Part shown: one piece after another, positions 1 to 64,000 of the stretch | How the letters are laid out: each line of letters starts with the position of its first letter | Numbering within the stretch: position 1 is the stretch's first letter | From: an uncultured Alphaproteobacteria bacterium | GTDB taxonomy: Bacteria > Pseudomonadota > Alphaproteobacteria > HIMB59 > GCA-002718135 | Reading direction: 5' to 3' | Assembly: GCA_902602515.1 (NCBI GenBank) | Contig: CACKRG010000001.1 | Span: 248,001-312,000, forward strand | Length of the DNA: 64,000 nt | Position numbers and translations under genes: made by a program | The notes under the pieces: generated by a model | Database searches by the model: none | What the model saw: only the letters and a program-made list of their open reading frames with translations | Told to the model about the DNA's origin: nothing

Positions 1-1327
1 ACAAAGGCCCTTTTTGTAATGCCTGTAAAAAAAATCTTTGTCCTGCCATCATCATTTTAAGATCTTCCTCATTTTTGAGGAGATTTAGCTGAATTTCTGG
101 AGGATCTTTAAAATTTGATGATTTAAGTTTAACGTAACCTCTTGATTTTGGTTTAGTCATAACTGTAGTTATTGACATTCCATAATTATCATCAATAACC
201 CCAATTGTATCAGAATTCATATATATACTGGGAACAAAGAAAGCTTGTATATATGCTAAATCTTCTTTATCAATTGGATTAACGAAAGCTCCAGCCTCAA
301 CACCAGTTGAGTTTACCCTTCCTGTCCCAAATAAAAGAAATTCTAAACCATTTTTAATCATTCTCCATCCTTCACCTTGCTTGTAATAACCAAATTTACC
401 ATTAGCTTTAGCTATTAACGGACATTCTGGATGATCCATTAGATTTTTTCCTACACCTGGAAGATTACTTTTACATTTTATTGAAAAATTATCTAATTCT
501 TCTTCATCACCAATACCTGATAACATCAAAATTTTTGGTGTTATGAATGAACCTGATGATAAAATTATTTCTTTATTTGCAAAAATTTTCTCTTCTTTTC
601 CAAAAGAATTTTCAACAATTACACCAATAGCTTTATTATTTTCAATTATTATTTTTTTAACCTTAGTTTCCAACATTAGTTTTAATAAAGGGTTATTTTT
701 TTGTGGCTCTACAAAAGCATAAGCAGCTGAAGATCTTTTTCCTTTTTGATTCATAAATTGGTAAAGACCAACACCTTTTTGATTTTCTCCATTAAAATCA
801 TCAGTGATTTTTACACCAAGAGAAGCAACGGATTCTATAAAATCGTATGATAATTGATCAACGTATGGTGAGTCTGAGACATTTAAGTTTCCGTTTTTGC
901 CATGATATTCATTTTCTAGTCGGGAATTATTTTCCATCTCTTTGAAATATGGAAGCAATGTATCCCAATCCCATTTTATACTATCATTATTTACTCTTAA
1001 AATATCATCCCATTCATTATAGTCTTCTGCCCTTCCTCTCATATAAACTTGAGCATTGATTGAGGTGCCACCTCCTAATACATTTCCTTGAGGAATTATA
1101 TTAATTCTCCCTTGTAAATGTTTTTGAGAATTAGTTTTATGATACGTTGCATATTTAGAATTATTTACTAATTTAAAAAAACCTGCAGGCACATCTAATA
1201 AAAAGTTATAATTTGAATATCCTGCTTCAATTAATGTAACTGATTTTTTGGATTTAAGAATTTTATGAGTTAATGCACATCCAGATGCTCCGCCACCTAC
1301 AACAATATAGTCAGAATATTTATCCAT
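1..1327 (-). CDS. GMC-family FAD oxidoreductase (choline dehydrogenase-like), C-terminus cut by window edge
   Basis: The reverse strand from the ATG at 1327 stays open for 442 codons to the window edge, so the C-terminal part with the catalytic His is missing. The protein starts MDKYSDYIVVGGGASG, which is the N-terminal FAD-binding GxGxxG motif of glucose-methanol-choline oxidoreductases, and contains the family signature VLGGGTSINAQVYMRGR near residue 85 and a second GMC block around FITPKILMLSGIG. It is a paralogue of the complete GMC enzyme at 8109-9707. It starts 3 nt after the SDR at 1331-2095, so the two form one operon. Family members oxidise an alcohol group on choline, sugars or polyols using FAD; the substrate here is unknown but the neighbours suggest a polyol or sugar. 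Confidence 0.9.
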   Translation of the reverse strand, partial: MDKYSDYIVVGGGASGCALTHKILKSKKSVTLIEAGYSNYNFLLDVPAGFFKLVNNSKYATYHKTNSQKHLQGRINIIPQGNVLGGGTSINAQVYMRGRAEDYNEWDDILRVNNDSIKWDWDTLLPYFKEMENNSRLENEYHGKNGNLNVSDSPYVDQLSYDFIESVASLGVKITDDFNGENQKGVGLYQFMNQKGKRSSAAYAFVEPQKNNPLLKLMLETKVKKIIIENNKAIGVIVENSFGKEEKIFANKEIILSSGSFITPKILMLSGIGDEEELDNFSIKCKSNLPGVGKNLMDHPECPLIAKANGKFGYYKQGEGWRMIKNGLEFLLFGTGRVNSTGVEAGAFVNPIDKEDLAYIQAFFVPSIYMNSDTIGVIDDNYGMSITTVMTKPKSRGYVKLKSSNFKDPPEIQLNLLKNEEDLKMMMAGQRFFLQALQKGPL

Positions 1328-1330
1328 TAG

Positions 1331-2095
1331 TTATCTTGTTGTGTAACCTCCATCAACGACTAGAACTGCACCTGTAATATAACTTGAAGCTGGGCTACAT
1401 AAAAATAATGCAGCTGCTCCTATTTCGTCTGTTTCAGCCATTCGATTAAGAGGTGTCATACTATTCCAAGTTGGATACCAATGCTCATGTTCTTTAGGTA
1501 GACTTGTCATCTCAGTTCTAAAGTAACCAGGAGCTATAGCATTTACTCTAATATTTTTATCAGCAAAATCACTTGCCAAACTTTTTGTTATCATATGTAC
1601 TGCAGCTTTAGATGCGTTGTAAGCAACCTGAGGCTGAGGAATATTAGAAATTATTCCCGATACAGATCCAATATTTAATATAACACCACTACCCTGCTTT
1701 TTCATTGGTGTTATTGCAGATCTACACATCCTAAATACCGCATCTACATTTATATTCATTATTTTATCAAGTAAGTCATCATTAAATTCTTCCATTTCTC
1801 CGTGTTGTGCAACACCAGCATTGTTAACGAGAATATCAATTGATCCATATTTATTAAGAGTAAAATCAATTATTTTTTGAGGAATAGATTTATCAGTCAT
1901 ATCACATTCGTAAAATTCAACTTCATAACCAGCTTTTTTTAAACTTTCAAAACCACCAAATTTATCTGTTCTACTAGTTACAACTAATTTTGCACCCGCT
2001 TCTCCTAATGCATGTGCAATAGCAAGGCCAATACCTCTGGTTCCACCTGTGACAACTGCTACCTTATCAGTAATTTTGAATCGTTCTAAAATCAT
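1331..2095 (-). CDS. Short-chain dehydrogenase/reductase (SDR), polyol/sugar type
   Basis: A 254-residue classical SDR. The Rossmann motif TGGTRGIG is at residues 16-23, NNAG at 91-94, the catalytic Ser near 144 and YxxxK at Tyr159/Lys163 (YNASK). It ends with the usual GAVLVVDGGYTTR tail. It oxidises or reduces a hydroxyl/keto group with NAD(P); substrate is not readable. It is the first gene of a leftward operon with the GMC oxidoreductase and is divergent from the polyol-type ABC operon, across a 200-bp region with inverted repeats, so co-regulation with that transporter is likely. Length and motifs are fully typical. Confidence 0.92.
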   Translation of the reverse strand: MILERFKITDKVAVVTGGTRGIGLAIAHALGEAGAKLVVTSRTDKFGGFESLKKAGYEVEFYECDMTDKSIPQKIIDFTLNKYGSIDILVNNAGVAQHGEMEEFNDDLLDKIMNINVDAVFRMCRSAITPMKKQGSGVILNIGSVSGIISNIPQPQVAYNASKAAVHMITKSLASDFADKNIRVNAIAPGYFRTEMTSLPKEHEHWYPTWNSMTPLNRMAETDEIGAAALFLCSPASSYITGAVLVVDGGYTTR

Positions 2096-2196
2096 TTAAC
2101 CCCCAGCAATTAAATATTAATAATTAATAACAACATAAATAACCATAAAAACAATAGCAAATTCGAGAAATTTTTAAATTTCAAAATTATGAAATA

Positions 2197-2216
2197 TTAT
2201 GCAAATAATTGCATAA
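2197..2216. promoter_or_regulatory. Perfect inverted repeat, candidate operator (TTATGCAA-N4-TTGCATAA)
   Basis: TTATGCAA (2197-2204) and TTGCATAA (2209-2216) are exact reverse complements separated by ATAA. The right arm overlaps the likely -35 element of the rightward promoter, which is where a repressor would act. It lies in the divergent spacer between the SDR/GMC operon and the ABC operon. No regulator gene is visible next to it in the window. Confidence 0.6.
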
Positions 2217-2238
2217 AGGGGTTGATAAAAATTATAAT
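2209..2238 (+). promoter_or_regulatory. Likely sigma70-type promoter of the polyol ABC operon
   Basis: TTGCAT (2209-2214), 18-nt spacer, then a perfect TATAAT (2233-2238). The -10 lies 57 nt before the start codon at 2296. Position and hexamers fit, but AT-rich DNA makes chance matches common. Confidence 0.5.
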
Positions 2239-2255
2239 CTAAGTACAAATTCACT

Positions 2256-2271
2256 ATAAACGTTTGTTTAT
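2256..2271. promoter_or_regulatory. Second inverted repeat in the same spacer (ATAAAC-N4-GTTTAT)
   Basis: ATAAAC (2256-2261) and GTTTAT (2266-2271) are perfect complements around GTTT. The repeat lies about 18 nt downstream of the predicted -10, which would place it in the early transcribed region and make it a second candidate operator. Confidence 0.45.
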
Positions 2272-2295
2272 GTTATTTATTCAATAGGAGGAATA

Positions 2296-3720
2296 ATGAA
2301 AAAATTAGTTATTGCACTAGTTGCATCTATTTTTTCTTTCTCAGTAATGGCTGATGGTCATGCTGAATGGTGGAAAAAAGCAGGTGCTCCTTACGCAGGT
2401 ACAGTTCTTCAAGGTGTAGCTGAAAATACACCCCCAGGACAATTTGCTGGAGAAGTTTTAGCAAAAGATTTTGAAGCACTAACTGGAATTAAAGTTCAAC
2501 TAGAAAATACTTCTTGGGACTCTATGTATGACAAAGCAATCAAAGATATGGAAGCAAATTCTGGTATCTATGACTTTGTATATATTGAACAAGATATTGT
2601 TTATGATTACCTAAACAGAGATTTCTTAGTCAATATTTCAGAAGGTCTAGCTAACAATCCTGATCTTCAAGCTCCTGGTGTAAGTCTTGATGACTTCACA
2701 ACTTTCATAGACTATTTTAAGGATGGTTCTGGTGATGTTTTTGGAGTTCCAATGGAAGCTTTCATAAAAGTATACCTTTACAGAAAAGATTTGTTTGAAG
2801 CAGCAGATGCAAAAGCTGCATTCAGAGCTCAATATGGTTATGGTTTAGCACCAGCAACTTCTTTTGAGCAATATAGAGACAATGCTGAGTTTTTCACACA
2901 CTACTGTGCTGACAATGGTATGGAATGTTGGGGAACAACTGTTCAAGGACATACTGGTCACCCAGCTTCAACATATGAATTCTTAGAATCTATTGGACCA
3001 TCTTTCGGTTTATACAACTGGGGTGTAAATATGGATAGCTATCAATCATGTGTGGAAAATGGTGGACAGTTAAATGGTGGAAGAGCAAAGGCAGCTCTAA
3101 ACTTCTGGACACAATTATTACCTTTTGCTCCACCTGAAGCACTACAAAGTACTTGGAGTGAAGTTGGGGCATCTTTTGCAGCAGGAAGAGCTGCTCAAGG
3201 TTGGGTATACGGTGAAAACGCTGCATGGATTGCAACTGATGCAGAAAAATCTGCTGTTGTAGGAAATGTTGGAGTTATGTTACCACCTACTGCACCTGGT
3301 GTTATGACACAAGCTGCTTCTGGTAATGGTTACATTGGTTATTTTGATGGAGGTGCTTATGGTATTCCTCATTCATCAAAAAACAAAGAAGCAACTATGC
3401 TTTGGTTGCAATATGTAGCTCAAAATGAAGTACAAGCTGACTGGGCAATTGCTGGTGGACGTATTACGCATAAATCAACTTATGCAGATCCAAAAGTAAT
3501 GGCTGTTGATGAACAAGCTGATGGTTACTTTACATTAATGAGAGATACTGGCTTCTTATACGCTGGTGCACCTCCATTCCCATTCCATGGAGCGGGAAGA
3601 GCTGCTATTGATCCTTTCATTTACAAAGCTCTAGCTGGGGAAATGACTCCAGAAGCTGCTCTTGATGGAGCATGTGCGGCGCTTGATAAAGTAATGTCTG
3701 ACCTTGGTTACCAAGGTTAA
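2296..3720 (+). CDS. Periplasmic substrate-binding protein of a GlpV-like (glycerol/polyol) ABC importer
   Basis: A 474-residue extracellular solute-binding protein with a clear signal peptide ([19 protein letters not shown], cleaved before DGHAEWW). Text such as [19 protein letters not shown] and [10 protein letters not shown] near residues 73-105 resembles, from memory, the binding protein of the rhizobial GlpSTPQV glycerol/polyol importers. The start is fixed by a perfect AGGAGG at 2286-2291. It is followed by a hairpin terminator and then the permeases, so it is probably made in excess over them. Downstream xylitol-, mannitol- and GMC-type dehydrogenases point to a polyol ligand; which one is not known. 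Confidence 0.85.
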
Positions 3721-3733
3721 TTAATCTTTAAAT

Positions 3734-3759
3734 GGGAGGCTTTATAGCCTCCCTTTTTT
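3734..3759 (+). terminator. Intercistronic attenuator/terminator between binding protein and permease
   Basis: GGGAGGC (3734-3740), TTTATA loop, GCCTCCC (3747-3753), then six T. This is a classical Rho-independent terminator directly after the binding-protein gene. The T tract ends at the base before the permease ATG at 3760. Read-through would give less permease than binding protein. The only SD-like sequence for the permease (GGGAGG) is inside the hairpin stem. Confidence 0.85.
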
Positions 3760-4641
3760 ATGTTTTCTAATAATAAAACCGGTTGGTTACTTTTATCACC
3801 AACAATTCTTATACTTTTTTTAGTTGGGCTAGTTCCTTTCTTTTATGTTTTATATGTTGGTTTTTTTAAATGGAATCCTCTTGCTGTTGATCCTTCAATG
3901 CAATTTGAGGGCTTTGGATATAATTACAGAGAGCTAATTTTTGATGAAGTTTTTTTAAGTTCAATTTGGCGTTCAATTAGATTTGCAGTTGTCACATTAT
4001 TTTTTGAATTAAGTTTAGGATTTTTGTTAGCTTTATCTTTATTAAGTTCTTTTCCGTTAAAATCTTTTTTCAGAGGTGTGCATACTTTACCTTTGGTAAT
4101 CGCACCAATAGTTGTTGGTTCAATATTTAAGTTATTTAGTGTTCAAGGATTAGGACCTCTGCCTCATTTTTTAAAAGATTTTTTTGGGTATACGCTAAAT
4201 TATGGTTTAAATGCTGATCAAGCTTTCTGGATGATTGTTATAATGGATATCTGGCATTGGACTCCATTTGTTACTTTAACATTACTTGCTGGGTTAAGTG
4301 CCCTCCCTCAAGATCCATATGAGTCAGCCAAAATTGATGGAGCAAATAATTTCCAAATATTTATCTATATAACTATTCCCATGATGGTGCCGGTTTTGAT
4401 AGTTGTTATTTTTATTAGATTAATGGACTCACTTAAGATTGTTGATGAAGTATGGATGCTCACTGGAGGTGGGCCAGGTTATGCAACAAGATTTACAGGC
4501 ATTCATATATGGAAAGAAGTTTTTGAAAAAAGATTTTATGGTTTTGGATCAGCTATGTCGATTTTATATTTATATATAACAATTGTCATTTGTTGGTTGC
4601 TTTATAGTGTAATGGTTTCGAGGGGGAAAAGTGAAGATTAG
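3760..4641 (+). CDS. ABC importer permease, MalF/UgpA type
   Basis: A 293-residue inner-membrane protein with six predicted hydrophobic segments. The EAA loop that docks the ATPase is seen near residue 190 ([21 protein letters not shown]). It starts with ATG directly after the T tract of the preceding terminator and has no free Shine-Dalgarno; no other in-frame start lies close, so this start is likely but unusual. It pairs with the permease at 4631-5485. No ATPase gene follows in this operon. Confidence 0.92.
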
Positions 4642-5485
4642 AAAAGTTATTGGAAAAATCAGTACTACAATTCTTTGGGCTATATTAACATTAATTACAT
4701 TATTCCCAATTTATTGGATGATTTTAGTCTCAACAAGAACACCGGTTGAATTATTTGGTAAGCCAGATTTGAGTCCTACATTTTTTCAAAAAATACATTG
4801 GAAAAATTTTACTAAACCTTTTATCGATGGAATTTATTCTGATTATCTCTTTAATTCAATTATTGTTGCTACTTCAAATGCTGCCTTAGTAACTGTATTA
4901 GCATTAATGGCCACGTATGCTCTATCCAGATTTAAATTACCTGGATCAGAAAGTATATTTTTTTGGACTATGACAAATAGAATGGCTCCACCTGCTGCAT
5001 TTATGTTGCCTTTGTTTTTATTGTTCTCAACTGTTTTTAAATTTGGCGATTTTACTCTATTCGATACAAAAATTGGATTAATATTATTATACTGTGTCTT
5101 TAATTTACCTTTTGCTATTTGGCTTTTAAAAGGAATTATTGATGGAATTCCAAAAGAATTAGACGAAGCCATGATAGTTGATGGTGCCAATTTATTTACA
5201 GTGCTTTGGAAATTAATAATACCTCTTGCAGCTCCTGGTATTGCTGTAACGTCACTACTTAGTTTTTTATTCGCGTGGAATGAATATTTATTAGCTTCAA
5301 CTCTTACTAGTGTTTATGCTAGAACAATTCCAACAGGTTTATCAGAATTTGTAACAACGACTGGTACAAATTGGGGAACTATGGCAGCTGTTGCATTAGT
5401 TTCAATGATACCTGCTTTAATCTTTTTATTTTTAGTACAAAGGTATATTGTAGCAGGATTAACATTTGGAGCAGTTAAAGGTTAA
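4631..5485 (+). CDS. ABC importer permease, MalG/UgpE type
   Basis: A 284-residue permease with six hydrophobic segments and an EAA loop near residue 180 ([22 protein letters not shown]). The start is GTG at 4631, with AGGGGG at 4621-4626, and overlaps the end of the first permease by 11 bp, so the two are translationally coupled. It forms the heterodimeric channel with its partner. Its ATPase is absent from the operon; the ATPases at 40465 and 45384 or genes outside the window must energise it. Confidence 0.92.
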
Positions 5486-5486
5486 A

Positions 5487-5666
5487 ATGAAAAAAAGAGG
5501 TTTTATTCCTATCGATACTAATTGGTTTGATAGACTCTTCATTGGAGTTATTAGTTTTGTTGCATTGCAATTATTTTGGATGCGCTTTTTAGAAAATATT
5601 CTATCAATTAATTTTGCTATGGGAATAGGTGTAGCTTGGATAATATTTGTTATTTGGAAAGGATAA
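5487..5666 (+). CDS. Small membrane protein, resembles the C-terminal part of DUF2160
   Basis: A 59-residue protein with two hydrophobic segments. Its start KKRGFIPIDTNWFDRLFIG resembles, from memory, the second half of DUF2160 proteins, which accompany GlpPQ-type permeases in rhizobial and rhodobacterial polyol ABC operons. I start it at ATG 5487, one base after the permease stop, with AAAGG at 5477-5481; a TTG at 5466 would add seven residues inside the permease gene. Known DUF2160 proteins are about 90 residues, so the first membrane segment is missing here. Role in the transporter is unknown. Confidence 0.7.
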   Translation: MKKRGFIPIDTNWFDRLFIGVISFVALQLFWMRFLENILSINFAMGIGVAWIIFVIWKG

Positions 5667-5669
5667 AAA

Positions 5670-6713
5670 ATGAAAGCTTTAGTACTAGAAAAACAATTAG
5701 AATTAAACTTACGTGACATTGATCTTCCAACTGAAGTTGGTCCTGATGATGTTAAAATTAAAATGCATACTGTTGGAATTTGTGGATCAGATATTCATTA
5801 TTATGAACACGGCAAAATTGGACAATGGCACGTTAATGCGCCAATGGTTTTAGGACACGAAGGATCAGGCACAGTAATTGCAGTAGGAGAAAATGAAAAA
5901 ATTTTAAAAGAAGGTGATAGAGTGTGTATTGAGCCTCAAGTTGTTAGTAAAAAATCAAAAGAGTATAAGCTAGGAATGTACAATTATGATCAGAAAGTAA
6001 AGTTTTGGGCAACTCCACCCATTCATGGTTGTCTTGCTCCAGAAGTAATTTTCCCAGGTGATATGGTATTTAAGATTCCTGATAATTTATCTTATGCTGA
6101 AGGAGCAATGGTTGAACCATTAGCAGTAGGTATGCAAGGTGTTACGAAAGCAAAAATAAAACCAGGTCAAATTGGATTGGTTATGGGTTGTGGACCTATT
6201 GGGCTAGTAACTGGTTTAGCTGCATTAGCTGGTGGTTGCTCAAAAGTTTATATTGCAGATATTCTCTCTGAAAAATTAAAAATGTGTGAACATTATCCTG
6301 ATTTAATTCCAGTTGATCTATCAAAAGAGAATTTATCTGAGAGAGTAATGGATGACACAAATGGTTGGGGTGTTGATCGTTTTTTTGAGTGTAGTGGTGC
6401 AGTTAAAGCATACGAAGCTATATTTTCTTGTTGTTCTCCAGGAGCGCATGTTGTGTTGATTGGAAATAATGCAGAACCTGTTCCAATGAATTGGGCAATC
6501 TTGTTTGCTAAAGGTTTAGAATATCAGACTGTTCATAGATATTCGCATCAGTATGAACCATCAATTAGATTATTGGGAAGTGGAAAAATTGATGTAAAAC
6601 CAATGATTACTCATACATTTAAATTTGAAGAAAGTGTTTTGGCTTTTGAAAGAGCTGCGGAACACAGACCTACAGATGTAAAACTTCAAATAAAAATAGA
6701 TGAAGAAAAATGA
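5670..6713 (+). CDS. Zinc-dependent polyol dehydrogenase, xylitol/sorbitol (L-iditol 2-) dehydrogenase-like
   Basis: A 347-residue medium-chain dehydrogenase. Catalytic zinc ligands Cys38, His63 and Glu64 (GHEGSG) are present, as is the NAD-binding GCGPIG motif near 175. The ATPPIHGC and VEPLAVGMQG segments match the sorbitol/xylitol dehydrogenase branch. The four cysteines of the structural zinc lobe are replaced (IEPQVVSKKSKEYKLGMYNY), so only the catalytic zinc is expected. It probably oxidises a polyol such as xylitol or sorbitol to the 2-ketose, which xylulokinase (9691-11175) could then phosphorylate. It is 3 nt after the small membrane protein gene and overlaps the next gene by 14 bp. 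Confidence 0.88.
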   Translation: MKALVLEKQLELNLRDIDLPTEVGPDDVKIKMHTVGICGSDIHYYEHGKIGQWHVNAPMVLGHEGSGTVIAVGENEKILKEGDRVCIEPQVVSKKSKEYKLGMYNYDQKVKFWATPPIHGCLAPEVIFPGDMVFKIPDNLSYAEGAMVEPLAVGMQGVTKAKIKPGQIGLVMGCGPIGLVTGLAALAGGCSKVYIADILSEKLKMCEHYPDLIPVDLSKENLSERVMDDTNGWGVDRFFECSGAVKAYEAIFSCCSPGAHVVLIGNNAEPVPMNWAILFAKGLEYQTVHRYSHQYEPSIRLLGSGKIDVKPMITHTFKFEESVLAFERAAEHRPTDVKLQIKIDEEK

Positions 6714-8112
6714 GCTAGAAGTACCTTCTTTTAAAAGAGAAGAATGTAAGATTGGAATTATTCACTTAGGTGCTGGTAATTTTCATAGGGCTCATCAAGC
6801 GTTATATATAAACGATTACCTAAACCAAACAAATGATCTTCAATGGGGCATTTGCGCCATAAATCTTAGAAAAGAAGAACAAGAGAATTTTGATTATTTA
6901 AGAAATAGAGATGGAAAATATATATTAAAAACTATTTCTACATCGGGTGATACTAAATATAAGGAAATTCATTCAATACAGAATTTGATTGATTGGAGTA
7001 AAGATAAAGAAGAAGCTGAAAATGCTTTAATGAATTCTAATATTGAATTAGTAACTATGACAGTTACAGAAAGTGGATATTATATTAGTGAAAATAATCA
7101 ATTAAATCTTACCTTAGAAATTGTTAAAGATAATATTGAAAATAAAGAAAGTACAATCATTTTTTCATATCTTTTAAGAGCTTTAAAGAAAAGAATGATT
7201 TCTATTGATAAAGAAATAACTCTTCTTTGTTGTGACAATATTAGAGAAAATGGTTTAATGCTTGAAAATGCTCTAAAAATTTACGTAGAAAATTCAGGGG
7301 AATTTGAACTCTTAGAATGGATAAACCATAAAGTAAGTTTTCCTTCATGTGTTGTTGATAGAATTACTCCAAGACCTCCAGATTATCTTGAAAATGAAAT
7401 AGCTGACAATTTTAATATAAAAGAAAAATGCAGTGTAATGGCAGAGCCATTTATTCAATGGGTAATTGAAGATAATTTTATTGGAAAGAGACCAGATCTC
7501 GAAAAAGTTGGAGTACAATTTGTTAAAAATGTATTTCCTTATGAAGAAGCTAAGATAAGAATTTTAAATGGTGGTCATGTAGCATTAAGCTATTTTGGTG
7601 CATTAAAAAAATATATTACATATGATGAAGCTATTTCTGACAAAGAATTGCAACAATATTTTTTTAAACTTGAAAGAAAAGAAATAATACCAGCATTAGG
7701 AGATGAAGCGCCTTTTGATCTTGAAGAATATATGATGATTATTTTTGATAGATTTAAAAATGCTAATATTGGCGATAAACTTGAAAGAATTGCAATGGAT
7801 GGTGTAGGAAAATTTCCCATATTTATTTTACCAACAATAAATAAATGTTTTGAAAAAAATATTATTCCAGAAAATTCGATAGATGCCATAGCAAGTTGGT
7901 ATGTATTTATGTGTAAAATATTATCTAAAAATCTTAGTTTTAACTATTATGAACCCAGTTGGGATTGGATCAAAAATTATTTATCAGAAGACAGAATAGA
8001 AGATTTTATATTTTTAAAAGAATTATGGGGCGATACACCAAAAAAATATAATAAATTTTCAGAGTTATTATCTAGTAAAATTAAATTTTTACAAACTATA
8101 TACTCAAAATGA
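6700..8112 (+). CDS. Mannitol dehydrogenase family protein (mannitol 2-dehydrogenase/fructuronate reductase)
   Basis: A 470-residue member of the long-chain mannitol dehydrogenase family. The N-terminal signature IIHLGAGNFHRAHQA is near residues 20-34, and the catalytic KxxxxNxxH motif appears as KIRILNGGH near 285. These zinc-independent enzymes interconvert a polyol or aldonate with a ketose or ketoaldonate using NAD(P). In this operon a polyol such as mannitol, arabitol or sorbitol is likely. The start lies inside the end of the preceding gene and the stop overlaps the next start (ATGA). Confidence 0.9.
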   Translation: MKKNELEVPSFKREECKIGIIHLGAGNFHRAHQALYINDYLNQTNDLQWGICAINLRKEEQENFDYLRNRDGKYILKTISTSGDTKYKEIHSIQNLIDWSKDKEEAENALMNSNIELVTMTVTESGYYISENNQLNLTLEIVKDNIENKESTIIFSYLLRALKKRMISIDKEITLLCCDNIRENGLMLENALKIYVENSGEFELLEWINHKVSFPSCVVDRITPRPPDYLENEIADNFNIKEKCSVMAEPFIQWVIEDNFIGKRPDLEKVGVQFVKNVFPYEEAKIRILNGGHVALSYFGALKKYITYDEAISDKELQQYFFKLERKEIIPALGDEAPFDLEEYMMIIFDRFKNANIGDKLERIAMDGVGKFPIFILPTINKCFEKNIIPENSIDAIASWYVFMCKILSKNLSFNYYEPSWDWIKNYLSEDRIEDFIFLKELWGDTPKKYNKFSELLSSKIKFLQTIYSK

Positions 8113-9707
8113 AAATGTTTGATTTTATTATTGTTGGCGGAGGAACATCAGGAACAGTAACTGCTGAAAAATTAGTTAAAAATGGACATACAGTTTTGAT
8201 TATTGAAGAAGGAAAAAAAAATAATAACCCTTTTTTAAGTATGCCTGCTGGATGGATACCGATGTTAGAAGGTAGTCCTTATTTAAAATTCTATAAATCA
8301 ATACCACAACCCCAGCTTGGCAATAGACAGCATGATATTGCCCAAGCAAAAGTTCTTGGTGGAGGATCAAGTGTAAACGGAATGGTTTATATGCGAGGTA
8401 AACCATCAGATTATGATAAATGGGTTCAAGAAACAGGTGACCAAAGATGGGGCTGGGATTCAATTTTAAAAAATTATATTAATCTAGAAAATAATCAGAG
8501 ATTGGGTGCGCCATCACACGGCACAAGTGGGCCAATAAAAGTTTCTGATCCAGGATATGTTGCTAAAGGATCAGACTTATATATTAAATCAATGCAAGCT
8601 TTAGGATTACCGTACAATCGTGATTTTAATGATGGTGATCAATATGGTGTTGGTCTAATGCAATACACAATAGGTGATGGCAAAAGATGTGATACTATTT
8701 CTGCATTAATTAATCCAATTCTTAATAATAAAAATCTAAAAATAAAACTCAACACTTTTGTATCTAAAGTGATTATTGAAAATCAAAGGGCAATTGGTGT
8801 AGAAACTATATCAAAAGGGAAAGTTGAAAAATTTTTTGGAAAAGAAATTATCCTTACAGCAGGAGCTCTTATAACTCCAAAAATATTAATGCACTCAGGC
8901 ATTGGCGATGAAGTTCAACTAAAAAAATTTGATATAGAAATCAAAGAAAATCTTCTAGGTGTAGGAAAAAATCTTCAAGATCATCATGAGGTACCATTTA
9001 TTGCTCGAGCTAAAGAAGGTTATGGATATTTTAAACAAAATAAGGGTTTAAGAATGATAAGAAATGGTCTTCAGTATTTAATTTTCAGATCAGGTCCAGT
9101 TACATCTAATGGTGTAGACTGTTGTTCATTTCTTAATCCAGAAAATTTACATGATAATAAAAATCCAAAAATTAAATTATATTGTGTACAAATTATGTAT
9201 ACTGATAGAGATACAAAAGACATAAAACCTGATCACGGAGTTACACTAACCTCTTGTATAATGAATCCTAAATCTAGGGGAGAAGTAACAATAAACTCAT
9301 CTAATCCCATGGATTTGCCAAATATTAATCCTAATTTCCTCAGTAATAAAGATGATATAAGCACTTTGCTAGAAAGTGTAAAATTATCAAGAAAGGTAAT
9401 CAACACCAAGCCTCTTTCAGATATTATTATTGAAGAGGTACTTCCTGGAGAAAAAGTTACAGATGATAGTTCGCTAATTAATTATTGTAAAAAAATGATA
9501 AAAACTAATTGGCATCCAGTTGGAACATGTAAAATGGGAAGAGATGATGATAAAATGTCAGTTCTTAACTCTAAATTACAAGTAAAAGGAATAAATAATT
9601 TAAGAGTTTTTGATGTTTCTATGATGCCAAATATTATTGCAGCAAATACAAATGCGCCCGCAATGGCCATAGCAGACAAAGCTACTGAAATTATGTTAGA
9701 AGATTAG
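8109..9707 (+). CDS. GMC-family FAD oxidoreductase
   Basis: A complete 532-residue GMC enzyme. The FAD motif FIIVGGGTSG is at residues 6-15, the GMC signature VLGGGSSVNGMVYMRG near 80-95, and the C-terminal catalytic block NWHPVGTCKMG with its His near 485; Asn and Ala of NTNAPAMAIA follow. It is a paralogue of the truncated gene at 1-1327. Last gene of the polyol operon; its 3' end overlaps the convergent xylulokinase gene by 17 bp. Probably oxidises a polyol or sugar and passes electrons to the respiratory chain; the substrate is unknown. Confidence 0.9.
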   Translation: MKMFDFIIVGGGTSGTVTAEKLVKNGHTVLIIEEGKKNNNPFLSMPAGWIPMLEGSPYLKFYKSIPQPQLGNRQHDIAQAKVLGGGSSVNGMVYMRGKPSDYDKWVQETGDQRWGWDSILKNYINLENNQRLGAPSHGTSGPIKVSDPGYVAKGSDLYIKSMQALGLPYNRDFNDGDQYGVGLMQYTIGDGKRCDTISALINPILNNKNLKIKLNTFVSKVIIENQRAIGVETISKGKVEKFFGKEIILTAGALITPKILMHSGIGDEVQLKKFDIEIKENLLGVGKNLQDHHEVPFIARAKEGYGYFKQNKGLRMIRNGLQYLIFRSGPVTSNGVDCCSFLNPENLHDNKNPKIKLYCVQIMYTDRDTKDIKPDHGVTLTSCIMNPKSRGEVTINSSNPMDLPNINPNFLSNKDDISTLLESVKLSRKVINTKPLSDIIIEEVLPGEKVTDDSSLINYCKKMIKTNWHPVGTCKMGRDDDKMSVLNSKLQVKGINNLRVFDVSMMPNIIAANTNAPAMAIADKATEIMLED

Positions 9708-11175
9708 GAGCTATTTTCTTATTTGATGAATATAAATTTTTCCAGATCTCGTATCTTTTTAAAAGAGTGTTTATTTTATCAGTATTTGGTTCAAAATTTT
9801 TACTTATCTCAATTTCCTTAACAATAGATTTTTTTTCATCAATGTTTTTGTCCACATGCATAGCCAATCTTGCAACACCAAGTGCAGCACCAAATTCACT
9901 TTGATTGCACACACTTAGTTTTCTCTGCAATAAAGATGATAATAACTTAATCCAAAATTCACTCTTTGAGCCTCCTCCAACCATGAATATCTTTTCAAAA
10001 TTATTATTAACTTTCATAACTGAGTTTATACCATCTAGAATACCAAAACTTACACCTTCAATTACAGCATACTGCATATTAGTAGCATCAGTTGTTGTTT
10101 TTATTGAATGAAAAGATCCTCTTATATGTGGATCATTATGTGGTGTTCGCTCTCCAGACAGATAAGGTAAAAAGAAAGATGAATTTTCCAACAGATTTAC
10201 CTCTGCAAAATAATTTTCAACATTTTGAAGAGTATCTGTTATTGAGGAATTAGTTATTGAACAAATCCAATCTAAACAGTTACTAGCACTCAACATTACA
10301 GACATTAAATGCCACTTATTTGGCAAGCAATGACAAAAAGAATGAACAGCATCTCCGGTATTACTTAAAAACCTTTGTGTTGGGGAAAAAAAGACTCCTG
10401 AAGTTCCTAAAGAAATAAAAGATTGGTTTTGTTCTGTTATTCCCATCCCAGCAGCTGCAGCTGCGTTATCACCAGCACCACCAACAATTATTACATTATT
10501 ATCGAATTGAAATTTATCTCTTAATGTTTTTTTTAAAATACCTGCTTCTTCATTACCTTCTACTAGTTGAGGCATGTTCTTTTCTTCTAAATATGAACAT
10601 GTAAGTAATTTATCTGACCATTTTCTTTGTTTTATGTCTAGCCATAGAGTTCCTGAAGCATCTGACATTTCTGAAAAATACTCACCTGTAAGATAAAAAC
10701 GTAAAAAATCTTTTGGCAGAAGAACTTTTGAAATTTTTTTAAAACTTTCTAATTCATTATTTTTAATCCAATTAATTTTTGGTGCAGTAAAACCAGGCAT
10801 GGTAATATTTCCTGAAATTGATCGAACATCAAATTGTTGATTTTCAAACTCATAACATTCCTTATGTGATCGTGTATCATTCCAAAGTATACAAGGTCTA
10901 ATAACTTTACCATTACTATCAACCAATGTTGCTCCATGCATATGGCCAGAAATTCCCATAGAAACAGTTTGTGAAAATTCCTTTGGTTTTTTTTCCTTAA
11001 GAGCATTCAAACACTCAGTTGTTGCATCAATCCATTCTTGAGGATTTTGTTCATTGTAACCATCTTGTGGACTTTGAACTGTAAGGCTTGAATTAGAAGT
11101 TGCTAGAATATTTTGTTCATGATCTATTAGTATCATTTTAACTGAAGAAGTTCCCAAATCAATACCAATAAACAT
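9691..11175 (-). CDS. xylB: Xylulokinase (FGGY family)
   Basis: A 494-residue FGGY carbohydrate kinase. The ATPase fold motif IGIDLGTSSVKM is at the N-terminus, GHMHGATLVD and ILWNDTRS near residues 77 and 97 are xylulokinase features, and GGGSKSEFW near 400 is the second FGGY motif. It converts D-xylulose and ATP to D-xylulose 5-phosphate and would receive the product of the xylitol-type dehydrogenase encoded convergently at 5670. Last gene of the leftward operon 14286-9691. Confidence 0.9.
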   Translation of the reverse strand: MFIGIDLGTSSVKMILIDHEQNILATSNSSLTVQSPQDGYNEQNPQEWIDATTECLNALKEKKPKEFSQTVSMGISGHMHGATLVDSNGKVIRPCILWNDTRSHKECYEFENQQFDVRSISGNITMPGFTAPKINWIKNNELESFKKISKVLLPKDFLRFYLTGEYFSEMSDASGTLWLDIKQRKWSDKLLTCSYLEEKNMPQLVEGNEEAGILKKTLRDKFQFDNNVIIVGGAGDNAAAAAGMGITEQNQSFISLGTSGVFFSPTQRFLSNTGDAVHSFCHCLPNKWHLMSVMLSASNCLDWICSITNSSITDTLQNVENYFAEVNLLENSSFFLPYLSGERTPHNDPHIRGSFHSIKTTTDATNMQYAVIEGVSFGILDGINSVMKVNNNFEKIFMVGGGSKSEFWIKLLSSLLQRKLSVCNQSEFGAALGVARLAMHVDKNIDEKKSIVKEIEISKNFEPNTDKINTLLKRYEIWKNLYSSNKKIAPNLLT

Positions 11176-11218
11176 TATAATACCTTATTAAAAATCCAAT
11201 TTATTACAATTAATATCT

Positions 11219-12079
11219 TTAATCAGATTTTGGTCTCATTTTAAGAACATAGATACCAGATAGAGTAATTACAATGGCGCCAGTTATAGTTGGTAGATCA
11301 GGAAGGTCATCGTAAAAAATATACCCTAAAATAATTGCCCACAAAATAAGAGTATAATGAAATGGTTGTACAATACTTGCTTTTGTAAAGCTTAGAGCAA
11401 TAATTTGAAAATAAATACCTACAGAAAAAAAAATACCTACACCTAAAAATAACAAATATGAAAATGATTGCATAGGCTGCCAAAAAAAAGGAATTATAAA
11501 AGACATTAAAATTATTCCAACTACTGAAGTATAAAATAGAGATGTCTCGGATGAATCATATTCAGAAACTTTTCTTGTTACAATTTGATATAGACTTAAG
11601 AAAAATGCAGCTGTTAATGGAATTAATGACATTGGATCAAAAATAGATAATCCAGGTCGCATTATTATCAAAACACCAACAAAACCTATGAAAATTGCAA
11701 TCCATGTTTTTAAATTTACTTTCTCTCTTAATATTAATGCTGATAAAGCTACTACAATAACTGGTGTCAAAGAAGCAATACTGTGAGCATCTGCTAAAGA
11801 TAAGTATCTAAAAGATAACACGAAACAGCCAGATTCAATTATAGACAGAATACTTCTAGTAATTTGTAATGTTGGTTTTTTTGTTTTAAAAAAATTTATA
11901 TTTTTTTTTCTATATGATTCTATTACTGATAAAAAAAGTGTAAAAAAATATTTTAAAAATAAAATTTGAAAAATTGAATGATATATTACGATAGTTTTTT
12001 GTAATGTATCCAACAAACTAAATGAAAAGTATGCAAGAATAGCAAAAATTATACCAGTAGATGTTAAAGAAAGCTTCAA
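11219..12079 (-). CDS. EamA/DMT-superfamily permease
   Basis: A 286-residue protein with about ten hydrophobic segments and two EamA repeats. It is clearly paralogous to the permease at 35877-36737: both have HSIFQI/HTIFQI near residue 33, IMRPG near 140, SSETSLF/SDETSLF and a common end PFHYTLILWAI/PFHFTLIFWAI. Its start overlaps the hydrolase gene by 4 bp. Substrate and direction of transport are unknown; both copies sit in sugar-catabolic operons. Confidence 0.85.
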   Translation of the reverse strand: MKLSLTSTGIIFAILAYFSFSLLDTLQKTIVIYHSIFQILFLKYFFTLFLSVIESYRKKNINFFKTKKPTLQITRSILSIIESGCFVLSFRYLSLADAHSIASLTPVIVVALSALILREKVNLKTWIAIFIGFVGVLIIMRPGLSIFDPMSLIPLTAAFFLSLYQIVTRKVSEYDSSETSLFYTSVVGIILMSFIIPFFWQPMQSFSYLLFLGVGIFFSVGIYFQIIALSFTKASIVQPFHYTLILWAIILGYIFYDDLPDLPTITGAIVITLSGIYVLKMRPKSD

Positions 12080-13275
12080 TTTTTTTCTAAGTTTTGATAG
12101 ATGTTGTTATAAAAATCTTGTTTTAAAACTCTATCCCCATCAATTATTTGCATCATCAAAACAGCAGAAATTTTATTAACTGGATCTATCATAAAATAAG
12201 TTGAAGCATAACCTGACCATCCAAATTCACCTATTTGACCATATGGATTGAATTTAGTCTTGTTCACTAAAACTCTAAAACCCAAACCCCAGCCATATCC
12301 ATCAAGGTCATTGATATATCTTTCATCTTTAATTGTGTTTGTTGAGGTTATTTCAAGAGGAAAAAAGCTGCTATCTAAACTATTAGTTCTCATTTGATTT
12401 AATGTTTCACTTTTGATTAATTCTTTACCATTTAGATTTCTTCCATCTATTAGCATATTCACAAATTTTAAATAATCTTCAGCTGTTGAAAATAAACCAT
12501 GGCCACCACGTGCATAGGATTTATTATTCGCTGGATAGTAATAATTTACTAATTTCCTTGCCTGAGGACTTAAATTCATTATTTGCTGATTCTCTTTAGA
12601 ATACTCATAAGTATTCGCTAAATTTTCATTATCTTCTTTATTAATATAAAAATTGGTATTTTTCATTTCAAGTAATGAAAAAATATTTTCATTTAAAATA
12701 TTTATGAGATTATCCTTAGTTATAATTTCTATAATTCTAGCTAAAATATCAATTGAAACAGAGTAATGCCATTTAGAACCAGGTTCAAATAATAATGGCA
12801 TTGTTAGAATATTATTAACTTCTTCTTCTAATGAAGTTTCTCCAGAATGAAAAATTTTTCTTTTCTCATACTCCTCTGCAATGATATTATTACAACTATT
12901 ATATGTAAATCCTGCTGTATGTAAAAGAAGTTCTTTGATTGTTGGTATTCTATCTGATTGGTAAGTATCATTTATATTTTTTGAGCTTTTATTTAAAATT
13001 TTTATTTTTTTAAAATCTACAAAATACTTATCTATTTGATCATTCAATGATAAATAATTTTTTTCAATAAGCTGCATAGCAGCTAATGATACAATTGGTT
13101 TTGTCATTGACCATATTCGATAGTATAGATTTTTTGTTAGATCTATTTTTTTTTCTATATCTTTAAATCCAATAGTTTCATGGTATATTTTATCACCAAA
13201 ATTTATAATATACTCAGCACCATTACAAATTCCGCTTTCAATATGTTCATTAAAACTTTCTTTAATTTTATTCAT
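12076..13275 (-). CDS. Serine hydrolase, beta-lactamase class C/esterase family
   Basis: A 399-residue protein with the SxxK nucleophile motif (IWSMTKPIVSL near residue 55) and a YSV motif in place of YxN (HYSVSIDILA near 165). A C-terminal FGWSGYASTYFMID resembles the third motif region of EstB-like esterases. No signal peptide is evident, so a cytoplasmic esterase or lactonase is more likely than a cell-wall enzyme. In an operon with a 2-keto acid reductase and xylulokinase, hydrolysis of a sugar lactone or ester is conceivable, but this is inference. Confidence 0.8.
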   Translation of the reverse strand: MNKIKESFNEHIESGICNGAEYIINFGDKIYHETIGFKDIEKKIDLTKNLYYRIWSMTKPIVSLAAMQLIEKNYLSLNDQIDKYFVDFKKIKILNKSSKNINDTYQSDRIPTIKELLLHTAGFTYNSCNNIIAEEYEKRKIFHSGETSLEEEVNNILTMPLLFEPGSKWHYSVSIDILARIIEIITKDNLINILNENIFSLLEMKNTNFYINKEDNENLANTYEYSKENQQIMNLSPQARKLVNYYYPANNKSYARGGHGLFSTAEDYLKFVNMLIDGRNLNGKELIKSETLNQMRTNSLDSSFFPLEITSTNTIKDERYINDLDGYGWGLGFRVLVNKTKFNPYGQIGEFGWSGYASTYFMIDPVNKISAVLMMQIIDGDRVLKQDFYNNIYQNLEKN

Positions 13276-13287
13276 AATGCAAAAAAG

Positions 13288-14286
13288 TTAAATTAAACTT
13301 TTTATTTTTTCTACTAAATTAGTGTTTATGTGTCTTGGGCCTTTATCGTTTCTGTTATTATGCCGCCTTTGTCCTGGTAGACGAACACCTTCTAAACTTG
13401 TCATTTGCTTAAAAAATTTTTCAGCATGTTCATTCCAATCTTTACCGGCTATAAGTTCAGGAGATAATGCCATTATAAACTCTCCACCTCTTGCTGGACC
13501 TCCATCATTATTATCTTCATCTTTTGCCTCAAAACTAAATAAATCTCCTACCAATCCTGCTGCTAATAACTCAATCATCATTGCTATCGCAGAACCTTTA
13601 TAATCTCCAAATGTCAAAAGAACTCCTCCGTTTGCTATTTCAGAGGGATTATCAGTTTTTTTTCCATCTTTATTTAAACCCGTTCCATACGGAACCTTGT
13701 GTCCATCTCGAGCAGCAACTTGAACTTCTCCCATTGCCATTGTTGATGTTGCCATATCATATACAATTGGTGTTTTGTTCTTTCTTGGCCAAGCAAATGA
13801 AATTGGATTAGTTCCAAATAATGGTTTTTTTGCTCCTGCAGGAGCCACACTAGGCTTATAGGCAGTGCAAGCAATACCAATCAAATTATTTTCAGCTATA
13901 GCTTCTGTTTCGTGCCAAAGAGCTGCAAAATGATGAGTATTCGTTATTGTTAAAACTCCAACACCATGTTTACTAGTTGTATCAATAAGTAAGGGTATGC
14001 CAACTTTGATTGCCGTCGGTGCAAAACCATAATCTCCATCAACTCGTATAGCATTTTGAGTTAAAAATATATTCGATGGTTTAGAGTTACCTTTTACTTT
14101 TTTACTTTTTAAAGATGCAATATATCCAGGTATTCGAAACAATCCATGTGATACACTTCCATCTCTTTCAGCATGCATGACTGTTGTTGAAACTGCTTCA
14201 GCATTATATTCATCACATCCATTATTGGAAAGTGATGTATAAGCTAAATTGTAAATTTCATCTAAACTTAATGGTGTTGTATTCAT
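13288..14286 (-). CDS. Ldh-family NAD(P)-dependent 2-keto acid oxidoreductase
   Basis: A 332-residue member of the malate/L-lactate dehydrogenase type 2 family (YlbC/DlgD/ComC). Family hallmarks include AERDGSVSHGLFRIPGY near residue 55, the histidine segment NTHHFAALWHE near 118 and GTNPISFAWPR. Members reduce ketoacids such as 2,3-diketogulonate, pyruvate or sulfopyruvate, or act in the reverse direction. First gene of the leftward operon Ldh-hydrolase-DMT-XylB; 46 bp separate it from the divergent FAD dehydrogenase, so both may share one control region. Confidence 0.88.
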   Translation of the reverse strand: MNTTPLSLDEIYNLAYTSLSNNGCDEYNAEAVSTTVMHAERDGSVSHGLFRIPGYIASLKSKKVKGNSKPSNIFLTQNAIRVDGDYGFAPTAIKVGIPLLIDTTSKHGVGVLTITNTHHFAALWHETEAIAENNLIGIACTAYKPSVAPAGAKKPLFGTNPISFAWPRKNKTPIVYDMATSTMAMGEVQVAARDGHKVPYGTGLNKDGKKTDNPSEIANGGVLLTFGDYKGSAIAMMIELLAAGLVGDLFSFEAKDEDNNDGGPARGGEFIMALSPELIAGKDWNEHAEKFFKQMTSLEGVRLPGQRRHNNRNDKGPRHINTNLVEKIKSLI

Positions 14287-14332
14287 TATAGATTTTTTTT
14301 TATTTTCATTATGATATATTTATTATCCATAT

Positions 14333-15703
14333 ATGAAAAATTCTGCATTGCAAAATGAACTTGAAAATTTATTAGGTGAAAAATGTTCATTCTCTCAGTC
14401 AGTTAGGCAAAACTATTCTAAAGGAGAAGATGTATATGATCCTGTCATCCCAGATGTTGTACTTTTTCCTGAAACTAATGAAGAAATTTCAAATATACTG
14501 AAAATATGCAATAATTATAAAGCTCCTGTAGTACCTTTTGGTACTGCTACATCTTTAGAAGGAAGTGTACTGGGAATAAAGAATGGAATTTCATTATCTC
14601 TTGAAAAGATGAATAAAATTATAGAAACTAATACTGAAGATTTTGATTGTAGAGTTGAAGCATATGTAACAAGAGAACAATTAAATGAAAATCTAAAAGA
14701 TAAAGGTTTATTTTTTCCAATAGATCCTGGAGCAAATGCTTCAATTGGTGGCATGACTTCCACGTCTGCATCTGGAACTATGGCAGTAAAATATGGGACT
14801 ATGAAGAATGTAGTTTCAGGATTGACAGTAATTCTTGCATCAGGTGAAATTATCAAAACTGGAACAAGAACAAAAAAAACATCAGCAGGTTATAACTTAA
14901 CAAACTTATTTATAGGCTCAGAAGGTACTCTTGGAGTAATTAGTGAAATACATCTTCGTTTATCACCTATTCCTGAAAGTATAATGAGTGCAGCCTGTCA
15001 CTTTCCAAACTTGGAGTCAGCGGTACTTACGGCACAGGAAATAATACAGTATGGAATACCAATTGCAAGAATTGAAATGTTAAACAAAGATCAAATGGAA
15101 ATTAGTACAGAATATTCAGGCTTAAAGAATCTTGAAGTAAGTCCAACTTTATTTTTTGAGTTTCATGGTAGTGAGTTATCTAATAAAGAACATATCGCTG
15201 TAGTAGAAAACTTATCAAATAATAATGGAGGTAGTAAATTTAAATGGGCGGAGTCAACTGAAGAAAGAAATAAGTTATGGAAAGCAAGACATGATGTATA
15301 TTATTCTGTAAAATCTCAAAAAAGTAACTCAAGAGTTTATACAACCGATGTGTGTGTACCAATTTCAAATCTTGTTGAGTGTATTACATTCGCTGAAAAT
15401 GAAATTAAGAAATATGGTTTGAAATCACCAATGGTGGGACATGTTGGAGATGGTAATTTTCATACAACAATAATGTATGATCCAATGAGTAATAAGGACT
15501 ATGATTTAATTAGGAATTTTAGTGATAAATTAATTGAAAAAGCACTTCAGCTTGATGGAACTATAACTGGTGAACATGGAGTTGGAATGCATAAAAAAGA
15601 ATATCTTAAGAAACAACATGCTGATAATATTCCTGTAATGAAATCAATTAAAAAAAGTCTTGATCCAAACAATATTATGAATCCAGGTAAAATTTTTGAT
15701 TAA
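14333..15703 (+). CDS. FAD-linked 2-hydroxyacid dehydrogenase (GlcD / D-lactate dehydrogenase type)
   Basis: A 456-residue VAO/PCMH flavoprotein. The FAD-binding segment FPIDPGANASIGGMTS near residue 125, the following SGYNLTNLFIGSEGTLG-type block and the C-terminal GHVGDGNFH and GTITGEHGVG motifs are those of GlcD and cytochrome-linked D-lactate dehydrogenases. It oxidises a 2-hydroxyacid (glycolate, D-lactate or a sugar acid) and passes electrons to the respiratory chain. It is transcribed alone and ends 5 bp from the convergent dehydratase gene. Glycolate or a product of aldonate breakdown would fit the setting. Confidence 0.88.
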   Translation: MKNSALQNELENLLGEKCSFSQSVRQNYSKGEDVYDPVIPDVVLFPETNEEISNILKICNNYKAPVVPFGTATSLEGSVLGIKNGISLSLEKMNKIIETNTEDFDCRVEAYVTREQLNENLKDKGLFFPIDPGANASIGGMTSTSASGTMAVKYGTMKNVVSGLTVILASGEIIKTGTRTKKTSAGYNLTNLFIGSEGTLGVISEIHLRLSPIPESIMSAACHFPNLESAVLTAQEIIQYGIPIARIEMLNKDQMEISTEYSGLKNLEVSPTLFFEFHGSELSNKEHIAVVENLSNNNGGSKFKWAESTEERNKLWKARHDVYYSVKSQKSNSRVYTTDVCVPISNLVECITFAENEIKKYGLKSPMVGHVGDGNFHTTIMYDPMSNKDYDLIRNFSDKLIEKALQLDGTITGEHGVGMHKKEYLKKQHADNIPVMKSIKKSLDPNNIMNPGKIFD

Positions 15704-15708
15704 ATAAC

Positions 15709-17442
15709 TTAATGACTATATCTTTTTACTTTATCACCTCTTTTGCCAACTAAAAAATCTAAATCAGCTCCTTTGTCAGCTTGCATTACATGATCAACAT
15801 ACATTTTTTGATACCCACCCTTAATATCAGGTAGTACAGGTTTATAACTATCAACTCTTTTTTTTATAATTTTTTCATCAACTAATAAATTAAGAACTCC
15901 TCTCTCAACATCTAATTCAATAATATCACCATTTTGTACAGCTGCTAAAGGTCCTTTTACTGCAGTTTCTGGAGATGTGTGTAAAATTACTGTTCCATAA
16001 GCAGTTCCACTCATTCTAGCATCAGATATTCTTATCATATCCCTTATACCTTTTTTAAGAAGTTTTTGAGGAAGTCTCATATTACCAACTTCAGCCATGC
16101 CTGGATAACCTTTTGGTCCACAATTCTTTAGAACTAATATTGAATTCTCATCAACATCTAAATTAGGATTATCAATTTTATTATGTAATTCTTCAACTGA
16201 CTCAAATACAACTGCTTTTCCTTTATGCTTCATTAATTCAGGAGAAGCTGCTGAAGGTTTTATAATTGCACCATCAGGTGCAATATTTCCTCTTAAAATC
16301 TTTATTCCACCATTTTCTACAAGAGGTGTTTCATACTTTTTAATAACATCATCATTCCAACACTTAGCATCAATATTATTTTCAAAAATTGTTTTACCAT
16401 TTACTGTTATACATTGCTCATGAAGTATTTTTTTTTCTAGTAATCTTTTAATAACTACTGGCAAACCACCAGCATAGTAAAAATCTTCCATCAGATACTT
16501 TCCAGATGGTTGTAAATTTACTAAAGTTGGAATATTTTTTCCTGATTTTTCCCAATCCGATAATCCTATATCAATCTCTAATCTTCCAGCAATGGCTGCT
16601 AGATGTATTACAGCATTTGTCGACCCCCCTATTGCTCCATTTACTTTAATAGCATTTTCGAATGATTTTTTTGTTATGATTTTAGACATTTTTAAATCTT
16701 CATTAACCATTTCTACAATTCTTTTTCCTGACATGAAGGCAAGAGAATATCTTCTTGAGTCAACAGCTGGTATTGCAGCATTGCCTGGTAATGACATACC
16801 TAATGCTTCTACCATACTTCCCATAGTTGATGCTGTACCCATTGTCATGCAATTACCTTTTGATCTACTCATAGAAATTTCTGCATCAATAAAATCATTT
16901 TCAGAAATTATTCCTGCTGTTAAATCAGCATCAAGTTTCCAAACACCTGTTCCTGATCCAATAGTGTTACCCTGATACTGACCATTTAACATTGGTCCTC
17001 CTGATACTCCAATAGTAGGCAGATCTACACTTCCTGCACCCATAAGAAGAGATGGAGTAGTTTTATCGCATCCCATTAACAATACTACACCGTCAATTGG
17101 ATTTCCTCTAATAGCTTCTTCAACATCCATGCTTGCTAAATTTCTAAAAAGCATTGCAGTTGGTCTCAGATTTGATTCACTAGCAGAAAAAACTGGAAAC
17201 TCTAAAGGAAATCCTCCAGCTTCATAAACACCTTTTTTTACATAATCTGATATCTCTCTAAAATGTCCATTACAAGGTGTGAGTTCAGACCATGTATTAC
17301 AAATTCCAATGACTGGTCTTCCATCAAATAAATGTTGAGGATGACCTTGATTTCTCATCCATCCTCTATGTAAGAATGTATCTCTTTTATGATTTTTAGA
17401 ATTAAACCATTCTGAAGATCTTAAGTTCTTTTTTTTTGCCAT
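15709..17442 (-). CDS. IlvD/EDD-family dehydratase, pentonate (arabonate/xylonate) type
   Basis: A 577-residue iron-sulfur dehydratase. The cluster cysteines are seen at Cys57 (TPCNGH), Cys125 (LMGCDKTTPS) and Cys198 (SKGNCMTMG). The N-terminus (RSSEWFNSK, HRGWMRNQG) matches the sugar-acid branch (L-arabonate/D-xylonate dehydratases) rather than the amino-acid enzyme IlvD. It removes water from an aldonate to give a 2-keto-3-deoxy acid. Surrounding sugar-oxidation genes support this. It is the last gene of a leftward set behind DsbD and peroxiredoxin, which is an odd pairing. Confidence 0.87.
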   Translation of the reverse strand: MAKKKNLRSSEWFNSKNHKRDTFLHRGWMRNQGHPQHLFDGRPVIGICNTWSELTPCNGHFREISDYVKKGVYEAGGFPLEFPVFSASESNLRPTAMLFRNLASMDVEEAIRGNPIDGVVLLMGCDKTTPSLLMGAGSVDLPTIGVSGGPMLNGQYQGNTIGSGTGVWKLDADLTAGIISENDFIDAEISMSRSKGNCMTMGTASTMGSMVEALGMSLPGNAAIPAVDSRRYSLAFMSGKRIVEMVNEDLKMSKIITKKSFENAIKVNGAIGGSTNAVIHLAAIAGRLEIDIGLSDWEKSGKNIPTLVNLQPSGKYLMEDFYYAGGLPVVIKRLLEKKILHEQCITVNGKTIFENNIDAKCWNDDVIKKYETPLVENGGIKILRGNIAPDGAIIKPSAASPELMKHKGKAVVFESVEELHNKIDNPNLDVDENSILVLKNCGPKGYPGMAEVGNMRLPQKLLKKGIRDMIRISDARMSGTAYGTVILHTSPETAVKGPLAAVQNGDIIELDVERGVLNLLVDEKIIKKRVDSYKPVLPDIKGGYQKMYVDHVMQADKGADLDFLVGKRGDKVKRYSH

Positions 17443-17453
17443 TTTTTAATAAT

Positions 17454-17927
17454 CTAATTTATACAACTTAAAATATTTTTTGGAGAGCTTACTTCATATT
17501 TACCAGGCTTTTCAACAAAAAACTCTTTTATTAAGTTATTTTCTACAATCATTGCAAATCTAGAAGATCTAAAGCCCATATAACTACTAGTTTTATTTTC
17601 TAATAAATTTAATTTTTTTGTAATTTCAGCATTACCATCAGCAATTCCAATAATTTGCTCTGAGTTCGAATGACTTAATAACCATGCTTTCATAACATGT
17701 TTATCATTAACAGAAAGACAATAAATATCATCAAATCCAATTTTTCTAAATGCTGAAATAGAATTTATAAATTCTGGAAGATGTTTTTCTGAACAAGTGG
17801 GAGTAAAAGCTCCAGGAACACCAAATAAAACAACTTTTTTATTACTTAACTCATGATCTAATGACATTAAATTATCTATACCATTTTTAATAATTGGAAC
17901 TTTAATATTAGGTATATTTTTTTTCAT
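17454..17927 (-). CDS. Peroxiredoxin, Prx5/type II
   Basis: A 157-residue atypical 2-Cys-type peroxiredoxin. The peroxidatic Cys45 lies in VPGAFTPTCSEKHLPEF, the PxxxTxxC motif of the Prx5 group. It reduces hydrogen and organic peroxides with glutathione or thioredoxin. The start overlaps the stop of the DsbD-like gene (ATGA), so the two redox proteins are made together. Confidence 0.92.
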   Translation of the reverse strand: MKKNIPNIKVPIIKNGIDNLMSLDHELSNKKVVLFGVPGAFTPTCSEKHLPEFINSISAFRKIGFDDIYCLSVNDKHVMKAWLLSHSNSEQIIGIADGNAEITKKLNLLENKTSSYMGFRSSRFAMIVENNLIKEFFVEKPGKYEVSSPKNILSCIN

Positions 17928-19978
17928 TCAATTTCATTTAAAATATTAATAATATTTTTTTCGTTTAATATTTCTGGGAGAATTAATCCATTAGAATATT
18001 TAATTGAAAAAAAAGCGTTGAATGGAATGCCAAATTTATTATATTTTTTTAGAAATTCATCAATATTTTTGTCTGGCTTTGTCCAATCAGCTCTAATAAG
18101 TTTAATATTTTTATCCTTAAATAAACTCTTAATTTTTTTGTTTTCTAAAACATTTAATTTATTGAATTGGCATGTAGCACACCAATCTGCAGTTACATCA
18201 ATAAATACAATTTGATTATTCCTAATCATTTCATCAATATTTACTTCTGAAAAATTTGACCAGTCTTCATCATTAAATTTTACTGATTGATTTTGATGAA
18301 AATATGAAATTAAAGGAGTTGAGAACAAAATTAATATTGAAAATATTAAGATATAAAACTTAAAAAAATTAAACTTAAATGAAAATAATAAAGTTAAAAC
18401 TAAAGCTAAAAAAATTATAACAAAATAATCATTATAAAAATTATATAAAATATTTAAAACCCAAATAATTGTTAAAACTAATAAAATTGAAAGAAAATAT
18501 TTTATATATAATGTCCACTTGCCTGATTTTGGAAGAAGAGATACTGATTTAGGAAAAATACAAACAAAAAGGTAAGGTAGGCTCATTCCAAATCCCATCA
18601 AAACAAAAATAGAAAACAGAATTAATGAAGATTGAGTAAACGCAACAGTAATAGCTGAACCTACAAAAGGGGCTGTACAGGGTGTAGCTAATAGAGTGGC
18701 AAAAAAACCATTAAAGAAGTTTTTTGTAAAAAAATTATTCCCTAGTATTAGTATTTTATTAACTTTTATAAAATTTGGTAACTGAATTTCATAATAACCT
18801 AATGTATTCAAACAAAATAAAGTAAGAATTAATAATATAAAAATTAAAAAATATGGCTCTTGAAATTGCATGCCCCATGATATTGATATTCCAATTTGTT
18901 TTAATATTAAAAAAAATAAAGCTAAAAAGAAAAAAGAGGTAATGATTCCAAAAGCTGTGTAAACAAAACTAAGTCTTATATTTTTTGATTGATTATTTAA
19001 AACAGATAATAGCTTTATAGATAATACAGGAAAAACACACGGCATTAAGTTTAATATAAAACCACCTATTACAGAAATTAATAAAATATAAGATATTGAA
19101 TTATTTTTTAGAGATAAATTTTCTTGAATTGAAACATTTTTAGTAAAAAGAAAATTATGATTTTTATCAGATACAATTATTTCTATTGGAAAAGTATTTT
19201 TAGTAAATTGTTCAGAACTGAAAATAAATGAAGATTTAATTTTTTTAAGATTAAAAAAATAATCATTTTTAGGATTAACAACAGGTAGACCAAAAGGTGT
19301 GTGTATATAAATGTTGGTATTTAAAAATGTTTTATTAGACTCGGCATTCACATTAATTGTTACATCATCTAAATTCTTTAAAATGTTTGTATCAATGCTA
19401 ATGAGTGAACTAAGATCTATATTTTTATTAGGAAGAGAAGATTTAGCTTTTTCAATTTCATGATAAAATTCAGTATAATTACTTTCACCAGGTGGAATAT
19501 TTAAATTAAGATTTGCATTTCCCGGGATACAAATATTATTGCAAACAAGATAGTTAATATTAAGATCTATATTTGCTGTTTTGTCTTTATTTTCCAATTT
19601 TACAGTTAGAGGAAAAATAACGTTATTTTCATATCCTAGAGAAGTAAGTCCTAGAATTTCAAATGATTTCGGAGTTGGCCAATCTATACGAATATTATTA
19701 ATATTATTTGAATTATTCCATAATATTTTTTGAGGAAAGCCACCTCCACCAGGAGATTTCCAATATGTTTTCCAACCTTGATCTAGAGAAAATTCTAATC
19801 CAAGAGCAATTTCATAATTGTTATCTGTTGATGTTTTTGATGAAATTAATCTCACTTTAGATTTATCATTAGTTACCCAATCACTAGACAATGCAAATAA
19901 AGACGTAGAAAAAATTGATACAAATAAAAATAATGATGAAAGTAATATAAAATTAGTTAATTTAAGTACATTTTTCAT
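17924..19978 (-). CDS. DsbD/ScsB-like protein-disulfide reductase
   Basis: A 684-residue membrane protein. A signal peptide is followed by a periplasmic N-terminal domain (about residues 30-290) containing VCNNICIPG, a membrane domain with the redox cysteines in NLMPCVFPVLSIK and ATPCTAPFVG, and a C-terminal thioredoxin-like domain with WCATC (DVTADWCATCQF). The domain order is that of DsbD/ScsB proteins, which carry electrons from cytoplasmic thioredoxin to periplasmic substrates, including cytochrome c maturation factors. First gene of the leftward operon with peroxiredoxin; divergent from AlgH with 55 bp between. Confidence 0.9.
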   Translation of the reverse strand: MKNVLKLTNFILLSSLFLFVSIFSTSLFALSSDWVTNDKSKVRLISSKTSTDNNYEIALGLEFSLDQGWKTYWKSPGGGGFPQKILWNNSNNINNIRIDWPTPKSFEILGLTSLGYENNVIFPLTVKLENKDKTANIDLNINYLVCNNICIPGNANLNLNIPPGESNYTEFYHEIEKAKSSLPNKNIDLSSLISIDTNILKNLDDVTINVNAESNKTFLNTNIYIHTPFGLPVVNPKNDYFFNLKKIKSSFIFSSEQFTKNTFPIEIIVSDKNHNFLFTKNVSIQENLSLKNNSISYILLISVIGGFILNLMPCVFPVLSIKLLSVLNNQSKNIRLSFVYTAFGIITSFFFLALFFLILKQIGISISWGMQFQEPYFLIFILLILTLFCLNTLGYYEIQLPNFIKVNKILILGNNFFTKNFFNGFFATLLATPCTAPFVGSAITVAFTQSSLILFSIFVLMGFGMSLPYLFVCIFPKSVSLLPKSGKWTLYIKYFLSILLVLTIIWVLNILYNFYNDYFVIIFLALVLTLLFSFKFNFFKFYILIFSILILFSTPLISYFHQNQSVKFNDEDWSNFSEVNIDEMIRNNQIVFIDVTADWCATCQFNKLNVLENKKIKSLFKDKNIKLIRADWTKPDKNIDEFLKKYNKFGIPFNAFFSIKYSNGLILPEILNEKNIINILNEIE

Positions 19979-20033
19979 AAATATATTTCGTTCAGTATTG
20001 AATTATTATAAATAAAATGAATATATATAATAT

Positions 20034-20585
20034 ATGAATTTAACTGGACAGTTCTTAATTTCAATGCCTTCTTTACAAGATGAAAGGTTTGAAAAAACAG
20101 TTATATATATGTGTGCACATTCAAAAGATGGGGCAATGGGCATAATTATTAATAAAAAAATTGATTATGACTTATATCCTGACCTATTAGAACAACTTGG
20201 TATAGATAAACCTTTATTGAATAAAAAATTATATATTAGATATGGTGGTCCTGTTGAAAGTGGAAGAGGTTTTGTTCTTCATTCTGATGAAGTTATTCAA
20301 AAAGAAACACTTTCTATTGCAAAAGGTATTGCACTTACTAGCACATCTGAATTTTTTGAGGATCTATCAAAAGGTAATGGGCCAAAAAATAGTATTCTTG
20401 CTTTAGGTTATGCTGGATGGGCACCAGGTCAGATTGAGCATGAGTTGGCATCAAATAGTTGGATGACATTAAAAACTGCTAGTGATTTTATATTTGATGA
20501 TAGTGTAGGCAGTAAATGGAAAGATGCATATGGTCTACTTGGTGTTGACCCCAACAAACTCTCTTTTTATTCAGGAAATTGTTAA
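20034..20585 (+). CDS. YqgE/AlgH family protein (UPF0301)
   Basis: A 183-residue protein starting MNLTGQFLISMPSL, followed by GAMGIIINK and RYGGPV, which are the invariant blocks of the YqgE/AlgH family. GYAGWAPGQIEHEL near residue 125 is also diagnostic. The biochemical role is unsettled; the family has been linked to transcription control in some proteobacteria. Single-gene unit. Confidence 0.93.
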   Translation: MNLTGQFLISMPSLQDERFEKTVIYMCAHSKDGAMGIIINKKIDYDLYPDLLEQLGIDKPLLNKKLYIRYGGPVESGRGFVLHSDEVIQKETLSIAKGIALTSTSEFFEDLSKGNGPKNSILALGYAGWAPGQIEHELASNSWMTLKTASDFIFDDSVGSKWKDAYGLLGVDPNKLSFYSGNC

Positions 20586-20777
20586 TTACATTATTACATC
20601 AAAAACTCTTTCTTTATCTTTTTCTGTAATTTTTTTAATTTTAAATTTATCAGTCTTACTTAATTTTTCACCTTTACTTGTTACAAAAGATTTCATTTTT
20701 AATACTTCTTTTTCAGGCATTTTTCTTTCATATTTTAATAAGTATTTTTTTCCTGAAATCAAAAATGATGTTTTCAT
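20586..20777 (-). CDS. Small hypothetical protein, 63 aa
   Basis: A 63-residue, highly charged (Lys-rich) protein, MKTSFLISGKKYLLKYERK at its start, which I do not recognise. The start at 20777 is supported by an AAAGGAG Shine-Dalgarno (complement of 20783-20789). It lies directly downstream of a leftward terminator and its stop abuts the AlgH stop from the other strand. The good ribosome site argues for a real gene; no domain can be named. Confidence 0.5.
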   Translation of the reverse strand: MKTSFLISGKKYLLKYERKMPEKEVLKMKSFVTSKGEKLSKTDKFKIKKITEKDKERVFDVIM

Positions 20778-20790
20778 ATTTTCTCCTTTC

Positions 20791-20817
20791 AAAAAAGGAA
20801 GGTAAAACGACTTCCTT
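20791..20817 (-). terminator. Rho-independent terminator for the amt/winged-helix transcript
   Basis: On the reverse strand AAGGAAG (20817-20811), a 9-nt loop and CTTCCTT lead into a run of T (complement of the A run 20791-20796). It lies downstream of the winged-helix gene and the amt relic. Confidence 0.7.
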
Positions 20818-20831
20818 AATTCATAATTTAC

Positions 20832-20897
20832 TTAATCTCTTATAGAATAAGCTACTACATCTAACTTTGCTTTATCAGTTCCAAGTTTTTCAGCTAT
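20832..20897 (-). pseudogene. Relic of an ammonium-transporter 3' end
   Basis: Read on the reverse strand this stretch encodes IAEKLGTDKAKLDVVAYSIRD then a stop. The end of the intact Amt (21361-22647) is EAEKLGTDKSEVGVMAYSIRD: 15 of 21 residues match, and about 48 of 66 bases by hand alignment. It has no start of its own and begins at the stop codon of the winged-helix gene. It is either the remnant of a tandem amt copy replaced by that gene, or a duplicated 3' end created when the gene was inserted. Confidence 0.75.
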
Positions 20898-21268
20898 TGA
20901 TTAACATTTGCTTTAATAAAATATGAGTGCTCTTTTTTTAACCAATTATTTATCATATCTGAAAAGTTATTTTCTAAAAAATAATTTTTAATTCTTTTAT
21001 CTTTTTTACTTTGAAATTTTTTAAATATTTTTTTATCTAATGCTTCATTCAATATAGACTGAATTGAAGATCTTGAACCTATTGATTTAGGGACATTCGC
21101 ACAAATTGTTTCAAAAGAGATTCCATCAAGATTGTGATTTTCATAGACTTCTAGAGAAACAACGTGATGAAGGATAGATTTAAAGAAAAACTTGTAAGAA
21201 TAATCATTGGAGAAATAACTTGAGTAAATATTTCTTTTTTTTTCTTTTATAATTTCAGTTTCAATCAT
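20894..21268 (-). CDS. Small winged-helix (MarR-like) DNA-binding protein
   Basis: A 124-residue protein. Residues about 48-105 (SFETICANVPKSIGSRSSIQSILNEALDKKIFKK, then KKDKRIKNYFL) look like a helix-turn-helix followed by a basic wing. It is similar in size and plan to the regulator at 41538-41924. It lies downstream of amt on the same strand, behind two hairpins, and is flanked by the duplicated amt 3' end. A role in nitrogen control is possible but unproven. Confidence 0.65.
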   Translation of the reverse strand: MIETEIIKEKKRNIYSSYFSNDYSYKFFFKSILHHVVSLEVYENHNLDGISFETICANVPKSIGSRSSIQSILNEALDKKIFKKFQSKKDKRIKNYFLENNFSDMINNWLKKEHSYFIKANVNQ

Positions 21269-21289
21269 TTTAGCTTACTTATATTTTCT

Positions 21290-21308
21290 GGGGGGAAGAA
21301 TTCCCCCC
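21290..21308. other. G6/C6 hairpin between amt and the winged-helix gene
   Basis: GGGGGG (21290-21295), a 7-nt AAGAATT loop and CCCCCC (21303-21308) form an exceptionally GC-rich hairpin for this genome. No T run follows on either strand, so it is not a standard terminator; RNA processing, stability or partial termination are possible. An imperfect stem lies beside it (TTAGTGA 21314-21320 with TCACTAA 21346-21352). Confidence 0.55.
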
Positions 21309-21360
21309 TGATATTAGTGACCAACTATAAGGAGTTAGGTTGCTAATCACTAAACTGTTT

Positions 21361-22647
21361 TTAGTCTCTTATGCTGTAAGCCATTACACCTACCTCAGAC
21401 TTATCTGTTCCAAGTTTTTCTGCCTCTTCACTTATTCTTATTCCAAATAACATTTTCATTATGTACCAAATAATAAATGAAACGATGAAGACAAAAACAT
21501 TGATGGCTATAATTCCATAAAGTTGAGCTCCAAAACTTGCTGCACTATTAGAAATTGGAACTATTAATGTTCCAAATATTCCAGCAAAACCATGGACAGG
21601 TATTGCGCCTACAACATCATCAATCTTAAACGAAATTAAAAGTCTTGTACCATAGAACACAATTAAACCACCAACTGCACCAATAATTATTGCTAAGATC
21701 GGTGATGGAGCTAAGGGTTCTGCAGTTATTGCTACAAGACCACCCAGTGCGCCATTAAGCATCATTACAACATCAGTTTTACCAGTTACTAATCTTGAGA
21801 TTACTGCACATGCCATAACACCTGCACCAGCAGCTAAGTTTGTATTTATATAAATTGTTGCAACAGCAGTGACATCATCAAAAGTTCCCATAGCTAATTG
21901 AGATCCACCGTTGAATCCGAACCATCCGAGCCATAAAATAAAGACACCAAGAGTAGCTAGAGGGATTGATGAATTTGCGAAAGGTTCCATAGGAGCAGCT
22001 TCACCACTATCTGTGAAACGTCCTAGTCTAGGACCTAAAAGAATAGCACCAGCTAAAGCTGCAGCTGCACCTGCACTATGTACAAGTGTTGAACCAGCGA
22101 AGTCTGAGAAACCAGCTTCTGCTAAGTAACCTCCGCCCCACTGCCAACCCATTTCAATTGGATAAATGAAACCAGTTAAAAGAGCACAAAATATAAAGAA
22201 TGGCCAAATTTTAATTCTTTCAGCTAGTGTTCCAGATACAATTGAACAAGTTGTTGCACAAAATACCATCTGAAAGAACCAGTCAGAACCATCTGAATAA
22301 CCTGTATCAACGGCACTACCATCACTCCAAGGAATTGGAGATCCAATAAAGCCACCAGCAGGAATGCCGTAAGCCATATTATAACCTACTAACCAAAACA
22401 TTATACCTGCAATTGAATATAATCCTATGTTTTTAGCAGCAATTGTTGCTACACTTTTAGATGTAACAAGTCCTGATTCTAGCATTGCAAATCCTGCTGC
22501 CATCCACATTACTAAGAATCCAGATACTAGAAATAGAAATGTATTTAAAATGTATTGCACTTCTCCATCCACTTCTGCTCTAGCGTATGAGCTAAAGAGC
22601 AAGAAGACAGTCACAATGCTAATGAAATATATAGATTTTTTTAACAT
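21361..22647 (-). CDS. amt: Ammonium transporter (Amt/MEP/Rh family)
   Basis: A 428-residue membrane protein with a signal peptide (MLKKSIYFISIVTVFLLFSSYARA) and about 11 hydrophobic segments. Family blocks include WMAAGFAMLESGLV near residue 50, AGSTLVHSAGAAAALAGAILLGPR near 185, and GVFILWLGWFGFNGGS. It forms trimers in the inner membrane and takes up ammonium. The start at 22647 has a GGAGG site. Its leader contains two glutamine riboswitches, so expression should respond to cellular glutamine. A relic of a second copy's 3' end lies downstream. Confidence 0.97.
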   Translation of the reverse strand: MLKKSIYFISIVTVFLLFSSYARAEVDGEVQYILNTFLFLVSGFLVMWMAAGFAMLESGLVTSKSVATIAAKNIGLYSIAGIMFWLVGYNMAYGIPAGGFIGSPIPWSDGSAVDTGYSDGSDWFFQMVFCATTCSIVSGTLAERIKIWPFFIFCALLTGFIYPIEMGWQWGGGYLAEAGFSDFAGSTLVHSAGAAAALAGAILLGPRLGRFTDSGEAAPMEPFANSSIPLATLGVFILWLGWFGFNGGSQLAMGTFDDVTAVATIYINTNLAAGAGVMACAVISRLVTGKTDVVMMLNGALGGLVAITAEPLAPSPILAIIIGAVGGLIVFYGTRLLISFKIDDVVGAIPVHGFAGIFGTLIVPISNSAASFGAQLYGIIAINVFVFIVSFIIWYIMKMLFGIRISEEAEKLGTDKSEVGVMAYSIRD

Positions 22648-22673
22648 TAATCCTCCATTATAAATTTCACATT

Positions 22674-22696
22674 ACATGACTCACATTGAGACATGT
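22674..22696 (-). other. Leader hairpin in the amt 5' UTR, possible expression platform
   Basis: On the reverse strand ACATG-T-CTCA-ATG-TGAG-T-CATGT folds into a near-perfect stem with a 3-nt loop, 26 nt before the amt start and after the riboswitches. A competing pairing of CACAT with ATGTG is also possible, so it may switch access to the GGAGG site. No U run follows it, which argues for control of translation rather than termination. Confidence 0.4.
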
Positions 22697-22739
22697 GTTA
22701 CTTTTCATGCGTAGCTATGGAAATTAATTAATAAGATCC

Positions 22740-22790
22740 GCGTTCCTTCGGTTAAACCTACTTCCGATTTGCTTTTCAGCAAATTGAACG
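22740..22790 (-). promoter_or_regulatory. Glutamine riboswitch (glnA-type aptamer), gene-proximal copy
   Basis: On the reverse strand this reads CGTTCA, hairpin ATTTGC/GCAAAT, CGGAAGTA, short stem GGTT/AACC, CGAAGGAACGC. These conserved pieces, their order and the pairing of the first and last (CGTTC with GAACG) are those of the glnA class of glutamine riboswitches. It is the second of two tandem copies, 93 nt upstream of the amt start. Confidence 0.9.
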
Positions 22791-22807
22791 ATTTTATAAC
22801 TTTGCAT

Positions 22808-22858
22808 GCGTTCCTTCGACTTTCGTCTACTTCCGTCATTCCACGAGAATGATGAACG
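22808..22858 (-). promoter_or_regulatory. Glutamine riboswitch (glnA-type aptamer), promoter-proximal copy
   Basis: On the reverse strand: CGTTCA, hairpin TCATTC/GAATGA, CGGAAGTA, stem GAC/GTC, CGAAGGAACGC. The single-stranded conserved blocks are identical to the other copy while both hairpin stems differ in sequence yet keep pairing, which is covariation within one locus and strong evidence for a structured RNA. 17 nt separate the two copies. Confidence 0.9.
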
Positions 22859-23007
22859 TAATTTCTGATATAGTTTATTAGTAATTTTTAATAAGTTTTT
22901 ATTTTTAAATATAGATATGCAAAAAACGCATACTACAAAAATATAAGGTATATAAACAAAATTTAATTATAATTTTATTAACAATTATTTTATTGTATCG
23001 TTAGTTA
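22859..23007. promoter_or_regulatory. Divergent promoter region of amt and the class II aldolase gene
   Basis: About 150 bp of very AT-rich DNA. The only structured element I see is TATGC-N7-GCATA at 22916-22932, a short inverted repeat that could be an operator. The rest of the 360-bp gap up to amt holds the riboswitches and leader hairpin. No small ORF with a ribosome site was found. Confidence 0.4.
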
Positions 23008-23652
23008 ATGAATAAAGAAGAATCCATTAGAAAAGAAATTCTAAAATCCTGCATAAAAATGGAGGATTTGAATTTAAATCAAGGCAAAACAGGTAATATT
23101 AGTCATCGATTTAAAGATGGAATGTTAATAACTCCATCAGCAAAAGATTATAAAAAAATAAAAAGTAAAGAGATTGTTTATATTACTAAAAATGGGAAAT
23201 TCATTGGAAAAAATAAGCCGTCGATAGAGTGGAGATTTCACCTACAAATATATAAAAAAATTCCGCATGTAAATTCGATAATCCATAACCACCCTATTTA
23301 TGGTACAGGTTTTTCTTTATTACAAAAAAAAATTGTAGCATATCATTATCTTATTGGATTATTTGGTGGAGTAGATGTTAGATGTTCAAGTTTTCATTTA
23401 CCGGGTTCACAAGAATTAGCAAATGCAATAGTTAAATCTTTAAGAAATAGAAAGGTTGCCTTGATTGCAAATCATGGAGTAGTTTCAATAGGTAAAAATC
23501 TAAATGATACTTTATATTTAGCTGAGCAATTTGAGGCAATGTGCAAACAAATTACAATAGCTAAAATAAACGGTAACCCAAAAAAAATATCTCTATTAGA
23601 TATGAAAAAAATTTTAATTGAAATTAAAAGCTATATAAATAAGAATGATTAG
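23008..23652 (+). CDS. Class II aldolase/adducin family protein (FucA/OtnC-like)
   Basis: A 214-residue zinc-dependent aldolase-fold protein. GKTGNIS near residue 28, KPSIEWRFH near 72 with the catalytic-type Glu, the metal ligands HNHP near 93 and a third His in IANHGVVSIG near 153 are all present. Members cleave L-fuculose 1-phosphate or L-ribulose 5-phosphate-like ketose phosphates, or decarboxylate 3-oxotetronate 4-phosphate. It is transcribed towards the RuBisCO-like operon and their stop codons overlap by 4 bp. A part in the same pathway, splitting or decarboxylating a sugar phosphate, is likely; the exact reaction is unknown. Confidence 0.85.
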   Translation: MNKEESIRKEILKSCIKMEDLNLNQGKTGNISHRFKDGMLITPSAKDYKKIKSKEIVYITKNGKFIGKNKPSIEWRFHLQIYKKIPHVNSIIHNHPIYGTGFSLLQKKIVAYHYLIGLFGGVDVRCSSFHLPGSQELANAIVKSLRNRKVALIANHGVVSIGKNLNDTLYLAEQFEAMCKQITIAKINGNPKKISLLDMKKILIEIKSYINKND

Positions 23653-24755
23653 TTATCTAATATGTTTCTTATATCATTAAGAACGTTTTTCATGTTGTCT
23701 TTATAACGAATTAATCCCCCACCTAATAAAAAAACGGCGTCTTTACCAAACATTAAGCTCATATCATTTGCAGTATTTATTGACATGCCACCACCAACAG
23801 CTGGGAAAATTTGCTTTCCAAAACCGTCACTATCTTTACACTTAGATGATATCGATAAGCATTGGTCTCTACTAAATTCAAACCTTCCTCCAGTATTTGG
23901 AAAAATTGACATATCAGCACCTATAATTCTTTGTAAAGTTCCATAATATACCCCATGTTCTATTCCGTGACTTTTAGATAAAACATGTCCACCAGAAAAA
24001 CTAGGATGAGATATAATAGGTAAGTCAAATTTTTTATTTTTTGAAATATGATGAACAAAATTATAACCTACCAAACTTGGTATTAACATGATTCCATCAA
24101 CGCCCGCACTTATAGCAAAATGGATATCTTCTATTATAGTTTCAAAATTACTTGATACATGAGGAAAATACATTGCTCTTTTGCCAGTTTCTTTGTTAGC
24201 TTTATTTACAGCTTTAGTTATTTTTTCTATTCGATCTCTAAAAGTTGAATAATTTTGATTACTTAAATTATGATCTTCTTTAATCATATCTGCTCCAGAA
24301 ATTATAAAATCATAAGCTAAAGACGCCAAGTCATCAGATGAAAGCCCTTGTGGTTTTAAGACTGAACATAAAATAGAATTGCTATGATTAATTATTTTTC
24401 TAATACCATTAATTCCAAACTTTGGTCCTGGGAAAATATTATTTAAAATAGAATTTAATTTTACATCAACAACTCTTACATTTTGATACATCGAAGTATT
24501 TCCATGAATTATATTAAACAATTGGTTAATTTCTAATCCAACACATTCATTAGAATAAGAAACTGTAATTAAAAATGATTGAATATCTTTTTTAATATAT
24601 TCAATTTTACCAACAATTTCATTTTTAATAAAATCATTGGGTACTATATCACTAGGGATTTCTACAGTATTTTCATGACAAATTGAATTGACTATATTTT
24701 TTGCATCTATTTCAGAGTCAATAAAAATTTCATATGTTACATTAAAGCGTTCCAA
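23649..24755 (-). CDS. RuBisCO-like protein (form IV large-subunit homologue)
   Basis: A 368-residue RuBisCO large-chain homologue starting LERFNVTYEI. The loop-1 lysine is in SVLKPQGLSS (Lys134), the carbamate and metal segment is KEDHNLSNQ (Lys159, Asp161, with His in place of the usual Glu), and phosphate-binding loops appear as VGGGMSINTA and LLGGGL. The loss of RuBisCO consensus around loop 6 (HPSFSGGHVLSKSHG) says it does not fix CO2. I choose TTG at 24755, one base after the transketolase stop and preceded by AGAGG; an upstream ATG at 24791 lies inside that gene. Known relatives act in methionine salvage or decarboxylate 3-oxo-isoapionate 4-phosphate in apiose breakdown. The context is sugar catabolism. 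Confidence 0.92.
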   Translation of the reverse strand: MERFNVTYEIFIDSEIDAKNIVNSICHENTVEIPSDIVPNDFIKNEIVGKIEYIKKDIQSFLITVSYSNECVGLEINQLFNIIHGNTSMYQNVRVVDVKLNSILNNIFPGPKFGINGIRKIINHSNSILCSVLKPQGLSSDDLASLAYDFIISGADMIKEDHNLSNQNYSTFRDRIEKITKAVNKANKETGKRAMYFPHVSSNFETIIEDIHFAISAGVDGIMLIPSLVGYNFVHHISKNKKFDLPIISHPSFSGGHVLSKSHGIEHGVYYGTLQRIIGADMSIFPNTGGRFEFSRDQCLSISSKCKDSDGFGKQIFPAVGGGMSINTANDMSLMFGKDAVFLLGGGLIRYKDNMKNVLNDIRNILDN

Positions 24756-24756
24756 A

Positions 24757-25758
24757 TTATAAAGCCTCTGCTTTAGATAATGAATGAACATCTTCTATTC
24801 TTGCTTCATTTAAATCTACTTCTTGAATATTCGTTTTGGTGTTAGTTAAATTTTCAATTGATTTAATTAATGCTAATGCATCTAAATTGTAATACCTAGA
24901 TAAATATCCTTTAGATCCACCATGAGCGTATGTGTCTTGAAGGCCAAGTTTAATTAATTTTTTTCCTATACCGTACTTTGATATTATATCTGAAACTATT
25001 GATCCGAGACCTCCATTAACTAAATGATTCTCCATTGAAATAATTCCAGATTTAGCTTCACTAATTAACGAAAGAAATAATTCCTCATTAATAGGTTTTA
25101 GGGTAGAGACATGGATATGCTTTATAGAAATTCCAAATTTCTTTAATGCGGATCGAGCACGAATTGCCTCTTCTGTACAAATACCAGATGTAAAGACTAA
25201 AATATCTTTACCCTCACTTAAAGTTCTTAGTTTGCCAATTTGTAGTGGGGTCTTAAATAACCTAGGAACAGATCCTCTTAGCATTCTGCAATAAACAGGG
25301 CCATCAATAGAGTCTGCAACTTCACAAATGCTTTCTACTTCTGTGGCATCCCCAGTTTCAATAACAGTCATATTAGGAAGAGTGCGCATTACTGATATGT
25401 CTTCTATAGCTTGGTGTGTCATTCCTCCTGGAGTTGTTATTCCGGGTAGAAAACCCATGATTCTTGCTTTTCTTCTGGGATAAGCAATTGAGGCAACTAA
25501 TTGATCATAAGGTCTTCTATAAGTAAATACACCAAAAGAATGTATAAAAGGTCTAAACCCAGCTAAACCTAGACCACCAGAAAAACTCATCATATTTTGT
25601 TCAGCCATACCCATAGAAATAAATTTATGTGGGTAACGATCTCTAAAGCCATCTATTTCACATGATGAATCTAAATCAGCTGAAATACATAAAATTTCTT
25701 CTTTATCTTTTGCAAAATCTTCAAATGCTTTTGCATAAGGTTTGTTAACTATTTCCAT
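24757..25758 (-). CDS. Transketolase, C-terminal half (pyrimidine-binding plus C-terminal domain)
   Basis: A 333-residue subunit covering the PP and C-terminal domains of transketolase. MGMAEQNMMSFSGGLGLAG near residue 47 holds the catalytic Glu that activates thiamine diphosphate, and GGMTHQAIEDIS near 112 is typical. It pairs with the N-terminal half encoded 1 bp upstream (25760-26680). Such split transketolases transfer two-carbon units between sugar phosphates; the AptA/AptB pair acts on apulose 4-phosphate. The RuBisCO-like gene follows directly. Confidence 0.92.
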   Translation of the reverse strand: MEIVNKPYAKAFEDFAKDKEEILCISADLDSSCEIDGFRDRYPHKFISMGMAEQNMMSFSGGLGLAGFRPFIHSFGVFTYRRPYDQLVASIAYPRRKARIMGFLPGITTPGGMTHQAIEDISVMRTLPNMTVIETGDATEVESICEVADSIDGPVYCRMLRGSVPRLFKTPLQIGKLRTLSEGKDILVFTSGICTEEAIRARSALKKFGISIKHIHVSTLKPINEELFLSLISEAKSGIISMENHLVNGGLGSIVSDIISKYGIGKKLIKLGLQDTYAHGGSKGYLSRYYNLDALALIKSIENLTNTKTNIQEVDLNEARIEDVHSLSKAEAL

Positions 25759-25759
25759 T

Positions 25760-26680
25760 TTAATATTCTATAGGACTAATTCCAAGTTCTGTTGAAATTT
25801 CATTGTTCATATTTATTCTCTCTTCTTCTGATTTAAATCTAACATAGTGAAGTTTTGGAAAACGTGTTTTTAGATATTCCATGCCTTGATATGGTGATGT
25901 TTTAGCAAGAATAATGAGTGGTTTATCTTTATGATTTATTTTTTTTGCTTTTTTGAGTTCGTCAAAGTTATGTCCATCAATTTCAGTAACTATTGCTCCA
26001 AATGATTCAATTTTATTTGCAATATCACCTATATCCATCACATCTTTCATCGCTCCATTAACTTGTTGTTCATTAACATCAACTATTGCCCATAAATTAT
26101 CGATTTTATGATGAACACATGTTTGTAAAGCTTCCCAAACCTGGCCCTCTTGTAATTCACCATCAGACATGAAGACACAAACCTCTCCAGTTTCTTTTTT
26201 AATTTTTCTTCCCATAGCTAAACCTGCGCCTGTTGATAATCCAACACCTAATGTTCCATTATGAACCTCCATTCCAGGAGAATGTTCAGCTCCAATCATT
26301 TCAACTGATGAGCCATCTTTATTAAACATATCTAGAGCTTCAGGTGCCATTCTTCCTACTTCAATTAATGTTGCATAAGCAACAAGGGCATAATGTGCTG
26401 GTGCAATTATTAACCTATCATAATTTGACTCAAAAGGGCCATTGTAACCAGCCCCTGTTATATAATTCTGATTATCTTTTGAAGGAACACCACTAAATTC
26501 CTCAGGTATCATGGGTTGAGTTGAATCTCCTAAATTCAATATGTCGTTATATAACCACGCCAGTTGCTCAGCAGCTGAACAAGCTTGACTCAAATAACCT
26601 CCATTATTTTTTATACAATGCTCAAAAACTCTCTTTCTAATCCCTTTTGCTACTTCATGATTTGTTTTTTTATTTTTCAT
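25760..26680 (-). CDS. Transketolase, N-terminal half (thiamine diphosphate-binding)
   Basis: A 306-residue subunit with the thiamine diphosphate motif GDGELQEGQVWEAL near residue 170 ending in VDVNEQQ, and AEHSPGMEVHNGTLGVGLSTG near 130. It forms the active enzyme with the next gene. The stop lies 1 bp before that gene and the start 2 bp after the aldolase-SDR stop, so all are one operon. Full-length transketolase elsewhere in the genome would do the pentose phosphate pathway; this pair is probably pathway-specific. Confidence 0.92.
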   Translation of the reverse strand: MKNKKTNHEVAKGIRKRVFEHCIKNNGGYLSQACSAAEQLAWLYNDILNLGDSTQPMIPEEFSGVPSKDNQNYITGAGYNGPFESNYDRLIIAPAHYALVAYATLIEVGRMAPEALDMFNKDGSSVEMIGAEHSPGMEVHNGTLGVGLSTGAGLAMGRKIKKETGEVCVFMSDGELQEGQVWEALQTCVHHKIDNLWAIVDVNEQQVNGAMKDVMDIGDIANKIESFGAIVTEIDGHNFDELKKAKKINHKDKPLIILAKTSPYQGMEYLKTRFPKLHYVRFKSEEERINMNNEISTELGISPIEY

Positions 26681-26682
26681 TT

Positions 26683-28731
26683 TTATCTAAGCGTCGCAGT
26701 TATATTTCCGCCATCTACAGTAAGAACATCTCCTGTTGTTTTTTTTGATTTAGCCAATAAAACAAATGCATCTGCAACATCACTTGGTTTAACTTCAATA
26801 TTTAATAAGTTATTTTTTAAATATTCAGATTTTCTAACTCCTCTTGCCTTTGCTCTTTCTTTTATAAAATTCTTACCTCCAAAATTTGTATTAACTCTAT
26901 CTGGATTGACACCATTTGCTCTAATATTATCTTTTGCATATTCTAATGTATATTGCCTCATCATAAATAAAGTTGCAGCTTTTGCGATACCATAAGGACC
27001 AAAATTTTTTCCAGGATTAATTGATTGTTTTGAAATATTATAAAGCAATAATCCACCAGTTTTTTGTTTTAAAAAAATCTTTACTGCATGTTGAGAAATA
27101 TGATGGTGAGACAAAAGATTAAGATCTAAACTTTTTTGCATTACATCTTTAGATATGCTAGCCATTTCACCCTGCCAAGGAGCGCCAGCATTACACACTA
27201 AAATATCAATACCTCCATAAATTTTTATGACTTCTTTTATAGTTTTGTTAAGTGATTTAGAATTAGCTACGTCACATTTAATAATTTTAGCAAATTTTTT
27301 AATACTAGATGGAGTGTTGTTTATATGATGTTGTTCCTTTTCTAGTAAAATTACCTCTGCTCCTTCATCATAAAAAGATTTTGCAGTTGATAGACCAATA
27401 TCTCCACACCCTCCACTTATTAAGACAACATTTCCGCTAAAATATTTCCTTTTTAGATTTTTAAGTTTAGCTTGCTCAAGAGACCAGTATTCCATTTTAA
27501 ATATTTCTTTTTCAGATATAGATTTAAATTTTCCAAATGACTCAGCTTGAGAAATGACATCTAATGTACATTCAGCTAAATCTGAGGCAATTGTAGCCTC
27601 TTTAGATGTTCTTCCAACCCCCACAATTCCTAATCCAGGTATTAATATTATTCTTGGATTAGTGTCGAGCATTATTGACCCTTTAAGAAATTTTTTATTT
27701 TTATTAAAATATTTAATGTAATTTTTTTTAAACGCATTGATAGAACTTGAAATTTTTTTGTCTAATTCTTTTAGCGAGATATTATCCAAATTTAAAATTA
27801 AAGGGTTTGGTTTTATTCTAATTACATGATCAGGAGTGACTGGTCCTCTTTGTGAAAAACTTTTTATATTCTTGTTATTTAAATAATTAAGAATTTTTTG
27901 GTTAGATCTTAAATTTAAAACCCATTTTGTATAATTATCGTCTATTTTACTTGATAAATTTTTCCTTAATAAAGGCAGGACATCTTCAGATTTAATTATA
28001 TTTTTTTTAATTTTTTTACTATTTTTTAACATCTTATTCGGATACTTTGAAAGAAATCTTTCCGCAATATTTACTAATTCTATCATACGATCATAGCTCT
28101 GTTTTGCAGTGGAACCAAAAGAAAAAATACCATGGTTTAGCAAGATTAAACCTATAACTTTATTATTTTTTTTGAAAATATTATTAGCTTTAATAGCAAG
28201 TTCAAAACCTGGTATTACATAAGGAACGATTCCAATTTTATTTCCAAAAACTTTTTTACAAATTTCAACATCATTTGGCTGATCAATAAGACTTAAGATT
28301 GAGTTAGCATGAGTATGATCAACATATTTATGTGGAATAAAAGCATGAAGTAATGTTTCAACGGAAGGGTTAGGTGCTTTTGAATCTAATAAATTTTTTC
28401 TTTGTAAGTTTACCATTGAAAAATCATCTAAAGTTTTTAAGTTAGCAGTTTCTAATAATGGATCTAGCTCTACAGCAGGCAAACCAGGATAATCTATATC
28501 TGACATATCCCAACCACTACCTTTCACATGCATAACTCTAATTTTTTTTCCAAAAATATTTTTAGTTTCTGTTTTTAAAGAGGTATTTCCACCTCCATGA
28601 AGAACTAATTTTTTTTCTCTTCCTAGAAGTTGAGTGGAATAAACTCTCAAAGCTAAATCTTTACTCAAACCAATTTTCTTATATTTTGCAATCAAATCAC
28701 TTGCCTCTTTTGAAGACCAATTATTTTTCAT
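26683..28731 (-). CDS. Bifunctional class II aldolase / short-chain dehydrogenase
   Basis: A 682-residue fusion of the rhamnulose-phosphate aldolase/lactaldehyde dehydrogenase type. Residues about 1-400 are a class II aldolase with HGGGNTSLK, the metal ligands DHTHANS and a third His in LLNHGIFSFG. Residues about 430-682 are an SDR with LISGGCGDIGLS, NAGAP and the catalytic YGIAKAA. In relatives the aldolase splits a ketose 1-phosphate and the SDR oxidises the aldehyde or a precursor sugar. Here it lies between a PfkB kinase and split transketolase, so a kinase-aldolase-oxidase sequence on one sugar is plausible. Confidence 0.9.
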   Translation of the reverse strand: MKNNWSSKEASDLIAKYKKIGLSKDLALRVYSTQLLGREKKLVLHGGGNTSLKTETKNIFGKKIRVMHVKGSGWDMSDIDYPGLPAVELDPLLETANLKTLDDFSMVNLQRKNLLDSKAPNPSVETLLHAFIPHKYVDHTHANSILSLIDQPNDVEICKKVFGNKIGIVPYVIPGFELAIKANNIFKKNNKVIGLILLNHGIFSFGSTAKQSYDRMIELVNIAERFLSKYPNKMLKNSKKIKKNIIKSEDVLPLLRKNLSSKIDDNYTKWVLNLRSNQKILNYLNNKNIKSFSQRGPVTPDHVIRIKPNPLILNLDNISLKELDKKISSSINAFKKNYIKYFNKNKKFLKGSIMLDTNPRIILIPGLGIVGVGRTSKEATIASDLAECTLDVISQAESFGKFKSISEKEIFKMEYWSLEQAKLKNLKRKYFSGNVVLISGGCGDIGLSTAKSFYDEGAEVILLEKEQHHINNTPSSIKKFAKIIKCDVANSKSLNKTIKEVIKIYGGIDILVCNAGAPWQGEMASISKDVMQKSLDLNLLSHHHISQHAVKIFLKQKTGGLLLYNISKQSINPGKNFGPYGIAKAATLFMMRQYTLEYAKDNIRANGVNPDRVNTNFGGKNFIKERAKARGVRKSEYLKNNLLNIEVKPSDVADAFVLLAKSKKTTGDVLTVDGGNITATLR

Positions 28732-28773
28732 AATTTTTCATCATATTATTTAAATTTACTTGAAACAAAAAAA

Positions 28774-29718
28774 TTATTTTGTTTTTAAAGAATTCATTTT
28801 TTCAATAGTGTCATCAAAGTCAACGATACCTGCATCTGAGCCAAGACCTGTAGCAACTAGACCTGAAGTTGTAGTTGCAAACTTTAATGAAGTTTCCAAA
28901 TCCATATCTTTAACTATTCCAACTATCATACCTGCATCAAATGCATCACCGCATCCTGTTGTATCAACAACTTTAATATCGAATGCAGGTGTTACAATTT
29001 TATCTTTTTCACTCATAAATAATGAACCTTCACCTCCCATGGTTAAAACACAATTTTTAACACCACCATCTAGATAAAATTTTGCCACATCCTCAGGTTG
29101 GGATAAACCACACATAATGCTTGCTTCCTCAATACTTGGCATAAAATAATCAATATGTGGAAGTAAAGGCTTAACTATAGCAATTGTCTCTTCAGTAGCG
29201 CCAATCAGATCCCAAGTTGTTATACAACCTCTCTCTTTTGCTTCTTTCAATAGATCAACTGAAACTTGACCATCAAGTAATTTTAATAATCCTGTTCCGC
29301 CTAAGTGAAAAACTTTACAATCAAAAATATCAACTTTTTCTTTTTTAGGTGGTAAAAAATGATCGCATGCTCCTCTCAAGTGTAATGCTGGTCTTTCTCC
29401 ATTAGGTCGAATATTTAAAATAGTTGATGATGTTGGTATTCCTTTTAATCTTTCAAAACCTGATGTATCAACTCCAAATTTTTCAAGAGTTGATATAACA
29501 AAATCTGCTTTTTCATCATCCCCAACTGCTCCAACACCAAGAGTGCTAACTCCAAGTTTCGCACAATCCACTACTGTGCCACCAGCTGTACCAGCAACAG
29601 TTAATCTTAATTCTTCAATATATGCTAAGTTTCCACCTTCAGGAATTTTGCTAATTGGCCTACCTAGTATATCTAATACATAAAGACCCAGAACTGTGGT
29701 ATCGTATTTTTTTTGCAT
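28774..29718 (-). CDS. PfkB-family carbohydrate kinase
   Basis: A 314-residue ribokinase-type kinase. The N-terminal substrate region GGNLAYIEELRLTVAGTAGG near residue 24 and the C-terminal ATP/anion-hole motif DTTGCGDAFDAG near 255, with the catalytic Asp, are present. It phosphorylates a sugar or keto-sugar acid made by the upstream oxidoreductases and isomerase. It is 3 bp from the isomerase gene upstream and 42 bp from the aldolase-SDR downstream. Confidence 0.9.
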   Translation of the reverse strand: MQKKYDTTVLGLYVLDILGRPISKIPEGGNLAYIEELRLTVAGTAGGTVVDCAKLGVSTLGVGAVGDDEKADFVISTLEKFGVDTSGFERLKGIPTSSTILNIRPNGERPALHLRGACDHFLPPKKEKVDIFDCKVFHLGGTGLLKLLDGQVSVDLLKEAKERGCITTWDLIGATEETIAIVKPLLPHIDYFMPSIEEASIMCGLSQPEDVAKFYLDGGVKNCVLTMGGEGSLFMSEKDKIVTPAFDIKVVDTTGCGDAFDAGMIVGIVKDMDLETSLKFATTTSGLVATGLGSDAGIVDFDDTIEKMNSLKTK

Positions 29719-29721
29719 AAT

Positions 29722-30558
29722 TTATTTTAATTGGCTTTCAATTTTTTTCAAATGATTAATGGATTGTTCAGTGTAATTATCTTTAAACTCTTCTGCCTTA
29801 CCCCCTCTAACACATGCAAATGGATCTGAAACAGGTGGTATAAGTTCCATTGTTATATAATTTGAAAAGTTTATATCTTTAAGAGCTTGTAAGATTGGTT
29901 TAAAATCAGTGTGACCTGTGCCAGGTGCAGCCCGATTTGAATCTGCAAGATGACAATGGTTTAATTTTTTTCCCATTTTCTTATACGCATCAGCTATATT
30001 TACTTCCTCAATTGACATATGAAATGTATCTCCATGAATACCAGCGTTATCAAGACTTAAATTATCTAAAATTTTTTCAGCTTGCTCTAGTCTGTTAATA
30101 AAATATGTTTCATATCTATTCCACGGTTCGATTGAAATATTAGTACCAACAGATTTTGCATATTCACCAACTTTTTGAATTGAGTCTATAGCATAATTCA
30201 TTTCATCCTTTTCAGAGGTCATAGCTTCAATTTTTCCAACAGGTGATGGAGCAACTATCATAGTTGTGGAATTTACCGCAGCTGCCATATCAGCTATTGA
30301 TTTACAATATTCAATTGCCTTTTCTCGCATTGACTTTTCAGGATGAATTAAATCTCTTTCAGCAGTAAAAATAGAACAAATTGAATTAACTTTAATATTA
30401 TATTCTAAATTAAATTTATTTACTTCATTAAAATCATACCAACTTGGCTCACCAACTAACTCTATTCCTTCATATCCAAATTTATTCAATCTTTTTGCTT
30501 GAGTGAGATAATCTTCTCCTGAATAAACTATTGTGTTGTAAGAATATTTAAAACCCAT
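29722..30558 (-). CDS. TIM-barrel sugar (phosphate) isomerase/epimerase
   Basis: A 278-residue xylose-isomerase-like TIM barrel. Likely metal ligands are Glu in NISIEPWNRYE near residue 145, Asp/His in GIHGDTFHMSIEE near 178, His in NHCHLADSNR near 203 and Glu in ITMELIPP near 240, as in D-tagatose/L-ribulose 3-epimerases. It interconverts ketoses or isomerises a hydroxyketone; the substrate is unknown. It sits between Gfo/Idh/MocA oxidoreductase and kinase in the RuBisCO-like operon. One of four such barrels in the island. Confidence 0.87.
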   Translation of the reverse strand: MGFKYSYNTIVYSGEDYLTQAKRLNKFGYEGIELVGEPSWYDFNEVNKFNLEYNIKVNSICSIFTAERDLIHPEKSMREKAIEYCKSIADMAAAVNSTTMIVAPSPVGKIEAMTSEKDEMNYAIDSIQKVGEYAKSVGTNISIEPWNRYETYFINRLEQAEKILDNLSLDNAGIHGDTFHMSIEEVNIADAYKKMGKKLNHCHLADSNRAAPGTGHTDFKPILQALKDINFSNYITMELIPPVSDPFACVRGGKAEEFKDNYTEQSINHLKKIESQLK

Positions 30559-30563
30559 AGTAA

Positions 30564-31718
30564 TTAATCCTGTAACTTAACATCAGTTTTTAACCATTTT
30601 TTAGATTTGCCTGAATTAATAACAGCTTCACATACTTTTTGGGTTTGAAGGGCGTTTCTAAAATCTGGTTGAGCTTTTCTATCAGAATCAACAGAGGATA
30701 AAAAATCTGCTACGCCGTGTGTGAAAGAATGTTCAAATCCAATATTTAATCCAGGAACCCACCATTTATCCATATAGGGCTGATCGCCATCTGTTACATG
30801 AATATCTCTCCAACCTCTCACAATTGATTCGTCGCCATGATCAAAATACTTAAGACGATGCAAATCATGTAAATCCCATGCAATTGAAGAATTTTCTCCA
30901 TTTATCTCAAATGTATAAAGTGCTTTATGACCTCTTGCATATCTAGTAGACTCGAAAATGGCTAGAGATCCATTTTCAAATTTAGCTAAAAAAGCACAAG
31001 CATCATCAATGCCAACTTTTTGAACCTTACCAGTTAAATTATGAGTTCGTTCTTTAATAAATGTTTCAGTCATTGCGCTTACTTCAACAATAGGACCATT
31101 TAACCACATTGCTGTGTCTATACAGTGAGCTAGTAAATCTCCAGTAACACCACTACCAGCAACATCAACATCTAATCGCCATAAACCTTCACCTCCTTGA
31201 GGTAATTCAGATGAAATTGTCCAATCCTGCAAAAAGTTTGCCCGATAATGAAATATTCTGCCAAGCGAGCCTCTATCAATAATATTTTTTGCTAATGTAA
31301 CTGCAGGAATTCTTCTATAATTGTACCATACCATATTTGGTACACCAGCTTTCTCAACTGCAGCAACCATTTCCTCACCCTCAGCTACATTTAATGAAAG
31401 AGGTTTTTCAGTTAAAACCCACTTGCCCCTTTCTGCAGCTGCAATCGCAATTTCTCTATGCATATTATTTGGAGCACATATATCAATAAGATCTATTTCG
31501 TCACTTTCAACGACCTCTCTCCAATCAGTTACAACTTTTTCATATCCCCAATTTGATGCAAATTGATTTGCTCTATCTACATTTCTTGCACAAAATATTT
31601 TTAACTCAGGCTCATAAGGAAGGTCAGGAAAAAATTTAGATGCTTGTCTAAAAGCATTTGTATGAGCTTTACCCATAAATCCATAACCAATCATCCCAAC
31701 TCTTAGTTTTTTTTTCAT
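30564..31718 (-). CDS. Gfo/Idh/MocA-family NAD(P) oxidoreductase
   Basis: A 384-residue sugar or cyclitol dehydrogenase. [14 protein letters not shown] is the Rossmann motif and [10 protein letters not shown] near residue 95 carries the EKP motif. The start is ATG 31718 with AGGGGA upstream; an in-frame ATG at 31760 would run into the end of the preceding gene and is less likely. It probably works with the oxidoreductase at 31735, as such pairs do in inositol and 3-keto-sugar pathways. Confidence 0.9.
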
Positions 31719-31734
31719 TTTGCTATCCCCTAAG

Positions 31735-32877
31735 TTAAAATTTAATCCATTTGCTTCCATTAATACCAGAATCTACAACTGAAGTAATAAACCTTACACC
31801 CTTAAGCCCATCATCAATCGAAGGAACAAGTTTCAAACTTTCATCAATCTCAACTCCTTCTTTTAATGCAAGTATTTGTTTTGCAAAATCTGAATATAAA
31901 TTTGCGAAACCTTCAAGATATCCTTCTGGATGCCCTGGAGGAATTCTTGTTGCTCTTGTACCCGTTTCGGTAGTTTCATTTCCAGCTCGTCTTATAATTT
32001 TTTTTGCTTTTCCAAAGATATCAACTCGTAAATAATTTGGATTTTCTTGTTCCCATTCAAGGCCGCCCTTATCTCCGTAAATTCTAATTTTAAGAGCATT
32101 TTCATTTCCTGGTGCAACTTGTGAAGACCATAACATACCCTTGGCACCATTTTCATATCTTAATAAAACATGAGCGTTATCATCATTTTTTCTTCCTTCA
32201 ACAAAACTACTAATATCAGCACAAAGCTCTTCAAGTTTTGCACCAGTAATAAAATCTGCAAGATTAAAAGCATGACTTCCAATATCACCGATTGAACCGC
32301 CCATACCTGCTTTTGATGGATCAGTTCTCCATGCTGCCTGTTTTTGTCCATCATTTTCAATTGGAAGTGTCAACCAATCCTGAGCATACTCAACTTGAAT
32401 TACTCTTAATTTGCCTATTTCACCTGAACGAAACATTTCTCTAGCCTGCCTAACCATTGGATAGCCTGTGTAATTATGTGTTAGTGCAAATAATGCCTTA
32501 GATTCTTTTACACATTTGTAAAATTTTTCTGCATCTTCTAAATTATGAGTCAAAGGTTTGTCACAGATAACATGTATTCCTTTTTTTAGAAAAGCTTCTG
32601 CAATTGGGTAGTGAAGATGATTAGGTGTAACTATTGCTGCTACATCAATACCATCATCTCTATTTGATTCCTTTTCAGACATTTCTTCATATGACGAATA
32701 TGATCTATCTTCACTAATACCTAAATCTTTTGCTGAAGCGTGAGCTATGTCTGGTTTACTTGCTAGTGATCCTGCAACCAATTCGTAATGATCATCTATC
32801 CTTGAAGCTATTCGATGGACACCACCAATGAAAGCTCCCTGTCCACCACCTATCATTCCTAATTTTAATTTAGTCAC
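31735..32877 (-). CDS. Gfo/Idh/MocA-family NAD(P) oxidoreductase, first gene of the RuBisCO-like operon
   Basis: A 380-residue dehydrogenase starting at GTG 32877 ([24 protein letters not shown]), six bases after a GGGAGG site; the TTG at 32889 would lie inside that site. [10 protein letters not shown] near residue 105 is the family EKP-type motif. The [11 protein letters not shown] variant is a distinct subgroup that often accompanies 350-residue isomerases like the one at 37704. A copy of the shared 21-bp operator motif lies 60 nt upstream. Confidence 0.9.
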
Positions 32878-32937
32878 TATTCCTCCCAAATTATTAACTA
32901 AAAAAATATAAGGTTATTTGATTGTAAATAAAAACCA

Positions 32938-32958
32938 ATAAAGAAGGTTTATATAATT
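32938..32958 (-). promoter_or_regulatory. Shared operator/promoter motif, copy 1 (RuBisCO-like operon)
   Basis: On the reverse strand AATTATATAAA-CC-TTCTTTAT. It matches copies 2 and 3 at 19 of 21 positions; only the two central bases vary. Its 3' end is 60 nt before the GTG start of the Gfo/Idh/MocA gene. The core ATAAA-N5-TTTAT is an inverted repeat, as expected for a dimeric regulator. Confidence 0.75.
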
Positions 32959-32969
32959 TTAATAGTGGA

Positions 32970-33419
32970 TTATTTTTGATCTAAATTGTTAATTTTATCT
33001 ACTTTTTTTGCTGATCCACCACCTTGAAACTCGTTTCCTAACCATATATCTACAAGTTTTTTAGCAACTTCAGGTCCAGTAATAAGAGTGCCCAAAGTTA
33101 CAACTTGAGCATTATTTGATGCTATTGCTCTTTCAGCGGTGTACGGATCATTGATACACACAGCTCTTACTCCCTTAACTTTATTGGCAACAATTGCCAT
33201 TCCAGCTCCAGTTCCACAGAAAAGTATTCCTCTTTCATAATCTGACGAAGCAATTTTATTGGCTAATTTTTCTCCAACATCTGGATAATCAACTGGATCA
33301 TTTGCGTTTACTCCAATATCTTCAACTTGATAATTTTGTTTAATTAGATGTTCTTTAATAGAATTTTTCAAAGGAAGCCCCAAATGATCGGCTCCCATAA
33401 TTATTCGATTTTTTTCCAT
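32970..33419 (-). CDS. RpiB/LacAB-family sugar-phosphate isomerase (DerI/EryI-like)
   Basis: A 149-residue isomerase starting MEKNRIIMGADHLG, with GADH and the LFCGTGAGMAIVANKVKGVRA block near residues 70-90 and the family Cys in CGTG. The start at 33419 fits the family length; in-frame codons up to 33548 would add an unrelated N-terminus. RpiB enzymes isomerise ribose 5-phosphate; close relatives convert D-erythrulose 4-phosphate to D-erythrose 4-phosphate in tetritol catabolism. Divergent, 54 bp from a DhaK-TIM-DhaL operon, which favours the tetrose role. Confidence 0.88.
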   Translation of the reverse strand: MEKNRIIMGADHLGLPLKNSIKEHLIKQNYQVEDIGVNANDPVDYPDVGEKLANKIASSDYERGILFCGTGAGMAIVANKVKGVRAVCINDPYTAERAIASNNAQVVTLGTLITGPEVAKKLVDIWLGNEFQGGGSAKKVDKINNLDQK

Positions 33420-33473
33420 AAGATATTTATACATTATTATTGAAATATTCAAAAAAAATTGTTTAACAGGTAT

Positions 33474-34472
33474 ATGGCATTTAAAAAAATTATTAATGAT
33501 CCATATCAAGTTGTTGATGAAATGGTTGAGGGAATTGTTCTTGCGCACGATGATATCTTAAAATTTGCAAATAACAATAAAAGAGCTGTTGTAAGAAAAG
33601 ATGCTCCTATTAAAGATAAAGTGGGCATACTTATAGGTGGAGGATCAGGTCACGAACCTGCATTCTTAGGTTATGTTGGTAAAGGTCTTGCAGATGGAGC
33701 TGCAATTGGAAATGTTTTTGCTTCACCTTCACCCGACCCTATTGTTGAAGCTACTAAAGCAATAAATGGTGGGAAAGGCGTAGTATATATGTATGGAAAT
33801 TATGCTGGTGATATAATGAATTTTGATATGGCAGCAGAAATGTGTAGTATGGAGGATATTCCTGTAAAAACAGTACTTGTAACTGATGATATTGCTTCTG
33901 CACCACTTGATAAAAAGAAAGAAAGAAGAGGAGTAGCAGGAGATTTTTATGTATTTAAAGTTGCTGGTGCAGCAGCAGAAAAAGGAATGGAAATAGATGA
34001 GGTTTGTAGACTTGCAGAAAAAGCAAATGATATGACAATATCAATGGGAGTTGCTTTAGGTCCATGCTCTCTTCCACACACATTAGAGCCAAGTTTTGTA
34101 TTAGAAGACGATGAGATGGAAATCGGTTTAGGAATTCATGGAGAAGCAGGTGTTAGAAAAGGAAAACTTAGAACAGCTGATGATATTACAGTTGAGTTGA
34201 TGGAAAAGATTTTAAATGAAATGGATAGGTCTAAAAAAGTAAGTGTTTTGGTTAATGGCCTTGGCTCAACTCCTCTAATGGAATTATACATCATGTATCG
34301 AAAAGTTCATGAAATACTTGGTAAAAATAATATTGAAATTCACTCCTCTTTTGTTGGTGAATATGTAACTTCTCTTGAAATGAATGGTGCTTCAATAACT
34401 GTTATTAAATTAGATGATGAGTTACAACCGCTATTGGAAGAAGAAACTCTCTGTTCTATGTTTAGGGTTTAA
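33474..34472 (+). CDS. dhaK: DhaK-type ketose kinase subunit (dihydroxyacetone/erythrulose kinase)
   Basis: A 332-residue DhaK subunit. GGGSGHEPAFLGYVG near residue 52 binds the substrate and the His that forms a hemiaminal with the ketose is in GLGIHGEAG near 222. Start ATG 33474 (MAFKKIIND) gives the usual N-terminus. With DhaL (35227) it transfers phosphate from ATP; no PTS subunit DhaM is seen. The TIM homologue between DhaK and DhaL and the divergent RpiB suggest erythrulose rather than dihydroxyacetone as substrate (LerK/DerK-like). A second copy is at 48175. Confidence 0.9.
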   Translation: MAFKKIINDPYQVVDEMVEGIVLAHDDILKFANNNKRAVVRKDAPIKDKVGILIGGGSGHEPAFLGYVGKGLADGAAIGNVFASPSPDPIVEATKAINGGKGVVYMYGNYAGDIMNFDMAAEMCSMEDIPVKTVLVTDDIASAPLDKKKERRGVAGDFYVFKVAGAAAEKGMEIDEVCRLAEKANDMTISMGVALGPCSLPHTLEPSFVLEDDEMEIGLGIHGEAGVRKGKLRTADDITVELMEKILNEMDRSKKVSVLVNGLGSTPLMELYIMYRKVHEILGKNNIEIHSSFVGEYVTSLEMNGASITVIKLDDELQPLLEEETLCSMFRV

Positions 34473-34478
34473 AAAGTA

Positions 34479-35227
34479 ATGAAATTAATTGGCACAAGTT
34501 GGAAGATGAATAATAATATTCCACAGACAAAGAGATATATAAACACACTTTTAAAAAATAAAAAAGTATTAAAAAAAAAAATAATTTTTTTATAATACCT
34601 CCATTCACATCACTTTCTATATTCCAAAAATATTTAAATAAACTTCCTATAATTTTAGGAGCTCAAAATATACATCATGAAGACTATGGAGCATATACTG
34701 GAGAGATATCGGCATCAATGATTAAATCGTGTGGGTGTAAAATTGTTGAACTAGGTCATGCAGAACGTTTTGAGTATTTCAATGAAAGTGATATTTTAAT
34801 AAATAAAAAAATTATACAAGCACTAAAATATAATATTACCCCTTTAGTTTGTGTTGGAGAAAAAAAATTTAATTCTAATTATAATTTAAGAAAACAAGTA
34901 TTAAGAAAAAAATTAAATATTTTCTTTAAAAATATAACTCTAAAAAAAAATAAAGAAATTATTTTGGCTTATGAGCCTATATGGGCTATAGGTAAATCTA
35001 AAGCAGCTAATTTAAAGTATATTTCTGAAACAATAGATTTTATAAGAGTTTTTAGTCAAAACAAGTTAAAAATAAATAAGAATCGATTAAAAGTGATTTA
35101 CGGCGGTAGTGTAAATAAGAAAAATGCAATAAATATTATAAATATTAAAAATAATGATGGAATATTTATAGGAAGATCAGCTATAAGCGCTGAAGATTTT
35201 CTAGATATTTGTAAAATGATATTATAA
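34479..35227 (+). CDS. Triose-phosphate-isomerase homologue (EryH/LerI-like), reading frame shifted at A11/T7
   Basis: ATG 34479 opens MKLIGTSWKMNN, a normal TIM start, but this frame stops at 34593-34595. The protein continues in the -1 frame as IIPPFTSLSIFQKY to the stop at 35227, giving 249 residues if one base is added. The break lies at an 11-A run (34571-34581) and 7-T run (34585-34591). Catalytic residues are otherwise kept: Lys in WKMN, His in LGHAERF, Glu in AYEPIWAIGK, YGGSVN. So this is a sequencing error, recent mutation, or a frame restored by slippage. Relatives isomerise L-erythrulose phosphate. The stop overlaps the DhaL start (TAATG). Confidence 0.8.
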
Positions 35228-35880
35228 TGAAAAAAAACTTAACAACTGAAGAATTTATTAAGATTTTGTATATCATTTGTGATGATATAGAAAAAAATAA
35301 AGATTACTTTTCAGAACTTGATAGAGCAACTGGTGATGGTGACCACGGAGTTACTATGAGTATTGGTTGGACGGCAGTAAAAGAAAAATTAGATACTTTG
35401 TCCAGCGATCTAACTTTTGATAAAATTTGCATGCAAGTAGCATCTAGTTTTTTAAGTGCAGTTGGTGCATCTGCCGGCCCCTTATATGCGACTGCTTTAA
35501 TGAGGGGTGGTGCTAAATTAAAAGATTTGAAGTCTTCAAATGCATTACAAATTGCTGATTTTTTTGAGGCTGCTGCTAATGGTATAAAAGAAAGAGGAAA
35601 AGCCGAGCTAGGAGATAAAACAATGCTTGATGTATGGATACCTGCTGCTGAAACTATAAAAAAAACTTCTATAGGACAAGAAGATATAATAGAAATTTTA
35701 AAACAAGGTGCCTTAAAAGCTAAGCAAGCAATGGAATCCACAAAAGATATGCTTTCAAAAAAAGGACGTTCAAGTAAACTTGGTGAAAGAAGTAGGGGTC
35801 ATATAGATCCAGGCGCAGCTTCAAGTGCAATGATTATAAATACTTTTTTTGAAGCAATAGAAAATTTAGATAATATTTGA
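35227..35880 (+). CDS. dhaL: DhaL-type kinase subunit (ATP-binding)
   Basis: A 217-residue DhaL subunit. DRATGDGDHGVTMSIG near residue 29 contains the metal-binding Asp cluster, and SSFLSAVGASAGPLYA, GDKTMLDVWIPAAE and GHIDPGAASSAMI are standard blocks. It binds ATP and phosphorylates the ketose held by DhaK. Its start overlaps the TIM stop by 1 bp, and its stop overlaps the DMT permease start (TTGA). Confidence 0.93.
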   Translation: MKKNLTTEEFIKILYIICDDIEKNKDYFSELDRATGDGDHGVTMSIGWTAVKEKLDTLSSDLTFDKICMQVASSFLSAVGASAGPLYATALMRGGAKLKDLKSSNALQIADFFEAAANGIKERGKAELGDKTMLDVWIPAAETIKKTSIGQEDIIEILKQGALKAKQAMESTKDMLSKKGRSSKLGERSRGHIDPGAASSAMIINTFFEAIENLDNI

Positions 35881-36737
35881 TTAAATCAAAAGAAAATATT
35901 GGAATTATCTTTGGGGTATTAGCATTTTTTTTATTTGCAAGTTCAGATGTAATTCAAAAATATGCAACTATTAATCACACTATTTTTCAAATTATTTTTT
36001 TTAGATACCTTTTTTTACTAGTGATTTCTATAATTGAATCGAAAAGAAAAAAAAATATTTTTTTTTACAAAACAAAAAATATTAAAATACAACTTTCTAG
36101 ATCAATAGTATCAATAATTGAAACTACTTTTTTTGTTTTGTCATTTAAATATTTGTCCTTAGCAACAGCTCATAGCGTTGCTTCCTTGGCTCCTATTTTT
36201 GTAGTCTTGTTATCAATGATATTGCTAAAAGAAAAAGTAGAAAAAAAATTATGGTTTGTAATATTTTCTGGATTTGTTGGAGTAATAATTATTATGAGAC
36301 CAGGTTTTGATGTTTTTGATATTAATTCCTTACTGCCATTAGGTGCAGGTTTCTTTTTTGGTCTTTACCAAGTAATAACAAAAAAAGCCTCTAGCTATGA
36401 CTCAGATGAAACATCTTTGTTTTTTACCTCAATATTCGGTTTGATAATTATAACTTTTCTAGCTATAGTTTTTTGGCACCCTCTTACATTGATTTCATTT
36501 ATAATATTACCAATTATTGGAATAATGATGACACTTGCGCATTATAGTCTGATTATAGGACTCGCTAGGGCTCCGGCAAGTAAAATACAACCCTTTCATT
36601 TTACTTTAATTTTTTGGGCAATTATTTATGGATATATTTTTTATGGGGATATACCAGACACACCAACTTTTATTGGTGCTGGAATTATAGCTTTATCAGG
36701 TATTTTTATAATACAAAGTCAGTCAAAAGTTAGTTAA
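35877..36737 (+). CDS. EamA/DMT-superfamily permease
   Basis: A 286-residue membrane protein with about ten hydrophobic segments, starting at TTG 35877 (MIKSKENIGIIFG) that overlaps the DhaL stop. It is a paralogue of 11219-12079. It is the last gene of the DhaK operon and overlaps the convergent epimerase gene by 8 bp. A role in moving a sugar or sugar-derived metabolite is suggested only by context. Confidence 0.85.
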   Translation: MIKSKENIGIIFGVLAFFLFASSDVIQKYATINHTIFQIIFFRYLFLLVISIIESKRKKNIFFYKTKNIKIQLSRSIVSIIETTFFVLSFKYLSLATAHSVASLAPIFVVLLSMILLKEKVEKKLWFVIFSGFVGVIIIMRPGFDVFDINSLLPLGAGFFFGLYQVITKKASSYDSDETSLFFTSIFGLIIITFLAIVFWHPLTLISFIILPIIGIMMTLAHYSLIIGLARAPASKIQPFHFTLIFWAIIYGYIFYGDIPDTPTFIGAGIIALSGIFIIQSQSKVS

Positions 36738-37578
36738 GATTTTCTTTTATAAACTTGAAACCTTCTTCATATACTTCTTCTTTTGATGGAAAGAAATCTC
36801 TCCAAACTCTGGTAGCTGCTGCTAAATCTGGCAACGCTCTTCCAAATGCTTCAATAGTTAACCAACCATTATAATTTATATTTTTGATTTCTTTAAATGT
36901 ATCAGTCCAAGGGACATTGCCCTTACCAGGTGTGCCTCTGTCGTTTTCAGAAATATGAATGTGATTAATATTTTTTGATGTTTTAGAAATTATTCCAACG
37001 GGATCTTTTTCTTCAATATTAGCGTGAAACGTATCATACAAATATCCAAAGTTATCTCTATCAACTAAGTCAACATAATTTGATGCATCCTCCGCAATAT
37101 TTAAAAAATAACACTCAAATCTGTTTAATGGTTCAATGGATAAATCTAAGGATGCTTGTTTTGCATAATCTGCTGCATCTTGGTGAACTTTAGCAGCAAA
37201 TTCTTTTTCCTTTTGAGTTGGTGGATCACCAGAAAATATACCCAATGGTTGATGATAAGGGCCAGCCAAAACTTCACTATTCAAAGCTGCACTACAATCG
37301 ATTGCCCACTTTAAATAATCAAGACTTTTAGAGCGAGCAACTGGATCATTACTTATAGGACTTCTATCTTCATCAGGTATTACTGTTACACTTGTACAAT
37401 CTAAACCATTTTCTTTCAGAACTTTTCCAATATTTTGAAAATGTTCAACTTTTTCTTCTCCTCCAAAAATTGGAATTTCAACACCATCATACCCAACTTT
37501 TTTTATTTTTTCTAAAAGATCAAATTGATCTTCAACAAGATGTGTTGTCCATAAAAGCATATTAAAACCAATTTTCAT
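36730..37578 (-). CDS. TIM-barrel epimerase, D-tagatose/L-ribulose 3-epimerase-like
   Basis: A 282-residue barrel with likely metal ligands Glu in LSIEPLNRFECYF near residue 148, Asp in YLYDTFHANIEE near 182, His in HIHISENDRGTPGKG near 208 and Glu in LTIEAFG near 240. These match ketose 3-epimerases. It is expressed on its own from the divergent region that carries copy 2 of the shared motif, 49 nt upstream. The exact ketose is unknown. Confidence 0.87.
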   Translation of the reverse strand: MKIGFNMLLWTTHLVEDQFDLLEKIKKVGYDGVEIPIFGGEEKVEHFQNIGKVLKENGLDCTSVTVIPDEDRSPISNDPVARSKSLDYLKWAIDCSAALNSEVLAGPYHQPLGIFSGDPPTQKEKEFAAKVHQDAADYAKQASLDLSIEPLNRFECYFLNIAEDASNYVDLVDRDNFGYLYDTFHANIEEKDPVGIISKTSKNINHIHISENDRGTPGKGNVPWTDTFKEIKNINYNGWLTIEAFGRALPDLAAATRVWRDFFPSKEEVYEEGFKFIKENLN

Positions 37579-37627
37579 TTTTCCTCAAATATTTTGATTT
37601 ATTCAATATTAAATAAAAATTAAATCT

Positions 37628-37648
37628 ATAAAGAATATTTATATAATT
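37628..37648 (-). promoter_or_regulatory. Shared operator/promoter motif, copy 2 (divergent epimerase promoters)
   Basis: On the reverse strand AATTATATAAA-TA-TTCTTTAT, identical to copies 1 and 3 outside the two central bases. It is 49 nt from the leftward start (37578) and 55 nt from the rightward start (37704), so it can serve both. On the plus strand it contains a TATAAT at 37642-37647. Confidence 0.75.
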
Positions 37649-37703
37649 GCTTTCTTTATCAATTCATAGCAGTATGATTTTATAATAATTATTTGGGGGA
37701 AAT

Positions 37704-38759
37704 ATGACTATTAAAGGTCCTGCTATTTTTTTAGCTCAATTTGCTGGAGACAAAGAACCATTCAATTCATTAAAGAATATTACTAAGTGGGCAGCTGACT
37801 TAGGTTATAAAGGGGTTCAAATACCCACTTGGGATTCGAGAATGATCGACCTAAAGAAAGCTTCAGAAAGTAAAGATTATTGTGATGATTTAAAAGGAAT
37901 TTGTAAAAATAATAATGTTGAAATAAGTGAACTTTCAACTCACTTGCAAGGACAGCTGGTAGCTGTTCATCCAGCATATGACATTGGATTTGATCAGTTT
38001 GCCCCAAGTGAAGTTCATAATAATCCAAAATCAAGACAAGAGTGGGCTGTAGATCAAGTCAAAATGGCAGCTAAGGCCTCAAGAAATCTGGGTATAGATG
38101 TATCTGTTAGTTTTCCTGGAGCATTATTATGGCCTTATATTTATAGTTGGCCACCAAGACTTCCTGGACTTGTTGAAGATGGGTTCAAGGAATTAGCAAA
38201 AAGATGGAAACCTATTTTAGATGTATATGAAGATAATGGTGTTGATCTATGCTACGAAGCTCATGCTAGCGAAGATATTCATGATGGAGCATCATGGGAA
38301 ATGTTTTTAGATGCTGTAAATGGTCATCCAAGATGTAATCTTCTATATGACCCAAGTCACTTCGTATTACAGCAGTTAGATTACCTTCATTATATTGATC
38401 TCTATCATGATAGAATTAAAATGTTTCACGTCAAAGATGCTGAGTTTAATCCATCTGGTCGTAATGGTGTTTACGGAGGTTATGTTGATTGGAGAGACAG
38501 AGCAGGACGTTTTCGTTCACTTGGAGATGGGCAGGTAGATTTTTCTAGTATATTTACAAAACTTACTTACTACGGTTTTACCGGATGGGCTGTCCTTGAA
38601 TGGGAGTGTGCTATTAAAGACTCAGTTCAAGGTGCAAAAGAAGGTGCTCCTTTTATTCAAAATCACATTATCACAGTATCTCAAGGTGCATTTGATGATT
38701 TCATTGATAAAAGTGGAGATAACAAAGAAGCTAACAAAAAAATCTTAGGAATAAATTAG
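37704..38759 (+). CDS. TIM-barrel sugar isomerase/epimerase, 350-residue subgroup
   Basis: A 351-residue xylose-isomerase-like barrel. Likely metal ligands are Glu in LCYEAHASEDI near residue 188, Asp in LLYDPSHFVLQ near 219, His in KMFHVKDAEF near 245 and Glu in AVLEWECAIKD near 300. This longer subgroup commonly accompanies Gfo/Idh/MocA dehydrogenases like the one at 31735. The start has a GGGGGAA site. First gene of the rightward operon with another barrel, an SDR and an ABC ATPase. Confidence 0.88.
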   Translation: MTIKGPAIFLAQFAGDKEPFNSLKNITKWAADLGYKGVQIPTWDSRMIDLKKASESKDYCDDLKGICKNNNVEISELSTHLQGQLVAVHPAYDIGFDQFAPSEVHNNPKSRQEWAVDQVKMAAKASRNLGIDVSVSFPGALLWPYIYSWPPRLPGLVEDGFKELAKRWKPILDVYEDNGVDLCYEAHASEDIHDGASWEMFLDAVNGHPRCNLLYDPSHFVLQQLDYLHYIDLYHDRIKMFHVKDAEFNPSGRNGVYGGYVDWRDRAGRFRSLGDGQVDFSSIFTKLTYYGFTGWAVLEWECAIKDSVQGAKEGAPFIQNHIITVSQGAFDDFIDKSGDNKEANKKILGIN

Positions 38760-38767
38760 GAGGCAAA

Positions 38768-39676
38768 ATGAAGAAAACATCTATTGGCACATGGGCTTAC
38801 AATGTTGGTCCGTATGGTGAGAGCCCAATACCATTTGATACAGTTGGAGAAACTCTTTCAAAACTAAAATTTGATGGAATGGAGCTTGGAGGTTTTAATG
38901 GATATCCAAATCCTCACAATCACCCAGAAAAAGAACAAAGAGATGAATTAAAAGAAAAGATGAAAAATTGGGGATTATCATTTTCTGGTTTTGCTCAAGA
39001 TTTGTGGAGTGAGGAGTTATTAAATACAACTGACCCCTCTAAATATATATCAGAATTTAAATCAAATGTAGATTTTGCTGTTGATCTTGGAATTAAAGGT
39101 GTGAGAGTTGATTGTGTTCAACCTCCAACAATTCATAATGATGTTGACTTTGATACATTGTTTTCAAGATTAACCTCAACTTGGGATACTTGTATTAATT
39201 ATGCTGCAGATAAAGGCATATATGTAACTTGGGAATTTGAACCTGGTTTTGCATTTAATAAACCTTCTTACGTTTTAAAGGTTTTAGATAAACTACAACA
39301 CAATAATTTTGGTTTAATGTATGACACATGTCACGGACAAATGCTTGGTGTTATCGGTGCAAGACAGCAAGGTGAAAAAGAGTTAGTCGATAATCAAATT
39401 GAACTTATTAACAAATTTAGCGGTAGAATAAACCACGTTCATTTAATTGACTCAGATAATACCTGTCATAAAGATGCAGATGGTAATGATGAGACAAGTG
39501 CACATCCTCCATTTGGTGATGGTATTTTAGACTTTGATAAAATTGTACCTGTTCTTGCTAAAGAAAATATTGGGCATGACTGGTGGACCGTAGATTTATG
39601 TTTTTGGCCGGAAGCGTGGGACGCAACAGAAAAATGTAAATCTGCTTTAGACTCACTTGTATCAAAATATGGATAG
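38768..39676 (+). CDS. TIM-barrel sugar isomerase/epimerase
   Basis: A 302-residue barrel starting MKKTSIGTWAYNVGPYG. Likely metal ligands are Glu in VTWEFEPGF near residue 158, Asp in LMYDTCHGQML near 186 and His in NHVHLIDSDN near 222; the fourth is less obvious (WWTVDLCFWP near 275 has Asp in place of Glu). AGGAGG lies at 38758-38763, 5 bases before the start. It is only distantly like its neighbour, so a separate reaction is likely. Confidence 0.85.
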   Translation: MKKTSIGTWAYNVGPYGESPIPFDTVGETLSKLKFDGMELGGFNGYPNPHNHPEKEQRDELKEKMKNWGLSFSGFAQDLWSEELLNTTDPSKYISEFKSNVDFAVDLGIKGVRVDCVQPPTIHNDVDFDTLFSRLTSTWDTCINYAADKGIYVTWEFEPGFAFNKPSYVLKVLDKLQHNNFGLMYDTCHGQMLGVIGARQQGEKELVDNQIELINKFSGRINHVHLIDSDNTCHKDADGNDETSAHPPFGDGILDFDKIVPVLAKENIGHDWWTVDLCFWPEAWDATEKCKSALDSLVSKYG

Positions 39677-39711
39677 GTTTATTTTTAGCTTAAGTTAAAT
39701 TAGAATAGAGT

Positions 39712-40461
39712 ATGAACCAATTCGATTTAAAAGACAATATAGCAGTTATAACTGGAGCATCTCAAGGTTTTGGATATTCTATTGCTAAAAGATTACAAAA
39801 GTCTGGTGCTAAGATTATTAATATAGATAAAGATTCAACAGCTACTGCTGAAGCAATAAGCAAAAAAGAAATAAGCTATTTAGATATTTATGAAATTGAT
39901 ATTACAAGTTTCGATAAAGTAAAACAAACTTTAGATTCAATAATTGATAAATATTATAAAATAGATATTTTTGTTAATAATGCAGGCATAGCTGGGCCTT
40001 CCTTTAAAACTTGGGAATATCCAAACCAAGATTGGGAGGATGTCATTAATATTGACTTAAATGGAACATTTAATTGCTGTAAGGCTGTGGTTCCATATAT
40101 GATAAAGAAAAATTATGGAAGAATTGTTAATGTAGCAAGTATTGCTGGAAAAGAGGGTAATCCAAATGCTTCTGCATATAGTGCGGCTAAAGCTGGAGTT
40201 ATAGCTTTGACAAAGTCTCTTGGAAAAGAACTTGCTGAATTTAATATCGCTGTCAATTGTGTCACACCTGCTGCTGCAAAGACAAAGATATTTGATCAAA
40301 TTAGTCAGGAACATATTGACTATATGTTGTCAAAAATACCTCGAAATAGATTTGTAAAAGTAGATGAGCTAGCAGCAATGGTTGCGTGGATGGTTTCATC
40401 AGAAAACTCTTTTACTACTGGAGCAGTCTTTGATATAAGTGGTGGGAGAGCAACTTATTAA
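39712..40461 (+). CDS. Short-chain dehydrogenase/reductase
   Basis: A 249-residue classical SDR: TGASQGFG near residue 15, NNAG near 90, the catalytic Ser in NVASIAG near 139 and YSAAKAG near 155. It uses NAD(P) to oxidise a sugar or polyol hydroxyl. It lies between epimerase genes and an ABC ATPase gene (3 bp away) in one operon. Confidence 0.92.
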   Translation: MNQFDLKDNIAVITGASQGFGYSIAKRLQKSGAKIINIDKDSTATAEAISKKEISYLDIYEIDITSFDKVKQTLDSIIDKYYKIDIFVNNAGIAGPSFKTWEYPNQDWEDVINIDLNGTFNCCKAVVPYMIKKNYGRIVNVASIAGKEGNPNASAYSAAKAGVIALTKSLGKELAEFNIAVNCVTPAAAKTKIFDQISQEHIDYMLSKIPRNRFVKVDELAAMVAWMVSSENSFTTGAVFDISGGRATY

Positions 40462-40464
40462 AAT

Positions 40465-41541
40465 ATGGCTTATTTAGAACTAAAAAATATAACTAAAAAA
40501 TATGAAGATTTAATTGCATTAAGTGATTTTGGTTTTTCTGTTGAGAAAAATGAGTTTGCTGTTTTATTTGGATCATCAGCTGCTGGCAAAACAACTACTC
40601 TTAGATGTATTGCAGGATTAGAACAAGTTCAAAGTGGAGAAGTGTGGTTTAATGAAAAGAATTATACAAATTCACCAATTCAAGGAAGAGAAATGGCAAT
40701 GGTATTTCAAACGTTTGCATTATACCCACATCTTACAACAAGACAAAATCTTGCATATCCACTTAAAAAGAAAAAAGTTGATATATCTGAGACTAATAAA
40801 AGAATTTCTGAAACAGCTGAAATGCTTAGAATTAGTCATGCCTTAGATAGAAAGCCAGATACTTTGTCAGGAGGTGAACAACAACGATTAGCTATTGGCA
40901 GAGCATTAATACAGCAGCCAAAATTGTTGTTATTAGATGAGCCACTTGCAAATCTAGATGCTAAATTAAGACATGATACTAGAGCTGAACTTAAAAGACT
41001 TCAAAGAGATTTAAACATGACAATGGTATATGCGACACCTGATCAACTCGAAGCGTTAACAATGGGTGATAACATCACTATTATTAAAGATGGTAAATTT
41101 ATTCAAAAAGGAACTCCAGATGAGCTCTACGAAAATCCTAAAAATTTGTATGTTGGAAAAATGATTGGCTCTCCAGAGATGAATTTAATTTCTGCAAAAA
41201 TTAATAATCAAAAAATTGAATTACCATTTGGAACTATTTCAACTATGAATAAAAAAGTTGATCCAAATTTTAACGCAACAGAATTAATGTTTGGTATTAG
41301 ACCTAATGATATTAGTATTTCTAATGGTGATAATTCTTTTGAAGCTAAAATATTCTTAAAAGAGCCTCTTGGTGATGTTACAATTTTAGATCTAAATATA
41401 AATAATATAAAACTAAAGATGATTTTACCTGAAGAAGAAGCAATTAAGTATCAAACTGGAGAAAATGTAAATGTACAGTTCGATGTTAACAACTCTTATT
41501 TATTCTCATCTGATACTGGTGTAAGCGCACTTACAGCTTAA
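40465..41541 (+). CDS. ABC importer ATPase (MalK/UgpC/GlpS-like) lacking the switch histidine
   Basis: A 358-residue sugar-importer ATPase with a C-terminal TOBE-type domain. Walker A GSSAAGKT (36-43), Q-loop Gln82, signature LSGGE (134-138) and Walker B LLLLDEP (154-160) are intact. The H-loop reads ATPDQ: Pro192 replaces the His needed for hydrolysis. The partner at 45384 has the opposite defect. It is separated from the binding protein and permeases (42121-45384) by a regulator gene on the other strand, and is co-transcribed with the epimerases. From memory GlpS of the rhizobial polyol importer has a similar VYAT H-loop. Confidence 0.93.
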   Translation: MAYLELKNITKKYEDLIALSDFGFSVEKNEFAVLFGSSAAGKTTTLRCIAGLEQVQSGEVWFNEKNYTNSPIQGREMAMVFQTFALYPHLTTRQNLAYPLKKKKVDISETNKRISETAEMLRISHALDRKPDTLSGGEQQRLAIGRALIQQPKLLLLDEPLANLDAKLRHDTRAELKRLQRDLNMTMVYATPDQLEALTMGDNITIIKDGKFIQKGTPDELYENPKNLYVGKMIGSPEMNLISAKINNQKIELPFGTISTMNKKVDPNFNATELMFGIRPNDISISNGDNSFEAKIFLKEPLGDVTILDLNINNIKLKMILPEEEAIKYQTGENVNVQFDVNNSYLFSSDTGVSALTA

Positions 41542-41924
41542 TCTTGCATTCTTTCTTCAAATAAGTTTTTTAAATCCCTAGTTTCTTCATAAAAAAATTT
41601 TTCAAAAGATGAAATAAGTTTTACAGATGGGTGAAGAGCTACTTTTCTTTTATCAATTTTAGATCTTTCTTCTATAATTATGCCTAACTCAATTGACTCT
41701 TTGATGTATTTAAGTATTGTTATATGAGATACTTGAATTTTATGAATTAAGTCACTTTTTGTAATTATTTTTTTTTCATAATAAGCAAAAAGAATATTTA
41801 ATAAATATAACCAGTGAATTCTTGATCTTCTAAAATAATTTAATGGATTGTTTTTTTCATCCTGAGATTCATCAAAATATTTAATTTCTCTTTTTAAATA
41901 TTTTTTTATGGTTTCATTAATCAT
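41538..41924 (-). CDS. Small winged-helix transcription regulator, candidate regulator of the island
   Basis: A 128-residue protein. Residues about 55-105 (TKSDLIHKIQVSHITILKYIKESIELGII, then SKIDKRKVALHP) form a helix-turn-helix with a basic wing as in MarR-like proteins. It is divergent from the binding-protein operon and the shared 21-bp motif lies in the 196-bp spacer, 115 nt from its start, so autoregulation is plausible. Its stop overlaps that of the ATPase gene by 4 bp. It is the only regulator-like gene in the island. Confidence 0.75.
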   Translation of the reverse strand: MINETIKKYLKREIKYFDESQDEKNNPLNYFRRSRIHWLYLLNILFAYYEKKIITKSDLIHKIQVSHITILKYIKESIELGIIIEERSKIDKRKVALHPSVKLISSFEKFFYEETRDLKNLFEERMQD

Positions 41925-42039
41925 AAAAACTATTAGATTTTAATTATATTTAAAATCATTCTAAATGAGTCCTATACATAAATTTTTTTTAAAATTTCTT
42001 ATTTCTGCTAAAAAAGCTAGGAAAAAGTGATTTTTTTTG

Positions 42040-42060
42040 AATTATATAAAGATTCTTTAT
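42040..42060 (+). promoter_or_regulatory. Shared operator/promoter motif, copy 3 (ABC importer operon)
   Basis: AATTATATAAA-GA-TTCTTTAT, identical to copies 1 and 2 outside the two central bases. Here it extends to a perfect 9-bp inverted repeat, ATATAAAGA-T-TCTTTATAT (42044-42062). Its 3' end is 60 nt before the ATG at 42121, the same distance as copy 1. Confidence 0.78.
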
Positions 42061-42120
42061 ATTTTTTGTTGAATTTTCTGATTTATTGTTTTTAATTAAA
42101 TTTAATTAATGGGAGGTAAA

Positions 42121-43548
42121 ATGTTAAATTTAGCAAAAAAGACCTTTCTTGCATTTTTAGCTTCAATTGTATTGTCAATTGGAGTGTCGAAGGCTGTTCA
42201 ATCTAAGACAGTCGAGATTATTATGGCGGCACCAGATTGGCCACCTACTCGTTTCATGCAAGAATATTTTAATTCAAACTTTCCTCAATCAGGAGACACT
42301 GAAATAAAGCTTACATTAGACTTTATCCCTTGGGATACTTTCTATACAAATGTTGCAGCTTCATTAACTTCAGGTGAGGAAAAATATTCGATGATAGTTT
42401 CTGATAGTCAATGGTTAGGAGCATTTATTGAAGGTGGATATTTCCAAAAACTTAACAAATACATTGATGCAGATCCAGAGTTGCAAGCAATCTTTGATGA
42501 CATGCACCAAGGTTACAAAGAAGGTTACACTACTTATCCGTACAAGAGTGAAAACTATTATGGTTTCCCTCAGTTTCCAGATAACTATGTGAACTTCTAT
42601 AGAACTGATATTTTCTGTAACCCTGATGAAAATGCAGCTTTCAGAGCAAAGTATGGAAAGAAACTTCCATGTACTTATGCTGACTGGGAAGTTACAGTTT
42701 GGGATGATATCTTTGATATTAATGAATTCCTAACTCGTAAAAAAGGTGAGATGATGGCTGGTAAGCCACTTGAAGATGACATGTTCGGTGTTACTTATCA
42801 AGCTGGTAAAGCTTATGACTTCTCATCAATGCAAATTAATGGTTTCTTCTGGCAATATGGCGGAGATATTTGGAGAGAAGATCAGCAACCAAATGCACAA
42901 GCAGTTGGTGTTGTAAATTCAGATATCAATGTAGAAGCTTTAACAAAGTACCTTGATCTTCTTGCAACTATGCACCCATCTCACAAAACTGGAGGTATGG
43001 GTATATTTGAAATGCAAGCTCTGTATCTAGAAGGAAAAATTGCTTCTATGATTAACTGGGTTGGTTTAGGTGCACCTGTTGTTGATCCAAGCTTATCAAA
43101 AGTTTACGACATCACAGGTTATGCAAGACAACCAGGAACTATGCAAGCTGATGGTACAATTTCTCGTTGGGCAAACTTAGGTGGTCAACCATTTGTTATG
43201 ACTACTTGGATGACTGATGAAGAAATTGATGCATCTTTCAAAATCATTAAATGGTGGTTATCTTTTGATACACAAATTGCAGCCGTTAAGGCAGGTGGTC
43301 AAAGTTGTATGAAGAGCATAATCTACTCTGATGGTTATAATGCATTAGCTCCATGGAATGCTGCATATGTAGCAAGTATGGACTGGCAGAAAGATGTTTG
43401 GCATATTCCAGAATTCTTTGAACTATTAACTCAACAACAAGAAGAGTTTGACAAAGCAATTACTGGTCAACAAGACGCTAAAACTACTCTTGATAACATA
43501 GCTGAATTCCAACAAGAATTGTTGGAAGAAGTTGGAAGAATAGAGTAA
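42121..43548 (+). CDS. Periplasmic sugar-binding protein of the island's ABC importer
   Basis: A 475-residue solute-binding protein with signal peptide MLNLAKKTFLAFLASIVLSIGVSKAVQS. I start at ATG 42121, five bases after GGGAGG; an ATG at 42109 would place the ribosome site inside the gene. The body has DFIPWDTFYTNVAASLTSGE near residue 65 and IVSDSQWLGAF near 92, in a family I recall from Rhodobacteraceae carbohydrate importers with two ATPases. The ligand is not known. It is followed by a terminator and then the permeases. Confidence 0.9.
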   Translation: MLNLAKKTFLAFLASIVLSIGVSKAVQSKTVEIIMAAPDWPPTRFMQEYFNSNFPQSGDTEIKLTLDFIPWDTFYTNVAASLTSGEEKYSMIVSDSQWLGAFIEGGYFQKLNKYIDADPELQAIFDDMHQGYKEGYTTYPYKSENYYGFPQFPDNYVNFYRTDIFCNPDENAAFRAKYGKKLPCTYADWEVTVWDDIFDINEFLTRKKGEMMAGKPLEDDMFGVTYQAGKAYDFSSMQINGFFWQYGGDIWREDQQPNAQAVGVVNSDINVEALTKYLDLLATMHPSHKTGGMGIFEMQALYLEGKIASMINWVGLGAPVVDPSLSKVYDITGYARQPGTMQADGTISRWANLGGQPFVMTTWMTDEEIDASFKIIKWWLSFDTQIAAVKAGGQSCMKSIIYSDGYNALAPWNAAYVASMDWQKDVWHIPEFFELLTQQQEEFDKAITGQQDAKTTLDNIAEFQQELLEEVGRIE

Positions 43549-43560
43549 ATTTATTTTATA

Positions 43561-43588
43561 AAAAGCCCAATGTTACATTGGGCTTTTT
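43561..43588 (+). terminator. Intercistronic attenuator/terminator after the binding protein
   Basis: AAAAGCCCAATG (43561-43572), TTA loop, CATTGGGCTTTTT (43576-43588): a perfect stem with terminal T run, 30 nt before the permease start. It has the same place in the operon as the hairpin at 3734 and probably sets binding protein above permease levels. Confidence 0.88.
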
Positions 43589-43618
43589 AAATTTTTAATC
43601 TATAAAGATCTAATATTT

Positions 43619-44524
43619 ATGAATAATAATTCTGGTTTTCTAGCATGGGTTATGGATCCAAAAAGAAGAGGTCCAATGCTTATTGCTCCTGCAATTATTG
43701 TATTATTACTCATAAATATTGTGCCATTAATGTGGTCATTTGGACTTAGCTTTTTTAAATATAGAGCTAATACACTAAAGCCGCCTAAATTTAGTTGGTT
43801 TTACAATTATGAAAAAGTGGTACAAAAAGAAGGAATCTGGGAAGCTCTACAAACAACTGCAATTATTGTTGCAGGAAGTGTTGGAGTTCAAATGGTACTC
43901 GGGTTTTTATTAGCTTTACTTTTTGCTAAAAAATTTCCTTTAAGACGAATATTACTAATGTTTGTTTTAACACCAATGATGTTGAGTAATGTAGCAGTAG
44001 CAATCTATTTTAAACTTTTTTATGAACCTGAATTTGGTCTTTTAAGTCAGTTTGTACAAAGTTTTACTGGTGAAATGTATGTTTTACTTGCTACACCTGC
44101 TGGAGCGTTGATAGGAGTTATCGTTGCTGATGCATGGCAATGGACGCCATTTGTAATGCTTCTAGTTTTAGCAGGATTGGTAAGTGTACCAAAACACTTA
44201 TATGAAGCAGCTGAAATTGATAGAATGAGTTGGTGGCGAACTTTTACTACCATAACTTTTCCTTATGTAAGAAGCCTGCTATTACTTGCAGTTTTATTTC
44301 GAACAATCGAAACATTTAAAATCTTTGATTTAGTTTTTATATTAACAAATGGAGGGCCAGGTACTGCAACTGAAACAATTGGTGTCTTAGTTTATAGAAC
44401 AGCATTTCAATTCTTTAGAACAAGTAGTTCAGCAGCGATGGGATATATTTTACTATTTGCAGTAATAGTTCTAACAAGTTTATATTTGTACGTTATTAAA
44501 CAAAGAGAAAGTGAGGAGATGTGA
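43619..44524 (+). CDS. ABC importer permease, MalF/UgpA type
   Basis: A 301-residue inner-membrane protein with six main hydrophobic segments and an EAA loop near residue 198 (LYEAAEIDRMSWWRTFTTITFP). It overlaps the next permease by 4 bp (GTGA). It forms the channel with that protein and should contact the two ATPases at 40465 and 45384. Confidence 0.93.
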   Translation: MNNNSGFLAWVMDPKRRGPMLIAPAIIVLLLINIVPLMWSFGLSFFKYRANTLKPPKFSWFYNYEKVVQKEGIWEALQTTAIIVAGSVGVQMVLGFLLALLFAKKFPLRRILLMFVLTPMMLSNVAVAIYFKLFYEPEFGLLSQFVQSFTGEMYVLLATPAGALIGVIVADAWQWTPFVMLLVLAGLVSVPKHLYEAAEIDRMSWWRTFTTITFPYVRSLLLLAVLFRTIETFKIFDLVFILTNGGPGTATETIGVLVYRTAFQFFRTSSSAAMGYILLFAVIVLTSLYLYVIKQRESEEM

Positions 44525-45384
44525 AAAAAAGAGCAATAGGTGAAGCTGGATGGGGAGGAACTGCAATTGCAGCAATTGTTGGTTTCATCTACTTTTTTCC
44601 AGTTCTATTTATTATTCTTACTGCCTTTAGATCTAGAAGCGATACTCTAGCTACTCCACCAAAATGGATTTTTACACCAACACTTGAAAATTTTTATCAT
44701 ATTTTTTACAGAAGTATGGCTAACAGTACTGAATATGTTGCAACTGGTTTTCATATGTACTTTTTTAATAGCATTTATATTTCTGGTATGAGTGTTTTAC
44801 TTGCATTAATTATTGGAACTTTAGCAGCATATGGATTTTCAAGACATCCATTGAAAGGAAATGATACATATCTATTCATTATTTTAACAACAAGAATGTT
44901 GCCACCAATAATTGTAATTGTACCAATTTTTTTAATTTTTAGAGTTACCGGTCTTGCTGGTACTTATACTGGTATTATTTTAATTTATACATGTTTCAAT
45001 CTTCCATTTTCAATTTGGATGATGAAAAGTTTCTTTGATGAATTAAATACTGAAATTGAAGATGCCTCACGAATGGATGGAGCAACTGAAAGATCAGTAT
45101 TTTTTGGAATATGCATTCCTCAAGTTAAAGCTGGTTTAGCTGCAACATCTGTTTTTGCTTTAATCCTTACATGGAATGAGTTTTTATTTGCATTGTTACT
45201 TACGAATAAGATAACTAGGACTATGCCTCCTGCTATGGCTAGAACAATTGGGGGTGAAATTAATGTTGATTATGGTCTATTAGCTGCAATGATTTGTTTA
45301 TTCCTAATTCCAATTTTGCTTGTAACTTATCTACTGCAGAATCAACTTTTAAGAGGTGTTACCTTTGGAACAATTAAAAAATAA
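44521..45384 (+). CDS. ABC importer permease, MalG/UgpE type
   Basis: A 287-residue permease starting at GTG 44521 with GAGGAG just upstream. The EAA loop is IEDASRMDGATERSVFFGICIP near residue 180. Six hydrophobic segments. Its stop overlaps the ATPase start by 1 bp (TAATG). Confidence 0.93.
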   Translation: MKKRAIGEAGWGGTAIAAIVGFIYFFPVLFIILTAFRSRSDTLATPPKWIFTPTLENFYHIFYRSMANSTEYVATGFHMYFFNSIYISGMSVLLALIIGTLAAYGFSRHPLKGNDTYLFIILTTRMLPPIIVIVPIFLIFRVTGLAGTYTGIILIYTCFNLPFSIWMMKSFFDELNTEIEDASRMDGATERSVFFGICIPQVKAGLAATSVFALILTWNEFLFALLLTNKITRTMPPAMARTIGGEINVDYGLLAAMICLFLIPILLVTYLLQNQLLRGVTFGTIKK

Positions 45385-46472
45385 TGTCTACAATTGAACT
45401 ACAAAATTTAACAAAATCATTTGGTGACCTTACCGCTGTTAATAATGTGTCACTTAAAGTAGATGAGAACGAAGTTTTATGTCTTCTAGGACCATCAGGT
45501 TGTGGAAAAACTACAACTTTAAGAATGGTAGCTGGTTTAGAGATTGCAACATCTGGAAATATATTAATTGATAATAAAAATGTAAATGAATTAGAAACAA
45601 GAGATAGAAATCTTGCCATGGCTTTTCAATTTTATGCTCTATATCCAAGTTTAACTGTAGGTGAAAACTTAGCTAATCCACTTTATGCTGAAAATTTGTC
45701 TGAAAAAGAAATTAAAGAGAAAATATTTGAAATAGCTGATATTTTACAATTACGAGAAATTATTAATAGAAAACCTCACCAATTAGCAGAGGGAGAGAAA
45801 CAGAGGGTTGCTGTAGGAAGAGCTATAATAAGAGATCCGCAGTGTTTCTTGTTCGATGAGCCCTTAAGTAGATTAGATGTTCAATTACGTGAACAAATGA
45901 GAGGTCAAATAAAAGAGGTTTTGTCTGATTTAAATAAAGCGACAGTAATTGTAACACATGATCAGTTAGAAGCTTTAACTATGGCAACAAAAATTGCTGT
46001 AATGAGGGATGGATTAATTGAACAGATTTCTTCTCCCCATGATATTTTTGCTAAACCTGAAAATACTTTTGTAGCAGGTTTTATTGGGACACCTCAAATG
46101 AATATTGCTGATTGTAATATTAGTAACATTAATTCATCTGTACTAGAAATTTCTTTGTTAAATCAAATAATTGAAATCGATTTTGGTAAAGCTCTAGATA
46201 TAAATAAAAATGAAAATTATTTTTTTGGCGTAAGACCAAGAAGTTTTGATTTAGCAGAAACAGCAACAAATCAATCTTTAAGTGGAGAAGTAGATTTGAT
46301 TGAAAATATGGGATCAGAGGTATTGTTACATGTAAATTCAAATGATGCATCATTTAGAACTGTTCAAAGCAGATCACACAAAATTAAAGTGGGTGATAAA
46401 ATTCATTTAAAACCAAAAAAATCTCAAGTACATTTATTTAATAGTGATGGAAAGGTTGTTGCTCATGGATAA
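45384..46472 (+). CDS. ABC importer ATPase (MalK/GlpT-like) with degenerate ABC signature
   Basis: A 362-residue importer ATPase with C-terminal TOBE-type domain. Walker A GPSGCGKT (36-43), Q-loop Gln82, Walker B CFLFDEP (154-160) and the switch His192 in VTHDQ are normal. The signature at 134-138 is LAEGE rather than LSGGQ/E. Its Walker motifs and His would pair with the intact LSGGE of the ATPase at 40465, giving one complete catalytic site, while the other site would be doubly defective. This points to an obligate heterodimer. The operon carries no other ATPase. Confidence 0.93.
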   Translation: MSTIELQNLTKSFGDLTAVNNVSLKVDENEVLCLLGPSGCGKTTTLRMVAGLEIATSGNILIDNKNVNELETRDRNLAMAFQFYALYPSLTVGENLANPLYAENLSEKEIKEKIFEIADILQLREIINRKPHQLAEGEKQRVAVGRAIIRDPQCFLFDEPLSRLDVQLREQMRGQIKEVLSDLNKATVIVTHDQLEALTMATKIAVMRDGLIEQISSPHDIFAKPENTFVAGFIGTPQMNIADCNISNINSSVLEISLLNQIIEIDFGKALDINKNENYFFGVRPRSFDLAETATNQSLSGEVDLIENMGSEVLLHVNSNDASFRTVQSRSHKIKVGDKIHLKPKKSQVHLFNSDGKVVAHG

Positions 46473-46773
46473 GAATAATAGTGGCTTAACCAAAAAGCAG
46501 GCGAAAAATGTAGAACGTGGAATAGTAATTTTTAGTGTTATAGCTTTAATATGTCTTTTCCAACCATTTACTATATATCTTTATGGAGTTGCTTGTGCTG
46601 CTGTAGTCGTTGCGGGATTGATGTTTAATCTAGTACCTCTTTGTGTAGAGGGTGTTAAAACATCTCAACTAATTAAGATAGCAATTATAATATTTATAAT
46701 ATTAATAATTGTAGCGGTAGTTGCCATAGGCTCTGGTCATTTATATGGAATTTATCTAGAAAGTACGAGATAA
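46465..46773 (+). CDS. Small membrane protein of the ABC operon
   Basis: A 102-residue protein with three hydrophobic segments (about residues 18-36, 38-58 and 69-91). It starts at ATG 46465, overlapping the ATPase gene by 8 bp, with AAAGG upstream. I do not recognise the family. It occupies the same kind of place as the small membrane protein at 5487 in the first ABC operon, which suggests an accessory transporter subunit. Confidence 0.7.
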   Translation: MDKNNSGLTKKQAKNVERGIVIFSVIALICLFQPFTIYLYGVACAAVVVAGLMFNLVPLCVEGVKTSQLIKIAIIIFIILIIVAVVAIGSGHLYGIYLESTR

Positions 46774-46795
46774 AGCTCTGTAATTTTTCTTGTTA

Positions 46796-47542
46796 ATGGA
46801 TTTTAACTTAAAAAATAATTACTACGCAGTTACAGGTGCTGGTAATGGGATAGGAAGAGCAGTATCAATTCTTCTTGTAAAAAATGGTGCAAAAGTAATT
46901 GGCATAGATAAAGATAAAAATTCATTATTTAATTTAAAAAAAAAACTGCAAAAAAATTTTATAATTAAAAATTTAGATTGTACAAAATCAAAAGATATAA
47001 AAGAAGAATTAGATGATATTAAAAAAATTGATGGATTGGTTAATTGTGCAGGTATAGTGCCACAAGGCAATATTATGGATTGCTCTGAAGAAGAATGGGC
47101 TGAAACCCTTAACACTAATCTTACCTCAATATTTTTAATCACAAAATTTTTTATGAAAAAATTTATTAATCAAAAAAGAAGTTCTATCGTAAATATATCA
47201 TCAGTTGCCTCATCAATAAAAGGTGTTAAAAGAAGATTTGCCTATTCTTCATCAAAAGCAGGAATAATTGGATTAACTAAGTCTATAGCTGTAGATTATG
47301 CGAAAGCTGGTATTCGCTGCAATGCGATATGCCCTGGAACAGTTGATACTCCTAGTTGGAGAAAAAGAGTAATTAGTTCAAATAATCCAATTCAAAGTAA
47401 AAAAGATTTTAATTCTAGACAAATCATAGGTCGTGTAGCTAAACCTGAAGAAATTTCAGATTTGATAATTTTTCTTCTAAGCAGTAGATCATCATTTGTA
47501 ACCGGATCTGTTTATAATATTGATGGGGGAATGAGTTTATAA
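46796..47542 (+). CDS. Short-chain dehydrogenase/reductase
   Basis: A 248-residue SDR: TGAGNGIGRA near residue 13, NCAG in place of NNAG near 82, the catalytic Ser in NISSVAS near 132 and YSSSKAG near 148. The start ATG 46796 gives MDFNLKNNYY; a TTG at 46790 adds two residues. It directly precedes the second DhaL-DhaK pair, so it may make the ketose that this kinase phosphorylates. Confidence 0.9.
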   Translation: MDFNLKNNYYAVTGAGNGIGRAVSILLVKNGAKVIGIDKDKNSLFNLKKKLQKNFIIKNLDCTKSKDIKEELDDIKKIDGLVNCAGIVPQGNIMDCSEEEWAETLNTNLTSIFLITKFFMKKFINQKRSSIVNISSVASSIKGVKRRFAYSSSKAGIIGLTKSIAVDYAKAGIRCNAICPGTVDTPSWRKRVISSNNPIQSKKDFNSRQIIGRVAKPEEISDLIIFLLSSRSSFVTGSVYNIDGGMSL

Positions 47543-48178
47543 ATGAATAGTAAAGACATATTTAATTATTTGGAAATTATAGAATTTCAAATATCAAAGC
47601 ACAAAGATGAAATAGAAAAATTAGACCAAGAAATTGGAGATGGAGATCATATCTTTAATGTTTTAAGAGGATTAAAAGAAGCTAATTCTCTTAAAGAAAA
47701 AAATATTAATGAACCAGTAGATAAAGTTTTTAAACAAATTGGTATGAAAATAATGACAACTGTTGGAGGATCTTCTGGTGCTTTATTTGCAACACTTATT
47801 ATAGGAATGTCTAAAAAATATGATAACAGTTTAGAAAATTTAGAAAATATCTCTAATATGTTTTCTGAAGGTGTAGAGGCAATGAAAATAAGAGGGAAAT
47901 CAAATGTTGGGGAAAAAACAATGCTTGATGTTTTAATACCAGTTGCAATAAAACTTAAAGAAATTAAAAATGAGAAAAAAATGAACTTAGTTGCAGAAAA
48001 AATTAAAAAAGTAGCACAAGAAGGTATGTTGTCTACTAAAGAAATGATTGCCACTAAAGGAAGAGCATCTTTTTTAGGAGAAAGAGCGAAAGGTCATATC
48101 GATCCAGGTGCTAGATCTTCTCAGTTAGCAATAGAGGCTATTTGTAACGAATTAATTAAGTTAGAGGAAAATTTATGA
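47543..48178 (+). CDS. dhaL: DhaL-type kinase subunit, second copy
   Basis: A 211-residue ATP-binding subunit with LDQEIGDGDHIFN near residue 26, TTVGGSSGALFATL near 72, GEKTMLDVLIPVA and GHIDPGARSSQL. It starts at the base after the SDR stop and overlaps DhaK by 4 bp (ATGA). Order here is DhaL-DhaK, unlike the first pair, which indicates separate origins rather than recent duplication. Confidence 0.93.
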   Translation: MNSKDIFNYLEIIEFQISKHKDEIEKLDQEIGDGDHIFNVLRGLKEANSLKEKNINEPVDKVFKQIGMKIMTTVGGSSGALFATLIIGMSKKYDNSLENLENISNMFSEGVEAMKIRGKSNVGEKTMLDVLIPVAIKLKEIKNEKKMNLVAEKIKKVAQEGMLSTKEMIATKGRASFLGERAKGHIDPGARSSQLAIEAICNELIKLEENL

Positions 48179-49167
48179 AAAAATTTATTAATAATGTCGA
48201 GAATATTTTAAGTGAGAGTTTGTCTGGTTTTGGAAAGGCGCATGCAGATATATTAAATGTAAGTCTATCACCTGATTTTATATATAGAAAAAATAAATCG
48301 TCTAAGCCAAAAGTTGCACTTATATCTGGAGGAGGTTCAGGTCATGAGCCTTTACATGGTGGATTTGTAGGAACTGGAATGTTAGATGCTGCTTGTCCAG
48401 GTCAAGTATTTAGTGCTCCAACTCCTGATCAAATGGAAGCTGCTGCAAACAAAGTCCACAATGACAAAGGAATATTATTTATAGTTAAAAACTATTCCGG
48501 TGACATTATGAACTTTGAGATGGGAGCAGATATTATTGATCATGAACATACAACTGTTATTGTTAACGATGATGTTGCAGTTGAAGATTCTACTTTTACT
48601 ACAGGTAGACGAGGTGTTGCAGGTACAATGATAGTTGAAAAAACTGTTGGAAGCCTTGCAGAAACTGGGGCATCATTAGAAGAGTGTAAAAATTTTGGCG
48701 ATCACGTAAATAAAATGACCGGTTCTATGGGCGTTGCTTTTACAAGCTGCACTGTCCCAGCAGCAGGTAAACCTACCTTTGAATTATCAGGTGATGAAAT
48801 AGAATTTGGTGTTGGAATTCATGGTGAGCCAGGAAGAAAAAGAGAGAAAATTAGATCTGCGAACGAACTAACAAAAGATATTATTGAATCTATTTTAGAA
48901 GATTTAAAACCAGATAATAATCAGGAAGTATTATTACACATAAATGGTTTTGGAGGAACGCCATTGATGGAATTGTATTTACTTTTTGAATGTGGTCAAA
49001 AGCTTTTAGAAAAAAATAATATAAAAGTAACTAGATCAATAGTTGGTAATTTTACTACATCACTTGAGATGGCTGGCGGTTCATTTACTATTACAAAATT
49101 AGATGAAAAAATTACCAAACATTGGGATACTCCAGTTCATACCGCTGCATTAAGATGGAAAATGTAA
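48175..49167 (+). CDS. dhaK: DhaK-type ketose kinase subunit, second copy
   Basis: A 330-residue DhaK subunit with SGGGSGHEPLHGGFVGTGML near residue 50 and the ketose-binding His in GVGIHGEPG near 220. It functions with the DhaL encoded just upstream. No DhaM or regulator gene is nearby, so it is the ATP-dependent type. The substrate may be a tetrulose or dihydroxyacetone. It is the last gene of the importer operon. Confidence 0.93.
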   Translation: MKKFINNVENILSESLSGFGKAHADILNVSLSPDFIYRKNKSSKPKVALISGGGSGHEPLHGGFVGTGMLDAACPGQVFSAPTPDQMEAAANKVHNDKGILFIVKNYSGDIMNFEMGADIIDHEHTTVIVNDDVAVEDSTFTTGRRGVAGTMIVEKTVGSLAETGASLEECKNFGDHVNKMTGSMGVAFTSCTVPAAGKPTFELSGDEIEFGVGIHGEPGRKREKIRSANELTKDIIESILEDLKPDNNQEVLLHINGFGGTPLMELYLLFECGQKLLEKNNIKVTRSIVGNFTTSLEMAGGSFTITKLDEKITKHWDTPVHTAALRWKM

Positions 49168-49168
49168 T

Positions 49169-49894
49169 TTAAATAATTTGTTTAAAATTTTTGTACAAAA
49201 TTTCTGCGCTTAAATTCATTTCATTCATATTGTTTTTTGCTTTTTCTTCAAATTTTTGAAGTGCTCCTTTTCCTAAACTCTCTTCTAACGCATTTTTATA
49301 TTCTGGGACACAAGACCATTGGCTTACAGTATTGCTCTTTATTTCTATGTGAAATTGAATTCCATAAGCATAATCCATATATTTAAAAATTTGATATTTT
49401 GTAGTTGCAGATGAGCCAAGGATTTTTATATCTTTAATATTTTCTAGATCTGTTACTTCATAACTATGCCACTGAAGAGCTTTAATCTTTGCAGGATATT
49501 CTGAAAATAGTTTGTCAGTGTTTCTATCTTCAGCCATGTTTATATCCATTATTCCTATTTCTGGAGGATTTGATTTTACTACTTTACCTCCTAAAACTTC
49601 ACCAAGTAACTGGCAACCAAGACAAAAGCCTAAATAAGGTTTTTTGTGATTTAAAACATATTCTTTAATTTTATTTTTTTCTTCTATTAGCCATGGATAT
49701 TCTTCTTCCATCCATGTATCCATTGGCCCTCCCATGCAAAACATTGCATCAAAAAAAGATAGGTCATCAGGTATTTTCTCACCTTGATCTAACTCGATTG
49801 TAGTTAGATTAAAATTATCTTTTTTCATTAGATCAAGTATATAACCAGGAGTTTCAATGGGTATATGCTGAAGTATAATTATATTTTTAGACAT
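49169..49894 (-). CDS. Class I glutamine amidotransferase-like protein
   Basis: A 241-residue GATase-fold protein. The nucleophile Cys is in LGFCLGCQLLGE near residue 95 and the catalytic His in YGIQFHIE near 183, with WHSYEV between. It resembles the GMP-synthase-like glutaminase domain proteins that stand alone (gamma-glutamyl hydrolase or polyamine-related). It overlaps the Ogt gene by 8 bp and ends 1 bp from the convergent DhaK. Confidence 0.87.
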   Translation of the reverse strand: MSKNIIILQHIPIETPGYILDLMKKDNFNLTTIELDQGEKIPDDLSFFDAMFCMGGPMDTWMEEEYPWLIEEKNKIKEYVLNHKKPYLGFCLGCQLLGEVLGGKVVKSNPPEIGIMDINMAEDRNTDKLFSEYPAKIKALQWHSYEVTDLENIKDIKILGSSATTKYQIFKYMDYAYGIQFHIEIKSNTVSQWSCVPEYKNALEESLGKGALQKFEEKAKNNMNEMNLSAEILYKNFKQII

Positions 49895-50369
49895 TTTTTT
49901 CCAAATTAAGTAATTTCCTTTTAAGTTTTATACCACCAAAGCCTGAAAAACCACCCAACGAGCCATCACTTCTAATGACTCGATGACAAGGAATAATTAA
50001 CAAAAGATTATTCTGTCCACAAACATTTCCTACATAACGAGGAGAAGTCTTTAACTTTTTTGCAATATATCCATAAGATACTGTAGTTCCAAATTTTATT
50101 TTGGATAATTCGTTCCAAATTTTATTTTGTAAATCAGATCCAGATAAACTGTAAGAAACATTAATTTTTTTTGACTTTCCTAAAGTATATAATTTTATCT
50201 CTTTTGAGACATTAATTAAAAATTTTGAACTTTTATAGTTTCTTTTCTTACCAAATTTAACTGATATAATTTTTGAACCACTAGATATGATTGATATCCA
50301 TCCAATAGAAGTCTTAAATGAGTAAGAATTCATATATTTAAATATATCACTATTGATGGAATCTAACAA
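49887..50369 (-). CDS. ogt: Methylated-DNA--protein-cysteine methyltransferase
   Basis: A 160-residue protein with the active-site motif IIPCHRVIRSDGSLGGFSGF near residues 129-148 and the helix-turn-helix segment TTVSYGYIAKKL near 95. It removes alkyl groups from O6-alkylguanine by irreversible transfer to the Cys. The start could be the ATG at 50369 or one 36 bp downstream. Confidence 0.92.
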   Translation of the reverse strand: MLDSINSDIFKYMNSYSFKTSIGWISIISSGSKIISVKFGKKRNYKSSKFLINVSKEIKLYTLGKSKKINVSYSLSGSDLQNKIWNELSKIKFGTTVSYGYIAKKLKTSPRYVGNVCGQNNLLLIIPCHRVIRSDGSLGGFSGFGGIKLKRKLLNLEKNV

Positions 50370-50388
50370 AATAATTTATAGTGTTTTT

Positions 50389-50595
50389 ATGGATGAAGAT
50401 AATTTAAATATTGAAATTAGAAAATTTTTAAAAAAGGTTGGTATAACTTCTCAACGTGAAATTGAGAAATTTATAAGAGAGAGTATTGCTAATGGCAACC
50501 TTAAGATAGGTCAATCAATTGAAATTTCAATGAATTTGTCTTCAGAGAATAATGAATTATCTCATTTAATAAAAGAAAATATAAATATTAAATAA
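50389..50595 (+). CDS. DUF6494-like small protein
   Basis: A 68-residue protein starting MDEDNLNIEIRKFLKKVGITSQREIEKFI. This matches, from memory, the short DUF6494 family of alphaproteobacteria, which has no known function. The start at 50389 fits family length; an ATG at 50353 would add 12 residues overlapping ogt. Confidence 0.75.
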   Translation: MDEDNLNIEIRKFLKKVGITSQREIEKFIRESIANGNLKIGQSIEISMNLSSENNELSHLIKENINIK

Positions 50596-50662
50596 TAAAA
50601 AAAAATTTTATTTTATATAAATTTTCAACTAAATCTATATCTTTAAAAAAATCAATGGATTT

Positions 50663-51268
50663 TTATTTAGGCCTTTTCATTTTAAATTTAGAACTTACCG
50701 TTGTGTATTCAGAATAACCCATTCTTGCAACATAACGCATTGCTGTACTATTTACTCTTCCTTTTACTATAAAGCTATCCTTAATATAAATACCAATCAC
50801 TTCGCCCATTACCATTGTAGAAAACTTTCTTAAACGAGATTTTAATTTTATAGATTTTAGAAACTTACATTCTAAATTTACAGGACTATCAGCAACGGAG
50901 GGAACTTTAACCAATCTTGATTTGCGTTTTTTTAATTTTGCCAAAACGAATTCATCATCATCTTTATGAATATCTTTTGAAGATATATTCATTTGTTTGC
51001 GTGTTGCTGTTGTTGCAAAATTAACTACAAATTCTTTTGTTGTCATTATGTTATTTAAAGTATCTTTTTTTTGAGAAGACTTATCAGATGCTCCCGCAAC
51101 AAACATTATCTGAGGGGGATCATCTGCAATAGCATTGAAGTAAGAATACGGAGCTAAATTAACAATACCTTTTTTATCAATAGATGAAATCCACCCTATA
51201 GGTCTTGGAAATATTAATGATTTATAAGGATCAATTGAAAACGGGTTTTTTTTTGGTTTATAAAACAT
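50663..51268 (-). CDS. Flavin reductase-like FMN-binding protein
   Basis: A 201-residue protein with FPRPIGWISSID near residue 20, NLAPYSYFNAIADDPP near 36 and KEFVVNFAT near 77, which are the hallmarks of the flavin reductase-like split beta-barrel family. It likely binds FMN and reduces flavin or a small substrate. The C-terminal KGRVNSTAMRYVARMGYSEY is typical. Monocistronic by its spacing. Confidence 0.9.
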   Translation of the reverse strand: MFYKPKKNPFSIDPYKSLIFPRPIGWISSIDKKGIVNLAPYSYFNAIADDPPQIMFVAGASDKSSQKKDTLNNIMTTKEFVVNFATTATRKQMNISSKDIHKDDDEFVLAKLKKRKSRLVKVPSVADSPVNLECKFLKSIKLKSRLRKFSTMVMGEVIGIYIKDSFIVKGRVNSTAMRYVARMGYSEYTTVSSKFKMKRPK

Positions 51269-51334
51269 TATATTCTTAAATTAATAGTAAGTAACTATTT
51301 ATAGAAGTTCAATAAAATTAAATTAGACTAAATA

Positions 51335-52588
51335 TTAATTCAGTCGAGTTTGAATTTTATCTAAGTTTTCAAGTTTTGATAAAGGTCCAATACTAGAAAT
51401 TGTAATAGGGCCTTTAACTATTTTGTTTGCTATATTTTGAACTGTTTCTTTAGAAACTAAGTCAATATTTTTAATAGTTTCAGATGGTTCAATAATACGG
51501 TTAAAAACTAATAGTTGTCTTGCAGCACTTTCACATCTTCTAAATGCACTTTCACGGCCCATCATTAAACTTGCTTTCAATTGAGCTTTACCTCTATTAA
51601 TTTCTTTTTCAGTTATTGAATTTGGACTATTGTTTAGTTCATTACATAGTACAGGTATTAATTCTTGAATTTGATTTTCTCCTGTACCACAATATATTCC
51701 AAATACACCTGTATCAGAATAAGATGAACTAAAAGATGAAATTCCATATACTAATCCTCTTTTTTCTCTAATCTCTTGAAATAACCTTGATGACATACCG
51801 CCGCCTAAGAGCGAGGAATATACTAATAGAGAGTAATAATCATCATGATGATAATCTACGCCTTCAAAACCTAAAAGTAAGTGAATCTGTTCTAATTTTT
51901 TGTCTTCTCTATATTCTCCCGATTTATATTCAGCTTTTACTCTGGAGTTTGAAAGTCCATATGGTAAGTTGGTGCAAGCTTTTCTAATAGATTCAACAAA
52001 TTTATCATGATTAATCTTTCCTGCTGCGCTAATTATCATTTTCTTTGGGTTATAATGATTTGTCATAAAGGATTTAACCTCTTCTCTAGAAATATTTTTA
52101 ATAATATCGGTTTTTCCTAATATTGATCGACCCATAGGTTGATTTGGATATGCTTTTTCTTGCCAATAATCAAAAATCATATCATCTGGTGTATCAAGAT
52201 ACATACCTATCTCCTGGATAATTACACCTCTTTCTCTATTAAGTTCTTCCTCAGCAAAAGTTGAGTTCTGAAGTATGTCTGTTAATATGTCTATTCCAAG
52301 CGATATATCATCAGCCAATAATTTAACATAATATGCAGTAATTTCTTTGGAAGTGTATGCGTTTATATCACCTCCAACATTTTCAATAGTTTCTGCAATT
52401 TGCAAAGCATTTTTAGTTTTTGTACCTTTAAAGGCCATATGTTCAAGAAGATGCGCGACACCATTGATTTCTTTAGTCTCGTCTCTACCACCAACATTAT
52501 TCCAAATTCCCATTGAAACAGTTTCAAGTCCAGACATATTTTGAGTAACTATTCTTAATCCATTATCTAATTCTGTTATTTTTTGCAT
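51335..52588 (-). CDS. M16-family zinc peptidase (processing-peptidase-like)
   Basis: A 417-residue peptidase with the inverted zinc motif HLLEH (His46, Glu49, His50) followed by MAFKGT, and the distal Glu in ERGVIIQEIGMY near 125. GLVYGISSFSSSY near 284 is the second-domain block. Homologues are the bacterial relatives of mitochondrial processing peptidase. Location 1 bp after threonine synthase is a common alphaproteobacterial arrangement. Confidence 0.93.
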   Translation of the reverse strand: MQKITELDNGLRIVTQNMSGLETVSMGIWNNVGGRDETKEINGVAHLLEHMAFKGTKTKNALQIAETIENVGGDINAYTSKEITAYYVKLLADDISLGIDILTDILQNSTFAEEELNRERGVIIQEIGMYLDTPDDMIFDYWQEKAYPNQPMGRSILGKTDIIKNISREEVKSFMTNHYNPKKMIISAAGKINHDKFVESIRKACTNLPYGLSNSRVKAEYKSGEYREDKKLEQIHLLLGFEGVDYHHDDYYSLLVYSSLLGGGMSSRLFQEIREKRGLVYGISSFSSSYSDTGVFGIYCGTGENQIQELIPVLCNELNNSPNSITEKEINRGKAQLKASLMMGRESAFRRCESAARQLLVFNRIIEPSETIKNIDLVSKETVQNIANKIVKGPITISSIGPLSKLENLDKIQTRLN

Positions 52589-52589
52589 A

Positions 52590-53957
52590 TCATATATTTT
52601 CTAGTAAGTAATTTTTAACTTTATTAGTATTGTTAGGTAATATAGTCATCTTTTCTTTTTTATCAAAGAGATTGCTTAATTCTTTCGGTATATCTGCTTC
52701 TTTGTTAATAGCTTTTTTTACTGCTGAATTAAATTTAGCTGGATGTGCACAGGCAAGTGAAACCCAAGTTTCCTCATCATTTTTATCCATGAGTAACTTC
52801 AGGCCAGTAGCTGTATGAGGATCTGATATATAATTATACTTTTCAAATATTTTAGAAATTGTCTCTAAAGTTTCTTCATCATTAATACTAGATGCATCAT
52901 AAATTTTTTTAAATTTATTAATTATATCTGGACTAAAAAAATAATTACCAGTTTTATAAAATTCATTAAAAGAATTATTTACTTTATCACTATCTCTATC
53001 AAAGCTTTCAAACATCTGTCTTTCAAAATTACTTGATATTTGTATATCCATACTTGGACTGTATGTTTGTGATACAATTTTTTTGGTCATTTGACCATTT
53101 GTGATAATTGATTTTAAAATATCATTTTTATTTGTTGCAACATGTAGTCGTTTAATTGGAAGACCCATTTGTTTTGCGACATATGCAGAAAATATATTTC
53201 CAAAATTTCCTGAAGGTACAATAAAATTAATGTCTTTATTTTTTATTTGTAAGTGACTCCAAAAATAATACACGACTTGCGCTATTAATCTTGCCCAGTT
53301 AATTGAATTAATAGCTGTTAGAGATGTTTTATTTTGAATATCATTATCAACAAATAATTCCTTAACAATCTTTTGACAATCATCAAAATTGCCTTCTATG
53401 GCCAAATTAAAAATATTACTTTTATTAACAGTGGTCATTTGTTTTTGTTGCATAAGAGACACTTTTTGGTGTGGGTGCAATATAAACACATTTATGTCTT
53501 GATTTGTTTTAAAAGCGTGAATAGCTGCCGAACCAGTATCTCCAGATGTTGCTCCTAATACAGTTATTTTTTTTGGGTTTTTAATTAAACTATTTGAAAA
53601 TAATTTACCTAAAAACTGTAGAGCATAGTCCTTAAAGGCATATGTTGGTCCATAGATTAGTTCTAAAATATATTTATTGTTTTCTAATTGTTTAATTGGT
53701 GCTCTTTTTTCATGTCTAAAATTTATATAGCTCTCGTTTAATATATTTTGTAAATCACTTTTTTGATAATTTTCTTTCACAAATGGAAAGATTATTTCTA
53801 AAGCTACATCTTCATATGATTTATTTTCTAAGTTCTCAATATCGATAGTTGGCCATTCAACTGGTAAATATAACCCTCCATCTTTTGAAAGACCTTGATA
53901 AAGAATTTCATTGAATGATTTTTTAAGAGAATTATCTCTTGTACTTAAATATTTCAT
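52590..53957 (-). CDS. thrC: Threonine synthase
   Basis: A 455-residue PLP enzyme. The N-terminal STRDNSLKKSFNEILYQGLSKDGGLYLP block and the PLP lysine in YGPTYAFKDYALQ near residue 112 are diagnostic, as is GATSGDTGSAAIHAF near 138. It converts O-phospho-L-homoserine to threonine. It is packed between the M32 peptidase and M16 peptidase genes without spacing. Confidence 0.96.
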   Translation of the reverse strand: MKYLSTRDNSLKKSFNEILYQGLSKDGGLYLPVEWPTIDIENLENKSYEDVALEIIFPFVKENYQKSDLQNILNESYINFRHEKRAPIKQLENNKYILELIYGPTYAFKDYALQFLGKLFSNSLIKNPKKITVLGATSGDTGSAAIHAFKTNQDINVFILHPHQKVSLMQQKQMTTVNKSNIFNLAIEGNFDDCQKIVKELFVDNDIQNKTSLTAINSINWARLIAQVVYYFWSHLQIKNKDINFIVPSGNFGNIFSAYVAKQMGLPIKRLHVATNKNDILKSIITNGQMTKKIVSQTYSPSMDIQISSNFERQMFESFDRDSDKVNNSFNEFYKTGNYFFSPDIINKFKKIYDASSINDEETLETISKIFEKYNYISDPHTATGLKLLMDKNDEETWVSLACAHPAKFNSAVKKAINKEADIPKELSNLFDKKEKMTILPNNTNKVKNYLLENI

Positions 53958-55436
53958 TTAAAGATATCGATTGTTTATATAATTTTTGAAATATTTAGCA
54001 TTTAAACTTGAGTTTGTAACCTGTTCTAAAACTTCATTTGTACTAAAAAAGCTAGCTTTTTCATGAATATTTGTTTTTAACCATTTAATTAACATATCAA
54101 ATTTACCTTTTTCAATATTTGAGTCTAGTTCTGGTAAATCAACTCTTAATTGGTTTGCAAATTGTGCGGCAGTTAAAGCTCCAAGTGAATATGTTGGAAA
54201 ATAACCAAATAAACCAGCAAACCAATGAATATCTTGTAAACATCCATCAGTATCTTTCTCAATTTTTTTATCAAATAATCTTTTATATTCTTCATTCCAT
54301 GCATCAGGAATATCGTTAACACTGATTTCATTATTAAATATTTTTCTCTCAAGATTAAAACGTAAAATAATGTGTAAAGGGTATGTAACTTCATCAGATT
54401 CAACACGAATAAAAGATTTCTCTACTCTCGTTCCTAGTAAATATAAATTATCTTCATCAAAAGATTTATCCATAAAATTAAATTTGTCTTTTAATAATTT
54501 TGATAGAAATTTTTTAAAAGCTAGTGATCTTGTTATCTGCATTTCAATCAAAAGAGATTGACTCTCATGCATAGCCATTCCTCTTGATTTTCCTACAGGT
54601 TGAAGGCTCCATTGTTCAGGAAGGTTTAATTCATATAAAGCGTGTCCAGTTTCATGCATAACTCCATCAAGAGATGAAAATGGATCCTCTTTATTATATC
54701 TTGTAGTAATCCTAACATCATTTGTAGAACCACCACAAAAAGGATGCACACTTTTATCAAGCCTACCTCTTTTAAAATCAAAACCAATTATTTTCATAAT
54801 GTGTTCAGCTATCTCTTTCTGTTTGATTTCACTTATTTTACTTTGAATAGGTAAAATTTTTTGAGACTTTTGTTTCTCAATTATAATATTTATTAAAGGT
54901 GATAAAAATTGCTGAAGATCATGAAATACATTGGCAATTAATTTTATATTTGATTCTGGTTCAAATTTATTAACTAATGCTTCATAAGGCAATAAATTAA
55001 ATTCTTTTCCTAATATATTTGCCTCCTCTTTGGTTAGATTGATTAATTCACCTAGTGTATTTTTTATTAAATTAAAATTTGAATTTTTTTTTGCTTCTTG
55101 CCATTCTCCCTCACATTTTGCTGAAGTTCGAGATATTTTTTCAACTAGATCTGATGGTACAGAAAAGGCTAATTTGTGCTCCCTTTCTATTTCCTTTAAA
55201 TTTTGTAAGTCATTTTTATTTAAATCTTCATTTTTTGCCTCGGATATTAAATCTCTTACTTTATTTGAAGAAACTTTATCGTGACTTAACTTAGATAAAT
55301 ACGCAAGCTGTTCAGCTCTTTGGTTTCTAGAGTTTGTAGGCATCATTGTTGACATATCCCAATGCAAAATTCCTGCAATATCTGAACTTAGAGAAGCCTC
55401 TCTAAATATTTCCTTAAGTTTAATATAAGCACTCAT
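53958..55436 (-). CDS. M32-family carboxypeptidase (Taq type)
   Basis: A 492-residue metallocarboxypeptidase. HETGH (zinc motif) near residue 258, HPFCGG and DVRITTRY just before it and HESQSLLIEM near 288 are the conserved M32 motifs. It removes C-terminal residues from peptides in the cytoplasm. Its start overlaps the SURF1 stop by 4 bp, so it belongs to the cytochrome oxidase operon transcript. Confidence 0.95.
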   Translation of the reverse strand: MSAYIKLKEIFREASLSSDIAGILHWDMSTMMPTNSRNQRAEQLAYLSKLSHDKVSSNKVRDLISEAKNEDLNKNDLQNLKEIEREHKLAFSVPSDLVEKISRTSAKCEGEWQEAKKNSNFNLIKNTLGELINLTKEEANILGKEFNLLPYEALVNKFEPESNIKLIANVFHDLQQFLSPLINIIIEKQKSQKILPIQSKISEIKQKEIAEHIMKIIGFDFKRGRLDKSVHPFCGGSTNDVRITTRYNKEDPFSSLDGVMHETGHALYELNLPEQWSLQPVGKSRGMAMHESQSLLIEMQITRSLAFKKFLSKLLKDKFNFMDKSFDEDNLYLLGTRVEKSFIRVESDEVTYPLHIILRFNLERKIFNNEISVNDIPDAWNEEYKRLFDKKIEKDTDGCLQDIHWFAGLFGYFPTYSLGALTAAQFANQLRVDLPELDSNIEKGKFDMLIKWLKTNIHEKASFFSTNEVLEQVTNSSLNAKYFKNYINNRYL

Positions 55437-56122
55437 CTATTTTTTCTAATTAAGTAGATAATAAAGATTACTAAAATTGATAAACTCATTAAAAACCAAG
55501 TAATAGCATACTGTAAATGGTTATTTGTAAAATTATGTTCTGCTGTTGATGGTAATAAAAAATCTTCGCCATAATTTGTCATATTTTTAATAAAATATTT
55601 TTGATTTATCTCAGTTTTAAAATATTTTTGAATTTCATTTAAATCATAATAGTACCATTCATTTGTTTCTGGAGAGTTGTTTGGGGTAAACATTTTTTTT
55701 TCAGTAGGATATCTTATATATCCTAAGATCTCTGAAGAAATAATATCAGTATTATTTTTAAAGTAATCAAATTGACTATACTCAAACCAGCCTTCATCAA
55801 TAAGGTACTGGTTATTATGATTATCAGTTAGCAAACTTGCAACAAAAAAACCATTCTTCCCATTGCGTGTTTTAGCAGGAAAAAATATTTTTTTTGACCG
55901 ATCTACTGTCCCTTTTGTAATAATTTTTGTAAACTCTTCCATATTTCTATACTTCATATTTCCCATAGATAAAGAAAGTGGTTTATCTTTAACTAAGTTA
56001 TTAAATTCTTTTATTAAATTTTCTTTCCATTTTAGTCTATCAAGTTGCCAAATACCCAAATATAGTGTGAGCCCTATACAAAAAAAACTGAAGAGAGAGA
56101 ATTTTATAGAAAACTTAAAAAT
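55433..56122 (-). CDS. SURF1-family cytochrome oxidase assembly protein, probable ATT start
   Basis: A SURF1 protein with GIWQLDRLKWKENLI after the first membrane segment, DEGWFEYSQ in the middle and a second membrane segment near the C-terminus (ITWFLMSLSILVIFIIYLI). The only standard start (TTG 56059, 208 residues) would cut off most of the first membrane helix. The frame is open back to the CoxC stop, and the codon right after that stop is ATT (56122), preceded by GGGGCGG, giving 229 residues with the full helix. I therefore use ATT, as in infC. It helps insert heme a into subunit I. Confidence 0.8.
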   Translation of the reverse strand: MFKFSIKFSLFSFFCIGLTLYLGIWQLDRLKWKENLIKEFNNLVKDKPLSLSMGNMKYRNMEEFTKIITKGTVDRSKKIFFPAKTRNGKNGFFVASLLTDNHNNQYLIDEGWFEYSQFDYFKNNTDIISSEILGYIRYPTEKKMFTPNNSPETNEWYYYDLNEIQKYFKTEINQKYFIKNMTNYGEDFLLPSTAEHNFTNNHLQYAITWFLMSLSILVIFIIYLIRKNR

Positions 56123-56971
56123 TTATCCGCCCCAAACATAAACACAGACGAAAAGAAATAACCAAACCACATCTACAAAATGCCAATACCATGCTGCAGC
56201 CTCTAAACCAAAGTGTTGATTAGGAGTAAAATGATTTTTGTAAACTCTATATAAACAAACTGCTAGGAAAACAGTTCCTACCATAACATGGAAACCATGA
56301 AAACCTGTAGCCATATAGAAGACCGATGGATAAATTCCATCTGTGAAGCTAAAGTAATGTAAGGCTGCCTCATAGTACTCAACTCCTTGCATAAATGTAA
56401 AGAACAACCCTAGCCCTACAGTAATCCATAATGCTTGTATTGCTTGATCCTTATGTCCCTCTCTAACTGCATGATGTGCCCATGTACAAGTGGTACCTGA
56501 CATTAATAATATTAATGTATTTAAAAATGGAACATCTAGTGGATCGAATGTCTTAATACCTTCTGGCGGCCAAATACCAACTGCGCCATTTGTATCAAAT
56601 GTTTCTGTATACTCTTCAATTGGTAGTTTTGGTGTTAAACTTGCATCAAAGAAAGCCCAAAAAAAAGCAACAAAAAACATAACTTCTGAAGCAATAAACA
56701 ATGCCATTCCATACCTTAGTCCTAACTCTACGACAGGAGTATGGACTTTTTGAATTGTTGATTCTTTGATAACATCTCTCCACCATAAAAACATAATCGT
56801 TAGCAGTCCAATTGTACCTAAAATTAAAAGCCAGGTAGTTTCGTAGTGCATATAAAAAACTAATCCTGCAGCCATTGCTAAACCTGCAACTGAAGATAAA
56901 AACGGTAATGGGCTTGGATCAACTAAATGATATGGATGTTTCTGTCCAGTTGATGAAGATTTTTTTGACAT
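56123..56971 (-). CDS. coxC: Cytochrome c oxidase subunit III
   Basis: A 282-residue membrane protein with seven hydrophobic segments. It starts MSKKSSSTGQKHPYHLVDPSPLPF, and has ASEVMFFVAFFWAFF near residue 97 and the C-terminal AAAWYWHFVDVVWLFLF. It is a structural subunit of the aa3 oxidase. It follows ctaG with 4 bp between. Confidence 0.97.
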   Translation of the reverse strand: MSKKSSSTGQKHPYHLVDPSPLPFLSSVAGLAMAAGLVFYMHYETTWLLILGTIGLLTIMFLWWRDVIKESTIQKVHTPVVELGLRYGMALFIASEVMFFVAFFWAFFDASLTPKLPIEEYTETFDTNGAVGIWPPEGIKTFDPLDVPFLNTLILLMSGTTCTWAHHAVREGHKDQAIQALWITVGLGLFFTFMQGVEYYEAALHYFSFTDGIYPSVFYMATGFHGFHVMVGTVFLAVCLYRVYKNHFTPNQHFGLEAAAWYWHFVDVVWLFLFVCVYVWGG

Positions 56972-56975
56972 CTGA

Positions 56976-57491
56976 CTATTCTATATATCGAAAAAACGTG
57001 TATGACAATGTAATCTCTTCAACATCCTTCATAGTTGGATCCTCACTTATGGATGGATCAATATAAAAAACAACTGGCATGTCAACTGTTTCTCCAGGTT
57101 TTAAGGTTTGTTTTTCAAAACAAAAACATTCTGTCTTAATAAAGTAAGGTCCAACTTTTTCTGGTAATACATTAAATGTCGCAGTTCCTGAATTTTGAGT
57201 ATCTGATAAATTTGTAGCTTTATAATTAACTAATAAATTTTCACCAACTTTAAACTGAAGATTATCTGGTGCTTCAAATGACCAATTAATACTATCATTT
57301 ACATCAGCACTAAACTTTAAATCTATATTTCTTTCAAGTATTCTTGAAGACAACACATCTGAAGTATTTGTTTTACCTCCATATCCAGTAACTCTACAAA
57401 ATAAATCATACAATGGAACTGAGAAAGCAACTAAAACTATCATGGTAAGTACAATTAGTGATAAGCCTAGAGCTGTTCTAATATTTGACAT
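56976..57491 (-). CDS. ctaG: Cytochrome c oxidase assembly protein CtaG (Cox11)
   Basis: A 171-residue protein with one N-terminal membrane segment and a periplasmic copper domain. The copper-binding CFCFEKQTLKPGE block is near residue 118, with LYDLFCRVTGYGG after the membrane helix. I start at ATG 57491 (MSNIRTALG), preceded by GGAG; a TTG four codons upstream is less likely. It delivers copper to the CuB site of subunit I. Confidence 0.95.
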   Translation of the reverse strand: MSNIRTALGLSLIVLTMIVLVAFSVPLYDLFCRVTGYGGKTNTSDVLSSRILERNIDLKFSADVNDSINWSFEAPDNLQFKVGENLLVNYKATNLSDTQNSGTATFNVLPEKVGPYFIKTECFCFEKQTLKPGETVDMPVVFYIDPSISEDPTMKDVEEITLSYTFFRYIE

Positions 57492-57492
57492 A

Positions 57493-57600
57493 TTATACTC
57501 CAAAAATGTTAGCCTTAAATAAGGTCCAAAGGTAAAAAAACGCTACAATGCAGAATAAAATTATAAGTGTAATTAAATTTTTTTTTCTTTTATTTTTCAT
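57493..57600 (-). CDS. CoxF-like 35-residue single-helix membrane protein
   Basis: A 35-residue ORF: MKNKRKKNLITLIILFCIV at the start, one hydrophobic helix, ending KANIFGV. It has a strongly basic N-terminus, lies between ctaB and ctaG with 2-bp and 1-bp gaps and so leaves no non-coding space. CoxF proteins of the same shape occupy this place in alphaproteobacterial oxidase operons. Identification rests on position and shape, as the sequence is too short for firm homology. Confidence 0.7.
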   Translation of the reverse strand: MKNKRKKNLITLIILFCIVAFFYLWTLFKANIFGV

Positions 57601-57602
57601 AA

Positions 57603-58520
57603 TCAAACTAGATGATCTATTAATAATGCTGAAAATAAACTAAACAAATAAAAGATAGATAATGCAAAAAATTTTAAACCTTCAGAATTAGGTTGTAATT
57701 TTTTTTCTTTAGTATTTTTTAATTTAATTGAGCTTTTTAATAAAACAAAATTTAAAATTGTTGCTATTACCAAATAAACTGAACCAACGTTTTGATTTAA
57801 AATTGGTAAATAGCTAAATAAGATCAAAATTACAGAGTAATAGACAATTTGCTTTTTAGTATCATTAATGCTTTTCACATTTGGTAACATAGGCACCTTA
57901 ACATTTTCATAATCATGAAATCTATAAACTGAAAGAGCCCAAAAATGAGGAGGTGTCCAAAAAAATATTATTAAGAACATGCTAATGGGTAAAAAACTTA
58001 TTTCAGGTGTAACTGCAGTCCAGCCTATAATTGGTGGTATTGCCCCAGCTGCTCCTCCGATTACGATATTTAAAGGAGTAGTTCTTTTTAACCAAAATGT
58101 ATAAATGAATATATAAAATAATATTGTAAAAAGTAATAGACTGGTTGCAAGAGAATTTGCAAACCATTGCATAAGCAGTAAAGAAATTATCCCAGTAAAT
58201 ATCCCTAGAACTAATGCCTCATTTTTTGAGACTATACCAAGTGGAATAGGTCGTGTTTTAGTTCTCTCCATTGTTCTATCTATGTCTTCGTCAAACCACA
58301 TATTTATTGAGGCTGATGATCCTGCTCCAATCGCTATTGCAAGTATTACAAGTACATAGTTAATATAATCAATTTTTCCTGGGGCTAAAAACATACCTAC
58401 AAAAGCAGTAAATATTACCAAGCTCATTACCCTTGGCTTCATAAGTTCAAAATAGCCCTGTATTTTTCTTAGTAAGAAGTTATTACTATAACTATCAATT
58501 GATACTTTAGTACTCACCAA
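57603..58520 (-). CDS. ctaB: Protoheme IX farnesyltransferase
   Basis: A 305-residue UbiA-superfamily membrane prenyltransferase with NMWFDEDIDRTMERTKTRP near residue 82 (first Asp-rich motif) and YRFHDYENVKVPM near 210 (second). It makes heme O from heme B as the first step to heme A. It lies 2 bp after ctaD. Confidence 0.96.
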   Translation of the reverse strand: MVSTKVSIDSYSNNFLLRKIQGYFELMKPRVMSLVIFTAFVGMFLAPGKIDYINYVLVILAIAIGAGSSASINMWFDEDIDRTMERTKTRPIPLGIVSKNEALVLGIFTGIISLLLMQWFANSLATSLLLFTILFYIFIYTFWLKRTTPLNIVIGGAAGAIPPIIGWTAVTPEISFLPISMFLIIFFWTPPHFWALSVYRFHDYENVKVPMLPNVKSINDTKKQIVYYSVILILFSYLPILNQNVGSVYLVIATILNFVLLKSSIKLKNTKEKKLQPNSEGLKFFALSIFYLFSLFSALLIDHLV

Positions 58521-58522
58521 TA

Positions 58523-60944
<2,422 letters not shown>

Positions 60945-61039
60945 TTTTGTAAAATCTTTTTATATACTAATTATTAAAATAATCAGCAGTATTACTAGGT
61001 AAAATACACTAGTTTTATAGGACAGGTTGTCGCTTACAA

Positions 61040-61774
61040 TTAATGTTCAACAAAAGATTGAATAGCAAATAATGCAGCAGTTGTAGCAGTATCTGATCTA
61101 AGTATTCTTTTACCAAGAGAAACGGGAATAGTAGAAGAAATAGATAATATTTTTTGTGTCTCTGCTTCTGAAAATCCTCCTTCAGGCCCCACTAAAACAG
61201 CCCATTTTTTGAAACTACTAGATTGAATTTGTAGAGCATTAAAAATATTTGGCAATTTTTTATCATTTTCATTACAAAATAATAGCCCCCTATCCTTTGG
61301 AAAATCTCTTAAAAGACTATTTAGATCAATTGTTTCATTTAACTTTGGCAAAGTTAATCTTTCAGATTGTTCAGCAGCTTCAACTATATTCATATATAAG
61401 TTTTTCATATTTATTTTTTTTTGATTAGTATTTTGTGTAATGCAAGGAATAAATTGAGAGACACCTAATTCAGTAGCTTTTTGTACTGTTATATTCATAC
61501 GAAATAATTTAATTGGAGCAAATATTAGCCATAAATCTGTTTCTTCCTTAATTTCTGATATTTTTTTCTTTATTTGCAAAACAACATTATCACGGTTAAT
61601 AGAAATTCCTTCTGACAGCCATTCACCGGTAACTCCATCAAAAATATTTATTGAATCTTTAACTTTTATTCTTAATACGTTTTTTAAAAAATGATGTTGT
61701 TTTTCCTTAATATAAATCATTATATTAGGTGATATTTTTTTATCAAAATACAAACGTGTTTTAGACTTTTTCAT
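61040..61774 (-). CDS. rsmE: 16S rRNA (uracil1498-N3)-methyltransferase
   Basis: A 244-residue SPOUT methyltransferase. The knot motifs LVGPEGGFSEAE near residue 190 and LGKRILRSDTATTAALF near 217 bind S-adenosylmethionine, and HHFLKNVLRIK near 27 is the N-terminal RNA-binding block. It methylates U1498 of 16S rRNA. Divergent from ubiA with 33 bp between. Confidence 0.95.
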   Translation of the reverse strand: MKKSKTRLYFDKKISPNIMIYIKEKQHHFLKNVLRIKVKDSINIFDGVTGEWLSEGISINRDNVVLQIKKKISEIKEETDLWLIFAPIKLFRMNITVQKATELGVSQFIPCITQNTNQKKINMKNLYMNIVEAAEQSERLTLPKLNETIDLNSLLRDFPKDRGLLFCNENDKKLPNIFNALQIQSSSFKKWAVLVGPEGGFSEAETQKILSISSTIPVSLGKRILRSDTATTAALFAIQSFVEH

Positions 61775-61807
61775 AACAATAGTTTAAATAATAACATTTA
61801 TTCAAAT

Positions 61808-62671
61808 ATGTTGGATAGTTTAGTTTTAAAAAAATTCAAAGATTATTTAAATTTAATAAGATTTAATAAACCAATAGGCTTTCTTTTACTTATGTGGCCT
61901 TGTTGGTTTGGTTTATCAATTTTAGATTTAAACCTTAGTTTATTATTTTTTTGGTTAACGTTATTTTTTTTTGGATCATTTTTTATGAGATGTGCTGGTT
62001 GTATAATAAATGATATAATAGATAGAGACATTGATAAAAACATTAATCGTACAGCTCAAAGGCCATTAGCTTCAAAACGTATTAGTGTAACTGAAGCTTT
62101 AATATTATTAATTATATTATTAATAATAAGCTTGCTCATACTTTTGCAGTTTAAACTCGAAGCAATTATAGTTGGACTTTTAAGTACACCCTTTATCGTT
62201 ATATATCCTTTTATGAAAAGAATAACTTATTGGCCTCAAATAATTTTAGGCATAACTTTTAGTTGGGGCGTATTAATTGTTAATACTCAATTTAATACTG
62301 GTTTAAAAACTGAATTTATTTATCTTTATATTGGCTGTGTTTTTTGGACTTTAGGTTATGATACTATTTATGCTTACCAAGATATAAAGGATGATATTAG
62401 CCAAGGCATAAAATCAACCGCAGTTTATTTTGGAGAAAATGGGCGAATATTTGTAACATTTTGCTATTTTATTTTACTTTCAATTTTTGGCTATTTAGGC
62501 TGGAATGCATCAAAATCTGTATTTAGTCTAATTATTATAGCTATGATTGGAATTTGTACGTATATTGCAATTCAAAAATGGAATATAAACTCTCCGGAAA
62601 GCTCAGGTTTTTATTTTCGTCAAAATAATGTTTTTGCAATTATGTTATTTTTATATTTATTAATATTTTAA
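61808..62671 (+). CDS. ubiA: 4-hydroxybenzoate polyprenyltransferase
   Basis: A 287-residue membrane prenyltransferase. RFNKPIGFLLLMWPCWFGL at the start, the first Asp motif NDIIDRDIDKNINRTAQRPL near residue 73 and the second YDTIYAYQDIKDD near 193 identify UbiA. It joins the isoprenoid tail to 4-hydroxybenzoate in ubiquinone synthesis. The stop overlaps the next start by 1 bp (TAATG). Confidence 0.95.
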   Translation: MLDSLVLKKFKDYLNLIRFNKPIGFLLLMWPCWFGLSILDLNLSLLFFWLTLFFFGSFFMRCAGCIINDIIDRDIDKNINRTAQRPLASKRISVTEALILLIILLIISLLILLQFKLEAIIVGLLSTPFIVIYPFMKRITYWPQIILGITFSWGVLIVNTQFNTGLKTEFIYLYIGCVFWTLGYDTIYAYQDIKDDISQGIKSTAVYFGENGRIFVTFCYFILLSIFGYLGWNASKSVFSLIIIAMIGICTYIAIQKWNINSPESSGFYFRQNNVFAIMLFLYLLIF

Positions 62672-64000
62672 TGCCATCAAATAAAGAAAAGCCTGTAACA
62701 TCAAGATTAATTTTCGAATATTTGTTTGATCATAAAATCAAAATTCTTTTGGCACTTGTAATGATGTTTATTTCAGCAGCAGCCACGGGGTTACACGCTT
62801 GGTTAGTAAGACCAGCTTTAGATGAGGTTCTAATTAAAGGTAATAAAGAAATGCTTTTCTTAATACCAATAGCAATAATAATAGTTACATTAATTAAAGG
62901 CTTAGCAACATATACTCATTCATATCAAATGAGTAAGGTTGCTCATTCAATTATTGCAAAACTTCAAACTCAAATGTTTGAAAAACTCATGTATTTAAAT
63001 ATGAAATTTTATAATGATTCAAAATCTGGTAATTTAATATCAAGACTTATCAATGATACTTACTACCTAAGACTTGCAATAGTTAAATCAGTAACTGGAA
63101 TTATAAAAGATGTTCTAGTTATCATTTTTTTACTAGGAAATATGTTTTATCAAAGCTGGACCCTAACTCTTTTTGCTTTTTTTGCATTTCCTCTAGCCAT
63201 ATGGCCTATAAGAAAAATTGGAAAGAGCATTAGAAAAATAACTTACACAATACAAAATGAGATAGCAGTTTTTTCAAATGTATTAGCAGAAAGCATTAAG
63301 GGGATTAGACAAGTAAAAGCGTACTCAAGAGAAAATTATGAAAAAAAACGAGCTTTTGAGACAATAGGTTTCATTCAAAAATATTTTACAAAATCTGCCT
63401 TCATCAGCAATCGCTTGAGCCCTTTGATGGAATTTATTGGGAGTTTAGCTGTGGCATTATCAATTTATGCAGGAGGTGTTTTTGTATTAAATGAAAGTAT
63501 GACAACAGGTCAATTTATGAGTTTTTTAGTTAGTCTTCTTTTGGCCTATCAACCGGTAAAAGCACTTGGAAATCTAAATATTAGTGTTCAAGAAGGACTA
63601 GCTGGAGCTGAGAGAATATTTAAACTTTTAGATACAAGTGAAAAAAATATAGAAAAAATTTCTTCAAAAAAAACTATAGATCTAGATGGAGAAGTTGTTT
63701 TAAAAGATGTTTCATTTTCATATAACGATAATAAAGTACTTGATAAAATAAACTTAATAATACCTAAAGGAAAAAAAGTTGCGTTAGTTGGCTTATCTGG
63801 ATCTGGTAAATCAACAATAGCAAATATAATTTTGCGATTATATGATAGTTATTCAGGCTCTATATTAATTAATTCTAAAGATATAAAAGAACTAGATCTG
63901 ACAGATGTAAGAAATAGCGTTTCAATAGTAACTCAAGAAACAATTTTATTCAATGAGAGTATATTTAACAATATTAAGTATGGAAACCTTGAAGCAACTG
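62671..64000 (+). CDS. MsbA-like ABC exporter (fused membrane and ATPase domains), 3' end cut by window
   Basis: The frame stays open for 443 codons to the window edge. About residues 20-310 form a six-helix exporter membrane domain, then a linker, then the ATPase domain with Walker A GLSGSGKST near 370 and Q-loop Gln in VTQETILFNESIFNNI near 425. The signature and Walker B lie outside the window. Lipid A or other lipid flipping is the usual role of this type. Confidence 0.92.
   Translation, partial: MPSNKEKPVTSRLIFEYLFDHKIKILLALVMMFISAAATGLHAWLVRPALDEVLIKGNKEMLFLIPIAIIIVTLIKGLATYTHSYQMSKVAHSIIAKLQTQMFEKLMYLNMKFYNDSKSGNLISRLINDTYYLRLAIVKSVTGIIKDVLVIIFLLGNMFYQSWTLTLFAFFAFPLAIWPIRKIGKSIRKITYTIQNEIAVFSNVLAESIKGIRQVKAYSRENYEKKRAFETIGFIQKYFTKSAFISNRLSPLMEFIGSLAVALSIYAGGVFVLNESMTTGQFMSFLVSLLLAYQPVKALGNLNISVQEGLAGAERIFKLLDTSEKNIEKISSKKTIDLDGEVVLKDVSFSYNDNKVLDKINLIIPKGKKVALVGLSGSGKSTIANIILRLYDSYSGSILINSKDIKELDLTDVRNSVSIVTQETILFNESIFNNIKYGNLEAT

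Follow-up and report, generated by a model that had tools for sequence, protein, structure and literature searches.

Known glutamine-sensing systems

The GlnD-PII-GlnE/NtrBC cascade senses glutamine and controls both glnA and amt. RNAs of the glnA motif (Glutamine-I riboswitch, RF01739) have been reported from marine metagenomes, some of them in tandem, upstream from genes for PII, glutamine synthetase (GS), glutamate synthase and ammonium transporters (Weinberg, 2010; PMC2864571). According to a 2018 review, these gene associations occur solely in environmental sequences from uncultured strains, and glutamine riboswitches are confined to cyanobacteria (PMC6316151). The downstream-peptide motif (RF01704, the type 2 glutamine riboswitch) has a related core and ligand (PMC2864571, PMC6316151), and glutamine riboswitches have also been reported in Pelagibacter and OM43 phages (PMC9004378). 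A survey of tandem riboswitches published in 2022 classes glutamine tandems (157 doublets and 4 triplets) as pseudo-cooperative (PMC9481103).

The locus described here lies in a 64-kb stretch of DNA from an abundant, uncultured marine alphaproteobacterium, referred to below as the window. It does not represent a new riboswitch class, because amt-linked, partly tandem glnA-class RNAs were already known from marine metagenomes. Like the described Glutamine-I riboswitches, it matches the family model from end to end (53 positions), has all the conserved blocks and precedes a nitrogen gene; it differs from the cyanobacterial and environmental examples of the literature in belonging to the nitrogen-gene leaders of an alphaproteobacterial genus and in having a linker of 16–18 nt predicted to pair across the second aptamer. 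It differs from the downstream-peptide motif in that the gene downstream encodes a transporter rather than a short DUF4278 peptide.

Two aptamers in the leader of an ammonium transporter gene

A cmscan search of the window against all of Rfam yielded two matches to RF01739 (curated covariance-model cut-off, 35 bits), both full length (model positions 1–53 of 53; Table 1). No other Rfam family scored above its cut-off anywhere in the 64 kb, and there was no further RF01739 match and no RF01704 match even at E values of up to 0.1. The initial annotation had placed two glnA-class glutamine riboswitch units at this site and on this strand, and the search is clearly positive for both; the blocks it described as shared (CGTTCA, CGGAAGTA and CGAAGGAACGC) are indeed present in each unit. 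Its unit size of 51 nt needs adjustment: there are two units of similar size, with an Rfam match of 56 nt and a core of 50 nt in each. Alignment to the consensus identifies P1, P2 and P3, together with the conserved core CGGAAGUA and GAAGGAACG, in both aptamers. The two copies are not direct repeats at the sequence level (a repeat search found none), and their hairpins, as had been noted, differ in sequence yet pair. Many two-sided compensatory changes are found in the P2 and P3 stems of relatives' leaders, with covariation of P2 and P3 in aptamer 1 and of P2 in aptamer 2. Over 43 aligned leaders from three gene classes, the core blocks are invariant and P2/P3 covary. Membership of the RF01739 class suggests that both aptamers bind L-glutamine.

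Table 1. Features of the amt leader and its regulated gene (window coordinates)
Feature	Position	Strand	Evidence or sequence
Glutamine riboswitch aptamer 1 (RF01739)	22805..22860	-	cmscan 60.7 bits, E 6.3e-11
Aptamer 1 P1 core	22858-22809	-	CGTTC...GAACG
PX, linker strand (CATGC-AA-AGTTAT)	22796..22808	-	predicted to pair with 22706-22718
Glutamine riboswitch aptamer 2 (RF01739)	22737..22792	-	cmscan 59.2 bits, E 1.6e-10
Aptamer 2 P1 core	22790-22741	-	CGTTC...GAACG
Small hairpin PY (GGA..TTA/TAA..TCC), between aptamer 2 and PX	22719..22739	-	fold/alignment
PX, downstream strand (ATAGCT-AC-GCATG)	22706..22718	-	predicted to pair with 22796-22808
Hairpin PZ, between PX and ribosome-binding site	22674..22696	-	sequence variable, pairing kept
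Shine-Dalgarno GGAGG	22652..22656	-	sequence
Ammonium transporter (Amt), marine subtype, 428 aa, regulated gene	21361..22647	-	PF00909 326.5 bits; TIGR03644 575 bits (cut-off 514)

The tandem is located between divergent genes at 22647 and 23008. The gene it precedes is an ammonium transporter gene, as originally proposed, and matches both PF00909 and the 'marine subtype' model TIGR03644; its ATG start codon lies about 93 nt 3' of the aptamer 2 core, which places the pair in the 5' leader of a nitrogen-metabolism gene. An ORF of 124 aa directly downstream from amt (20894-21268, reverse strand), with no Pfam or NCBIfam match, is possibly part of the amt transcript. On the other side, positions 23008-28731 hold a sugar-acid-like cluster including a class II aldolase and a RuBisCO-like protein (PF00016); judged by eye, two of its ORFs resemble split transketolase subunits, and another a large aldolase/dehydrogenase fusion.

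A glutamine riboswitch regulon and its owner

In the assembly of the window's genome (1.43 Mb, 86.5% complete, 34 contigs), RF01739 units number five: two in the amt tandem, one in front of a second amt gene and two in a further tandem. This second amt gene, amt2, lies next to a divergently transcribed gene for a type III glutamine synthetase (L006:3038-4455 and 4575-5900). The further tandem precedes a CP_ATPgrasp_2/Alpha-E/transglutaminase-like operon of poorly understood function (L007:3870-7295, G000 contig C10), and this position suggests that the operon functions in the metabolism of nitrogen or of glutamine. A urease gene is located about 8 kb from it in the same genome, and urea genes have been linked with the domains of this operon in an earlier marine-metagenome study (PMC3597751). 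No PII match and no glnA tandem were found in the window's own genome, probably because it is incomplete.

Relatives were studied in a set of 121 genomes (own included), comprising 73 genomes of the riboswitch-bearing genus and 48 of a sister HIMB59-like family. RF01739 is present in 71 of the 73 genus genomes versus none of the 48 sister genomes, counts that were rechecked with laxer filters on a subset. The fetched loci provided 113 distinct riboswitch units, with downstream genes falling into three groups, and in this survey of leaders the tandem occurs genus-wide before amt, before glnA and before one other operon. All 42 glnA leaders are tandem; the amt leaders include 32 tandem and 4 single ones, the latter all belonging to amt2; the ATP-grasp operon has 32 tandem leaders, one of them at a contig end. 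The gene order glnB-riboswitch-glnA is strikingly regular, the riboswitch starting 43–45 nt after the glnB stop codon in 40/40 readable cases. The sister family includes a complete genome (1,410,127 bases), in which the glnB-glnA gap is 44 nt and has no riboswitch; the ATP-grasp gene is also found in this family, again with no riboswitch. Two genus loci (L137 in G017 and L191 in G053) carry duplicated regulated units, in which a pair of amt genes lie about 2 kb from each other and a separate tandem precedes each gene, and a third (G069 contig C1:460733-462894) is probably organized likewise.

Urease was detected in 45 of the 73 genus genomes, versus none in the sister family. Clade II ('Ca. 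Indicimonas') is the only AEGEAN169 clade for which urea use has been described, and it has up to two ammonium transporters (PMC11366302). Given this description, the urease distribution and the two amt genes, the riboswitch genus most likely corresponds to AEGEAN-169 clade II. Among 385 alphaproteobacteria sampled across the class, the element was found only in this genus and in one other family (f10), four genomes of which have a single unit; the three that were read (L195, L197, L198) precede the same ATP-grasp gene. None of the Pelagibacteraceae amt loci scanned has a glutamine riboswitch, so the element is not shared by SAR11 as a whole. Marine viral contigs commonly carry glutamine riboswitches (at least 120 stretches, L213-L292). 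A few are tandems that resemble the bacterial ones in having two RF01739-like units (IMG/VR L226, L231, L247, L269, L283, L284), but they have linkers of 6–9 nt that lack the CATGC/AGTTAT sequence and ribosome-binding-site hairpins directly after aptamer 2. The viral contigs contain no exact match to the PX linker GAAGGAACGCATGCNNNNNTTA, and leader-like DNA in phage records proved to be chance matches only.

Loss of the protein cascade

The initial annotation contrasted the riboswitch with the PII/NtrC control that would be the textbook expectation for amt. This expectation needs refinement, as textbook NtrC/GlnD control is unavailable to a genus that lacks RpoN, GlnD and GlnE and has an altered PII T-loop. 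The GlnD uridylyltransferase domain (PF08335) is found in 0/73 genus genomes versus 42/48 sister genomes (three of the 42 being weak matches only), and GlnE (PF03710) in 0/73 versus 38/48. RpoN (PF04552) is above cut-off in none of the 121 genomes, in either group. The genus genomes are incomplete (53–96%), but a count of 0/73 for two genes is not attributable to incompleteness. PII (PF00543) is kept in 55/73 genus genomes, with a T-loop like STGGIDPNDGYDDEFL in place of the ELYRGAEYVVDFL of the sister family; the RGAEY/ELYRGAEY motif is lost, with tyrosine still the usual residue at the aligned site (F in one case). The altered PII is seen beside riboswitch-controlled glnA, at loci such as L118-L193 and L209.

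In this genus, the protein cascade has apparently given way to sensing by RNA. The correlation between riboswitch gain and cascade loss is a single evolutionary contrast resting on two families. GlnD is retained in 3/4 genomes of f10, which fits, because the f10 riboswitch was found on neither glnA nor amt. In its fullest form, the proposal is that the genus replaced GlnD, GlnE, a uridylylatable PII and NtrC/RpoN by composite tandem riboswitches on glnA, amt and the CP_ATPgrasp operon, with aptamers joined by a helix enclosing the second and acting through a single platform; we give this even odds.

Linker and leader architecture

The aptamers are separated by a linker of 16–18 nt, whose sequence (CATGCAA-AGTTAT-TAAAT or a close variant) is conserved in each of the three gene classes. 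Its complement is conserved 3' of aptamer 2 (ATAGCT-A-GCATGA; ATAACT-AGA-GCATGA in glnA leaders), and the two are predicted to form a helix, PX, that would enclose aptamer 2, with the hairpin PY inside it. In 28 amt leaders, 99.3% of PX cells are paired; 9 of the 11 pairs are invariant and the others are changed on one side only. The support for PX is therefore two-sided conservation rather than covariation, which so nearly invariant a helix does not provide as proof of pairing. The helix forms in the minimum-energy structure when the window's leader is folded without constraints, and RNAalifold recovers it independently from the 28 amt leaders and, in part, from the 43 mixed leaders; in glnA leaders, it does not form in most folds with both aptamers forced.

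The 3' arm of PY, TTTCC (with AT), is complementary to both the Shine-Dalgarno sequence and the aptamer core GGAAGT. In PZ, 4/10 pairs have two-sided changes and 89.9% of cells are paired. The amt-leader structure as a whole has 8 pairs with two-sided changes, versus 4.1 in shuffles (0/500 as high), and slid versions of it have only 26–39% of cells paired. No intrinsic terminator or sigma-70 promoter was found in the leader. A conserved short ORF starting from the GCATGA of PX was considered and rejected, the reading frames being unrelated by eye.

Sign of the switch

The single-aptamer amt2 leaders give the clearest folding result. In the free state, the core GGAAGU pairs with a pyrimidine element of the leader (mean 0.92) and Shine-Dalgarno-leader pairing is low (0.11); it reaches 0.74 once the aptamer has formed. 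This pattern is seen in 4/4 leaders, including that of the window's own genome, and at most 1 in 150 shuffles per leader matches both measures. The folds clearly predict an OFF switch at amt2, with ammonium uptake lowered when glutamine is high.

The AUUUCC element of the tandem amt leader has three potential partners: the aptamer 2 core (pairing of 0.64 when P1 is forbidden), PY and the Shine-Dalgarno sequence. The Shine-Dalgarno sequence is slightly more open with the aptamers formed than in the free state (0.60 vs 0.46), and its opening energy is the same in both states in tandem leaders, so the folding of these leaders does not support OFF. The modelled folds are ambiguous as to the sign of the tandem. 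An anti-Shine-Dalgarno helix (UUUCCAU:AUGGAGG) was considered as a conserved general platform and rejected: it is present in most amt leaders but has no covariation, it is absent from L062, and the ATP-grasp leaders have no clear Shine-Dalgarno sequence.

The strongest rival reading is an ON switch activated by glutamine, as in gifB and downstream-peptide riboswitches. Glutamine would stabilize aptamer 2, PX and PY, thereby withdrawing UUUCC from the Shine-Dalgarno sequence and allowing translation. Consistent with this, pairing of the Shine-Dalgarno sequence with UUUCCAU in tandem amt leaders falls from 0.31 in the free state to 0.08 with both aptamers formed, while PX rises from 0.59 to 0.87, and the cyanobacterial glutamine riboswitches that have been tested are ON switches (PMC6316151). 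However, ammonium uptake and glnA driven by glutamine would be physiologically odd, the single amt2 leaders predict the opposite sign, and the element invoked is not conserved in L062, is unusable in ATP-grasp leaders and belongs to the helix that lacks covariation. We therefore regard an ON switch as rather unlikely, and repression at plentiful glutamine is somewhat favoured by physiology and by the amt2 folds.

A probable shared platform for the two aptamers

The second rival holds that the two aptamers are independent stacked riboswitches, each with its own platform, in line with the pseudo-cooperative class to which the 2022 survey assigns glutamine doublets. The space between the aptamers argues against this, as 16–18 nt leaves no room there for an expression platform, and the linker, besides being conserved, is complementary to the leader further downstream. 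The gap between the aptamers (18 nt in the window) contains neither a terminator-like site nor a Shine-Dalgarno sequence or ribosome-binding site, and the two aptamers therefore appear to share one platform, unlike the published class. This apparent anatomy, two homologous aptamers and one platform, is that of the cooperative tandem glycine riboswitch, from which the leader differs in aptamer class. Independent stacking is, in our judgement, improbable. It is extremely unlikely that the aptamers are relict or recognize a ligand other than glutamine, given the invariant core blocks and covarying stems across 43 leaders and three gene classes, two of which are nitrogen-assimilation genes.

The explanation that best accommodates the observed aptamers, covariation, regulon and gene losses, and that we consider highly probable overall, is a glutamine tandem with a shared platform, most likely OFF, within a regulon replacing GlnD/GlnE sensing. 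Both aptamers of the amt leader would bind L-glutamine and serve a single expression platform; pairing of linker and leader in PX would enclose aptamer 2, with aptamer 1 adjoining; and the ligand state would set the partner of AUUUCC, be it the aptamer core, PY or the Shine-Dalgarno sequence. At plentiful glutamine, ammonium uptake would most likely be repressed, and the regulon of amt, amt2, glnA and the CP_ATPgrasp operon would assume the glutamine-sensing role of the lost GlnD/GlnE cascade.

Implications for nitrogen control in marine bacteria

We found no named owner, in the open-licence literature, for the amt-, GS- and PII-linked marine riboswitches known since 2010, and no report there of an AEGEAN-169 regulon or of GlnD/GlnE loss. 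The published work found does not extend to the owner, its regulon, the composite tandem or the accompanying loss of protein sensors. At least part of those metagenomic riboswitches can now be assigned to a specific, abundant marine lineage, and the poorly understood CP_ATPgrasp/Alpha-E/transglutaminase operon is tied to glutamine status. The two groups offer a natural comparison, in which glutamine sensing relies on protein modification in one family and, apparently, on RNA in its sister, and the lineage makes it possible to ask how genome streamlining rebuilds nitrogen control.
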